NCBI GenBank assembly: GCA_012976225.1
Contig: JAAVVG010000007.1
Coordinates: forward strand, 620,001-684,000
Direction: 5' to 3'
DNA from: Golubevia sp. BC0850
Taxonomy: Eukaryota > Basidiomycota > Exobasidiomycetes > Golubeviales > Golubeviaceae
DNA: 64,000 nucleotides
Positions within the stretch are counted from its first letter, which is position 1, and each line of letters starts with the position of its first letter. Made by a program: the position numbers and the translations under genes. The notes below the pieces were generated by a model that did not search any database, was not told where the DNA came from, and worked only from the letters and a program-made list of their open reading frames with translations. Below are positions 1 through 64,000 of the stretch, piece by piece.

Positions 1-169
1 GACATAGATCCAGAGATGTAAGAGCAGGGAGAATTGAAGTGACTACCTCCAACGGCGCTCTGTCCAGGATGGAAGGAGCAGAAGCTCATGTTCTGAGAAC
101 GATTGGATCTGATTCGAAGACAAATAGAGTGGGATTAGCAGAAAAGACTCCGTTTCTCACCTCTTCCAG

Positions 170-1112
170 AGTTAGAAACAATCGCAAGACCTTGAGCTAG
201 CTGGGCGGAAATTCTGATAACCCATTGAGACATATCCTCTTTCATCCGTGATTAAGTCTTTGCAAGTCTTCGTGACGAGATCAACATGATCAAGCAATTC
301 AGTCAAGACTTCTGTTCGGATACCACCCTCTTGATGTTTGAAGTGAATTCCAGCCGTTTGCAAGGCAGAACGTAGGACGGAACGGGGATTGGAAGGTAGT
401 GAATCATTGGATACAATGGCTAGAGGTTCCCATTCTAGACTGGCGGGTGGGAAGTATTGGGAAGAAGAGGTCAGCAAGAGACACCCTTCTGAATCATATT
501 CGCTTTCCTTTCCAACTGCATCTCTTATGAGAAGTTGTTTTTTACTTGCTATTCTCCGTCCCGTTCATCAACACAGTGATGTTTCCCGTGCAGCATTTCC
601 TCCTTCACTTCCTTCGCCATCAGGTTAACTCACATTCCAACAAGTCTGCGAGTGAAGAAGATGGCGTCTCCACTTCTCAGATTAACCTTTTCAGATACCT
701 CCATAAAGTCTTCATCATCCACAGCAGTTCTTGATCCCAGACCTTCCATCCCTTTCCGGCTCTTCCTATCGGTGTGCATCTGATATTTGTGCATTTGAAT
801 TCCAAAGTAGGGATAGATGCAGAGTGATTTGGATCAGAAGAAGGATTGAACTTTCCAATCTTCAAGATTCCAGAATTGGTTGAGATGGTTTAACTTGGGA
901 TAATGAAGGGAATGAAATTGTTTCCTTGGAGCTCTGATGGCCGGAAGCTCCTAGTGAATTTGAGAGTTGTAGAAGTCGGCAGAATGTATCGTCGAGCGGC
1001 TGGAGTGAGAATGAATGGGAGAGGGGAGAGAGAGGGAGAGAGTTGAGCTGGGCCTTTGAGTATAGATTCGAATCGGAGATGAGGCTCACCTCTGATTTCT
1101 GATCCCCCTGCA
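170..1112 (-). CDS. unrecognised multi-exon gene, partial model
   Basis: I do not recognise this product. On the minus strand, open segments are joined by plausible splice sites. An ATG near 1112 gives MQGDQKSE, followed by a GTGAGC donor. A second segment follows a CTCCAG acceptor near 1025. A third segment (about 477-555) is entered after an ATAG acceptor and reads on into the best-looking stretch, about 170-477, which contains EVLTELLDHVDLVTK. Near 160 it meets a GTGAG donor, so the gene probably continues past the left edge of the window. The segments carry no known motif. Exon borders between 560 and 1025 are unresolved because several frames are open there, so only the 170-555 coding stretch is reasonably supported. 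Confidence 0.35.
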
Positions 1113-1524
1113 TTTGACCTTGACTGTGGCCAGGATACGTTCAGGAACCACATCTCGAGAAACGAGAAAAGTAAGACAGGGGAGAAGAAGAAGAAACTCT
1201 CCAACTCCAACCAACACTTTCTGTTCTCGTGTCGCGTCTCAACATCTCAACGTGAAAGCCTTCAAAAGGTTCAGATCCCCGCCAAAATGTGTCTTTTTTG
1301 ATTTTGTTCATACTTTACTGGTTTGCGAGGAGCAATTCTCCCAACACTCTTTCGAGGTGCCCATGCGCTGCGCCGGGAAGAACAAGTCTCCCGAGGTGCT
1401 CCCTCATTCTCCCACCTCTGTTACTCTGTTGATCTGTGACTGACCTGGAATTCACCTACCTATATGTATACGTTTCAGACTGAGCAAACCGTGCTTTCGA
1501 TCCAATGTAAGTCAAGCTGCATGA

Positions 1525-1896
1525 ATGAAAGTGTCAACTACAAATAGAGATCGAGGATTTGGGAAAACTTTCGATTGGCCAATCGCTGCTGAGATCGCTT
1601 ATCCTAAAAGTTGCACAAATCTCGAAATTGATGGAAAAATCAATTCAGTCATGCTGACTGGTGGTTTAACTTCTGATAATGTAGGAGAAGCTATCAAAGC
1701 TTTGGCTCCTCCCTCGAATTCTAGTGGTGGAATCGCTTCAGCTCTATTGGCTGTGGATATCTCCTCGGGAGTGGAAAGTGAGAAAGGAAACAAGGATAAC
1801 TATAAGATCAGAGAGTTTGTTAGAAGAGCGAAGACCGCTTTGAATTGGATGATTCTTTTAAAAGATTTCAGTCGACACCTCCAAAACTTCACTTGA
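1525..1896 (+). pseudogene. TRP1: orphan C-terminal fragment of phosphoribosylanthranilate isomerase (TRP1 domain)
   Basis: The 123-residue open frame reads as the last half of a PRAI barrel: GFGKTFDWPIAAEIA at about residues 11-25, the glycine-rich VMLTGGLTSDNVGEAI near 43-58, and AVDISSGVE plus KIREFVRRAK at the end. These are the phosphate-binding part and last helices of the enzyme that isomerises phosphoribosylanthranilate in tryptophan synthesis. In most fungi PRAI is the last domain of the three-domain TRP1 protein. Nothing upstream on this strand encodes the first half of PRAI, the indole-glycerol-phosphate synthase or the glutamine amidotransferase. The N-terminal catalytic Cys and the Asp before the KTFDW segment are therefore absent. 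It is best read as a 5'-truncated relic or partial duplicate, although the frame has stayed open. A missed upstream exon is the alternative. Confidence 0.75.
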
Positions 1897-2229
1897 ATCC
1901 GTAAGATTCTCCTGCTTCACCTCCTTCGCTTACTTCCGTTCTACATTTTAGTATTCAACTTTTTTTATCTGGCCAAACCATTTATTCACTACGAACAAAA
2001 CCGAAATCGAAAGCTCTTTTCAGACCAAGACCACGCAGGCGTGGACAGTTTGTAGAAGCGACAGCGTCAGCTTAGACCGTTTCAATGAGAGAGCGGGAGA
2101 GAACTACGGAATGGGTGTTGTGTCCTTGAAAGGAATAGAAGTAGGATACAAAAAGAGGGTAGGAGTACATTCAACAGAGAGCTGGATCCTTCCGCGATAC
2201 ATCGATTTCACTTTTTCTACTGCAGAACT
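1897..2229. other. short intergenic stretch
   Basis: This lies between the 3' end of the PRAI fragment and the 3' end of a minus-strand gene. I see no gene or motif in it. Confidence 0.5.
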
Positions 2230-3490
2230 TCAAAACTTTTTCCGGCGAGAAGTTGTGAGAACTGTGTTTGGATCGAAAGTACTAATAGGCTTGCCAGAGA
2301 AACCGAAGATTGGCGTAGATGTGGGATAATGGGGAACAATCGGTGTCTTCGGTGCCGTCCTACGAGTCGTAGTTGGAAGTGCAGCCCGAGCAGATGAGAT
2401 GGAGGAATGAAGAGCCATCGTTTGAGTGGTCGGATGAGGTCGAAAAGTTCGAGCCGGAGTAGAGGTTGCTGGATTGAATAGTGGAGTTGAATGCTGGATA
2501 TTGGTTGGAGGAGTTGAGTGAAGGGAAGTCGATGCTTGAGCTTGAAAACCAGTCTGGATGGCTGGAGGAGGTGCATTTGCAGTTGAGACCGGCTGAGTGA
2601 AAATATCTGAACTCTCTAAAGCTGGACTTGAAGGCAGACGAGGTTCGGTTCCGTTGACGATTCCATTGACGTTCAAGCTGTCGATGCCTGTCGACTTGGG
2701 AGTTGGGTTGTACTCGCAAGCTTCGGCTTCGTTTCCGGTTGCATCGACGACTTGTCCTCCGTTTGAGCTCTGATCTTGTAATGCGACCTGGAATGATGGA
2801 TGAGTTGTCATCTTCTTCGGCTTTGACCTCCCTCAATCCCTCTGCCATTTCATCTGGATCCAGAGCCTCAGTGAGAAATTCGTATTGAGCATCTTTCTCT
2901 AACGAATATTCGGCGGTAGACGGCTTCTTACGGTCGACTTGATATTGTTGAGATTCACTGAGAGCCTGTTCTAGGGGCATGCCTACTGAATCAATGCGAG
3001 CCCAGCGAGGCAGGTCGGTGCCTTCTTGACGTTGACTCTCCCAGTAGGCGAGGAAGTTTCGTAGCTGTATGGGAAGCATCTGGAAGGCGTTGAGGAATTG
3101 GATTGGGGTACCATACTGTCCAGGCAAAACGGAATCGAGGATGTTGAAGATCTGTCCGATTGGCTTCTCCTGAAACTTGATGATCTTCTCGAAATAGATC
3201 AACATGCCTTGGGAGAGCTCTTGGCTGGGAAGAGGTAAAAATAAAGGGATATTCTTTGACAGAGGAGCATTCTTTTGCTTCTTTTCGTATGCGGTTATTC
3301 TGCTGAACAGCCGGCCTTTGTAGAGGTTCAATTTTCCGTTTAATAGAAGTAGGTTGTCTTTTCCTTTTATGATATTCTGTAGTCCAACTTGTATTTTGGA
3401 ATTGGCCTTCATGGCTAGGCAAAAAGCCGAGGCTTTGTCCTTGCGCTGGAATTTGATGACGTGTTTGATGTATTGAGCCTCAAGGACACT
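2230..3490 (-). CDS. unrecognised protein, long 3' exon
   Basis: A minus-strand exon appears to start after a pyrimidine-rich acceptor (TTCAAG) near 3490 and reads without a stop through SVLEAQYIKHVIKFQRKD and the segment LRNFLAYWESQRQEG to an acidic stretch ending near 2815. After that two frames compete. The same frame stays open to 2360 but becomes Arg/Ser-rich and unnatural. The next frame (2811 to 2230) gives a Ser/Thr/Pro-rich tail ending TTSRRKKF that looks far more like protein. I could not find a normal intron joining them. Either a short unusual intron or an assembly frameshift lies near 2800. I do not recognise the family. The tail suggests an intrinsically disordered nuclear or regulatory protein, but this is a guess. 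Confidence 0.45.
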
Positions 3491-4540
3491 TGAATTAGAG
3501 GGAAGTTCAAAGAAGGATGGAAGTCAGAATTTGTTCTGGGCCACCTAGGACTGACCAGAAGCTTCACTCAACACCTACTGATCACAGTGGATCTGAGAAG
3601 CCGGCCCTGAAACGAGAGCTTCTTTCATCTCGTTTGGATCCATCGCCACCAAAGCCCCACCTGGAACTGCCGCTACACCAGGTAGCGGGAGGCCCTGTGG
3701 AGGTCCAAGACAAGTGCTTCGATAATTGGGTGACTTGATAGGAATTCCGCATATCGTTGGCTTGTTGTAGTGCAACCTCTTTTGGAGGGAAGCTCCGGAG
3801 CTTGAGGGTAGAAGGCAGAATAGAAGACTGAAGGGAAGTAGAAAGCTGATAGATCGACCTGCAATCATTTCGAGCGTCGAGAAATGAAGAAACGAGAAGT
3901 GAAAGATTGAGTTCGAAAGTTGAAAAAGCGAAAGAAGTGCATCCTTGACCAGCAAGAGCGAAAGGAGAAGAAGGAAGGGGTTTTGGGGGGGGGGATGAAA
4001 TCACAGCGCCGAGTCTCTCTCATGGCCTTCAAGTTGAGAGAATCAAGAGGAAGTTTTACGCCCAAACTCGACTTGAAACGAGGTCCATATTGCATCTTGC
4101 TCGAGTTGGCGTAAAGGAAGCAGGGATGAGACACTCAGAGGACGCCACGATGTGGAATGGGCGTCAACCCGCTTCTACCAAGTGTCACATTCATGTTTTC
4201 ATACCTCTTGTAGAGCTTTGACCTTGAAGCTTTGTATTTTGTATCCCCATCATTCAGAGAGACTACGTGGACCTCTGAATGAGATGTCAGAACTTCTTCA
4301 AGAGAGACAGCTTTCTCAAGAGATAGCCGAGGAATGGACCAGGAGGTTCGTGAGCAAGAAGTGATGGGAAAAAATGTTGTCATTTGAAAGTGAGTGAATC
4401 TCTCGTCGATTTGTTTTTCTACACCACATTTCTCTGACTCTTCTTCATCCAATCCTTTCTCTCGATCTTTCCCGCAGCAAGGGGATCTTTGGATACAAAC
4501 GCTCTGCTGGAGGAACTGATCCAACTGAATCGAAGCCATG
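3491..4540 (-). CDS. possible upstream exons of the same unrecognised gene
   Basis: Minus-strand open segments continue upstream of the 3490 acceptor. One lies near 3575-3860 and contains KEVALQQANDMRNS. Another runs from an ATG at 4539 and begins MASIQLDQFLQQSVCIQ, then RLSLEKAVSLEEVLTSHSEV. They may be the first exons of the gene ending at 2230, but I could not trace a single unambiguous splice path. A run of ten G at about 3984-3993 is a likely place for a sequencing slip. The opposite strand is also partly open. Treat as tentative. Confidence 0.25.
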
Positions 4541-4802
4541 AATCTTGTGCCCTCCCTCCAGAATGAGATCTCCTACTTCCATCTTACCAAACTGAGCACG
4601 TGTTCAAAGATCGGAGAATGTAATTGAAAAGAGACTGAATACTAATACAAAGGAAGGGACTGGGTTGACTTTTGAGAAGAGCAATGGAGAGAGGGTTCAC
4701 AAAGCGGAAGAGACAAGAAATGAATGAAGGGTATAGCTTTGATGTAAATTGTTGAGAGAGAAAGAGAATTGAACTTTTCAAGACCTGGCCTTCCTCTGCC
4801 TA

Positions 4803-7800
4803 TTACGAGGTTCCACCTTTACCCCTTGAAATCTGGTGATTTCTTGCGTGTCTCGATTCTAGCGGTGACTCTACGCGGCGAGTTCTTCTTCCAGCGCTTC
4901 TTTCGCCTCTTTCCTGATTCTCCATTTCTTCTTCTGAACCTGATTCGGACTGAGGGCCTTCATCGAGGTCTTCGTCCGATCTATCCGACCTGTCCGATTC
5001 GTCTGAGTTACTGCGATCAGATTGAGATCGATCCGAGTCATCAGAGAAGTCTTGTCCATGATCCTTTGAAGGAGAGTGGATTCTTCGGCGTGGTTGAGTT
5101 GAAGCGTCTCGTCTTGAACGTTGATCTTCAGATTGTCCGTCTCTTGAGCCGTAGTCTTCAACTGAAGGTTCCCTTCTCCTGTTTGACGTCTTTCCTTTTC
5201 GCTGCTTGGAAGAGCCACTCGCTCTGAAGTCTCCCTCGGAGCGAGAGAGCCCCTTCCCTCCACCTCTATCGTCTCTGTCTCGCTCCTCTTCTCTGCCTCT
5301 TTTCCTTCCTCCTCCTTCCCCGGATCTTCGACGAGCACCATAATCGTCTCCAGCTCTACTCCTATCCCTGAATCCAGTTCTTCCTTTTCCGCTACCATTA
5401 ACCCTCGCTTCGACTCTCATCTCTTCGTTCTCCCGTCTAAGTCGATAATTCTCTGCCGACAATAGACGATTCTCTGCCCGAAGAGAGATGAGTTCCTGGA
5501 CTTCTTGAGCGTTCAGGTTGGCTGTAGAGATTGGCGTCTGATCTCTCTGCGATGCTCCTATCGTCTTGGATCCAGATGCTTTGGGAGTCATTTGGTGTTC
5601 GTCTTCGGTTGTGAATGTCCTTGCTTTCTTCGCTGATTTCGAGAGACTGAGGGAAGTCTCTCTTCGCTTCTGAGAACGCCTAGACTCTTCTCGGCTCTCC
5701 TTGTTTGGGTGGTACTCCTCCTCCTCGTCCGAAGCTTTTCTCTTCCGCCTACTCCTGGAAGTCGAGCTCTTGGTTCCTTTAGTTGGAGGCCTACCTCGAG
5801 GACGTATCGTGGCAGCTGCTGTAGCGGCTTGATTTGGATCTTCACCTCTTGCGATTGCTTCTTGAACTGCTTTCTCGACCTTTGCTTGGATACGCTCTTT
5901 CTTCTTGCTGTCCCTGTAAGCTTTGGCAGCAGCCTTGTTGGCCTCCTTTTTTGCTTCTAGATCACTCGCATTCTTCTTGGATTTCTTCGGCCGCTTTTGA
6001 GAAGCGCCACCTTCGACGTTGGGAGCTGGAGGAAAGAGGGGACTTGAAGCTTTGGCCTTGCCTTTGGAACTGGGCTGGGAGTTCTCTCCAGATTGATTGG
6101 TGGCTGGAGCTTGATTGGTGTAGAGGTTGACTGAATTCTGATTCGAGGTGGATTGGTATTGAAGGCTGGTATCCTTTCCTGGGATTAGAGTTCCGTAGTT
6201 GAGAGACCCAGATCCACTGTTGAGGTTGTTAGATTGGTTGAATGGACCTGAATTTGAATCTCGGACGTTTCCGAACATGTCAGAGATAGGTGACATGGCT
6301 CTTGTTAGCGTCATCTGCTGCTGCTGCTGCTGCTGCTTCGCAGCTCTCCTTGGGCTCTCTCTGAGCCTTGGACTTTGGTAGACACCTGATCCTCCAAAGG
6401 CATCTCCACCTAGCCTAGGTGTGTTGGCACTGACTGCTCCCTCTGTAGGTGTGTTCCCGAGGTGCTGCTGCAGAGCTTGGTTCCAGGCGTCAGGCAAGGG
6501 CCCGCTTCCGTCTCCTCCCATCAGGTCGAATTCCGGCAGGAAGTCTGGATCGTCTTCTTCGTCCTCAGCAGGGAAGTTGTGCTCCAGAAAGGAGAACCAG
6601 GTTGAATCGGAGATGTTGTTGGACTCTTGGTTGAGCTGGTTTCCATTTCCGTTTAGACCAGAGGTCAAGCTCATGTCTTCAGGATGATAGGCTGAAGTGA
6701 ATCCCGTCGAATCACCAGAAGGTCCAGAGAATGAGAAGGCTGGAGCGCTAGGACCCGTCGTGAAGGGAGCTGAGTGGCTTGATACGTTTCCAGCGGTTTG
6801 AGATTGGAATTGTTGTTGCTGGGCTTGCTGAGCCATGAGCGTTTGAAGGAGATCCGTGAGCTGCTGCTCACTCGGCTGATCGCTCTGACTGAGATGAGGA
6901 GGAAGCTGAGCTTTGAGTTTGGCGATGATCTTGTGGATCAGAGGCTGGAGGAAGGAGAGATAGATAGATGTATGCGATCAGCAAGAGACTCAAGGGCCAC
7001 GGGGATTCGTCGTTTGCAAAGCATAGCTCAGCCAGATAGGTCATCGAAGATTCAGAAGAGATTCCCAAAGCTTTGCTCGAATACAAGCGCTTGTTCAATT
7101 GAGAGAGACTCCAGTTGCTCTCTGACCCTCCCGCACCTATCTCAACCTCTAGCCCATTAGATGACTCAATTGACCATTCCCTTCCTAACTGAAATCAAAG
7201 AACTCACCAAAAGATCCTGATCTGTATTGCTCTGCATAGTCCCATCCCCATTCGAGCTACTAGGCATCCCGTTTCCATCTGAAGCTGAGCTGTTTGGATT
7301 CGAGCTTCCCAAGAAGTGGGTGAGAAGTTGAATGGCGCTTCCCACGTAGTTACTAGAAGTGTTCGGAGTCATAGCAGTGTTTCCAGGCGTACTTGCAGCA
7401 GGGCTTGGAGCTACTGGATTGATTGGAGTGGTGGCCAAAGCTTCATTGTTGGAGGTGGAAGGACGGGAGCCATTCCTGTTGGAGCTAGTGACACCGCGTT
7501 GATTCCTGGAGGTAGACATTGTTGATGAAGCATTCAAACCAAATCCTGCTAGAGCATATACGTCCAGTTGATCCAGGTTGAAGGGCGAGGAGACAGGTTC
7601 CTCTTCTCTTGGGGAAGACTCATCATCCTCATCTTCTGATTCATCTTCCTCCTCTTCATCATCCTGATCTTCCTCCTCCTCATCATACACGTTTCTCAGC
7701 TCGTCTATCCCCTCTTGCATCGAGTTGGATCGCGTAGGCGTATCGTTGGGTCGCGATGCTCTTGAAGTAATTGGAGGAGGAAGAGGAGGAGGAGCTTGAA

Positions 7801-7909
7801 GATTGAAGTTGCTGGGAGAAAGGGCGTTTGAAGTGAGCCATTGGTTTGGATCGTCATTGAAGTGTGAATTGGAAGGAGCTTTCATTGAAGACAGGGTAGA
7901 AGCTGCCAT
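4803..7909 (-). CDS. large Gln/Ser-rich nuclear protein with coiled coil and AT-hook-like motif
   Basis: There are two exons, 7208-7909 and 4803-6944, joined by a 263-nt GT-AG intron (GTGAGT donor, CTCCAG acceptor, phase 0), giving about 947 aa. The N-terminal exon holds a Ser/Thr/Pro-rich region and an Asp/Glu tract (about 75-100). After the junction comes a short helical stretch, IIAKLKAQLPPHLSQ, then Gln-rich sequence with a run of seven Gln. A basic block, KKEANKAAAKAYRDSKKKER, precedes an AT-hook-like RPRGRPPTKG. A heptad-like coiled coil follows with ISLRAENRLLSAENYRLRRE, then a long Arg/Asp/Ser-rich tail. The basic block plus leucine-zipper-like helix recalls bZIP factors, but the two are about 120 residues apart, so it is not a canonical bZIP. 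A chromatin or transcription role is inferred from composition only. Confidence 0.7.
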
Positions 7910-8270
7910 TGAGAATAGAGGAAGATGTGATGTTTAGTACTGCTTGCTTCCCTCAGAGGGTGAGCGAAACAGGAAGCTCTTCTGCTTCTGATCTGAATGG
8001 AGTTGATTGGATTGCTGGGCGTTCAATTGCTATCTGGATGATGGAAGTGCATCGAAGGCAGAATGTGAAGAAAGACTAAAGGGACGTACGTGTCTTGCCT
8101 TCCACAAGTAAAGAAGAGGCTTTGACTCGTGACGCGCTGTCCACCCCTTGTCCTTTTGTTTTCTCCCCTATGTATAAATGGCAAGCAAGAGATGGTATGA
8201 GAAATGAAAGGATCAAACACATTGGAAAAAGCTTCATATTACATAAAACACAAAAGAAACTCCAATCCAA
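7910..8270. other. intergenic, upstream of the Gln-rich protein gene
   Basis: This should hold the promoter of the gene starting at 7909 and the 3' flank of the gene ending near 8271, both on the minus strand. I see no convincing element. Confidence 0.4.
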
Positions 8271-9490
8271 CTAGCATCTCAAACAGGGCGCTATCATCGA
8301 GTAGACGTCGGCGAGCATCATGAGAGGAAGCCCAATAAGGAATTGGTACCAATTAATCACGAGCAAAAACATGAACACAGAAGCGACCAGATCAGTAGAC
8401 CAGTCCAAAGAGCCCCAGAGAAACCTCTTCATCCCAATCTTAAAACCTCCTGACAGCTCTCGAGAGGCTCTGTCTCTCATGGACTCTCAGCTTCGAAAGG
8501 GATGACTTCTTAAGTTTCTCCAGTTCCGCCTCTCTTTTTCTCAGAGAGTTTTCGATCGGAGCTTGCTTGAAGGTTCTAATCAGGCTCTCGAGACGAGAGA
8601 AGAGGCTAAGGTTTGAATGGATTCCCAAGGTGCCAACTAGAGGACCACAAGTGATCGGAGAGTTCCTCAGAAGATGAGAGCTCGAAAGCTCGGGAGCGAC
8701 AGGCCTCATTGAAGAGGGTTGTTTGAAGGTTCCAATCTTTGTAGTGACACCGGTCCCAGGGAGAGACCGATTGTTGATGAAGAAACCTGTATCCAGACCC
8801 TTTGCTGTTGATATTTGAAGACAAATCCTAAATTTGACTGAGGCTTTGAGTGGAGAGCCTTGATTTGACTTCAAAGTAGAAGAAACGTCGAATTTTGGAA
8901 GTGTCGACGAACCGCGATTTCCTTCCGACTTGACATCTTTCTGCCTCCAACTTTGCTCCGGTAAGAATTGATCCCATTTTTGTACCTTCTCCTTCCCTGT
9001 TCGAGGTTGGTTGCGACCACGTAACTCAGGGATGAAATCGACGCCAGTCGACTAGGGTTGGAGTTCGGTCTCCACGAGCGTCGCTGGACAGGTCTGAAAG
9101 TTTTGGATCCTTGTAGAGCTGATAGATGTGATGTTGGATCCTAACCCCACCCTGGAGTGAGAGACGACTTGTCTCAGAAGCGTTGAAGTTGACATGGGAG
9201 ATGACTGCGAGACAGGTGAGAGAGATGAAGAAATGAGTCGAGAATACTCGTTTTCTGTCACCTCTTATAGCTTGAATGAAAATCAGAATCTGATCTCTTT
9301 CTGCATGAGTCTCCTCCATTTCGAGTGCGAAGAGGTTTTGATGGCGATGATCGAAGGAAGAGAACAAAGGCAAACAAGGGGGGGGGAGGACACGGCGATC
9401 TCTGGACGAAGAAACCTCTCGAAAAGCGCATCTTGAGAAAAAATTGTGAAACAAAGAACAGAGTCCAAAAATTGTGAGGGACATTATCAC
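8271..9490 (-). CDS. unrecognised gene, possible C-terminal membrane segment
   Basis: A minus-strand frame is open from just after a CCCTAG acceptor near 9050 to a stop at 8440. It reads DFIPELRGRNQPRTGKEK, WDQFLPEQSWRQKDVK and a charged helix KREAELEKLKKSSLSKL. A second frame starting at an ATG at 8480 overlaps its end and encodes one clear hydrophobic stretch, LVASVFMFLLVINWYQFLIG, then LPLMMLADVYSM before a stop at 8271. A membrane-anchored C terminus would need a frame change near 8450, and I found no normal intron for it. Upstream exons probably lie between 9100 and 9490. The family is not recognised and the model is uncertain. Confidence 0.35.
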
Positions 9491-9891
9491 AACTGCTCCG
9501 CGAAGATTGAACTTCAGGCTGCAGAGAGCTGGAGGAGAGAGCCGTACCTCACTCTGAGCTCAACTCTGCTCTTACACGAAACGAAGTGTTTGATTCTACC
9601 TCTCACAAACGTTCTCGCCAAAACCAATTGGAATGGCGACAGAGGAGTTTCCATCTTGATGTGAGGGAGTTGGCTATAGAAATGAGATCTGCTCGCTCTG
9701 CAGGGCGCTATAATCTCAATTCTCTTTGTCCTCAACACTCGTGTTCTTGAAGATCAGCTCTTTCTCTTTCCACTTTTCTGGATCAATTCATTAACAGAAT
9801 CTACAGCAAAGATCTTCTCAAGGCGCAAGATCAATCAAAGCTTAATCCAATCAATCAGATTTATCTTAACGAAACCACCACCCACACCTTT
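9491..9891. other. divergent intergenic region upstream of the eIF4E-like gene
   Basis: About 400 nt lie between the uncertain minus-strand gene and the ATG at 9892. The last 120 nt are A/C/T-rich (CTACAGCAAAG, TTAATCCAATCAATC), typical of a fungal 5' leader. No TATA box is obvious. Confidence 0.4.
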
Positions 9892-12287
9892 ATGACAGAC
9901 ATAAACTCAAAGTCGAGGGATGACACCACTTCCTCATCCAAGAGTTCAGGCAATGGTAATGGGAAGAAGCCACCTACTTTGAGTGACATCGCTGCAAGGT
10001 TAGTACATGAAGAGAGAGAGAGAGAGAGAGATAGAGGAGAGGAGAGAAACTAGAGGGAGAGGGAGAGGAGAGGGAGCTTGGGCGATAGGCAGGCAGCAGA
10101 GCAAGGGTCAAGGGAGGCAGGATGCCACTCGGTTTGAATGGAACGAGATAGTCATCAAATACAATAGAAATCTATTGCTCCTCATCTTGATCACTCTTCA
10201 AGCTGAGTGACAGCCATTCTCTTTTGACAGCACATCCTCAATCTCATCATCCCCTGCTCGCACCCTCCCACGATAAGGCGCTAATCTGACTGACCAATTC
10301 ACCCCCTGAACCCCTGTTCTCTACCTATTCAGAATGAAATTGGAAGGAAAGGATAAAGATTCATCTTCAAAGGACAAAGAATCAGCTGGATCTGGATCTG
10401 GCAGTGAAGGTCAGTTACTTTAGCTCCCTCCACCCCTCTCTATCTCCAATATCGCAATCCCTCACTGACCCCTTTCCTTACCTCCCCATCCTCACAGTTC
10501 GACCCAGGCTAGGTCTTACAGGAAGATTAAACACCTCCGGCAGTGCTGGAGTAGAAACCAATGAAGCATCTTCAGCTCAATCTCCAAAAACTCAAGAAGC
10601 GATTCTGGCTGGAACAGATAACAACATGGTTAGAACAGGAAGTTCCAGTAGATCCAGTAGCCCAGATAAAAGTAGATCTAAAACTGGAAAAGGTTTACCA
10701 AGTTTAGAAGAGATCCGAGAAAGAATGAGCAAAAAGACTTTTTCGAAAGATGGTTCTAGTATTGATTCGAAATCCCCAACTGCAACCGAAACAAAAGTTG
10801 GAGATTCAACGAATGGAAAGGCTTCTAGTTCTCCATCTTTTGGGAACAAAGCTCTGCCGACTACGAGTACAGCTGGAGGTTTAGCTCCAGCTTTGAAGAC
10901 TACTCCCCCAAAAGCTTCTGGTTTGGCTGCTGCTGCTGATATTTCAAGTTCTTCAAGTAAATCTTCAACTTCAAGTTCTTCTCAACCAGCCATGCCGGCT
11001 GTTAGGATTATCGGGGAGAAACCTTCAAATGAACAGATTAAAAAGGCTGCTAATCCAGCTAATCCAAGGGAGATGATTGGAGAAGATGGGAAGAAACTTC
11101 ATCCTCTTCAACATAAGTGGTGAGTTGTGATTTTGAGGTTGAAATCTTTCACGAAGCACTTTCCTTGATTTGCCTTTCGATTGACCTTGACACCTGTCTC
11201 CCAACCTTTTCCTCTCTCTCTCGTGCGCAGGACTCTCTACTTCGACTCCAAATCTTTCAACCCCTCAAACTCTGCTCAATCTACTCCAGCATCAACTCCA
11301 CGAATCGATGGATCCCCACTTCCACCTTCATCTACAGCAACTCCACCAGCAACGGATTCTTACGAAGCAGCTCTAAAGAAGCTAGGAGTTTACAATTCGG
11401 TAGAATCTTTCTTTGCAACCTACACAACCTTACGTCGACCTTCAACCTTGGACAAATCCTCGAATTATCACCTATTCAAAGATGGAATTAAACCAATGTG
11501 GGAAGATCCAGCCAATGAAAATGGAGGTAAATGGACAGTCCTTTTCAAAGGAACCAATCCAGCTCTGTTAGATAGATCCTGGATGTGGTTAGTCTTAGCT
11601 CTAGTAGGCGAAGAATTGGATGAAAACAATGACATTACTGGTGCCGTTTGTTCGACTAGACCTAAAGGTGATAGAATTTCTCTTTGGTTGAGAAATAAAC
11701 ACGATGTGGATTTGGTCAATAAATTAGGAAGGAAGTTAGCACATTTGTTAGATGTTGAAAAAGAACCTGGAGTCAGTTTGGATTTCAGTTTCCATTCTGG
11801 AAATCATTATGGTGCAAATGGTGGAACTGGAAGTAAATTCATAACGTTTCATAATAATCCTAGTATGCCTACTTTACAGACTCATCAAAGTTATGGCGCA
11901 AGTAGTAGCACTTCTTCTCCTCAAGTTGGATCGACTCAAGGTAGACCTAATTTCGGTGTTAGAAGAGGTTCTGAACAGTCAGTTGGTGGAATGGGAATGA
12001 ATTCTGGAATTCATAATCAAAGATCTCCCCAACCGAATAATGTTGGTGGTGGTTTGGGAATGAGTTTAGGAATTGGTAGAAGTGGTCCTATTGGTAGAAG
12101 TTCAAGTCCTGTTGGAGGTCATGCTCCTTCTTCTTCTTCAAGTGGTGGTCCTCCTTCTATGAATCGATTGAACTCAAATCAAGGGTTCGGGAATTCGAAG
12201 GAACAATTTACGGCTCCGAAAGAAGATGAAAGTGGTGGGAGTGGAGGTCTTAGTGGGGGAGTGTCTTTGGGAATGGGTAGAAAATAG
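9892..12287 (+). CDS. eIF4E-family cap-binding protein, atypical long form
   Basis: There are four exons (9892-9998, 10333-10409, 10498-11119, 11231-12287), all GT-AG with consistent phases, giving about 620 aa. The last junction rebuilds HPLQHKW-TLYFDS, the start of the eIF4E fold. The core then runs through SVESFFATYTTL, FKDGIKPMWEDPANENGGKW and RPKGDRISLWLRNK, matching the cap-sandwich Trp of PMWED, the phosphate-contacting basic residues and the Trp of the ISLW strand. The protein is three times the usual size, with about 230 disordered residues before the fold, a Ser/Thr/Pro insert of about 35 residues inside it and a Gly/Ser-rich tail. The position equivalent to human W56 is Tyr (DSYEAAL) and that of W73 is Phe (ESFF). 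This points to a 4EHP or class II/III relative rather than the canonical factor. It probably binds mRNA caps as a regulator. Confidence 0.85.
10010..10031 (+). repeat. (AG)n microsatellite in intron 1 of the eIF4E-like gene
   Basis: An uninterrupted AG dinucleotide run of about 22 nt sits just after the GTTAGT donor. The flanking intron is also purine-rich. Confidence 0.9.
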
Positions 12288-12434
12288 GCGGTCAAAGGGA
12301 TTGAAGGGTTGAGGGATGAGATAGTCAAAAGGGACCTTCAAACAAGCGGCTTCCTTGATTATTCTGATTCTCCTTTTTTGGTGATGGTATATGTGTATTG
12401 ATAGCAATCTTTCTAAGGCAATGTTTCAATCTTG

Positions 12435-12848
12435 TTACGACCAAAACTCTCCGACGATATCAGGAGAGTGAGACTGGAAAGGGTCTATCTCTTCTTCGCC
12501 CTCCTGAGACCGCAAGGGAGCTTCTTCATCTGAAAACTTGTTCATTCGAAGGTTGACTACCGGAGTAGTGGTACGAAGAAGGCGAGAGGTTAAGTGCTGC
12601 GTCGACAACTCTCTCTTGTCCCTCAACCCACCCCCCCCCACAACAATTCTCTCACTCCAATTTTCTTGCTGCTCTAGTAGGTTGAAGTTATAAAGAGAAT
12701 AGCAACTTTTAACCCTTTCCCATCTCTTCTTCATCTTTTGACGGCTTCCCTTACCAATTGTCGAAGGTCTCGTACCCAGAGCAGACCGCAGTCCAGCCTT
12801 CACATTTTCTTCAAAGTGAAGCTTGAAGGTTTTGAAGCCACCCATCAA
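12435..12848 (-). CDS. possible small hypothetical protein
   Basis: A single minus-strand open frame of 137 codons starts at an ATG at 12848 (MMGGFKTFKLHFEENVKAG) and includes a basic stretch, KGSRQKMKKRWERVK. It has no recognised motif. A run of nine C at about 12633-12641 lies inside it. It sits between the 3' end of the eIF4E-like gene and the eL14 promoter and could be chance. No supporting splice sites or homology are visible. Confidence 0.2.
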   Translation of the reverse strand: MMGGFKTFKLHFEENVKAGLRSALGTRPSTIGKGSRQKMKKRWERVKSCYSLYNFNLLEQQENWSERIVVGGGGLRDKRELSTQHLTSRLLRTTTPVVNLRMNKFSDEEAPLRSQEGEEEIDPFQSHSPDIVGEFWS

Positions 12849-13066
12849 ATTCGTGAGTTTCGGCGCTACAAGATTTCAGGTAGAGTGAATTGACAAGCAT
12901 CAAAAGATCGCAAGAAATTGATTTAAGAGAGACTGCGGTTGGAGAAGGTCGAGAAGGTTGGATGGGGGCGAGGGAGAAGAAGATTTTCATCAAACCCTCA
13001 AATTCATCCAAACTCACCAGAATCTTCATCACCTTCCTCCTCCTTCTTCAATCAGAAGTTCAAAAA

Positions 13067-14671
13067 ATGGTCAACACTGAAGCTTTCAAGCGTTACGTCG
13101 AGGTCGGAAGAGTCGTTCTACTCAACGGTGGTGAATCGGAGGGAAAGTTGGCCGTCATTGCTGAAATCATTGACCAAAACAGAGTGAGTATCGGAATGAG
13201 CACAGTAAAGCGTCACTATCATGAACACGATGGACTCTGTCGAAAGAATGGACCAAATCGAGCAGATTCAGAGGAAGGGTGAGAGAGTGGGATTCGGATT
13301 CACAGCAAGTTGAGGCTTCGAGTTCTTCAAGAAACATCAACTTCAAGCGGAAAGATCGAGACTTCAACAGCAATTTCGGCCTTCGAATTGCAAGTCATCA
13401 AGAAGATTTCACGAGATCTAGGAAGGTGAAGTTGTGACCCATGAGGGAAGCAGGAGGATGTCGGGCTGGTGTAACGTCGCTCGTCCAACCCTTCGAGGGC
13501 ACTCCTTCTCCGCCTAGTTGATGAAATCTCAAGTCATCTGTTTACAAGAATCAAAGTCTGGATGAGCATAGGAGGCAGGAGATGTGGGGACGATCATGGT
13601 GGTCCAGTCAGTCCTTCTTGCCAACAGTGTCAAATCATCCAATCTCCCTCAAAGACGAGTCACCCTGTACCTCATATCTTGAAAATCATCAAGACTAAGC
13701 CAATTCAAACCAACGTCTTCAACCTCCAAACCTCAACCCAGCCAGCCGACTCTCTGACCTCGACCTCCAAGCCTCCAAACGCCCAGTTCTCTCAATCCAA
13801 ACCTCAACTTCCGTTCTAACACCTCCCACCCATTTCTCTTCTTCTCTCTTCTAGGCCATCATTGACGGTCCATCAACCGGAGTCCCAAGACAAGCCATTG
13901 CCTACCGTTACATCACCCTAACCCCTTACAAGGTCTCCAAGTTGACCCGTGGTGCTGGAACTGCCACCGTCAAGAAGTACTTTGACGCCGATGGAATCTC
14001 GGCCAAGTGGGAAAGGTCTGCCTGGGCTCAAAAGAGACAGGCTTTGAGAAACAAGAGAGCTACTACTGATTGTGAGTTTCGAGAAGGAGGAGGAAGATGC
14101 TTGTAGGCATTGGGACGAGAATGAGAATGGTCGTTAGAAGGAGATGAGAGGACAAGGAAGAGAGACGAAATTTGCAAGGAATGAAACGGGAGAACTTGAA
14201 AGTGTGGGAAAGGTAGGAGGGAGTTTAGATGAAGTTGGGAAAGTTAGGATTGTGAAGGACAAAGGAGGGCGCGGAGGAGATCAATCGGCGTTGGAATAGC
14301 TAGATTCAGTGGTTGACCAGAAGCAGAATTGGAGCGAGAGAGGACCTTGAGTAGCAGGGCGGCAGGACGGAGACGTCCTACAGGTTGGTTCGCAGAGGCT
14401 TCGCTTTCTCTCGAGACTTGACCAACTCTTCTCAAGGGAATCGCTGCATCCTTCAGCCTCGATCACTTCAATTGGCGTGGGCAAGGAAAGATGTGGCCAA
14501 GGACAAAACAAGCAGAAGCGACTGAAACAAGATCCCGTCTAGGTTCGACAGCTAACATTGCCTCTCCGATCCCTACCTCTCTCCCTCACAGTCCAACGTT
14601 TCGAGATCATGACCCTCAAGAAGCAAAGAAGGAGAATGCTCACCGTTGCCTCTAAGAAGGTCACTGTCTAA
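13067..14671 (+). CDS. RPL14: 60S ribosomal protein eL14
   Basis: Exons 13067-13183, 13855-14071 and 14592-14671 give 137 aa, the normal fungal length. The N-terminal KOW-like fold reads [20 protein letters not shown], followed across intron 1 by [19 protein letters not shown]. The third exon ends [10 protein letters not shown]. The protein is a structural component of the large ribosomal subunit. Both introns are long for this window (671 and 520 nt). I looked in them for box C/D snoRNA signals and found no convincing pair. The first exon is preceded by a pyrimidine-rich leader (CACCTTCCTCCTCC), common in ribosomal-protein genes. Confidence 0.95.
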
Positions 14672-16067
14672 ACATTTCATTTCAAGGTCTCAAGCTTTTC
14701 ATTTCTTTCTTTCATATCAAGTCCTTTTCTTTAAACTCTTTTTCTTTTTCTCTTATTCATTGTCTCTCTTTGTAACATGCCAATCTTCCTATCGCACAAT
14801 CTCCCTCCTCTTTTCTTCTCCATCTCGAGGAAAGAGGAATGGAACCCAACACAATCCACCAAAACACAAAAGTCGTTCTCATGATTTTCTATTGTATGAA
14901 TGCATAAGTACTTGTTTGAATTGCTGATATCGCAATTGAGAAACGAAACAAATTTCAAGTCCATGATTCTGAACGAAGAGTGGTTTCATCGAGAAGAAGC
15001 GAGGTTGAAGCTCTCACAAACTTCAATCCACACCATCCGAAGTAAGGCTATCAATCCCTCCGTACGCTATCTCGCTTTCTGAAGAACCTTGTTCAATGGT
15101 GAACAGAATTACTGACGTTCCTCTGAACTTCCTTCTGAACTTCCCTCTCCTCTTCGCCTCTCAGATAAGGGGTGGTTTCACATCCAGCAGAAGTTTCTCT
15201 ACGGGATCTCTCAAAAGGCCACTACCCTGGACCTATTCCAGCAGCTATACGTCTTTAAAAAATGGAATCCAGTCTTGTCCATCAACAGCTCACCTTGAAG
15301 GAATTCTATTAGATCGAATTGTGAGCCGAAGACGACGACGACAAATACGAAAACCATAGGAAAGCTTCCCAGTTCCCAAGCTCTGTAGGAATCTTTGTGA
15401 TTCCTTCCAATCACTTTGGAATCTACAGACTTGCCAGTTCTCTCTAGGATCTAGTTTCCACTCTATGCTTCAACACTCAAGCTCATCTCTGAGAAATCTA
15501 TCGACCTCAGTCTCGACTTCGACTCAGTTGAAGTGTTTGAAGTTCGAACGCCTCAACGGGGGCGGTCTCTTTTCCTTTCGATCCCTTCTCCTACTTGGAA
15601 TTTGAAAGTTGAAAGGCTAGGACTGGTGGGGGAAGCGTTGCCAGTGACAGAATCAACAATTCCGGGATTTCTGGCCCCGCTAACGATCAAGACCAGAGCT
15701 CTCACAGGAGGACATCCACTGGCTCTCGCATCTTCAAGTTCTTTACTATACGCATTGCTACACCCTTGATGCAATCGTTAAGTTTGGAAGGCGAAGTCTT
15801 ATCAGGAAAATCTGGTATTGAAAACTGAAAAATGCATGGCTGCGCTGCGTCCAAGACTGGTTCTCTCCACTTCCCACGCTCCCGCTTGGTTTGAGAATGT
15901 TTGATTGGAGATTTTTCAAGCTGACTGAATCTCTAAAATTAGATTTCATCCCTTGCAGAGACCATCCAAATTCCCTCTCTCCACGTGGCTTCTGGGCTGT
16001 GTCGATTTTCTTCCTCTCTCTTCCTGTTCTTCTTTCCAACAGTCCTTTCCAAGTATCTCCCTCCACG
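14672..16067. other. intergenic between eL14 and REI1
   Basis: The first 200 nt are T-rich and probably the eL14 3' UTR. The last 150 nt are C/T-rich (TTCCTCTCTCTTCCTG) and probably the REI1 leader. In the middle several short frames are open, none with recognisable coding character. Confidence 0.45.
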
Positions 16068-18278
16068 ATGTCTTCAGAAACCGCCACAGCCTCAACTTCA
16101 ACGATTCCAACCAATCCAGAACAAGATACTCCACTTTTCACTTGCTTGTCATGTCAAATCGCTTTCCCCAACCCAGAAGATCAAAGAACTCATTACAGAT
16201 CAGATCTTCATCGTTACAATATGAAGAGAAGAGTTGCAAATCTACCTCCAGTTAAAACTGCGGTTTTCAATGAAAAGGTCTTAGCTCAGAGAAAAGCAGC
16301 TGGAATGATGCTACCAACTGGAAATGTTGCACCTGGAGGAGATCTTCAGCAGAGAGCAGATCAGATGGAACCAGAAGATCAAGAGAAAAAGGTGGAGCAT
16401 GGTAACAGGTGTGACGCTTGTAGGTGAGTAAATCACTAGACAGCCTGTTGGAGATATGATCGAGAGTTATTGAGAAAACGGTTGGAAATGAGACGTCAGA
16501 GGGTAATGACTGAGGAACGTAGGCGCAGTTTCTTGCTTTGTGCAGTCCATCAACTCTCAAAGCAAAAGGCAGGCCGTCTTGCGTCCCCCCTTGGGCTGTG
16601 AACACGATTCACGAATTCAACAGATTCTATCGAAGAAGTGGAGCGAGAGTAGAGGATGAGGTGGCGAAGGGACTCTAAATTTTCCCTCCATGCTCAGACC
16701 CTCTATTTTTCTATAGAAGTAGAGTGTATGCCCTCCTATATCCCTTCAATCAACTCGAATAATCTAAGATCTTCAGTTCCATCAGACATGCACCATTCTG
16801 AAAGGAGACTCCCGCTTGCTCACACCTCTAATTTCACCTCTCCACTCCCATCTTTCGTTTTCCTTAGCAAATCTTTCTCCTCCTCAAACATCTACCGTGA
16901 CCACGTCGCTTCTCGCAAACACAAGGAAACTGTTCTCAAAGCCTCTAAACTCTCATCTAACGCTGGTGCCTCAACTAGCAAGAGGACCGTTGAAGAAGGT
17001 GCAATTCCTCTAGTCTTCCACATTCCAGGTCAAAAGCCAACCACTGCAACCGAAGCTCTAGAAAACTTAGATTCCTTAAAAGATAGTCTACCAAACAGTG
17101 CAGCCGAAGCCTCTTCAATTCCAGAACCAATCAAAACAAGTGAAATTCAAGCTCAAGCTTCCTCCTCTTCAACGAATCAAGAAGAAAATGAAAACACTAG
17201 AAATGCAGCTAAAGCTAACTTACTGGTCCCAGCAAATGCAACTGAAGAAGATATCAAACATGCCATTGATGCAAAGATCGCTTCTTCAGTTCGTATCAAT
17301 CCAAACACTACTTGTTTATTCTGTGCTATTAAGGTTGACGATTTGGAATCAAATATCGAACATATGAGAAAGTCTCATGGATTCTTCTTACCTGAACAAG
17401 ACTATTTGATTGATCTGAACGGTTTGATGGGGTATTTAGCTGACAAGATTTCAGTCGGTAACATCTGCTTATATTGCAATGGAAGAGGCAGAGCTTTCAA
17501 TGAACTGAATGCAGTTAGAAAACATATGTTAGATAAGAGTCATTGTAAAATCGCTTATGATGATGAAGAAGACAGATTAGAATTATCAGATTTCTACAAC
17601 TTTGAATCAAGTTATCCAGTTGATTCAGATGAAGAATGGGAAGATGAAGATGATGAAGATGCAGAAGTAGATGAAGAAGGAGAACTCATCAATCAAACCA
17701 AAAAGAGATCTTCTAACAAAGGAAATGGAATTAGATATGGAGATTCTGAATTCGAATTGATTTTACCTTCTGGAAATCGTTTAGGTCATAGATCTCTTCG
17801 TAGATATTATCAACAAACTCTATGGCAAACTCCTGCCACTCATTTATCTCAACAAGAAAGAGCTAGAAATGGAGATTGGAATGTTAATGTTGCTGAAGGA
17901 ACTGGAACTTTGGCTAGAAGGATCGCTGCTGGTAGACCTGGTGCTGGAAGAGGTGGTTTGGATGAAGAAGTCGGTGGTGATGATGCTGATGCTAATAACG
18001 GTGGATTGGTTGTTAGAGATAGAAACGGAATGCAAGTTAGAGCTAGAAATAGAGGTGAAGCTAAGGAAGCTGTTAGACATACTAGAGAGTTCAGAGATAG
18101 AGATAGAAAGGAACAGTTCAAGACTAAGGCGATGTATAGGAATAACAACCAGGTGAGTACCGAGAGATCGCGATTTAGTGTGGATTCCTTCTTTTTAGGT
18201 TGTGTTGCTGAACTCGTTCTTTCTCTTTATCTCCTCCTCCAAAAACAGAAACATTTCCGTGATCATTTGCTCCAATGA
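16068..18278 (+). CDS. REI1: cytoplasmic 60S maturation factor REI1/ZNF622 family
   Basis: Three exons (16068-16423, 16868-18152, 18249-18278) give about 556 aa. The first C2H2 finger is FTCLSCQIAFPNPEDQRTHY near residue 25, followed by YRSDLHRYNMKRRV, diagnostic of this family. The second finger is formed across intron 1 (CDAC joined to SKSFSSSNIYRDHV). Two more follow: CLFCAIKVDDLESNIEHM and CLYCNGRGRAFNELNAVRKH. An acidic stretch (EEWEDEDDEDAEVDEEGE) precedes the conserved tail LPSGNRLGHRSLRRYYQQ. Yeast Rei1 acts in the cytoplasm to release Arx1-Alb1 from pre-60S particles and probes the peptide exit tunnel. The last exon codes only nine residues (KHFRDHLLQ). Neighbours eL14 and ubiquitin-eL40 are also 60S genes. 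Confidence 0.93.
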
Positions 18279-19035
18279 TCTGGTGACCTTCCGATGTTTC
18301 TCCGTTCTCTTACATCGTTTCGAATCCTCTTTACCAATTCTACCCTCTCAGTTGGTCCCGTCGCCAATTTTCCTTTGACGTCTGCGTGCTTTTGCTTTCG
18401 ATCCTTCCACTCTTTTTCTGTCCATGATCTTTCATTCATTGTGCCTCATGTATTCCACTCTCAGCATTCGTCTCTTTAGCATTTTGTTTCATTTCAATTC
18501 AAATTCATGCATTGATACGTCTTTAACTACTCCAGAGAGCAACGTTGCGAGCATGAGAAGAAGGACTTGAGAGTTCTCCGAACCTCTTCAGCCTCGCCGC
18601 CTCCCTTCTCTCTGTTCGTGCGAAGTTCTGACCTAGAATCTGAGGATTCTTTCGTTCCACTGAACTGCGAAGTTCTCAAGGAAGGTGAACAAGACGAGCG
18701 AGTGGATCAGCTTGAGTCTCGCCCCACCCCTCTTATGATTCCACTTCCTTCTCTTCTGTGGAGATTCTGTCCACAATGAGACTGAAAGAACAGTAAAGTC
18801 TATGCTCTTTTGAGAGAAAAGAGAAAATTTATCGAGGTCGGCCGTTTGTCACAAATCACAAACCACTTGTCGCATCGACCCTACCTCCAAAAGAAGGACG
18901 CAGCAAGAAATTGCTCACTTCACCCTCATCAAGATTTTGTGAGTCTAATAGAAGTGCTGAAAGAACCCCTAGAAAAGAAAGGAAAAACTGATTTATATCC
19001 CATTCTCATATATTGGCCAATCGCTGTAGTTTAAA
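18279..19035. promoter_or_regulatory. intergenic; REI1 3' flank and ubiquitin-eL40 promoter/leader
   Basis: A perfect 10-bp palindrome ATTGGCCAAT, which contains a CCAAT box on both strands, lies at 19012-19021, only 15 nt before the first coding base of ubiquitin-eL40. It may be promoter sequence or leader. The rest has T-rich REI1 3' flank and no recognised gene. Confidence 0.4.
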
Positions 19036-20651
<1,616 letters not shown>

Positions 20652-21673
20652 TGGTTTTCATTCCCATTACCTCTTCTCTTTTATTTTCTCTGTTTCGAAC
20701 CTCGCATTTTCCTCTTCTTTTTTCTTACACATCAAACAACACAAAATCACAAAATCATTCTTCAAAGAACCTACTACTGAGATTCCAAGACTGCGTTTTG
20801 TTCGTTCGACACCTTTTTCATACGAAATTTGATTGGTTTATGCACATGTATTACTGCCCTATATCATCTCAAGACTTGAACTGACTGAACGAAAGGGCAA
20901 TGGCTCCCTGAACAGGATGGAGAACAATGAGACGAAGCCATGGAAGGAAACAGACGGAGTCATGTCTGAAGTCCTCTACAGAGAGAGAAGGAAGTGGTGG
21001 GCAGAGAAGGATCAGACCTAGCTTTATGCTTATCAGTTCTGGGCATGATGAAAATCAACTAATAGAGACTTGATAGTTCGGTCCTAATTTTACTCTTAAT
21101 CGCAGTTGGTAGCCTGATGCGATGTCGTTCAATCGAAAACGGGACCGCCAGAACCGCGTCTTCAAGCAAAAGATTAAGCCTGAAGATCAAAGGAGGAAAA
21201 CGAGGCGATTGTTCTTGGTTTGGAATTTATGTAGTATCACAAAGGATCTGAAAAAGAAGAGGTATAAAAGAAGTGTGAGAAAAAAAGGGCAAAGAGAGAA
21301 GCAAAACGAAAGGAAAGGAAAGAAAAAGGATAGAGAAGAAAATGAAAACAAAGTACAATAGTCGAAAATTTTCGAATCGAGACAAAAGAATTACGTGATC
21401 GTCAAAGAGGAAATGAGGTCGTTATAGATGGAATCGAGACTGAAGATGGAATGCAGAAGAGACGTATTAAGGTTCATTTTTGAGTTTACTTGATGTTGGA
21501 GATACGGGACAGAATGATATCGTTAAATTGTTGGAGGTGGATCGGAGAGAAGTTGGAGAGAGAAATAGGTTGTAGAACGAGAGAACGCTGGCCATTTTGA
21601 TTTGAGGCAAGATAGATTGGAGAGCTTGATATTGTACTTTCATTTGAGATTCTTATCCTCTTGAGATGAAATT
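20652..21673. other. convergent intergenic region
   Basis: This contains the 3' flanks of ubiquitin-eL40 (plus strand) and the RhoGEF (minus strand). The first 100 nt are T/C-rich. From about 21,120 to 21,360 the plus strand is strongly purine-rich, giving a Lys/Arg-rich open frame that I take as a composition artefact. Confidence 0.5.
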
Positions 21674-24600
21674 CTAAGTCCTCTTGCCTCCGTCTCTGTT
21701 AGGTGTTCCAGGAGCGCTAGAAGAGAGATGACTGGCAGCGGCAGGATAAATCGTAGAGAGTCTTGCGGCTGCAGAGAGTGGCTTTGGTCTACCAATACCT
21801 GGCGCTAGCGAGGGTCTCCTGGTTGGATTGTCAGAAGAGCTTAAAGAAGGATTGAAAGAGGTATTAGAAGTAGAACCAGGCCTTGGAGAGAAATAAGATG
21901 GAGTAGTAATGCTAGTACCAGAAGGTTTTCTACTTTCATTCCTAGGAGAGAAACCTGAAGCCATTTCAGAGAAACTAGAATCTCCGACTGCTAGATTTGC
22001 TTCTTTATCTTCTCCTTCTTCACCCAGAGTGTCGTTAGCCAGACTAGGAGGGAATTCCGATTCAGGCGTCGTCAATCTTGGAGTGATGAGTCTGAATCGA
22101 CCAGTACCGGAAGTTGCTACTTGGACTTGAGGCATAAGATTCGTGTCGAAGAGTTGAGCTCCAGCGATTGATGATCTTGGAACAAATCTGGGGGCTCCTC
22201 TTCTACCGCCTCCAACTTCGACAGGCAAGTTCTGAGTAGACTGAGATTCAGATATGCTGACGTTTCCTTGTTGATCAGATAGCGTGAAATCTTCCAGGCG
22301 TAGGGAAGAGGGTCTATTGGTTCTCGAAGGATTAGAGAGTAGATGTTGGCCACTTGAAGAGGATGGAGATGAAGAAAGAGGAGCGTCGTCTTTGGCTAGA
22401 CTTAGGGGTCTTCCACTCTTTGGAGAACCAGAATCGACTATCGGAGAAGAATCCAACTTCAAGATTCCAGCAGTCGGCGAGTTGTGGACTGAGTTAGAGG
22501 CTGAATTCGGAGTTGAAGGTGTTGAAGGAGTTGGTATCTTGCCATCCGAATCGTTGGAGACATCTTCATCGAATCTAACCGAGGTCCTTTGTTTTCCATT
22601 CTTGTCCTTTGAACCATCTGGGAATTGAACTGATTGAATCGGATTTGAATGTCGATGATATTGATTCGTAACTCCACAATTCTGTCTAGCTTGAGCTTGA
22701 GCTGATCTAGGAATGTTCTTCAGTTCCTCATTCCCACCGCTACTGAAAGTGACATCTGGACTAGGTAAAGGAGATTCACCTTCAGGAAAGACATTGTCGT
22801 AACAAGTGTCACAAGCTCTTGCAGGCTTGTCATCCTCGCCTTCCTCGTAACTTGCGATTAGGAAAGTTCTTTGACTACATTCCCAACAAACCACTTGTCC
22901 ACAAAGCCTGCAGTGATGCCTTCGTCTGAAGATACCAAAGGATTCGGAACATCTGATACAGTTCTCTGCTCGGTTGTCTGGAACCCAAACTGGAGCATTG
23001 TAGTCTTCTAGAACTCGTAGTGGTTTCCCTCCGACTGTCTGAGAAGAGTGCTGAGGGTGAAGATGACCGCTACCCTTTCCGTCTGGAAGAGGAATACTGT
23101 CGGTGGAAGACGACAGAGGATTCCTGGACCTAGATTGAGAGTTGGATAGAAGTCCGGCGAAAGAAGACGAAGCGCCAGCGTCGAGTGAAGGATTGGAAGT
23201 TGAAATCGGTAGGCTAGATCGTCTAGGATTTTCGGATAATTTTGATTTCCCTGACTCCGATTGATTCTGAGCTTCGTTCTGATTTTCTTCTCCAGCTTGA
23301 ACGTTTCCAGAATTAGAGAGGATAGGATACATGCTAGTTCTTCGAGCTTCTTTGTACTGAGATCTTCGTCTATCTCTTTTAGCCTCTATGCTATCCTCTT
23401 CAGCTCTCAGAGTTCGTTTATTAGTCATGAATTCCTCTCTAGCGTCTCTAATTGCGTTCAACCAATCTTCTTTATCTCCAGCTCTAGAAGCATAAACCGC
23501 GAAACTTTTGTCCGGAGTTCTGATTTCGAAAGAATACCTTAAGCTATTGCCAGCTTCGGAAGAGATCGAGGAATCTTCAACTCCGACGACCATACAGTCC
23601 TGTAGAGGGAACTTGTTTCTGAACTGTAATTGCTGGCCTTCTAGACTGAAGCTTGAGGTTGGAGAATTGGCTGAGTTGCTGCTTCCACTCGTGGTGGCAG
23701 TTCCCAAAGAGGGTAATCCTTCCAAAGCTGCAGCCGAAGAAGTTCTGGTTCGGATTCTGGCGCCATAGCCGAATCCAAATCCTCCTTCGGCAGGAGGAGA
23801 CCGCCTTCCATCAGCGATCGGAGAGGAAGCTCCTGGAGGACTGCAACCCAAAACGTCTCCGGCAGCGGAACCAGCGTAAATCGCTCCACCTCTGGCTAGA
23901 GCCTGCCAGGCCGTTTCCATCCCTCCGGAGACCGGTGAGGCGTAGACCAAACAGTCTGAGAAGAGGAAGAATTCTCGTGGCTGAATGTTTCGTCGACAAG
24001 ACTTGAGTAGAGATCCTCTTTTGATGAGTGTCCTTCCGGGAACTACCAGCGGATCGGTGAGACCGATGAGAGAACGCTGAATAGATAACATCACCAGAAC
24101 CATCTCGTGAGCTCGAATGTTCTCGTTGATGTAAGATGCGACTGAGAGAAAGGGGAGGCGTCGAGAGAAGCGGGAGGATGAGTTCCAGAACGAAGGTCTA
24201 GTTTCTCTCTCCGACGAAAAGGAAATAAAGCCATCTACTCACCACTTTCAATCATTCCAAACCCTTTCTCCAAATCCTTTCTGTCCCTGTGTCCTTCAGG
24301 AGTACTTTTCAACAGATCTCCAACCAACATCTTGTACCTTGGAATTCTCTGAACTATCGTCAAAAGATGAGCTTGAAATCCCAATCCAAACCCAAAAGCA
24401 CCAGAACCTTTTCCCCAAGTGGACTTTTCAGTTTCCTTCAAGAATTTGGAGAAAGCAGGATTTGATTTCCTTTCCGACTCGATTCTAGAAAGTGAAGAGG
24501 AGAAATTCTTGACGTAAAGGGAATACATTTTCAGGAAAGGTGCGATTGGAACTATGATATCACCAAGAAGATCTGTAGATGGATCCCAAGGTAAAGGTTG

Positions 24601-26449
24601 AATTGAAGATGCAGTTGAAATGCTGGAACCCAAAGAGGGAGAATCTACTTTGGAAGTTGGGAAATCTGTCGAATTTGCTAGAAAGGAACCATTGTTGGAA
24701 GAACTTGGATCTGGAGAGTTGTTGCTAGAATTTGAAGCATTGGAAGAAATTTCGACTGTTGAATTTGGTCTTGAAGAGGAAGTTCTTCCGGTTGTTGGAA
24801 TCCCTCGACTTCGACCACTCAATCTTTCCTCTAATCTGGTTAGCAACTCAGTGTTGAGATGCAAAATGTCGATGAAGTTCGAGAATATCTCTCCTAGAGC
24901 CTTTCTAGAGAGTGTTGGGACTTGAGTTCCTAGCAGACTCGGATAAGAGTAAGAACTTAAGGATGGAGAGATAGCTGAAGTTGAAGAGGTGGATTGAAGT
25001 AGTAGCGGTTGGTAGTAGGACTGACAGCGGAGAAGGAGCAGGAAAGAAAACAATTTAGTAATTCAATCGAATCGGACATGGAGAGTGCGAGGGTGTCGAG
25101 CTGGAGACAATGCGGATGAGAGAGGGGGGCTTGGTTACCCCTGATCTCCTATCGACGACCTCACAAAGCCGCCTTCCAATTTTCATTGCCCAATCAAATG
25201 TTTGAAATTCCAGCATCCAAACACCATGAACAGACTCCTCTCCCACTAGGCTTCATATCTCCAGCGCCGCCACAAGATCACTCACCTCATTGATAACCTT
25301 CAAGCTCTTAACAAAAGCTCTTTCAGTTTCCAACAATTCCATCGCAACGTTCTTTCTCCTTTCCATCTGAACCTTCCTGATCTGAGAGCTAGAACCTCCG
25401 CTTGGATCCGTACTAGATCTCTTCAACCCTTGTCTTGAACTAGTAGTCGAAACATTTCTAGACATCGGATGGCTTGAAAGCGTGGGCGAATTTGAATGTG
25501 AAGGGTTTGAAGTATAAGTTGAAGATCCAACATTTGATGAAGAAGGTGAAGAACTTGAAGAAGAAGAGGATGAATGTTGAGAATGTGAATGAAGTAATTC
25601 TGAAGGAGGTAAAGAGATTAAAGTTGGAGATTCTGAAAGTGTAACTGGAGGCGGTGAGAGCGACAACTTTCTAGAAGGAGGTGGACCCATGATTCCATTG
25701 ATTCTATTAGGACTATTTCTTCTTTGCGAAAGAATGTCTCTATCTCTATGACTTGCGTTAGCACTACCACTTGCAGATGAATTACCATTTGGGATCGATA
25801 AAGCATTGAAATCATTCACAGTTTCACCTTCTGGTAGTGATTCGAATGAAGCTACACTGATTGTGCTTGCTCTATGTTGAGACATTGAAGGAATGATTGG
25901 AAGTGAAGGTCGTCTGGTTGAAGAGGGGGTGAGTTGATGATGGTTGGCTTGACCTCCTTGACCATGACTATTGGTCCTCCTAGGCGTGACGGTTGAATTT
26001 GAAGAAGTTGAATGATAACTTGAATTCATTAAATGATGATGAGGAGATGGAGATCGACTTATAGAGCATGAAGAGGAGGAGGAAGAGGAAGAGGAGGTGG
26101 CCAATCCTGGGGATAGGAGAGCTGGTGAAGTAGTGGAAATTGTAGCTGATGCTAACTTTGGAGATGGAATGGGGAAATAAGAATTCGAGCTCTGACTTGA
26201 ATTTGAAGCTACTGAGGACGGTCTACTTGAAGACATTGAAGTGCTTGTAGTGTTGTTAGAGTTCGAGTTATTTGAGTTGGAAGTACCAGAGGAACAGCTT
26301 CGATTCGATGAATCTGAAGCGGTCGAATCCCTTTGATGACTGAGAGACGGTTCTGAATTGAGATTCTGGTCTGACTTTGTTGTTATTGGAGTTGGTTGAG
26401 GTCTAACTTGAGAAGAACTTGAGGCAGTGTTCAGGTTGTTGCTGCTCAT
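21674..26449 (-). CDS. DH-PH-FYVE Rho guanine-nucleotide exchange factor (Don1/FGD type)
   Basis: Three exons (25286-26449, 24243-25020, 21674-24141) give about 1469 aa. The first 360 residues are Ser/Asn-rich and disordered. The DH domain starts RRKNVAMELLETERAFVKSL, crosses intron 1 to SYYQPLL and IFSNFIDILHLNTELLTRLE, and after a Ser/Asn-rich insert of about 80 residues resumes at FLKMYSLYVKNF, IVQRIPRYKMLVGDLL and VASYINENIRAHEM (about 645-660). The PH domain follows (LIKRGSLLKSC, FFLFSDCLVYA, then FEIRTPDKSFAVYA and WLNAIRDAREEF), also with a large insert. The FYVE finger lies near 1030-1100, with WVPD, RRRHHCRLCG and RACDTC, all key PI3P-binding elements. In Ustilago, Don1 of this architecture activates Cdc42 on endosomes for cell separation. 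A Rho GTPase gene lies 1.15 kb upstream. Confidence 0.9.
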
Positions 26450-27603
26450 CTTTCTTTGGCCAGGCCACTCACTACCAATTCCTTCTCTCTTCTCCCTTGA
26501 TTGATTTTTGTATACAAGTAGATAGATGACTTGAATATTCCTATCAAACGGATTGAAGTAGAGGGAGATGAATAGTTGATGGATGTGGATGAGAGCAAAC
26601 CGGAGAGGGATTGCCCAGACCTGTCAATCTCTCAGAGCCTGGCTCGTAGCAGTGCAGTGCAGAGATAGTGTTAACTCCTTTTACTTCCACCAAGCAAGTC
26701 GAATTTCTTTCTTGCGTTTGGTAGCTTTCTGATGATCTTGACGTTCTATGGATTTGGGTGACAAGCTTTCCAAAGTTCCAATGCAATGGATTTCTTCACG
26801 ATTCAAAAAATCGAAGCCCCTGAGTAAGTGCACCCTTGTGCTGCCCGGATACCGTAACCGAACAAGCTCCCACCTCTCCAAAGGGTTCTCTTTTGAGACG
26901 TTCTTTCCATCGAGAAACAGTTATATACACCATGTGGTTGGTTCTATCCATAGGGTTCTAGGAAGAGATGGAGGTTGGAATCGGTCGTCAAGCATCAACC
27001 TGACGACGTATTTTTCTCATATGCACAAGATCACATACTTCAAAAAAATGTTCATTAGAAAGCGTGATGGTAGTACAGAAGAAAAGAAAACAGAGACAGA
27101 GAAAGAAGCAGGAAAAAAGACAGTATATGTTGTAAAGAGACGGGAGAGTGTTTGTGTGAAGAAAGTGGAAACAAAAAGAATGTGTTGAGTTGACGAGAGA
27201 TGAGAACCGAGATTTGTGACTTTGAGGAAAGAGCTTGAAGATCAAAGATTACGCTGTAGAGATTAAGACAAAACCCAAAGCTTGGCGAGGTAAGAAAGGA
27301 CCTGATAAACCTAATAAAGTTGTGACTTTCTTGAGAAGGGTGAAGGTAGAAGAATTAGAATGAAAGCGAAGTGAAAGGGATACCGAGATATGTACATGCG
27401 AAGAGATTAGAAGACTTGGCTTATTAATTGATCAGGAAATTGGGATGTTCGAGCTGTAAAAGCCAATTTCATCGACCATCGCGTCTATATGGTTTGAAAC
27501 TACTCCAGGGAGGAAGAATCAATAGGTCTTTGAGGGTTTGGAAACAGAAGAGTAGAATCTGAGAAGAGAATTTTCCTTTTCGTCTTGAGGATCTTCTCTT
27601 CCT
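26450..27603. other. intergenic, RhoGEF promoter and Rho 3' flank
   Basis: About 1.15 kb. The part near 27,050-27,180 is A/G-rich on the plus strand. No gene is recognised. It must hold the RhoGEF promoter, but no clear box is visible. Confidence 0.5.
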
Positions 27604-29385
27604 TTAGAGGATGACACACTTGCAACCGCCGACTTCGCTCTTTGAAGAGTTCCTTTTTTCCAAGGTGCCTATTCCAGTCCCACCAGGAGTTCTAACAAGC
27701 ATTGAAGCTCTAGTTGCGGCTTCGAAGATTGCCTGCGGAGGAGTAAGAGAAGAGCAGTGAGAGTCAGAAGTCAGCAAAGCGAGGATCGGTCTCTTCTTCT
27801 CATCTCGGCCCTGCAAGTACCAAGTACTCACATCAACTCCTTCATTTTTCAAACCCGAACACTCATGATAACTTCTAGCGCCGATCTGACTTGCAACTTG
27901 CTTTGCTTGCTCTTTCTCGACGAATTGTCCGGGCTGAGCTCTTCCTCTTGCAATAGCGTCCTCACGTAGATCTCTCTTGCATCCAACTAGTAGCACCGGA
28001 ACTGATGGCCCACAGATCTGTCTGACTTCTTCCATCCACTGAAAAAAGCGGGAGAGCGAGAGAAGAACAGGAGGTCAGAGAAGTGACAAACCAGAATGAA
28101 GATCGAGATCGAAAGAGTCAGTCGTCCTCTCTTGTATGCTCACTTTTGTGCAAACGTTATCCAGAGAATCCGGGGTATCGATACTGAAAGCGATTAGGAT
28201 GACATGAGCTTGAGAGTAGGAAAGAGGACGTAGTCGCTGATTTTGAAAATGTGAATTCAGGGAACGATCGAAGGCATACAGTCAGCTTCGACTTCCAGAT
28301 TTTTGATGCTCAAGGTATGCTTCATTGGGTCGCCTGTGAAACTTCAGACACAATGGGGAGACTGATCGATTCTTGAGAACAACAGAGAGAAAGTTACTCA
28401 CCTCGTACTCTTCCTGACCGGCTGTATCCCACAAAGCCAGTTGAACTGGTTTCCCATCCAACCTGATCTCGGCTACATAATTCTCAAAGATAGTAGGTTC
28501 CTGGAGAAAGGGGTCAAGGCGAGGGAGTAGGTGATTAGAGAGCACGAGGAAAGGGTGAACTTGAAGCTCTAAGTGTCTCAATCTCGGGGCTGCTTCCCGA
28601 GCTATACCAACCTCGAGCATCTCTAGTTTCTTGTTGAAGCTAGCTCTACTTCGAATGTTATGAACAACAGAAAGAAGAGAAGACCTCAGAGCCTTGAGGG
28701 ACCTTCGACCTTCAACCTTCACAGCCCCTTTCACTGCCTTTCTTATTCACAGCTCTGATTCCTTCCATTCGGCCTACCAAAAGAGGCTCGTGGACAATCT
28801 AGATTCAGTTCCTTGTCCCCTGGTCCAGATCAGTTGGAGATGTAGGGATGGACTCACATATTCAGTTGGGAATTGACCTATAGCAAAGACACAAAGTAAA
28901 CTTGTCTTTCCACACGCTCCGTCCCCTACAATGACCAGCTTCCTTCGGATCTTTTGCGGAAGAATAAAGAATTAGGAGAGAATGATTCGATTGAGGAAGG
29001 AAAGATATGTAGGTGAAGGGGAAAGGTAGGGGGGAAAGATGGTAGTTGGGAAGAAAGGGTGCACCTCAGTCAATCCTCTCTTCTGAACACCGGTACTGAG
29101 AATGCAGTGCTTAGGAGATGTAATCTTGAGGAAACTTGGATTGGATACTGTTCCCGGATACTCACTGCAGCTGGGGCCATCAAGTTCTATTGCTGTTTCT
29201 GAACTTGGTTTCTGTCTACTATTGATACGGAAATCAATGTTTCCTTTCCCAATCCAAAGCTTAGAGTTCTTGCTCTCTACTTCTGAAGAGCTGGAGTCGT
29301 TATTCCTACCTTTTAAGGTTGAATTGAAAGAAGAATTCGATTTGTTGGAGAAGAATGAAGATGAGAGAAGTTCAAGTTCTCGCAC
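27604..29385 (-). CDS. RHO2: Rho-family small GTPase, Rho2-like
   Basis: Six exons: 29065-29385 (uncertain), 28858-28950, 28402-28500, 28144-28236, 27832-28038 and 27604-27732. All junctions are in phase 0. The G domain is complete: P-loop [10 protein letters not shown], switch [15 protein letters not shown], switch [19 protein letters not shown], the G4 motif VGCKRD (KRD in place of the usual TKxD, as in some Rho2 proteins) and the G5-like YHECSGL. The Rho insert helix follows KRD. The tail GGCKCVIL ends in a CAAX box for geranylgeranylation, with an upstream Cys that could be palmitoylated. RIGAR-like [11 protein letters not shown] and the tail resemble fission yeast Rho2, a regulator of cell-wall alpha-glucan. 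The exact start is uncertain: the residue where Rho proteins usually begin is Leu here, and the nearest upstream in-frame ATG adds about 107 residues. Confidence 0.88.
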
Positions 29386-30010
29386 CCAGTAAATTTAGAT
29401 TCGCAGCGAGGTCGTCCCAACGTAAGGGTCGTTCCGTTCGTTGGCTGATTTAGATCGCTCGAGACTTCCAAGAGATTGAGAAAATCAAGTCGCTTTTGAG
29501 AAGTCGTGAAAGACATGATGCATGTTGCAGTGGAGCACGAAACAATTTCAAACTTCGGGGAAGAGGAGAGAGGAACCGAGAAAGAGAAGTCGAGATTTCA
29601 GTTTGAGATTGAAACTAAAGGTCTGAAACATGAGAGAGAGCAGTAAACAGGAATGATTGGGAAAGTGAACAAAAAAGGGGGTAGGGGATGGGGATGGGGA
29701 AGCACGAGAAAGAGCTAGCGAGCTGAAGGAATGGCTCGAGGAGAGATAAGATAAAACAGGAAAGAAAAAGAAGAGACAGGCAGAATTGAAAGAGGAGAAA
29801 GGAAAGAAACGGAAGCTGAGAGATGATTTCATGTTTTGAAGGGGTTTTACTTTTTGGAAGAGGTTTCTTGTTCGAAGCAGAGTTCTTGGAAGTGGAGGGG
29901 GAGGGAGGGGCTTTGGAGAAAGGGAGCTGAAGGAGCGAAGAGATGATCTGAGACTTGACGCGACTGAGATCGAAACAGAAACGAAGAAAGGAAATCGATT
30001 CCATTCATAC
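29386..30010. other. intergenic between NST1 3' end and Rho2-like 5' end
   Basis: Purine-rich on the plus strand (long GA-rich tracts), with no gene recognised. It should contain the promoter of the Rho2-like gene. Confidence 0.5.
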
Positions 30011-33000
30011 CTATCTCCTCAAGTCGTCTGCGTGTCTCTGGCCTGGAACGCCAACTGGAGAGAGCATCCCGTGAGATTGAGGTGGATGTTGATTTTGAAA
30101 GCCAGGTAAACCAACGTTCGAACCAGGAGCGAAGAGATTGCGAGGAGAATGAAGATGAGATTGTTGAGGAAGCATTCCATGACCCATTTGACCTTGATGA
30201 AGTGGAAGTTGCTGTTGTTGACCTGGTTGATGTTGACCATTTCCAACTCCGTTTCCAGGTCCTGGAGCCTCAAAAGCGAATCTAGCTCTATCCCAACCAT
30301 TCTGAGCTCTAGCCCAAGGGTCGACTGGAGGATTAGAAGAGTTCGGGTTCTGCAAACTCTGAGCGCTCAAGCCAGGAGTTGAGGGAGCTGGAGACATGGA
30401 AGAATTACTTCCGCCGATCCCACCTCCAAGACCTGGAGCTCCAGAGAAGGCGCTCCAAGGAGAAGAGCTAGTGAAAGCTCCACTGCTGAAGAAGGGACTT
30501 GGACCTCCGATTCCTGAACCTGGAGCAGATCCACCAGCACTAGGAGCGGTAGTGCTGCTAATCCTGCGAGGATGAGGTTCGACAACTTCATCGTCTCCAC
30601 CCAAAGCTGAGCTACCCAAGATTCCTTCAGGAAGCTTGGAAGCCCCTGCGTTCCAGCTGCTAGGTCCACCGATAACGCTGCTAGACGAAGAAGCACCTCC
30701 ACTGGCGATAGTGGGCGACATCATCCCAGAGACGTGATCGTCTTCTCCAGCAGGTCTTGGTCTTCCGATCGTTCCGATAGGTCCAATAGGACCGATTGGA
30801 GCTTGAGCAGGTCTTTGGATAGCTCTATGAGAGAGCGAAGACGCAGAACGATAAGGAGGGACACCAGCTCCGTTTTGAGTTCCTTCGGAGATCGAGGGAG
30901 TTCTAGAGTGTTGACTGGAAGGTGGCCCCACACCGATTCCGTTAGGTCCACCATATGGATGAGGCGAAGCTGGACCATGCTCTTGACCTTGAGCTTGAGA
31001 TTGAAGACGAGGAGAGACGGCTCCGAGTGGTTGGGTTCCTAGGTTGAGTGAAGCTAGAGAGGCCGTCGTTCCAGCTACGCTACCAGCAGGTCCAATTCCA
31101 GGAGGAGCTCCACTCGAGATAGAGAGAGAACGCATGGCCTCGAAGGCTGGAGCAGCACTTGGAGGTTGTTGAGGACCAGAGTGTTGCTGAGCTGGAGGAC
31201 CAAATCCGGGAGCGAAGGATCGATTGATTCCAGGAGGTTGCTGTTGAGGTTGAGCCTGAACTTGAAATGGAGCTTGGGCTGGCGGTTGACTCTGAGATTG
31301 GACAGGCATACTAGAACCTTGAGCTGAAGGTGCGGCAGGAGGGCTTGGAGAGATTGGGCTCTTGACAGAAGCGGCGCTAGAGGTTGGAAGAGATTGCTGA
31401 GTGGCAGTTCCGAAACTCAATGAAGAGACAGCTCCAGCGCTATGAGGTGGACGTGGAAGAGAAGCGGCTCCATGAGGTGGTTGAGTGTGTGCTAGAGGAT
31501 TGACCATGACTGGACGACTTGGGAGGCCAGATGGAAGTGCAGGAAGAGAAGAGCCACCAGCTTGAGCTTGGGTAGATCCAGAAGCTTGGGGAGCTGTGGT
31601 GGCGCCTGTAGATAGACGAACAGGAGGTTGAGGGAGGTTGGGAGGTCTGGCTGGTGGAGCTCCGGCTGTACGAGCGATGGAGACTGGCTGAGAGATGGCA
31701 GGAGAAGCTGGACCGTTTCCAGTAGCTGTTGACTTGCGGGCCAGAGGAGGAGCTGCAGGCGATTTTGGAAGGGAACGACTTGCAGCTGGAGAAGCAGGAG
31801 CTGGAAGGCGAGCAGCGGCAGCAGCAGCGGCCCTTTGATTTTGTTGTTGAAGTTGTCTTTCAGCTCTAGCCATGGCTGCTGCTTTTTCTGCGGCTTCCTT
31901 CTCCTTCTTAGCGACTTCTGCAGCTTGCCTATCCTGTTCTTCCTTAGCTTTCCTGATGACTTCCTCCTTGGCTTTGGCTTCTAGAAGCTTCTTGTCCTCT
32001 TCTTCCTTAGCCTTTCTCTCCTTCTCCTTCGCTTCCTTAGCTTCCTTCTCCAGTTTGACTCTTTCCTCTTTCTCCTTCTTCTTTCTTTCCTTTTCCAGTT
32101 CTCGATTACGTTCATCTTCGATCCTCTTCTTCTTTTCGTCTTCTTTACGAGCTTTCTCTTCCTCCTTGGCTCTCTTCTCGGCTTCTCTTTTTTGACGAAG
32201 ATCGTCTTGCCTCTTAAGATCGGCCTCTCGCTGCTTCTCGACTCGAAGTTTAGCAGCAGCTTCTTCAGCGGCTTTCTCGCTCTCACGTTTGAGTCGCTCT
32301 TCTTCTTTCTGCTGCTTGAGTTGCCTGCAAAGGACAAGTCGAAGAGAAAGCGTCAGCGAATCTTTCTTTGGGAGCTCGAGGGATCTCACAAGTGAGAAAG
32401 AGAGAACCAAACTCACTTCTTCTTGTCTTTCTTCTTTTGGTTCTCCTTCGCCTTCTTCGCTTCACGTTCCTTCTCAGCCAGATCTTCCTCCTCGAGTTCT
32501 CTGAGAAGTTGAAGTTGACGCTCACGAGCGACCTCAAAGTAGAGTAGAAAGATAGAGCCAAAAGATCAGACCGAAGAATCACAGCATCGGAAAGTAAAGG
32601 CCTATTTCAAAGAAAACTCACCTTTTCACGATAAGCTTGAAGAACACGCTGTTCGAACATCCGAGCAGCGAAGATTTGGAACATTCGGCGACCTTCTTCC
32701 ATGCGCTGCTCTTCAGTCATGGCATCCTGAGGGGAATCGAGTTCAAAGGAAAGAGAGGGGGTGAAGGGGAGGGGAAGAAGCAAAGTCAGGGGCCGAAGCT
32801 TCTCCAGAACCAGCTTCGAAAGATCAAACCACTCCTAACTTCCAATCATGAAAACTCACCTCTTCTTCATCTTCGTCTTCGTCCTCATCCTCATCTTCCA
32901 ACTCCTCCTCTTCTTCCTCCTCTCCATCTTCATCATCTTCCTCTTCCGAATCAGAAACGACCACGGACCTCATTATTCCATTTGCTTCTTCCTCTCTAGC

Positions 33001-36000
33001 CATTCTTCGCTCAGCTAGTTGTTCCATCATTTCCAAGAACTTCTGTCCATCGTTTCTCAAGAGATCGTCTGCGACGGTGAGGATACCTCCTGGTCGGAAA
33101 GGGTGGGTGAAGAAAGTAGAGCCAAGTTTGGATAGTGGGAGAGAGTGGGGACAGAATATTGGAAGGGGAAAGGAAGAGAGAAGGGAAGGGAAACCAGGCA
33201 GAGAAAGAACATGCCGGTGAGCCGAGTTAGTCACAGATGATCGAAGCAAACTGTGGCGGGACTCCCAAAAGCATCTCATCGTTTGGGGGCAGAAGGAGTG
33301 GAGTTGGGAGTGGTTTCGAAGGTAGAGAGATCGAGGTTGGACTCATCTCTCGTAGGTTCGATTTCCAGAGCTTTCTTACTCTGGCTCATTCCAAGCTCCC
33401 TCCTCCAAGCTCCTCCATTCACTCTTCCAGCTAACTATCCAGATCCGAGCCTTTCTGCTACTCCCTGCCAACACATTCCCTTCCAACTCTCGAATGTCTA
33501 TCCAAAACTCACCTTTGACAGTCAAACTAGAACCAAAGTTAAAGATTTCATTTTGATCTTTTGAAATCTTCGAATCCTTCTGATTAGAGGTAGGCTGTTG
33601 ATTCCTTCTAACATTAGTATTCTGTTGATTCCTATTACCCTGATTACTCTTAACATTTTGATTATTATTGTTATTATTAACTTGAGTTTGCTTAGGATAA
33701 TTGTTATTAATTTCCTGATTTCTCTGATCATTTTCGAAACCATCTTCTTCATCTTCAGTATCATCATCGTATTCTTCCTCTTCATCTTCCTCCTCTTCTT
33801 CCTCATCATCATAATCCTCATCTTCTTCATCATAAGATTGTGAATCTTCCGACGGAGATACTGTAGTCCGAATAGACGGAGTTTTATGAACTTGAGGGTT
33901 TGGGTTTTGGGTTGGATTCGGATGTGAATGAGGTTGATTGGATTGAACTTTACGATATTGATTTTGATTAGGATGAGAGTTGGGAGGATTGGAATTGACT
34001 GGAGGTCTACCATTAGGATTTCTTCCGTTTCTCTGTTGCTGTGTAGGTTGATTGTTCTGTGGAGGGCCATCTTTAACCAGAGATTCACCACCGACAACCA
34101 TTCCCTTTCCATCTAAAGCTACACTTCCAGGGAAAGGACCTGGTCCAACAGGAGGCTCGATTCTTCCATCTGAATTCTTCCATTTGACTTGATGATTAGC
34201 ATAATTCTCCAATTCATCATAGTAAGCCTCATATAGAGTTTCTAATTCATCTTCGATAGCAGATCTCTTCCTTCCACAAACAGCACAAGAACATGCATGT
34301 TTCTGTTGTTCTTTCATCTTCTTGAGAACTCCATCCTTTTCCACTTTGACCAGAGATTTCCTTTCCTTCTCCGGCAAAGTCAACCAGAACTCTTTGATCC
34401 TTTCACGCTCTTCCAGAGAAGATGTTGACCAAATTCGAGCTGGTGTCGAAGCTGAGGCGGCCTGATTAGCACCGTGAGAAGCTGAGTTCGTTGTATTGCT
34501 GTTGTTGCTATTGGAGTTGTTGTTGTTCCCTGAAGTTGCTGCAGGTCTCTTTCCAGCAGCTGTAGAAGATGGCGGAGCAGCTGTACCAGTCCTTCTAGCC
34601 ATTTGAGGTTGAGCTGTCATTGGCTGTTTACCAGCAGCTCTAGAGCTGGGAGGAGGATTGGAGTTTGAATTGGTGTTCGAGCGAGGAGTTGATTGAGGGT
34701 TCGGAGAATTGGTTTGCTGCTGTTGCTGTTGCGGCTTTGGAGGATTAGAATTGCGATTCGTCGGGTTTGGGGTTTGAACTGGAGTTGGAGGTGTCGAGAT
34801 TGGCTGTGGGGGAGTTGGAGATGATGTGACGTCGTTCCCACCACCTCCTCCCCCTCCTTTCTTCTTCTTCTTGTTCTTCTTTTTCTTCGAAGAGGTAGTA
34901 GTAGTCTGTTGAACCGTCTGCTGCTGATTCCCATTTGAATCCTGCCAACTCTGATCTCTTTGATCACCGTCTCGATCCAAGGAATTGGAGAGAGGTGCTT
35001 CATCATCCTCCTCAAACTCCAGTTCTTCCCCTTCATCTTGATGATGATAATTGAGATCAATCGCTCGATTTGAGCCATCATGTTCCTCTTCCTCTTCTTC
35101 ATCTTCTTCTTCCTCCTCCTCCTCCTCCTCCTCCTCCTCCTCCTCCTCTTCTTCTCCTTCCAACTCTTCATCACTGTAATAATCCTCATCGTATTCACCT
35201 TGCTGTTCACATTCCCCATTTCGATTGACTACAAAAACTGGAGGTCTCCAATCCGGATCGTCAGGTTTTGCATTCATGGCTGCTGAGGTGAGAGCTGAGG
35301 ATAGAGAAGGATAAGAAGATCTTGGAATACCGTTTGCTCCTCCAGCTTGATTTGAATTAGGATGAGGATGAAGAGGAATAGGTGAAGAACCAAAAGTAGC
35401 TTGAATGTTTGCATCAGAAGAATTGGTGTTGAGGACTAAATCTGCGAAGATAGATGGATCGAAAGGTAAAGTTGGATAGGGACCATTTCCATTCCCATTT
35501 CCTCCCGCCGAGATGTTAGTTCCTGGAGGGAATTGAGCTAAATGCCTCTGACTAGCTTCAGCAGCAGAAGCAAGTTGCTGAGCGACTGCAATCATAGCTT
35601 GAGTGGATTGATGTCTAGTCTGTTCATTTGCTGTCTGATTCGCTTCTCCTCCTCCACCGTTTGAACTTGGAGAAGTAGGGAACTGGCCGATTGGAAGAGC
35701 ATTCCTAATGAAGGTTCTTAAATGAGAGGGTAAAGAAGTCCAATAAGCGTCATCATCAGGGATTCCCTTTGGATCTGCTTCAATCCTACGATAGAGGTCT
35801 GAAGCCGTTTCTAAAAGGTCTTGAGCAGTTGGTGAATAGGCGACGGCTGCTGCTGCCGCCAGAGTTGAACTGTATTGTTGCTGTTGTTGAGGAGTTAAAA
35901 TTGAATTCTGATTCTGATTTTGATTTGAATGACCATTTGGTAAATGATTCGAATCTTGAATTGACTGATGAACCCCATCCAGTGAATTGTCATCCATTTT

Positions 36001-36198
36001 CTTTCCTTTACCTTTCTTCTTCTTCTTCTTTGATGAAGAATTCAAACCCCCACCACCTGTTGATGTTAAATTGCTGTTATCTGAATTTGACATTGACTGA
36101 GATTGAGGTCGAGGAGTGGAAGTAGGGACTGGCTGAGGCTGGGTAGAGCGAGTAGTAGCAGTTGCTGCACCACCTGATCCTCCTTTTGACTTGGCCAT
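30011..36198 (-). CDS. NST1: stress response protein NST1 family
   Basis: Five exons (33513-36198, 32860-33089, 32622-32726, 32417-32532, 30011-32324) with consistent phases give about 1816 aa. The family hallmark is in exon 1: [20 protein letters not shown], then [20 protein letters not shown] and [18 protein letters not shown]. Across intron 1 comes [20 protein letters not shown] and [11 protein letters not shown] very long charged coiled coil of Lys/Glu/Arg follows (exon 5 start), then a Pro/Ser/Gln-rich disordered tail of about 550 residues. Two acidic tracts stand out, one encoded by an imperfect GAG array at 35104-35150. In yeast, Nst1 negatively affects salt tolerance and associates with mRNA decay factors and P-bodies. 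The size exceeds most relatives owing to low-complexity sequence. Confidence 0.9.
35104..35150 (-). repeat. trinucleotide repeat encoding a poly-Glu tract in NST1
   Basis: On the plus strand this is a TCT/TCC run. Read on the minus strand it gives GAG/GAA codons and an uninterrupted run of about 16 Glu. It is prone to length change. Confidence 0.9.
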
Positions 36199-36579
36199 AC
36201 TTCAAAGGATTGAATCGCTAGAGATAGAAGGAATAGAAAAGAATTAGAACTGATCAAATGAAAAGAAGAGAGAATTGAATAGGATGAAAGAAAGAGGAGA
36301 GGAAAGATAGATGGAAAAAAAGCAGAAGAAAGAGCTAAATCCGGATAACGCAGATTGAGACTTGCGAGTTTCTTCTTAAGATTATAATTGGCTTGAATCT
36401 TCTGGCTTCTTCTTCTCTCACTTTCAAGATCTCCACGTCGTTTCTTTGAGAAGGTTTGTGGGTGGTGGTAGAGCAGCTGCAGTCGAGGCCCTTCCAGTTC
36501 TTGTTGCCTTCTCTTGCTCTCCCACGCGATCGCTCTACCTCTTCCATCTCCTTCCATTCTATTTCAAGTTTCTTTCAGG
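36199..36579. promoter_or_regulatory. divergent promoter region, NST1 and the small conserved gene
   Basis: The two ATGs (minus at 36198, plus at 36580) point away from each other and are 381 nt apart. The half next to NST1 is purine-rich and the half next to the small gene C/T-rich, matching two leaders. No TATA box is clear. Confidence 0.55.
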
Positions 36580-37148
36580 ATGAGCTCAGGTGCTCCAGAA
36601 GAGACTCCCAAACCGAATCAAGAGAGCAGCCAAACTCAAACAGGCCAGGCTGAGCTTCCTCCGTCGAAGACTCCTCTTCTCTCCCTCCCGGCCCCTGGCG
36701 ATGTGACCTCTCACAGCTCGATCTCTGCCTCTCTGAACTCTGATGGATCGATTTCTATGGACCATCTTGGTCCGATGGTCGTAAGTACATGGGTCCAAAC
36801 CAGCTATCGGCCACGCAGCCAGCATCCCTCTTCTTGTTTCGACTTCTCTCACTCTTCCGACTCTTCTCCCTCAAATCGACCCCTCTTTCTATGAAACTCC
36901 TCAATTTCAATTCAAAGATAAACACAGATGGGGTAAGTCAATTTCCGACACCCTTGCTTCTTGTGAATCTCGCTTGTTTCTCGAACCTTCTCTGATCATT
37001 GGTTTCTGCTCTATCTCAACAGTCCATTTCTAGAATCAACAATTGGTCGACGATGACTCAAGCTGAGAAAGAACGAACTCTAAGAGTAGTTGGAAAGAGG
37101 AATCAAGTTAGGAAGGAAGCTTTGTTGAAGGAGTCGAATCAAGAGTGA
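36580..37148 (+). CDS. small conserved fungal protein with a 15-nt exon
   Basis: Three exons (36580-36780, 36918-36932, 37023-37148) give 113 aa. The C terminus reads DHLGPMV, INTDG, SISRINNWSTM, then ERTLRVVGKRNQVRKEALL. This resembles a small fungal family of unknown function whose signature is LGPMVVNxDGTxSRIxNW followed by RVLxxRN. The middle pentapeptide comes from a 15-nt exon, ATAAACACAGATGGG, flanked by AAAG and GTAAGT. Leaving it out would delete the most conserved part. The N-terminal half is Ser/Pro/Gln-rich. There are no membrane segments. The gene is divergent from NST1 and convergent with the MFS gene. I know of no assigned function. Confidence 0.82.
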
Positions 37149-37525
37149 AAGTTCAAAAAGCGAATATGAGTCAATATGCTGAAGGTTAGACGCTGCTGGG
37201 CTGGGCATTCTAAAGGGGCTGTATTTCTAGATAGACTGGTTGTCATTGACAAGAACTTGAAGACAGATCAGCGATGTGAACAGGGAGAAGGTATGGCTCG
37301 GAGACTGTCAATAGCAGCACTATCACAATGAGGTATGATTCTTTCGGAAAGTGATATCAGAGAAGCCAACAGCATGTCAAATTCTACTCGAGTGAATTTT
37401 GTCGACCCAAAGCTCCAGTAGGAGAGCTTTTCAAGGACTTCTGTTTCCGTCAAGTCACAAGCATACACGCATACACACTCTTCTCTGAGGTGACATTTTT
37501 TCATTTCTTTCAACTTTTCAAAACC
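37149..37525. other. convergent intergenic region
   Basis: 3' flanks of the small conserved gene and of the MFS gene. I see nothing else. Confidence 0.5.
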
Positions 37526-40007
37526 TCAACAGATATATCTAAAACGACTGAATCTATCTCCCTTCATGATTTTAGCCTCGGTTTCAGTTGCAAAGATTCC
37601 ATTATCCCGCAATCCCAGGTTTAGACGCGAAGCCTTGATTCTATTCTTCAATCCACCTTCGACCATCAACTCTTCTACTTCAATCCTCCTCATATTCTCA
37701 GCTTGAAGGACGGCCTCCATCTTCTCGAATTCAGTTGCATCTTCTGTCACCAAGATGATTTCATCACAATCACCTCTCTGACGCCTGAGATTTTCTCTTC
37801 TGATTTTCAACCAGAAGACAGCGGTACTGATCAAAGAGATGATAAGAAGCATCAGAACTAGACCAAAGCCTAGCGAGAAATTCGGAGCATCTTGAGAGCG
37901 AAAAAAAGTCGTTGAAGGTGCACCAAAGATGGCAGCCGATGATGTGATGATTGCTAAAGCGGTAGATTTTTTAAAAGAACCTTCAATACTTGTGCAAGTC
38001 AAGGCTATTGTGTTCGGAATGGCAGGATAGACTGACATAGCAGCGCTGAAAACGAAAAACAAAAAAGTAAAGAGAAAATCAGTTTGGTGTTTGATGGTCA
38101 GTTCTAATTTCGGGTCTGGAGAGAGAAATAGGATGTAAGTAATCTCTCACATGTGAATAAAGATGTAGGAGACAGCGACATTCCGATTGAAAATCAGAAT
38201 CAAGTAAACTATCGCAGCCACTGATCCCAGAACCATGTTGATAAATGCCCTATTTCCTTTTCTATCAGCTAGAAACCCCACTCCGATTGTCGTTACAAAG
38301 GCACATGCATAGATTGGAACTGTCAGCAGATTAGCTTTTGTTGAAGTGAATCCGAGCTGTTGAACGACTGTGGGAGTGAAAAGAGCGAAAGAATACGTCG
38401 CGCCTGAGAAGCCCGCGAAGGCGATGCTTCCGCTGAATACGACAGATGATGAGAAAGTAGATCAGTCTTACAGCAATCTTCTGTCTCATATGTTTAGAGA
38501 GAATGAAAATCAACTCACATCCAAGTCTTGCCGTCGAGAAAAGCTTGTGCAATGGACCTCCATTTAAACAATTCACCTGTGCTTGAAAATTGCTGATCCG
38601 ATGATAATCTCTCAATGACAAATTGTTTTTCTACCTGAGTTAGAAATTTTGCTGTCTCTGGAAAGTCAGGAGTCAAGAAAAAAGATAGACCTCCACAGAC
38701 AACTGTAGCAAGACCGATGATAAAGAAGATCTGTTGACAAAGGTCAGGTTCAATGTCAAACAAAGGAAACGGGTTATTCTTGTTTCATTTCCACTTGGAT
38801 TTCCTGAACTCACATATCTCCATCCTTCAAGACCACCTTTGCCGCCCAGGGAGTTCTCGATTGATGCACTCAAGAAACCCCCCACAAGTCCTGAAACGGC
38901 AGAAGCTGAGAAGAAAATGGCTGCTCGAACTCCAAACTCGGATTTTCTGTACTTTCGAGATACGAATCAAGGAGAAAGATAGAAAGACAATCGAGAGTGG
39001 GGAGAGAAGAGAGAGAGTATAGTAAGTGCAAGTGCATGAAGGCAAAGAAAGGCGACATCATTTGTAACGTGTGCTTCAGCCCTTCTATTCTTTTCCAACC
39101 AATAGAACTCTGGGTTCCGACTAGTCTAATCACCCAGCTAGCTAGTATCAAGTTTCCGGCTGGAAAGATCCCGGCCGGAAAGATCCCGGCCTCGACAGCT
39201 CCCAACAATAGTCGTAAAGAAAGTAGCCCTGCGAAGTTCTGAGCTAGGCCATGACAGCAAGTTAATATTCCAAAAGTTATTGTAATCAAAGTGAGCCAAA
39301 CCGATGGTCTAAGTATTTTTAGTAGAAAATTACTTGGGCTGTTGACATGAAAGTGTTGCAAGAAAGAGATTTTAAGGGATGAGTACATTCTACTTTACTT
39401 CGTTCGGAAATTGACGAGAGCTTGTCAACTTACACTTCACAGATCGCGTAAGGAATGAAGAACAGACCTGAGATAAATAGAAAAGAAGATCCGTGTCTTC
39501 TAAAGTCAGACTGATATTATGAGATTTGAGTTTGGTGACTCGAATCGACACTCACTGATGCAAAGTTGCAGTTGACTAGGAGTCAGCTCAAGACTTTCTG
39601 CAAGACCAAACGTTTTCGCATTGCCTGTCGAGAAGGTGTTTTGACACTTCATCATCAGGTAAAGAAAAGATTAGTGACAAGAGCAAGAACTCACCGATTG
39701 CAGTTCTATCCAAAAAGGTAAAGAATTGAAGCACCGTGATCCAAGGCAGAACTCTGTAATCAATCTTTCTCATTAGATCATTTTCATTGATCTCAGAGTA
39801 ATCTGGAACTTTGGAAGGATTGAAATCTGCTTCCTTCATCTGCCCAATTTGAGGCTGTTCAGCATCGACATTTGAAGAATCATCGACTTGAGACTTTATG
39901 AGACACGGTCTGGAATTCTCCTTTTCAGAACTTGAGACAGTCAATTGACTGATGTGATGTCGTTGTTGAAGCATAGTTGGAAGAAGTTTGAGAGAAGAAA
40001 ACGCCAA
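37526..40007 (-). CDS. major facilitator superfamily anion transporter (Dal5/TNA1-type)
   Basis: Eight exons (39695-40007, 39556-39624, 39434-39467, 39134-39338, 38814-38951, 38519-38730, 38151-38432, 37526-38045) give about 590 aa with every phase matching. The family opening is clear: DLMRKIDYRVLPWITVLQFF, then FLDRTAIGNAKTFGL. It is followed by ICEVPSNFLLKILRPS, GAVEAGIFPAG, a short cytosolic motif YRKSEFGVRAAIFFSAS, ATVVCGGLSFFLTPDFPETA, then AGFSGATYSFALFTPTVV and FLADRKGNRAF. The last exon carries CTSIEGSFKKSTALAI. Twelve membrane segments are expected at the plasma membrane. This family carries allantoate, nicotinate, pantothenate and similar organic anions in yeasts, and the substrate here cannot be told. 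A 15-nt tandem duplication adds AGIFP in a membrane segment. Confidence 0.88.
39162..39191 (+). repeat. 15-bp perfect tandem duplication inside the MFS coding sequence
   Basis: GGAAAGATCCCGGCC occurs twice back to back. In the minus-strand reading frame it makes the peptide EAGIFPAGIFPAGN where relatives have a single EAGFFPG-like motif. The reading frame is kept. Confidence 0.9.
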
Positions 40008-40811
40008 AAAGACTGCGACCGTCGTGGTTTCCTAATTCCTATTGAGGCAACGTACCCTACCAGCTGTGATGATCTTCTGCAGTTATGTATCAGCGCATTT
40101 GATTCTCAAAAAATGGCTTGAAGCTTGAAACTTCGAAGTGGGAACCCTAAACTAATTTCCAATCCCTCTCATACGAAAAGCACTGCCGACAACCCAAATT
40201 CCTCTTCCTTCCCTCCCTTCTCCGGTCTCCCTCCAAAAAGTGCCATCCTCAGTTGATATCCTCTCTGGCCCATTATCAATCGAACTCTTCAATCCGGATA
40301 ATTGAAAAGATTAAGATCCTATTGCCTCTTCCAAACTTTGCACTTCTCAATCCAACTTCATAGTGCAAACGACATTTCTCTACTTCGGTTCGGAAACCTT
40401 CCAACCTCTCTCATCTCATCACAACATCCACAAATCAAGCTGGGTTTCGGTTTCCAAAATTCTCCAGTCCATGTAATGGGAAATTAAACGATGCTTGGCT
40501 TTGATGAATAAAAGTACAGATAGAAGGGGGGAAATGTCAAGGAGAAGAGAGATTAGATGATCTCTCGAATGAAAGACTGGACAAGTACAATTTCGGAAAT
40601 GGCATAATTTCGAATAAAGATTGAAGGCCAATTTGCTGTGATCGATAAGTGGATCATTTGTTCTTGGTTAGACTGTGAAGTGGAAAGAGAAGGAGAGAAA
40701 GGCAGACAAGAGGTGAGATTTGGGACAGGAAGAAGTTCTAGAGTCAGTCTTGTCCGATGTCCTATTGGCAGATACATATTTGAAAAAGTATTTCTAAGTC
40801 CAGATTGTTAG
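40008..40811. other. intergenic, MFS promoter and uS19m 3' flank
   Basis: No gene is recognised. It should hold the promoter of the MFS gene. The opposite end contains the 3' UTR of the mitochondrial uS19 gene. Confidence 0.5.
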
Positions 40812-41504
40812 TCAAAGAAGCTCATAGAAGTGAAACTCCAGAAGGAGGAGGATCTGCCTGTTTGATTTGGCATCCCTCTCTCACTACTCTGTCTCGGCCA
40901 GCTTCATATTGAGAATCTCTGCTGATTGTACGATCGCTATATCATGACACACATCATGATCTCTTGTGTCTTTCCAAGAGAGAGTGCTCTAGCCCAAATT
41001 AAGCAGAGATTGTGCTTGCTTCCTGTCCATTATATTTCTCTCCCTATCGCTACCACACCCTCACTCCCATATCACATCTCGAAAGAGTGTAGATTAGCAA
41101 CTCACCGATAACTGAACCTCTTCCTCGTAGGAGCAAATTCTCCCAACTTGTGTCCCACCATTTCATCTGTCACAGAGATTGGAATGTGAGATTTGCCATT
41201 GTGAATTAAGAACTTGAGACCAACGAAGTTCGGTAGGATTGTGCATGCTCTAGCGTTTGTCCTGATTGGGGTATTATTCTTTAGAGCTTGTTGAAGGTTT
41301 GGGAAGGCGACGAAGAATGGACCTGGAGAAGTGCAAGTAGTTGGTTGGAGTAGGAGTAGGAGTAGGAGTAGGAGTAGGAAAAGAGAGAGAAAGGATGGGT
41401 GAGACTTTGCGTCGTCTTAGATGGATGCTGGATCAGACAGATGGTTGATGAATGTACTCACCTTTCCATGCTGATCGTTTCAGTAAGATGGATGTGGAAT
41501 GCAT
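40812..41504 (-). CDS. RSM19: mitochondrial small-subunit ribosomal protein uS19m
   Basis: Exon 1 (41462-41504) encodes [14 protein letters not shown]. Exon 2 (41106-41322) continues [10 protein letters not shown] and carries the family core: [40 protein letters not shown] and [11 protein letters not shown]. These are hallmarks of uS19, which sits in the head of the small ribosomal subunit. The short length and lack of a eukaryotic cytosolic extension mark the mitochondrial form. After a GTGAGT donor inside the Arg codon a short last exon is needed. A CAAACAG acceptor near 40870 gives [14 protein letters not shown] and a stop at 40812, but this tail is not conserved, so the 3' end is uncertain. 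It is divergent from ADE13, whose ATG is only 100 bp away. Confidence 0.88.
41347..41379 (+). repeat. (GGAGTA)n microsatellite in the uS19m intron
   Basis: About 5.5 perfect copies of the hexamer GGAGTA, wholly inside the 139-nt intron 1 of the mitochondrial uS19 gene. Confidence 0.92.
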
Positions 41505-41604
41505 CTTCTGTGAAAGGTGTTGGTTGGTAGAGTGTCGGGATTAGAAGCAACTTGACTTTTCTTCTTGCCAATAAACAACCCAATCCTCAAATTCAACATT
41601 AATC
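41505..41604. promoter_or_regulatory. 100-bp bidirectional promoter, uS19m and ADE13
   Basis: The two start codons (minus 41504, plus 41605) are separated by exactly 100 bp, so both transcripts must start within it or overlap. The plus-strand side has ATAAACAACCCAATCC, including CCAAT-like sequence, followed by the ADE13 leader. Confidence 0.65.
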
Positions 41605-43915
41605 ATGTCTTCTTTCGATAGCTGGCAATCGCCTCTCTCTGGGTGAGTCAACTTTCAATTTCAATTTCATACACCCAGCTCAGCTAGGCTCAGGTCAGAC
41701 TGAAGGAAAGGCATTTCATCATCAGCTTAACCTTTCTTCTAACCTCAAACTTTCTCCCTCACTTTCAGACGTTATGCCTCCAAAGAAATGTCTTCTCTTT
41801 TCTCAAACGCTGTAAGTGAAAACATTCCATTTGCATCTCCTCTGCTTGATTCTACCTCTAATCTTCCTCCAACTCTTTCCTATCCTATCCTATCCTTTAC
41901 TATCTTCTTCCTGTCTCTTCTCAGACTCGTTTCAGCACCTGGCGTCAACTCTGGCTAAACCTAGCCATCGCAGAGAAAGAATTAGGTTTAGAAATTCCAG
42001 ATGAAGCCATCACTCAGATGAAAGCCAATCTAGTCAGTGTTAATCACAAATCAGAGGGAACGATAGAGAACCTTTTCCACTTTCCTTTGGGAGTTTCTCG
42101 ACTTTGTTCTGACTGAGCCCTCTCCTGGTCCTCCTATTCGACTTCTTCAATCTGGATCCATCCGAATATTCTAGACTTTGGACGCTCCTCAAATGGAAGC
42201 TGCTGCTGAGGAAGAAAAGAAAAGACGTCATGATGTTATGGCTCATGTTCATGTTTTCGGAACTGTCTGTCCCGCTGCTGCTCCTTTCATTCAGTGAGTA
42301 GAAAGTTGACTTCCATAGGACTCTTGCAATATGATCTAGGGTGGTTGAACAAGATAGTTGGACGTCCAGAAGTACTTTAGGAGCTGAAAGAGCTACACAA
42401 TCTGGGGAAAGAAGTTAGAGCCCTACTTTCCTCCCCCCCCCCCATAATCACCTAAATTCCCTCGATAGAACCCAAGAAATTTGAAATTGAATATCTTCTT
42501 ACAATCCAACAGTCTCGGTGCCACTTCCTGTTACGTAACCGACAACGGTAAGTCATCCCAAGTCCTACTCTGTTCAAGAAATAAATTCTCATCCCCCTCT
42601 TTCCTTTTAAATTTCTCTCAGCCGACTTGATCTTCCTAAGATCAGCACTAGATCTTCTTCTTCCTAAGTTAGCTCTAGTAATTCATCGTCTAGCAGCCTT
42701 CGCAGATCAATACAAGGATCTACCAACTCTAGGATTCACCCACATGCAGCCAGCTCAACTTACCACAGTTGGCAAGAGAGCTACTCTTTGGATTCAAGAA
42801 TTGCTTTGGGATTTGAGAAACATTACTAGAGCTAGAGATGATTTGGGTTTTAGAGGTGTGAAGGGGACTACTGGAACTCAAGCTAGTTTCTTACAGTTGT
42901 TTGATGGAGATCATGATAAGGTGAGTAGGTGACTTAGAGAGCTCAGTAAGTTGAAAATCTTCTGAAAACTTGGATTCAGAACCTGATTGTTTTTGTCTCT
43001 CTTGGCTCTACTTCGAATCAGGTCGAAGCTCTAGATGAAAGAGTCACCTCTCTTTTCAATTTCCCTTACGCCATGCCAGTTTGTGGTCAAACCTACTCTC
43101 GTAAAATTGACGTTGATGTTCTTTCATCGTTAGCTTCTTTCTCAGCTTCAGCTTTGAAAATGGCGACCGATATCAGATTACTCTGTCATTTAAAGGAAAT
43201 TGAAGAACCATTCGAGAAAGATCAAATCGGTTCAAGTGCGATGGCTTATAAGAGAAATCCAATGAGAAGTGAAAGGGTTTGTGGATTAGCTAGGTGGTTA
43301 GGCAACACTTTGGGAAGTGCTAGAGAGACTGCTGGTGGACAGTGGATGGAGAGAACTTTGGATGATAGGTGAGTATAGGTCGAGTGAGAGAGAGAGAGAG
43401 AGCACTGGCGGAGGCTTGAGAACTGACATCGCATTCTTTGACTCGTTCATTGCAGTGCCAATCGTCGTATGACTCTTCCAGAATCTTTCCTTACAGCTGA
43501 TGTTCTTTTAACTCTACTTCAAAACATCTCTGAAGGGTTAGTAGTCTACCCTGCCATCATCGCTCGTCACATCGCAGCTGAACTTCCATTCATGGCCACT
43601 GAGAATGTTATCATGGCTATGGTTCGAGCAGGTGGAGATAGACAAATTTGTCATGAAAGGATCAGAGTCCTTTCTCATCAAGCTGCAAAAGTTGTAAAGG
43701 AAGAAGGAGGTGAAAACGATTTGATCGAAAGAATTAAGAAAGACGATTATTTCCAACCTATCGTTTCTAGATTGGATCAACTTTTAGAACCTAAAAGTTT
43801 CACTGGTAGAGCTGAACAACAGGTGGAAAGCTTTTTGAAAAAATGGGTCAATCCGGCTTTGGAACCTTTTCAGGAAAGTATTAAGAAAGCTACTAAGGCT
43901 GAACTTTCGGTTTAG
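41605..43915 (+). CDS. ADE13: adenylosuccinate lyase
   Basis: Eight exons (41605-41642, 41769-41811, 41925-42032, 42175-42293, 42513-42547, 42622-42920, 43022-43368, 43456-43915) give 482 aa, the length of yeast Ade13. It cleaves succinyl-AICAR and adenylosuccinate, releasing fumarate, in two steps of purine synthesis. Key motifs are [10 protein letters not shown] and [12 protein letters not shown] (first active-site regions), [19 protein letters not shown] with the catalytic His, and the fumarase-superfamily signature [17 protein letters not shown] with the flexible catalytic Ser loop. C-terminal helices read [26 protein letters not shown] repeat lies in intron 2. One donor is GTCAGT (after NL in exon 3), weaker than its neighbours. 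Confidence 0.95.
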
Positions 43916-44297
43916 TTGGATTGGTCTTCTCTTTTTGTTCGCTTTCAATATTCTATAGACTTGTTCAGCTCAATCTAATTTGTTTCGAATCCCATGTGTG
44001 GATCAGAGTGGCAGCGTGGCAGCAAGCCGGAGAGCTCAGGCGCTCAGATGCAGACAGAGACCTGGAACGGACTTCTACAGTAATCTTTGAAACTTCTGGT
44101 TTAAGCTTTGAGGATTCAAATATGTGTCTAGTTGGATCGGTCGGTGCTTTGGTCAAGTAGGACCATGTACAACAACACGCCCCCAAGTCCGGCGTGTGCC
44201 GATCTCTTTGAGACCCATGAGGGCATGTGGAATTGGTTGTGGTCCCACCTCCCTTTCTTCTGCTGTTTTCCTTTCAACTCTTACTGAAATTCTGAAG
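43916..44297. other. intergenic between ADE13 and the amidohydrolase gene
   Basis: Tandem spacing of about 380 nt. The amidohydrolase frame is open upstream to 44124, so its start could lie up to 170 nt earlier than chosen. Nothing else is seen. Confidence 0.45.
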
Positions 44298-45578
44298 ATG
44301 AGAAGTCCAATCTCTCAATCAACCGTTCTGAACAGAGTTTTAGGTTCAAGACTTAACTGCAAGATCGATCTTCATTCTCATCACGTTCCACCAGCCTATC
44401 TCTCTGCAATCTCAAAGCTTCAACCAACGCACATCGACGGAATCCCAATCTCGCTTTGTTCAGAAGCATTGGCCTGGACTCCAGAGAAGCAAATTCAACA
44501 TCAAGACGCGCTTTCCATCTCCAAAACCTATCTCTCCATTTCCTCTCCCGGAACTCATCTCACTCCTGGAGATAACTCATCTGCAAGAACTTTGACCAGA
44601 GAATGTAACGATTGGACTTTCAAACATTTATGTTCTTCCTCAAAGTATGGTGGTAGGATTGGAATGTTTGCAAGTCTGCCTTTACCGGACGTCGATGGAT
44701 CCATCGAAGAGATCAAAAGAGTTGAAAAGGATTTCGGTTTAAGCTCCTTCATCGTGATGACAAACTCTCATGGAATTTACTTAGGAGACAAGATTTTTGA
44801 CAAAGTATGGGAAGAATTGGATACGATTAAAGGGTTGATTAGTCTTCATCCCACTGCCCCTTGCATCAGGCTAAAGAAGTGTACTTCCGACACTCCTATC
44901 ATCTCTAGCTTCTGGAATGCTTCATCGGTCGTGAATGAATTAGATGTTGAAGATCATGGGATGGCTATGGTTCACGGAAACCCGTTACTGTCAAGATATT
45001 TCGACCCATTAATTGAATTCCAGTTCGAAACTGCCAGAGCTTTAACGTCTTTATTACTCTCTGGTTCTTTCTCCAAATTTCCTAACATCCGCTACTTAGT
45101 TCCGCATGCAGGAGGGTCTCTGCCATGTCTCTTAGATAGAGTTATCAGTATAGCCCCCTTTCTTTCTCAAGAGGGGAACCAAAAGAGTTTGGAACCAGAG
45201 GAAATGAGAGCTCTATTGCATAACAGATGTGTCTTTGATTTAGCTGGAGCTCCATTTCCAAGACAAATAGAAGGTCTTCTACCTCATCTGAATCGTCCTA
45301 GCACACAACTGGTTTACGGATCTGATTTTCGTGAGTTTTCTCGAAAGTCTCAACTGGTCACTTTTGCAATTTTGTTTCTGTGTTTTCATCCCTTTCTGAC
45401 TCAGCTTGTTCTCCTCCTGGTCTTATTCTGACTTGCCCATGACGGCGGAACAGCTTGGACATCTACCAAGAGCGCGTTGGAAAGACTCAGAGAGGCTGAA
45501 GAATGGCTATCACAACGATGGACGGTAGCAGACCAAGAGAGGATCTGGAGTGGAAACGCCGAGAAGCTGATGCGCTGA
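44298..45578 (+). CDS. metal-dependent amidohydrolase (ACMSD / resorcylate decarboxylase-like)
   Basis: Two exons (44298-45330, 45454-45578) give about 385 aa. The start at 44298 (MRSPISQSTVLNRV) leaves a short leader before the first metal motif, KIDLHSHHVPPAYL. An ATG upstream at 44124 is possible. Downstream are RIGMFASLPLPDVDGSIEEI, GLISLHPTAP with the conserved His-Pro, RYLVPHAGGSLPCLLDR with a metal or catalytic His, and VYGSDF joined across the intron to PWTSTKSAL with the conserved Asp. The tail WSGNAEKLMR matches the family's GNA helix. The order and spacing fit amidohydrolase family 2, whose members decarboxylate or hydrolyse small aromatic acids. The substrate is not known. It lies directly downstream of ADE13, with no clear functional link. 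Confidence 0.85.
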
Positions 45579-46411
45579 TTGAATGGAATGAAACAATCTT
45601 TTTATCGTCAAACTGGCCTCTTGGCTGATTGGACGCATTCACTCCTTTCTGCGACAGAATTGCTGCTCAGGCTGGATGAATGCGAGGACAAGGGAGATGC
45701 ATGAGAACATGAGTCAAGTCGAAAGATTTCAAAGAAGCTCTGATTGCAAACTAGTACCTGGGCTGCTAAAGAGGAGAGTCGGAAAGAAGTCTGCAGAGCA
45801 AGTTCAGCACTCAGCTTGAGAAGTTTTCAAAAGTGTAATTAAGTTTCTCAAAATTCGTTTCCCAACGGACATCGTTCCCTTGTGAGAGCAGGAGTCGATC
45901 AAAGGAAGGAACCGATTAGATCAGAGAAATGACCTGCGTCAGGGGGTTCACGTTTCGTGACGATGAAAAATCTGCGAGAGGAACCCCACTTCTCGAGCTC
46001 CTCCTTCTTTCCTGCTCAAGTATATAGTGATACATAGGGACTTTGGAAGCTCAAACACCGTCAGAGGATGAAGTCATCTACATGCAAAAGCACTTGTTCC
46101 TGCGTTCCTGGCGGAAGAATCATAATTCCTGCCCGACTCCGTTGACGACGCGCCAATCCACTCAAGGGTTGTCACTTGAACGACCATCCTCGAAATCGAA
46201 CCCTATGAGATTCTAAGGTTTAGAATCAAAAACTTTGCTGAGATGCAGGATGAAGCCTTCGGATCAGAGGGAACTGATCTTCCTTTGCAGGATGGATGTG
46301 AGTACCCCTCGAAAGGCATAAAAGCCACAGTTTTCTCGAAGGTCTTATTTGCTCCTCTTTCTCAATCTCTCTCCATCTTCAACTCCCTCTCCACTTTCAA
46401 ACAGCTTCAAA
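45579..46411. promoter_or_regulatory. intergenic with a TATA-like box before a secreted-protein gene
   Basis: Mostly featureless. GCATAAAAG at 46316-46324 lies 88 nt before the ATG of the secreted-protein gene, at a distance suited to a TATA box, followed by a C/T-rich leader (CTCCTCTTTCTCAATC). Confidence 0.5.
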
Positions 46412-47468
46412 ATGATCTCTTTCACTAAATCTCTGCTTGCTCTAGCTCCCCTAGTCTCTGTCGCTTTCTCAAGACAGATCCCGGCCCCTGTCACCCCTTC
46501 ATCCCAAGAATCTAAACCTGCCAGCCCTCTCACTGGTAGAGCTGAGAACTGTGAACATTGTTATACGTAAGTGAAGACTTGTCGAGGCCAGGCGACCCAC
46601 GTCTCAATCACTCACCACCGCCCTTTCTTCTCCAGCTGTGTCAACTTCTACCCTTCTCAGAGGGTTCTAGCCTTTGTCGGTTCGATGACAGTTCCCTCCA
46701 GAAATGATCCTCTGGCCTCCGGAGCAGTCAACTACCTCTGGCCCGGCGTTCAAACAGACAATGCTGCTGCAACCGTCCTCCAGACAGTCCTCGAAGGAAA
46801 CACTGGTAAGTCGTTGATGGATTTCCTTATGCCGATTTCTGCTGGAGCTGGAACTATTGGGTAAGGAGGAGCCGGATGACGAGAAGGAGGGCCTTCTTTT
46901 CTTCATCTGTAACCCTGCGCTTTTCAAGAGCTCATCATCATCTCTCTTTTTTCTTGGCTTTACATCTCAGATGATGGTGCTTTCAACAGATTCCAAAATT
47001 GGTTAGCTGGGCCCGCAAACACCTACGGAGTTCACTCAGACAACTACGTCGGAGTCTCCCTTAATGAGAAATTGTCCTTCTCTATGAAGATCAGCGCTGA
47101 TGGTAACTCTTGGGACATCGACTCCAACGGGGCCAAGAACAACTATCAAATCCATGATGACTTCACTCAAGCTGTCTTCTGCGGAGAATTCTACAATTCC
47201 GGATGGAATTTTGGCGACCTGGTCTTCGAGGATGTCCAAATCGTTGTACAAGGAAGTGATGCATCCTTCTGTGTCTCTGGGGGTCAATCTCAAACTGGTG
47301 GAGCCATTGGAACCTTTGGAGATGTCTGTGAGTATTTCACGTGGCGACGCCCCCTGGTTTTTCAGACCGCTGACTCCCCCTCTCTCGCCCTTGTCTTCAG
47401 CTTATGTTTTCGATGGCAACGGAAACACGGTTTGCAACATTTCTTATCTTAAGATCCAACATGCTTAA
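46412..47468 (+). CDS. secreted beta-rich protein, possibly concanavalin A/eqolisin-like fold
   Basis: Four exons (46412-46566, 46636-46805, 46971-47327, 47401-47468) give 249 aa. The N terminus MISFTKSLLALAPLVSVAFS is a clear signal peptide. The mature part has VLAFVGSMTVPSRNDP, YLWPGVQTDN and TVLQTVLEGN, a pattern resembling small secreted concanavalin A-like proteins related to G1 peptidases (a tryptophan strand, then a LQxVL strand). Later strands read VHSDNYVGVSLNEKLSF, GWNFGDLVFEDVQIVV and the ending NISYLKIQHA. I do not see the Gln/Glu pair of active eqolisins with confidence, so enzymatic activity should not be assumed. A TATA-like box lies upstream. Confidence 0.72.
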
Positions 47469-48863
47469 ACTGCTCAAGGCAGCTCGTAGCAGAATCTAGC
47501 AATCCCTCTCCTATTCTCATTCTCGCCTTCTGTTCTCTTCTCTCCCTCAAACGTTCTCAACCTCTCAAAGGCTTCGTCTTCTTGCTCTACAACTCCTTTT
47601 GTTATCCTTGGTTATTCATTCTTCTTCTGCTCCGAAACGCTAAGGATTGTTCCTTGATCTTCGTCTGAAGGGTTGATTGTGGCTTCGTGGTCCTCTCAAG
47701 ATTAGCTGGAAGTCCTTTGAAATCTTCCGAAATGAAAGTTGAGCTCTATTTCCTATGCTTCGGATGTCAAGTTCCAGGTCGTAGTGTGCTGTGAAGATGA
47801 GTTGCGAGGGCTGAGAAGTTGAACCTGCGAATCTCTTTCGAGTCGACCTTTTTGACAAGACTTCTCAATGGAGCCTTTTCTGGCTGATTTAATTGATTCA
47901 AGCACACACTACAACGTACCCTCACACGTCTGATCTTATCGGAAGATAGACAAGACAAGAGAGGGAGAATGAGCCTGATTCGAGGCTCTTTTCTCTTTTC
48001 GACGATTATAGAAACAGTGTAAAGATAGATGAGCACCAAGGACCTTTCAAGAACAAGAGGGCGGCAAAAAAAAACAAAATAGAGAGAGAGAGAAACAGGG
48101 GTCAAAATCATGCCCCGTATGAGCGAGAACGGTTTACAAAGAGACGATGCTATTCCATCTGAGACAGAGTAGCCAGTCAAGGGAGTCAACTGTTCTCTAG
48201 AGAGGTATACAGTATCTTTTTTGAAGAATGATCATTGGAGTGGAGAAGGGGTGACGGATGCAAAATTGTTGGACATCTCCCCCTCGCCCCCTCCCTTTGG
48301 AGCTGATCATCGAGGTCCAAGCTGATGTAAAAATCCTAGAATAGCTACAAGGACTTAGAAAGACGGATTTTGGGAGACTTCGATTGTATTTAGGATCGTT
48401 CAGTTCAGCTGACCCGAACGATTGTCCTTCCACAGCTTCTGGCTGACTGTCCGTTTGATCTCTTCTTCCTTCCCAACATCATCCAAATCTAAATTCTACA
48501 ATTCAATCTCTCGAAGCTCATTCTTGTCAGCATCAAGTGATCACATTCCTCAAGACTATCGAGTTCCTGAGAAGGTGAGCATTCCGACCCCAGTTCGCAA
48601 TCCACCACATCCACCTTCCCTTCCCTTCCCTCTTCCATCCTCTTCCACTCTCTCGCTTCGACTGTGATTACAAATATTCACACTGTCAGACTCCAGCATA
48701 TCCTTGACCGGATCCTGGTTGGCATGACGTAGATAATACAACGGTATATGAGTCGCAAATCTTCCTCTTTTCTGCTTCCTCTTTTCTTCCTTCCTCCTTC
48801 TGTGACTAACCCTCTTCTCCCTCCCTTTCCATCATTCCCAAAGCCTTCCTCCCTTTTTCCACA
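47469..48863. other. intergenic between the secreted protein and RPB11
   Basis: About 1.4 kb. It begins with a C/T-rich 3' flank and ends with the C/T-rich RPB11 leader. In the middle both strands have scattered short open frames without coding character, plus a short A-run and (GA)n near 48,067-48,095. I see no gene. Confidence 0.45.
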
Positions 48864-49298
48864 ATGGCCAACGCCCCAGATCGTTTCGCCCTCTTCATTC
48901 TAGGTCCAGATGAAAAACGTACCACCATCATCGAAGATCCACGTCTACCCAATGCCGCAACAGTTCTTCTTCACAAAGAAGATCATACTCTAGCAAACAT
49001 GTTACGACATTCAGTTTTACAGCAACCTGGAATTCGTTTCTGTGGTTATAGGATTCCACATCCTTTGGAACCAGACGCAGAGCTTAGGATTCAAACTGAT
49101 GGCACAGACACTCCAACGATCGCTTTGAAGAAAGCTTGTGACAACGTCATCAACACCATCACGAAGACCAAAGCTGCTTGGAGACAGGAAGTACAAATGT
49201 TCGCTCCCGGAAGGCACTTGCAGAACGGCAATGCAGGTGGAATGGGTGGGGATGGAATGGGAATCGATGGTGGGAATGGTGGTTACGTTGATATTTGA
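48864..49298 (+). CDS. RPB11: RNA polymerase II subunit RPB11
   Basis: An intronless frame of 144 aa. It starts MANAPDRFALFILGPDEKR, then KEDHTLANMLRHSVLQQPG and FCGYRIPHPLEPDAELRIQT, matching the conserved RPB11/AC19 fold, with the helix ALKKACDNVINTITKTKAA that pairs with RPB3. It forms the alpha-like heterodimer that nucleates Pol II assembly. The Gly/Met-rich tail (GGMGGDGMGIDGGNGGYVDI) is an extension beyond the usual length of about 120 residues. It is the only clear intronless gene in the window. Confidence 0.95.
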   Translation: MANAPDRFALFILGPDEKRTTIIEDPRLPNAATVLLHKEDHTLANMLRHSVLQQPGIRFCGYRIPHPLEPDAELRIQTDGTDTPTIALKKACDNVINTITKTKAAWRQEVQMFAPGRHLQNGNAGGMGGDGMGIDGGNGGYVDI

Positions 49299-50296
49299 TG
49301 GAAGACTTTCCAACATGGTCTTTCTACCTCTTGTTCTTCCTTTTTCTTCCTCTCTTCCTCCGATCCTCTCTGAGAGAAGAGACCTCATGTCGGATTCTTC
49401 CTCTCTTCCTCCTCCCCCTCCCCCACCTCTTCTTCTCCCTCCATCTCCTGCTCTCTCCTCGTCACCTCGCTTTCTCTTTCTATTTCTCAAGCTTTCAGAC
49501 CGTCGCACAGCTAGCAATTATTCCCCCAAAACTCTTCTCTAATCAATGTTTGTACCACCATGTATTCTAAATCGCACTTACAATAACTCGAATCTTTCTC
49601 AACTCTTCAAAATCGTGTACTGGTCGCATTGATGTCATTATGATTGGTTGATCGTCGATCCCTTTCGATTGCTACCTTTCGTTCTGTCATGAAGATCAGC
49701 GGGATGGCGGGATGAAAGCTGAAAGGAGTCGATTCATCGACTCTCATCGACTCTGTGCTAGTCAACTGCACTCGGAATGAATAATCAAAATGATCGCCTG
49801 TGACGAGTTAGAACTCTCTCGAGATCAAACCGAAAGACTAGAACCTACAATCAAATTCAAGAAAAGAGAAGCGAGAAAGACAAAGGCTAAGTAAGAGGAA
49901 GATGCAAGAGATCAAACGGAAACAGGATTGTGCGGCGGGCGAAATGGAGGAATTAAATAAAAGACATAGTTCGATCGAGAAGTTGGATTTGAGAGCAAGG
50001 GGAAGATGATAATTTTCTTGATATGAGAATTAGATCTTTGGAAGAAGGGAGAGAAAAGGTTCTGATCATGGGGGAGTTGAAGTTTCTATGATGAATCATC
50101 GAGAAAGAAAGAAAATCTCTTAAAAATGCTATCCTGGGGAGGAAAGGGGGAGGGGAGAAATATGACAGAGGCAGGGCGATTGTCCGTTTAAGAGCTGAAA
50201 GCGTGTGTTTTTTGAAGTTTTTCTTTGTCTAAGTCGTGAAAATGGATTTGATCTGAACGGAAGCGTCATTAGAAGGATTGAAGAAAGAATAGAAAA
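49299..50296. other. convergent intergenic region, RPB11 and SKN1
   Basis: About 1 kb of 3' flanks. The first 250 nt are C/T-rich and the rest A/G-rich on the plus strand, as expected for two converging 3' UTRs. Nothing else is recognised. Confidence 0.5.
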
Positions 50297-53200
50297 CTAC
50301 GAACCGTAATTCGGTAGATCGTCAGCCTCGACATAAGGCGCCTGTTAGTGAGAAAAGGGAAAGAAAGGTGAGTCAGTGTGTCGTGCTCGTCCCGGAGCCA
50401 GATGTCTCGCTCGCCAGTCCATTCGATTCCACAAGAAATTCACCTTAGGATGAGGATGAGCTGGATCGAAGGGACCAACTTTGTTCTTCTCAGCGTTGCA
50501 GCCTTCGATAGAGTTCCTGGGCCAATACTGTCCATAACCTCCTACCGAAGGATCCTGTCCCCAGAACTGGAGCTGAGCGTTGTTGTAGGCGTCTGGATGT
50601 CTTTGGATGTAGTCGTTGGTAGGGTAATCTTCTGGATCACATCCAATGTTGATAGCATCGGAAGGCTGGTAGACTCGAACTATGAGAGCAAGGGAGAAAG
50701 AAGGTCAGTGGACGACCGCAGATTGCTTAATTCGAGGACCTAAACTCACCCCAATCAACCGCCATGGTGTTGGGCCATGTTAGTTCGGCCTGAAAAAAGA
50801 GTGGCAAAAGAAATGAAGATAGCGTCAGCACGAGTGTCGCGAGCATCTATCCTGTTCTATTGCTGTTTTCCGCAGAGACGGAGAATTTCAAATGTTTCTT
50901 CGATTCTGCGAATTATGAAGACTTACGAAGTTCTGAAAGGGGTGAAAAGGGAAGGGCAATCGGAATCAAGGAAGGAGGGGAAGATAGAAGAGTCAGAATC
51001 GAAAGCGACACCGCCGCCCAAATGTCACACGCTTCTTTATTGGCGAGGCTCACCGGTGTTCCAAAAGATTGTCTGCAGCGATTGGAGAGGGAGGAGGAGG
51101 AGGAGTGAGTGAGAAATGACGGACGGGAAAAAGGATGGTCCAGAGACAGCCCCTCGGAAGACCCGCCTGTCAATGCATCACCTCTTACGGCACTCACGAG
51201 ATTCCGAGATTGAAAATGATGTACACTGAGAGAGAGGGCGAAGGCGGGAGAGAAAGGAATCGATGGTCAGTGATTGGTCTTGGTCGATGGGGCGTAGAAG
51301 ACTGTGGCTTAGACTTACTTGGCTCGGATGCCATCACACGATTCGAAATCTGTGAGATTGGATCGGCTGCGAGACCATATTTGGTGAGAGTCCAGGCTGG
51401 AGTTCCATCGTTTACCCAGGTCGCTTCTCCGTCTTTGCCTGGTGGAAGTCAAAATTTATGAGAATCGGAAGAGAAGAAAAGGAAGACAAGCGACGACAGC
51501 GAAAATAGGATGGAAAGAGAAAAGAGAAGTAGGAAAGAGAGAGGAACGAGGTGGAGATGAGTAAATGGTGGTCGCGAGAGTCGATGAAAGTCAAGCTTCG
51601 ACGAGACCCCCATAGCTTCAAAACTCAGATGGAGACTGACCAGTGGTATATTCCACACCGTAGGTGGCGAAGTTTCTGGGAAAAGAGAAACACAAGACAG
51701 TCAGGAAGAGCCCAGACGAAATAAACACAAGACAGTCAGGAAGAGCCCAGACGAAATAACCTTTTCGAAGCAGCAACGACGTCACAAATTTAGACTCACC
51801 CTCCAGGATCCGTTCCATCAGTACTACCTTTCTCAGTCACACCATCAGGAGCATCAGACACGACTGAAGTAGATTGTTGGTAAGCTGCACCTTTGTAACT
51901 GTTGACCTGAGTGATGTCGTTGTTGTTGATGATGATAGCAGGTCCAGAAGTGTTCGAGAAGGTGTAGAGATTGTTGAAGGGAGCACTCTGGAATGATTGA
52001 GAAAGTTGCATGACTTGACCTCTTCCTGCAAAGCTGTTTCCGACTAAAGGGGAGATAGTTGAAATTTGAATTGGTAGGTTACATCTCTTTCGAAGTCAGC
52101 ACGTCTAACTCTCCAACGCCCTTCACCTCCTCCTTCCTATACTTACCCTGAGATTCGAAGACATCGATTTCAGGAGAAGCCCTTCCTTTGAACTTTCCGT
52201 TGACCTTTGGACCTGAGAGGACGAAATGGAGGAGTACAGAGAGGCGTCGAGAAGCGAAGGTCAGTCACGATGAGAAAAGATTCGAAATGGTAATAGATGC
52301 TTATGCCCTCAAAGAGTGGATTCTTCGCAGATACTGACCAGGATGATCCTGCGAAAGTGAGAAGAAGACGGAAGAAGACGGAAGAAGAGAGAAGAAGACA
52401 GATCGTTAGATTTCGGGCTTGCAGAGCGCAAAGTCGGTTCAATGTGGAGATCCACGTTTCGTTAGCAATAGCTGTTACGAGATTCAGTGTGGCTCTAACT
52501 CACCTCTCCGTCGCAAGTACAAGCACTCAAACGTTGCCCATTCAACCAGGAAAGACTTGAGGTGTGATACTGTCTATTGAAAGCGACTTCTCCTCCTTTG
52601 GCATTAGAGGTGGGAACTCCTTGATACGTGGTTTGATTCTCAAGTGTTCCTACGTCACATTCTTCGTAGGAGTATGGCCACAGTCCTTCCAAGGAAGCTC
52701 CGTATCCGGCTCTACCTAGATTTCCCATCATCCAGAAAGCAGGCCATAGACCTGCCACGTCTGAGAAACCAGGAAGTCTAACAGAAGCTTCTAAGTAACC
52801 TCCAGTGAAGCAGAACTTGTTCCTGAGATGAGAATTAAAGAATGGAGTCAATCTGAAAAGATTACGACTCAAAGAGAAGAATCGTTTCATTGTATAGGTC
52901 CACGGGACAGGTTGTCTGATGTTCTCGTCGAATTCGAAGCACTTACCAGGATTGGAGCATTCCTCCTCTGAAGTTCTTTTTCTGCAGGAGAGAAGAGAGG
53001 AAGAGGAGAGAGGAAGAGGAGAGAGGAGGAAGCTCGCGTCAGAAGATTGTCTGAAGTAGCAGGCTTTGATTCAAAACTCACGTGGTCTTCGGTCTCGCTC
53101 AAAGTGATTTGTAAGAATCCATCAGCTGTAGTAATGGCAGCTGGGTCGTACCTACGAAGGGAGAAAAGAAAGGGGGAGTGAAAAGGTCAGTAAGAGCTGA

Positions 53201-54615
53201 CTCCTCGAAGGTTCCTTACTCCGCTACAGAGAGGTGGCCAATGGCCTAGATACGCACCACTCGTAATTTTGTGTTCCCTGAAATGTTTGAAATGCGAGGA
53301 GGGAAACGAGGAGAGATTGCGGGTCAGAAGGAAGATCGCAAGGACAAGACGAAGGAAAGAATAACCTCGAGCTGGATCCTAGTAGCAACGTACCCAGTAC
53401 TGTTTGAAGGAACAGAAATAGAAAATAACAGGTGAAAGAGAGGGAGAGTCAAAGAAAGGGAAAAGGTTAGCAATGAACAGACGAAGGCTTGATGAGGGAG
53501 AGCAAGAGCTGCTGTTCGACTACTCACCCAGAGATCAACAGCTTCCCAGAATGGATCGTCACCCGGATAGAAAGAACGTCCATCGGTATTGAACTCATCT
53601 GAGAAGACCAGCTTGAATTTGGTCTTTCCATCTACTCCAGTACGGGTCATAGCATCTGCAGGAGTCTCTGGATCGATCAAATTCGGTAGATCTGGAAGAC
53701 TTGGGATTTGTCCACTAGAATTTGTTCCTCCTAAGTTGCTTCCACCTTTCGTTGACGTCGTTCGATTGAGAGCATCGATGATTGGATAACCAGCAAAGAG
53801 TAAAAGTAGAGCAACGGCTAGAACTGCTAGAAGTCCCACGTTAAGAATGGCTCTAACAGGGAACCCATTCGAGAGCCAACTTCCATGAACTTTGGCATCC
53901 CTCGGATCGTGGAGCCAGTCATCGTTCTCAGTGGTGGTCATCCAAGCCGGTTGAGCTGGACCACTGAATTCTCCCGAAGAGTTGTTAGAGGTTGAGTAAG
54001 GCATGGCGTTGGATTGTGACCTGGGGTCCAGCTTCTCTGATAGAATTGGCATAGTTCCTCTTGAAGAAGGCTTGGGTCTCACCGAAGATGGTTTAGAAGA
54101 AGACTGATAATTTGAGAGAATCGAATAATGAGGACGAGTCAGCGACTTGAGATGGTGGGGAAATTCTATTGATCGTGATTTTGATCTTTTTTCTTCCAGT
54201 TGTTCTAACAAATCCTTTTGCCTTCGAATGAGCCTCGTCGAAAGAGGGAAGAGAAAAGCTCCTATTGGAGTAGAGGACATAGCCCACCATCACCACCCTC
54301 TCCCTCTCTATCCGCCGGTCTCTTCCTACCAGCGCGCGTATTGGCCAATCTGCAGTTCCAGCACGCGGAATCCAATGTTGGACAGGAGCATCGTCCACAG
54401 GTTCTCAGAGAGATGACCTACCGATGCGAAGAAATCGACTGATTCACTGATCTGCACTGCAAACTCTCTCCCCTCTACCCAGGACCCCTTCTACTTTCGA
54501 TACTCACAATGTAGGACCCAGTCTCATCGCTTCCAATTCCCTCATTACTCTCTGATGAACCACCAAACAGCCTCACATTCTCTGCCGAATGGATAGGTTC
54601 GTAGCGCGATGCCAT
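50297..54615 (-). CDS. SKN1: beta-1,6-glucan synthesis protein, SKN1/KRE6 family (GH16)
   Basis: I resolve 17 exons (minus strand, 5' to 3'): 54508-54615, 53528-54103, 53394-53399, 53258-53277, 53082-53151, 52947-52981, 52504-52822, 52339-52348, 52147-52212, 51800-52043, 51641-51675, 51319-51438, 51198-51225, 51054-51072, 50750-50789, 50444-50679, 50297-50341. All phases agree, giving 658 aa. A short cytosolic N terminus is followed by one membrane segment (NVGLLAVLAVALLLLFAGYP), the type II topology of Kre6/Skn1 in the Golgi. The GH16-like lumenal domain carries PFWEAVDLW, YDPAAITTADGFLQITLSE, GLWPAFWMMGNLGR and the acidic motif RASPEIDVFE. The tail has AVDWVRVYQPSDAINIGCDP, typical of the family. 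Several introns are unusually placed, leaving exons of 6, 20, 10 and 19 nt. Confidence 0.92.
51688..51757 (+). repeat. 35-bp perfect tandem duplication in a SKN1 intron
   Basis: A 35-nt unit beginning AAACACAAGACAGTCAGGAA occurs twice head to tail in the intron between the tenth and eleventh SKN1 exons. The copies look identical, which suggests a recent slip. Confidence 0.92.
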
Positions 54616-56124
54616 CTATTGGATGTGTGCTAGTGTAGGCGCTTCTAGGTTGGGTATTGAATTAGTTGAGCTCTTGCTCTATTGTGATATGAAGTTGAGT
54701 AAAAGTAGAGCTTGAGTCAAGGATGAGGAATCTAAGAAGAAGGTTGATTTGGATGATGAATCGATGATGATGAAGGAACGCTTGATGATGATTTGGAAGG
54801 AGCAAACACACATCGCCGAAGGCAGAACAGAGTGCCTACGGAAGACCGTACCTCAACGCCATACATACTGTTGAATACGTTGAATCGACAGATGGACTAA
54901 ACTGGTATCTGATAAGTGGTACATCTTGATTTATTTTCTTTCTATTCCAGACGCACTTTGCTTTGACTTTCCATGCTTCTCCTTCGTCACAAGCTCTTCA
55001 AGCTTCAAGAGGCATTCCCCCTCCCAATGCCTCTATGCCAGTGGAGTCAGAAGGATGAAGTGGTGCGTTCTTGAAGCTTGAATTCCATTTACTCTTCCAC
55101 AAACTGAAATCGCCTCGAGCTTCGAAGAGTTCAACACTTTGAACACTTCTCCCTTCACAAATCGATGGATTCCAGTTACATCATTTCTCGAGGATCCTCT
55201 GTCGCCCTACGAGCCTTGGAAAACCCAAAGTTCTCATTAGCTTCCTCTTGAATCCAACTCTAGGACTTTCGTTCTCCAACCGGCCTTTATGGCAAGAGAG
55301 ATAAGATCAGACAAACGAGGCTGGAGTCGCGGTGCCCTTTGCAATTCCCCTTCCTTTTTGGTCAGTCTCTTTTTTTCTAGATTTTCAGAGACAGATGCTT
55401 CGTTCTCGCTTCTTGACTCCCTCGGGCGCTTCTTCTCAGACCTGTAGGCTCGGCGCGAAGGAAGACATGAAGTAAGAAGTCTCACCCCTGATTTAAGATC
55501 CAGTCACTCATCCCGCGACTCCAATGTGATCCTCTGTTGCTCAAGATAAATCTGAAAACCAAAACAAGGGCTCTGATGAACTTCGTTCGGATTTGCCACC
55601 TGATCAGTTTTCTGAGTTTCACTTGTTTGCTCTTGTGTTTCTGTGCATGCTACGGACCGCACTCGTCTCCAATCACATCTTCAAGATACGTTAGGCCCTT
55701 TTTTCAATTAGGCGAGCTCGCGCTCCAGTGATCACTACTGCTAACGGATAAAAATCGGTGGACCGATTGAGGACTTTCATGAAATCGCCACCCTTCAATA
55801 ACGGTCACTCCCTTCTCTCTCCCCTGACAACCGGCCTGGGGCCAAATCTTGAGGTTGCCTCAATTGAGCATTTATTGTGGCTTTAGACCAGGTTAGGTCT
55901 CGCTTGACTCAACGAAAATCAGACCCGATCTCATCGTCAAGGGATAGAATGCCTCACAAGTCGTCACGCAGGAACGAAGCTATACTCCCTATTCAGGTGA
56001 TTCTCAGGGATTGGACTCTGTCCAATTGACGACGACCTTTGTCCGGATCTTGTATATAAAGAGAGAGAAACAGTTGGAGTCACTTTTCGTTCCCCCATCT
56101 TCTTCTCTCTCTCTTCGCATCAAC
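54616..56124. promoter_or_regulatory. divergent intergenic region, SKN1 and pectin lyase, with TATA box
   Basis: About 1.5 kb between two divergent genes. TATATAAA at 56053-56060 lies 65 nt before the pectin lyase ATG, an ideal TATA box for a regulated gene. The nearer SKN1 side has no clear box. Short open frames in the middle have no coding signal that I recognise. Confidence 0.6.
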
Positions 56125-57797
56125 ATGCTCTCCAAATCTCTTCTATCAAGTCTCGGCCTCCTACTTCTATCTTCTTTCTCTCAAATTCAAGCTGCTGGAG
56201 TCACTGGTCAAGCTTATGGGTACGCAAAAGGTACCACTGGTGGAGGGAACGCCACTCCCGTCTATCCCACGACTAGTGAGTCAAAGATACTTTGCCTTCT
56301 CTTTCTTTCGCTTCTCGACTAACTGACCATAAACTCATCTTCTTTTACCTCTCACAGCTGCTCAACTCACTTCATACCTAACCGACAGCTCCCCTAGAGT
56401 AATCATGTTGGATCGTACCTTCGACTATGGAGCTGCTGAAGGAACTTGTAACTCCTGCGCTGGGTGTAAACCCTCCTCCTATACCTGTGGATCTAGCGGT
56501 CAGCTTGCCATCGCTTCTGGAACTTGGTGCAACAGCTACCCATCTCAATCCATCACTTATGAGAAGGCTGGGATTTCTAGTATCACTGTTAAGTCCAACA
56601 AAAGTCTCGTCGGAGTTGGATCCAAGGGCGTTATCAAAGGCAAAGGGTTAAGATTTGTTAGCGGTGTCTCTAACATCATCGTTCAAAACGTTCACATCAC
56701 TGATTTGAACCCAGAGTACATTTGGTGAGTGACGCAAAGTAGGAGTTGAGAAATCTGTCACTGATGCGTCTCTCTTCCACTTTCTTTCTTTTTTAGGGGT
56801 GGGGATGCATTAACCCTCGATGGTAGTAGTAAAATTTGGATCGATCGAGTTACGACTAGTCTAATTGGTCGTCAGCACATTGTCTTTGGTAGGTTGCCTC
56901 TTGCTTCATCTCAAGCTCGATCTCCTTTTACTGAGCTCAAAGTGCTCCACCCTTTTCTTCTTCCTATTTTCTTTCCCATTTTGTTTCTTGTCTTATCCAC
57001 TCTCTCAGGATACGGACAGTGAGTGCTCCCGCCATCAGAGAGTGGGAAATAAGAGAGGTTCCAAAATTTGTGTTGTTGACGACTGACTGAACCACCCCCC
57101 TCTCTCTCTCTCCTTCCCCCAGAAATCAACAGGTCACCATTTCTAATCATCATTTTAGTGGAAAGACATCAAATTCTGCTAGTTGCGACGGTCGTCATTA
57201 CTGGACTCTACGTACGTGTTCTAGAAAAGTCTTCAAATTGATTCGTCACTAACTCTGCCTTTCCCTTTCTCAATAGTCATGTACGGATCCAATGACTACA
57301 TCACCATATTTGCCAGCTGGTTTGACCAAGTCTCGGGCCGCTCTCCAAAGATTGGCTACAGTAAGTAAAGAGGAGCCTCAAAGCTAGAACCTCCAAGCAG
57401 TCTCTCACTTTTTTTCTCTTCTTCTTCTTCTTCTTCATCATCAGCCAACCGTGTACACATGCTCAACAACCTATGGACCAACACCGGATCGTACTCCTTC
57501 GCTTTGGATGTTGAAGACTCTTCTCATCTTCTCCTGGAAGGAAACGTTTTCGACAACGTCCCACGTCCTTATGTCAAAGCTTCATCTCCAGGAAAGATCT
57601 TTGCTCCAACTTCAGCCTCATCATCCTGCTCTTCTGTCTTTGGAAGAAATTGCGTAGCTAACACCTTTACCGGCGGTTCACCTTCCTTCTCTGTAGGGGA
57701 TTCAATCATTTCAGATTTCAACAACGCTGATTCTCCCAACCCTTTGTCAAATGTTGCTTCAAGTGTCAAAAGCTGGGCCGGTTTCGGAAAGATTTAA
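56125..57797 (+). CDS. secreted pectin lyase (polysaccharide lyase family 1)
   Basis: Seven exons (56125-56275, 56358-56724, 56797-56888, 57009-57018, 57123-57211, 57277-57360, 57445-57797) give 381 aa, all in phase. A signal peptide, [12 protein letters not shown], is followed by a short Gly/Thr-rich segment and a Cys-rich loop ([15 protein letters not shown]). The parallel beta-helix core matches Aspergillus pectin lyases: [57 protein letters not shown], and SGRSPK with the catalytic Arg. Such enzymes split methylated pectin by beta-elimination outside the cell. The fourth exon is only 10 nt (GATACGGACA). A TATA box and a short leader suggest a strongly regulated promoter. Confidence 0.93.
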
Positions 57798-58649
57798 AGT
57801 GGTTATTTGTTTGTTCCTATCTCTCCAAACGTTCGTCTTCTCGCTCTTCGATTTTCACCACTTTGTAACTCAATATTCTCCCTTTTTTGGGAGCTGAATC
57901 ATAAATTCAAGTCTCTGTTCACCTTTTATGCAAATGTCGAGCTTCAACGATTTTAGAAAGGATGAGATCTCGAGACACGCTGCTTTGGCCTTGGTGAGCG
58001 GTGTGAAGCTGTCGTCGACACTTGGAAAGATTTGATCTGAATGTTTGGAGGGATCTCTTATATCTCTTGAGCGAAACCTATATTTTACCATCGAAATCAA
58101 ATACTCAAATAGTTCGAGAATCTTGTTTTGTGATACAACAAAATGTTCATCATCTCGAAAAGTTATCGATCAAAGACCAGCCAGCTACTGCGCTACTCCT
58201 GCTAGTTGTATTAACCATCATCAAGTCAAGAATATATTCAAAGCAGTAAGGGTATCAACTTGAACAAGAAGAAAAGGTTGAGGGAGGAGCTCCAAAGGAA
58301 ACTAAGTAGCTTTGCGAAGAGCAAATCCATGTTGAGAAACAAAAGAAAGGGTTTTTTGAATTATTACAGTGTCCTGACGGAGTAAAGAGACTCAGCAAAG
58401 AGAGAAAGAAGCTATGAAATGACAACACTTAAGTAAAGAGTAAGGCCACGTCGTCATGGAAATTCATTTACAATACAAAGGCAAGGAAAAGCAAAAGGTT
58501 CAATCACTTGAAGGAAGTCTGTAGAACATATGATGTAACTCATCAGAGAATATGATTCGAGGGAAGAAAGAAGGAAAGTTCAAACGTTGAAGAGAAAGAA
58601 AGATTTTCGACCTCTTGAATGGATTGCTGTCGATAGAAAGTCAACTACT
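57798..58649. other. convergent intergenic region
   Basis: 3' flanks of pectin lyase (plus) and the LIM gene (minus). The open plus-strand frame at 58587-58805 overlaps the last LIM exon and is its shadow. No gene is seen. Confidence 0.5.
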
Positions 58650-60616
58650 CTAGTGCCCCCCAATCTTATTAGGGTAAGACATTCCGGCATTCCCAATACC
58701 CCTTGGACCGAAGAACTATTGAAGGAAAGGGAATTAACAAAGAAAAATCAGTACTCTCCCTTTTCGCCCTTTCCGCTTCCTCAATTTCTAATCTTCCTTC
58801 CCTAGATCTCGAACCTCCTTCTTTCAACCTCTTTAACTTCGTCTAAGCTAACTCACCTTAGCATAACAAGTTCTGCAAAACACATTTGAATCATCACCTC
58901 CTCTAATCCTTTTAACACTTGCAGCTTCAGCGGCACTTGGAGGACCTTCTTCCAATTTCCCAGCTTCCAAAGTAGTAGAACAAGAATCGCATCTCAAACA
59001 AGCTCTATGCCATCTTCGACCTGCTGCTGTTCTTTGTTCTGCGAAATCTGTTAGAATCGCCGGGTGGGAAGGAAATGCAATTAAAAAAAACCAAGTGGAG
59101 TCGAAAAAGTCAGAATTAGTTTCAGGGCAAATGATAATCTCTTCTCCCTTCTTTTCGAGAGATTAAATTCAAGCAAAGAGAGGGGCAAAGGGCGGAAAGA
59201 GTTTTGAAGAGAAGAGAACGAAGAACAGAGTAATACTCACAAACCGCCTTTTCACATCTAGCACAAAGTGGAGTTCCACCAGCTGCAGCAGCAATACTAC
59301 TTCCCAATCCTAATTTGCCAATCCCACTTGTAATTTGATCTGCAGAAACTCCATAAACAGGTGCATGACTCAAAGGTGCAGGAGATGAAATCTTAGCGGT
59401 ATGATTCGCTCCTTTCAAATTTGCACGTTTTGGTTCTGGAAGTCCTCCTCCAGTTGAGACTCTTCCTATTGTAGCTGAAGTTGAAGTTGAGGCATGCGAT
59501 GATGGAGGGGGATAAGAAGAGTTAGAAGAGGAAGGGGAACAGGGATTTGAAGAGGAGGTAGTGGACGAAGGAAATGAAATTGGATTATGACTAGCATTTG
59601 AACCTAAACTTTGACGATATTCATTAGAACCAGCTTTCAAAGATTTCGGATTTCCAGAATTGTTTTCAGGTCTTGAATATAAGGAGAGTCTTTCTTTTTC
59701 TAATCTTCTTTTCTCTCTTTCTGATTCTCTGATGGATTCATCCCATCCTAAGTCTTCTTCTTCTACAACTTCCTCTTCTAAATGAGTTCCATTTCCATTT
59801 CTCTTTCCATTTCCATTGGCATTTCCGTTGAACTTCTCTTCTGTTTCTGTCGGTGCTGTTACTGATTCTGACGAGCGACCTCCAGAAACCGCTTCATCTA
59901 AAGACCTAACATTTTGACTTATCGTATGATCTCTTGAATTCAAAGACAACCCGCTTGTTTTGGAAGGAGGAGTTAGAGGTTGATTCCTAGTAGAAGTCAT
60001 TGAAGATGAAGCAACCCCGGAGACCCCATCCGCCCCATTACTCCCACCTCTACCAGTAACTCTAATGACCGGAACCTCCTCTTGTAAATCCAATGAACCC
60101 CTCTCTCTATCCTCGTTTGCATTAGATTTAGACCAAGAGGGTTTTGAAGAATGACTTGTTGGTGTCGTTCGATAAGAGGTTGGACTGATTGGACCAGAAG
60201 TTGTATTGGCCATCGACGCCGTCGCCGTCCTTGAAGGACTGAAAGAATTGTTTGGGATTGTTGGATTTAAAGGTACTGCGACAGAGAAACCACCTTTGCC
60301 TGTACCCAAATGAGCTCTATGACAATTCTTACAAAAAGGTTGACCTTCATGTTCTAAAAGTAAAGTTGAATCTAACCTTTTGTTACACGCTATACAGGTT
60401 AAACAGGTTTTGTGATAGGGTAAGGAAGAAGGTCCAATCACCTGAAGGAAAGAGTGATAGTGGAGAGTGGAGAGTGTTGTTGTCAGGATGGTGTGCTGTG
60501 CTCTGCTGGAGAAGAAGAGAGAGAGATTGAGTGAATCAACTTACCTGTTCAGCTAAATAAACTGATTTCTCACATCTTGCACATGTAGGCGCTTGGATTC
60601 CAAACCTAGGCGGCAT
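58650..60616 (-). CDS. two-LIM-domain protein (CRP/MLP-like)
   Basis: Four exons (60545-60616, 59241-60441, 58857-59047, 58650-58715) give about 509 aa. LIM1 lies right at the N terminus: CARCEKSVYLAEQ, then YHKTCLTCIACNKRLDST and FCKNCHRAHLGTGKGGF. A linker of about 340 residues rich in Ser/Thr/Pro follows. LIM2 comes at the end: CARCEKAVYFAEQRTAA, RWHRACLRCDSCSTTL, a 25-residue insert (EEGPPSAAEAASVKR region), FCRTCYAK and the family tail FFGPRGIGNAG. The zinc ligands of both fingers are complete. LIM proteins of this layout bind actin structures or signalling partners. Fungal relatives are linked to polarity and Rho signalling, but the role here is inferred. It is divergent from TAF9 across 107 bp. 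Confidence 0.9.
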
Positions 60617-60723
60617 GATAGGATGAGCAGGTAGGAGTGTTGGTAGTGTTGTGTTAGAGCAAGAGGTCTATAGCCTCGCTTTGCCTCTTGACTTTTACCC
60701 ATCCAATAGCTTAAAATTGCAAG
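60617..60723. promoter_or_regulatory. 107-bp bidirectional promoter, LIM gene and TAF9
   Basis: The ATGs of the minus-strand LIM gene and plus-strand TAF9 are 107 bp apart. ATCCAATAGC near 60,701 gives a CCAAT box for the plus side. No TATA box is seen. Confidence 0.6.
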
Positions 60724-61930
60724 ATGCCCTCAGCAACGAATACGACGACGAATCAAGCATCAACAACAAATTCTGATAACCTTCAACCGCCAATTCCTAG
60801 AGATGCAAGGTTGGTAGCTCTAATTCTAGCCAGCATGGGAATTCAAGATTGTGAACCGGCCGTTCTTATTCAATTGTTGGAATTCGCTCATAGTAAGTAG
60901 TAGTCACCAGTAGAAGACCAGATTCAGAGATGGTTCAGTAGGTTTGGGGAACTTTTGTCTAGTGGAAGAAAGAGGGATCGTAGAGGCAGAAGGAAAGGAT
61001 CAGGATGGATAAGAGCTCGATAGCTTCCTCTCAACACTTCATCACTTCCTTAGTAACTCATTTGAGGCTTTCAAGATGATTCATGGCCTATCATCCATGT
61101 GATTTAGGGATGTCGATCAAGGGGGACCGGATTTAAAAAGTGGCATGCCTTCCCATTCTCACGCTTCAATCTTCCATCTCCCTTCTCACCTCATGTCCAC
61201 TTCCTTCACTCCAGAATATACCCACGACGTACTATCAGACGCTTTAGTCTATGCAGACCACGCCTCCTCACGTCAAGGTGGAACTCAAATCTCTCTAGAA
61301 GACGTTCAATTAGCAGTTCAAAGTAGAGTCAATTATAGTTTCACAACTCCTCCTCCAAAAGAAGTTAGTATCCCCTATCCATTCCTCCAAGAACCTTCAG
61401 GATTTAAAGCGAAAGAATGCGGATCCGGTTCTTTATAGCTTGAGAGATCGCTGACCTTTCTACTTCTCCTCACCCTTTTCGTCTCCTTCTCTTCCGATGA
61501 TCTATCTCCATTTCCTTCTTGAAATCAGATGTTACTGTCATTAGCTGATTCACTCAACAGAGTTCCACTCCCACCAATCTCAGAAGGCGTCTCTTTAAGA
61601 CTTCCGCCTCCAAAACATTGTTTAACAAATGTTAATTTCTCTATCATACCGGATGAACTTCCTGAAAGGAGAGTTAGAGAGAAACCTTCCGAACAAAATC
61701 AGAATCGAGAACAGTCTCAATTTCAAGGCGAAGTTGGTGGAAGGATAGGAGCAGAAGATGATGATTATGATGATGAGATGACTGATGGAACTGGAACGGG
61801 GACGGCTGGTGGAAATGGAATGGGAAGTGGAATGGGTGTTGGAGGGATAAGTGGGAATGGGATTGGGAATGGAGTTGGGGAACAGAGAGGTACTAAGAGA
61901 AGTTTGGAAGAGGATGAAGATTATGATTAG
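60724..61930 (+). CDS. TAF9: TFIID/SAGA subunit TAF9
   Basis: Three exons (60724-60892, 61215-61363, 61529-61930) give 239 aa. After a short N terminus (MPSATNTTTNQASTT) comes the H3-like histone fold: IPRDARLVALILASMGIQDC, EPAVLIQLLEFAH, then YTHDVLSDALVYADHA and ISLEDVQLAVQSRVNYSF. This is the fold that pairs with TAF6. The conserved follow-on SLADSLNRVPLPPI, LPPPKHCLTNVNFSI and IIPDEL are diagnostic of TAF9. The tail is Gly/Met-rich with an acidic stretch and ends EEDEDYD. It works in the nucleus in both TFIID and SAGA. RPB11 is another Pol II factor in the same window, but not adjacent. Confidence 0.93.
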
Positions 61931-62608
61931 AGGGGAGCGTTGACTTTGTAATTGTATTTCTAGCAAGATTGGGTTCGCAACATGCTTTCTGGGACTTTTG
62001 ATTAGAGAGAAAAAACTGCTTTCTTTGAGGGTTTTTGAATCTCTAGTTGTCGGCTCCGTACAGAAAGCTCCAGGTCCGTCGTCTCGGAATGGAAAACGAG
62101 ACGCAAGATTTTACAGACAGCAATAAAAGCGGTGATCAAAAAAGCTTTCACAAAACCTTTTTTGTTTAGATTGAAGCTAAAATTGAAATCTTCTAAGTGT
62201 AACGAGGTTGAGCTCAAGATCAACCCAGCTCGGTGAAATCTAGAAAAGAAACAAAAAGTTTCTGGATTGGGATGGCGCGCAGCCCATCAGAACTTTACGC
62301 TGAGAGTGAGTAGAAGCAACGTAGTAAGGAATAATTCTTTCAACATGAAGAGAAAATTAAGAGAAAATGAGGACAGAAGCTAGGGAGAAATGGTCCAAGA
62401 GAGAGATGTTACCAGAGCTTACACGCACCCCTGATTTCGTAGCCAAGCTTTTCTCACTTCCCCTGGCTGACGAACCTCCTTATGCCACGCAGCTGGACTC
62501 ACGCCTTGACTTACCTTTCCACTCAAAGTAAAACGACTAAAAGAGCGACTGAAGGCAAGACTTCTGTCTCTTTGAGTAAGTAGGACCAGATCACAGATGG
62601 AGATCCCC
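61931..62608. other. intergenic between TAF9 and the minus-strand gene
   Basis: Convergent 3' flanks. It could include a 3' exon of the minus-strand gene, but I see no clear continuation. Confidence 0.4.
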
Positions 62609-63603
62609 TCAAGAATCTCCAAACAGACTCTTTCTTACAGGATGAAAAGAGACCTTTGTTGGCGATTGAAACGATACAATTACAAAAGAATGAAGGTGAG
62701 AATGAGAATGAGAAGGAGTCTGAGAGGAATAATGACATGACCTGAGAGATAGAGCTGAGAACGAACACAAATCGGTCAAATCAATTGCCTTCTCTTTACT
62801 GGATTCCGCACCAGAGCGAGTCTTCTTCTTGAAAGGCTTGACATCTTCTTCACCATCATCAATGACCACGACAGCATTATTCGCTTTACGTTTTCCAGCT
62901 GCATTTGAACCTTCAGCTTGATCACCCGCTTTCTCTCTTGTGTTTGAAGTTGAAGGTTTGATATCTTCGACCTCCTTTTCTGCTGTCATTGGGGCTTCTT
63001 GTAGAATGTTTGCGAGAGCCAAGGCTTGTCTAGTACGGTTTGAAGATGATGTGATAAGATGGATAGGAGGAGTTGGTGTAAAACTTGCTCCAGATGGGAT
63101 TGTTGTTCGAAGGAACTTCTGGCGCCTACTAGAGTTACCATTTTGGAGCGTCTAGTATTAATTGTGAAAGAGAAGGGAGGAAGATAGGCGAGTCAAAGGC
63201 AAGGTCGGCAATGAGAGAAAGTCTTGAATCGTAGACTTACTCGTGGATTTTCGCTTGGCTTGCAGAGCCAGGGTACGAGGCGACGGCGGGCTCCGCTTGA
63301 CGACCACCTGCGAACTTTATCTCCAACTGTCCCTGGTTAGCGAGGGCAAGGAAAAGAACAGAAGAATGGTCAAACGGTGAAGGTAGTGTGATTCCACGAA
63401 TCGCGAACTCTCGCTTTATCATCTTCTTCTGTCCCATTCAGCGACTCCTAACTTCTGCTACATACTCACTAATTTCAACAGATACTCTTGGGATACTCTT
63501 GGTCTCTGTTGCAGTCGTCGTTGTCGTCGGTCAGTTCCAGAGCCCCGAATTGCAACCCTTGAGAAGTAATGGCGCTCACTTCTTTGGAAGAGACGATGTC
63601 CAT
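62609..63603 (-). CDS. uncharacterised nuclear-type protein with SUMO-interacting-like motifs
   Basis: I do not recognise the family. The best path starts MDIVSSKE (63580-63603), then RPRVSQEYLLKL (63470-63505) and GQLEIKFAGGRQAEPAVASY (63241-63332), all with GT-AG borders and agreeing phases. A fourth exon runs from about 63128 to at least 62765, with LRTTIPSGASFTPTPPIHL and ALALANILQEAPM, and then a charged part. There, KANNAVVVIDDGEEDVKPF and SKEKAIDLTDL hold two stretches (VVVIDDGEED and AIDLTD) that look like SUMO-interacting motifs, next to a basic KPFKKKTR. The acceptor before exon 4 is ambiguous because another frame is also open. After DLTDL the frame continues to 62609 in weaker sequence. 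No RING finger is seen. Confidence 0.4.
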
Positions 63604-64000
63604 CCTCTTTGCATTGGATCGGCAGCATTTTCCTTGAAACGAAGGTATTGTCGCAATAGAAGAAAACACTTGTATCATAAGCAAAAGGCTGAGTTGGGGG
63701 GCAAGGGGAAGAGAGGGTCAGACTCAAGGCTCAAGAATTAGCATTGAAGGCTAAGTCACTGGAGCTTCACAGCAGAGAGAGAAGTGAAATCCTAAAGTAG
63801 TCTCCAGGTCTTGGGGGTGTTGAGAGAGAAGGGAGCGGGTGGGAGGTGAGATAAGGTCTTAAACCCTGCTGCCCTGCTACCTCCTTTTGCAGGTTCTTAG
63901 GTTGATCAGGAAAAGATATAAATTGCAATTTCTGTCTTTGATTTGCAGAAAAGGGAGGAATCGACATTGTCCTTTCTTTGGCCACATCGAAATCATTCTA
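63604..64000. other. right edge of the window, no gene recognised
   Basis: This holds the upstream region of the minus-strand gene starting at 63603. A minus-strand open frame at 63767-63985 has no recognisable content. Confidence 0.35.

Follow-up and report, generated by a model that had tools for sequence, protein, structure and literature searches.

In this study, a SKN1/KRE6-type cell-wall beta-glucan gene of Golubevia sp. BC0850 was resolved into 18 exons, and we conclude that it is very probably a functional gene with five exons of only 6 to 20 nt, which would be constitutively included through intron-by-intron splicing. The gene occupies 54615..50297 on the minus strand of the window (the whole 64,000-nt stretch of DNA that was analysed), and its spliced chain keeps an intact frame of 660 codons. 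The original prediction had counted 17 exons and 658 codons, having overlooked a second 6-nt exon; the phases of its chain were right, and the four small exons that it had placed (6, 20, 10 and 19 nt) do carry GT donors and pyrimidine-rich AG acceptors. Its family assignment also stands, as the chain matches PF03935 (SKN1/KRE6/Sbg1) with 601 bits over profile positions 5-497 of 501, starting at residue 91. Members of this family are membrane proteins with a GH16-like fold that are involved in beta-1,6-glucan synthesis, and EIDxxE is a GH16 motif. Inspection by eye shows a hydrophobic stretch towards the N-terminus of the protein, exon 9 encodes EIDVFE, which resembles the GH16 motif, and GH16 matches among solved structures are weak (best E 1e-7). 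By protein similarity the relatives belong to Violaceomyces, Tilletia and Thecaphora, which we take to be Ustilaginomycotina (29 of the 120 homologs entered the tree).

Profile-guided spliced alignment with 120 homologs, from which the query was left out, recovered the borders of the chain between the exon 2 donor and the exon 17 acceptor, both included. Exon 1 (54508..54615, 108 nt) contains the ATG start and encodes N-terminal sequence outside the Pfam match. Exon 2 (53528..54103, 576 nt) ends with EAVDLW at the donor fixed by the alignment; its acceptor is likely 54103, picked among several in-frame acceptors, and the homologs suggest a position at or upstream of 54070. The first 6-nt microexon, exon 3 (53394..53399, TACTGG, encoding YW), is followed by the 20-nt exon 4 (53258..53277, GTQNYEW). 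Spliced alignment then defines exon 5 (53082..53151, 70 nt), exon 6 (52947..52981, 35 nt), exon 7 (52504..52822, 319 nt), the 10-nt microexon 8 (52339..52348, GATCATCCTG, DHPG), exon 9 (52147..52212, 66 nt), exon 10 (51800..52043, 244 nt), exon 11 (51641..51675, 35 nt), exon 12 (51319..51438, 120 nt) and exon 13 (51198..51225, 28 nt, MYIIFNLGIS). The 19-nt microexon 14 (51054..51072, SQSFGTP) precedes the previously missed 6-nt exon 15 (50927..50932, AACTTC, encoding NF), and exon 16 (50750..50789, 40 nt) again follows from the alignment. Exon 17 (50444..50679, 236 nt) is supported by the alignment, which ends at 50510, and by a simple ab initio gene finder, and exon 18 (50297..50341, 45 nt, stop codon TAG) by splice signals and the stop codon only. 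Both automatic methods give N-termini that differ from that of the chain, and the ab initio finder places the gene end elsewhere than exon 18. Seventeen introns separate these exons, and introns 2 to 17 are 70-202 nt each. Both 6-nt exons were recovered by the spliced alignment and were also called by the ab initio finder, which works without homology; its codon usage and splice matrices were drawn from the SKN1/KRE6 family itself, the latter restricted to introns between exons of 45 nt or more. The microexons have canonical borders and lie between two spliceosomal introns, as expected of constitutive coding microexons, whose upper size is put at about 15-30 nt.

The coding contribution of the small exons is conserved. 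YW is found in 113 of the 120 homologs, and a two-residue position with the spacing of NF in all 120, the residues themselves varying (most commonly DL in 28, DF in 24 and DW in 23). At the site of exon 8, DHPG occurs in 43 and SHPG in 50 of the 120 homologs, and 111 have equal length. In a weak alignment (14.4 bits), the solved GH16 chain 5wut spans the NF site without a gap. Outside the Golubevia sp. BC0850 genome, this conservation concerns the protein level only. Within the genome, the gene had been treated as singular, but 14 paralogs were modelled, itself included, and nine of them contain exons of 20 nt or less. The YW exon has 6 nt and identical borders in the window gene, L010 and L018, and 7 nt in L017 and L020; the NF exon has 6 nt and the same borders in the window gene, L010 and L017. 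Exons 4, 13 and 14 also recur in L010. However, L010 is more similar to the window gene than any other paralog, and the two match in DNA even across introns (72%); exons shared with L010 therefore count for less than those shared with L017, L018 and L020. Some of the stretches are unbroken in sister genes. Spliced exons 2, 3 and 4 align with unbroken paralog DNA in one gapless 101-nt block (81% in L009, 74% in L011). For DHPG the same test gave L021 only, in three blocks at 79%, and for the NF stretch no paralog exceeded the print threshold. The coding contribution is conserved in homologs and paralogs, with a gapless block for the YW site only. Exons 14, 15 and 16 (19, 6 and 40 nt) sum to 65 nt, the size of a single unbroken L009 exon, and exons 13 to 16 sum to 93 nt, the size of a single L020 exon. 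The exon borders, their coding fit, their conservation among paralogs and the unbroken counterparts are direct observations, and the sister genes indicate that the tiny exons are probably both real and old.

Both 6-nt exons are in phase 0, with flanking introns at 223/0, 225/0, 533/0 and 535/0 (profile column/phase), so that skipping either would keep the frame, and they might be real but alternatively spliced cassettes that yield a second protein form, like the neural microexons of animals. We consider this improbable: the positions are filled in the homologs, the splice sites are ordinary, and the frame would be lost if the neighbouring 20-, 10- and 19-nt exons, or the 7-nt YW exons of L017 and L020, were skipped. 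Constitutive inclusion of the five exons in the mRNA, as predicted from the DNA, would instead follow if the splicing machinery defines every intron as a whole, pairing its donor with its own acceptor. The two introns that flank a 6-nt exon would then be spliced out independently, and the exon itself would need no recognition.

This proposal fits the intron data. When 59 introns adjoining an exon of 20 nt or less were compared with 88 introns whose neighbours both reach at least 45 nt, median lengths were 96 and 93.5 nt (p = 0.19), stronger donors beside microexons were not found (mean 4.81 vs 5.66, p = 0.12), and acceptor strength did not differ (p = 0.90). Short flanking introns with ordinary splice sites are what intron-by-intron splicing predicts. 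In one of the four comparisons the introns beside microexons were richer in pyrimidines (0.79 vs 0.73, p = 8e-4), thus a helper signal may exist. It is conceivable that the tiny exons are found through exon-bound enhancers or a dedicated factor (SRRM3/4-like or PRP40-dependent) and not by plain intron definition. The genome contains FF-domain matches at C1:322465-323368 and C11:253971-254429, presumably PRP40-like candidates, and a search for SRRM_C gave no match, although its control likewise matched nowhere. Nevertheless, this explanation is quite unlikely, as donors, acceptors and lengths show no significant difference, a 6-nt exon would leave little room for enhancers, and PRP-40 is described, in the accessible text, as a core U1 component (PMC8378409). 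Between intron definition and special enhancers, the two options originally offered, similar lengths and splice sites that are no stronger favour the former, and the latter is left with the modest pyrimidine excess. Splice sites paired across introns are described for Schizosaccharomyces pombe (Romfo 2000, PMC86406, as cited in the accessible part of PMC11121469); for Golubevia the likeness is a proposal.

A further concern is that the borders are wrong or the gene is decaying, and that the tiny exons are chance AG...GT matches. Spliced alignment can indeed invent very short exons, since internal exons of 35 nt or less appeared in up to 273 of 300 dinucleotide shuffle runs. Shuffles were chosen as control because masking with T while keeping the splice sites did not displace the small exons: replacing the 6 nt lowered the score by only 12.1 bits for YW and 4.3 bits for NF, with an exon still called there. 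However, none of the 300 shuffles reached the real score for any of the eight small exons (exons 3, 4, 6, 8, 11 and 13 to 15); the YW exon scored 166.1 against a shuffle maximum of 153.8 and the NF exon 61.5 against 49.6. In 280 pseudo-genes free of microexons, 2 of 2182 internal exons were called at 20 nt or less, compared with 30 of 190 in the real SKN1/KRE6 genes of this genome. Together with the borders shared by paralogs, the gapless match of the YW site to unbroken paralog DNA and the intact frame, this makes an artefact very unlikely, and we disfavour it. That intron, 6 nt and intron form a stwintron, one complex intron that is spliced out in two nested steps and takes the 6 nt with it, is extremely unlikely, for although stwintrons are known in fungi (accessible parts of PMC12403724 and PMC7138796), each half has a complete donor and acceptor, no splice element is interrupted, and the YW codons are conserved and unbroken in L009.

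Constitutive microexons of this kind may have arisen when two introns came to lie within a few bases of each other, by insertion of a new intron or by sliding, and we propose that a need for the residues they encode has kept them. The genome also has microexons in sugar transporters, down to 2 nt, and in two of these transporters an intron is visible as a near-copy of its neighbour. Outside SKN1/KRE6, the microexon reading covers eight sugar-transporter loci, one further transporter, one other gene and ADE13. Only L024 and L027 of the eight loci scored above 500 and entered the tally (4 of 18 internal exons at most 20 nt), L022, L023, L025, L026, L028 and L029 being left out; L030 (score 1127), which also has a 2-nt exon in its model, was modelled later and stands outside the shuffle test. 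Some exon of at most 5 nt appeared in 100, 264 and 73 of 300 shuffles of L024, L027 (both with 2-nt exons) and L025 (1 nt), respectively, therefore tiny exons are easily invented in these genes; no shuffle reached the real score. ADE13, a housekeeping gene in the same window, has no exon below 35 nt. Its identity to 120 proteins is at most 85% among the matches listed.

Intron copying has been described as a source of new introns for the introner-like elements and stwintrons of ascomycetes (accessible parts of PMC4457414, PMC12403724 and PMC9860276). The transporter introns resemble introner-like elements in being near copies of one another, and one of them has a possible copy in an unrelated gene. 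An introner origin of the KRE6 introns was rejected: unlike introner-like elements, they had no copy in an unrelated gene in a whole-gene DNA search, for which 15 candidates were scored and simple repeats and very common words skipped. Its 30 matches were the gene itself, 28 places in 13 paralog loci and a short one at C7:197267, which corresponds to exon 17 of the query. When 274 introns were compared with each other at a minimum match of 22 nt, the hits were limited to L014/L015 pairs, L017/L018 pairs, the transporters L024/L027 and, at KRE6 column 266, two matches of 26 nt; this comparison missed the diverged similarity between the window gene and L010 that the whole-gene search had seen. 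It is tempting to speculate, with somewhat less than even confidence, that the cell-wall and transporter families of this smut-related lineage hold many ancient coding microexons, some as short as 2 nt and perhaps even 1 nt, which came from introns copying themselves beside introns, under strictly intron-defined, ratchet-like splicing without a minimum exon length.

Microexons are known from plants, animals and basidiomycete P450 genes, and their frequency and conservation among paralogs are the interesting part here. According to the accessible text of PMC8831610, plant coding microexons of 1-15 nt are conserved between duplicates, are often misannotated, have canonical introns and merge into a larger exon where one copy is intronless; 1-nt exons in APC11 and VPS55 were confirmed by RNA-seq and RT-PCR. 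The Golubevia exons are likewise kept between duplicates and subsumed in a larger exon of a sister copy, but they belong to a fungus and an unrelated gene family and are predicted from DNA. Closer in lineage, P450 genes of Phanerochaete chrysosporium, also a basidiomycete multigene family, have exons down to 6 bp (2 aa), with exons of at most 29 bp in 41 genes (PMC1184071); the accessible part of that account does not show a given tiny exon recurring across paralogs or lying unbroken in a sister gene, as found here. In Trichoderma virens, Xlr2 contains an alternatively spliced regulatory microexon switch (accessible part of PMC11121469, which calls experimental work on fungal microexons limited). 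The SKN1/KRE6 microexons share its needed coding contribution but are probably constitutive.

Exons of 6 nt could easily escape routine gene annotation, and gene models or short-read alignments that skip the microexons would give truncated or altered enzymes in the SKN1/KRE6 family. The coexistence in one genome of sister genes that have the flanking introns and others that lack them constitutes a natural experiment, and exons of 6 nt, or 2 nt in the transporters, probe the minimum exon size if the spliceosome recognises introns.

On the minus strand between 54615 and 50297, the SKN1/KRE6 gene of the window was reconstructed one exon at a time, yielding 18 exons and 660 codons; residues 91-625 of its protein match PF03935 at 601 bits. 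The four tiny exons of the original prediction are present with the borders claimed, namely exon 3 (TACTGG, 53399-53394, coding for YW), exon 4 (20 nt), the 10-nt exon 8 (DHPG, 52348-52339) and exon 14 (19 nt). Its count of 17 exons and 658 codons was too low because a fifth tiny exon had been overlooked: exon 15 (AACTTC, 50932-50927), which codes for NF and is flanked by introns of 121 nt and 137 nt. Introns 2-17 are all GT-AG, as is intron 1 with a putative acceptor picked at 54103. Within intron 10 (51676-51799), a stretch of about 35 nt is directly repeated (ttatttcgtctgggctcttcctgactgtcttgtgtt), as spotted by eye. The protein is at most 60% identical to the 120 homologs among the matches listed. 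YW is found in 113 of these, and the two-residue spacing of the NF site is kept in all 120, the residues themselves being variable. The solved GH16 chain 5wut, a weak match at 14.4 bits, aligns without gaps across the NF site, and a second chain, 7kr6, aligns poorly there, with insertions nearby.

Exons this small might be invented by the alignment procedure itself. A profile was built from the 120 homologs, excluding the window gene, and applied with a custom spliced-alignment program that sets no limit on exon size and in which each intron costs 14 bits, weighed against its splice-site scores. From the exon 2 donor to the exon 17 acceptor, the program reproduced the borders of the window gene, including both 6-nt exons; it departed from the rebuilt chain in the N-terminal part, beyond the conserved domain. 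The splice matrices were afterwards re-estimated on 87 introns with both adjoining exons of at least 45 nt, which kept microexons out of the training. When intron-exon-intron segments were shuffled with the outer signals retained, none of 300 runs reached the real score for any of the eight exons of up to 35 nt. With a piece missing, short exons were invented in up to 273 of 300 shuffles (35-nt exon), none of which attained the real score. With all pieces in place, the program seldom invents them: in 280 pseudo-genes made from 14 family genes by fusing microexons and shuffling the remaining introns, 2 of 2182 internal exons were 20 nt or shorter, compared with 30 of 190 for the real genes. Both 6-nt exons were recovered, too, by a simple ab initio finder that uses no homology, although it takes its codon usage and splice matrices from the SKN1/KRE6 family itself.

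Short of RNA, the best evidence for the predicted microexons comes, in our view, from the paralogs. The family is expanded in this genome, with 14 modelled members (the window gene and L009-L021), 11 of which form a clade without outside members (100/99 support) in a midpoint-rooted tree that took in 29 of the 120 homologs. A short additional match to exon 17 lies at C7:197267-197344. The YW exon has identical borders in L010 and L018 and one additional base in L017 and L020, and the NF exon has identical borders in L010 and L017. As the DNA match of L010, the nearest paralog, continues through the introns at 72%, L017, L018 and L020 weigh more as evidence. The recent pair L014/L015 shares exons of 9 nt and 12 nt. 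Some introns around tiny exons are absent from several paralogs, with both pairs missing in L009, whose DNA is uninterrupted at the place of exons 2-3-4. The spliced window sequence of these exons matches L009 in one gapless block of 101 nt (81%; L011, 74%). In the same test, DHPG matched only L021, in three blocks, and the NF stretch gave no match above the print threshold. At the NF site, this support comes from exon sizes, since exons 14, 15 and 16 add up to 65 nt, exactly a single L009 exon, and exons 13 to 16 to 93 nt, exactly a single L020 exon.

Exons of 20 nt or less occur in 9 of the 14 genes (not in L009, L011, L012, L013 and L021). In the conserved part, 63 of 190 internal exons measure 51 nt or less, 30 do not exceed 20 nt and 12 are no longer than 10 nt; by comparison, 94% of mammalian coding exons are longer than 51 nt (PMC4317164). 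Introns start with GT in 201 of 204 cases and with GC in three.

Other families of this 25.8-Mb genome (64 contigs; window at C62:620001-684000) were covered in part, namely ADE13, DEAD-box matches and some sugar transporters. The adenylosuccinate lyase gene ADE13 (41605-43915, plus strand) has eight exons, the smallest of 35 nt and the first three coding exons of 38, 43 and 108 nt, and of 37 DEAD-box matches, 13 fall within open frames of 500 codons or more (maximum 1332). Thus, many genes here are not shattered. The ADE13 protein is at most 85% identical to the 120 matches listed, led by Tilletia, Violaceomyces and Thecaphora; we take the nearest listed relatives of the examined proteins to be Ustilaginomycotina. 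The ab initio model of a pectin lyase-like gene (55779-57797, plus strand) has a 10-nt exon (57009-57018), gap-free against pectin lyases A and B (1idk, 1qcx), its residues not being conserved.

Even smaller exons are predicted in sugar transporters. A 2-nt exon, GT, is common to L024 (C22:1584000-1588300) and L027 (C22:1288400-1292800), the next exon being 14 nt long. The V that the 2-nt exon partly encodes is found in 113 of 119 homologs, and in neither gene did any of 300 shuffles attain the real score. In the model of a third paralog, L030 (C10:250800-255000), the 2-nt exon lies four bases upstream, again yielding AFVC. A more distant transporter, L025 (C33:223800-228800, reverse strand), has a possible 1-nt exon, T, with good flanking splice signals, seen at this one locus (0 of 300 shuffles reached the real score; poorer profile match, 317). 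The two introns around the 2-nt exon closely resemble each other (95% identity over 132 nt in L024, 88% over 114 nt in L027), which points to tandem copying of an intron. A stretch related to the transporter intron (82% over 104 nt) lies at C5:741430-741529 and is possibly a further copy in an unrelated gene, presumably a USP-type ubiquitin peptidase as read by eye; the simplest GT-AG reading seems not to preserve its frame. A whole-gene DNA search of the genome found no copies of KRE6 introns in unrelated genes.

The introns of the 14 family genes are short (median 92 nt, n = 204). Between 59 introns adjoining exons of up to 20 nt and 88 with both neighbours of at least 45 nt, length, donor score and acceptor score did not differ significantly; in the fourth comparison, the pyrimidine fraction was higher beside the small exons (0.79 vs 0.73, p = 8e-4). 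Such unremarkable introns are what intron definition predicts: splice sites would be paired across each intron and the two introns removed separately, and exon length would be of little consequence. Given their conservation and the frame-breaking microexons beside them, the tiny exons would be included constitutively.

Microexons as a kind are already known. Conserved plant microexons go down to 1 nt (PMC8831610), and Phanerochaete chrysosporium P450 genes include exons as small as 6 bp (PMC1184071). In the titles and abstract openings of the literature searched, no description of SKN1/KRE6 microexons was found. What is unusual in this case is the evidence from paralogs. It is tempting to speculate, although we lean somewhat against it, that this reflects a microexon-rich smut lineage in which intron copying is the source of such exons.
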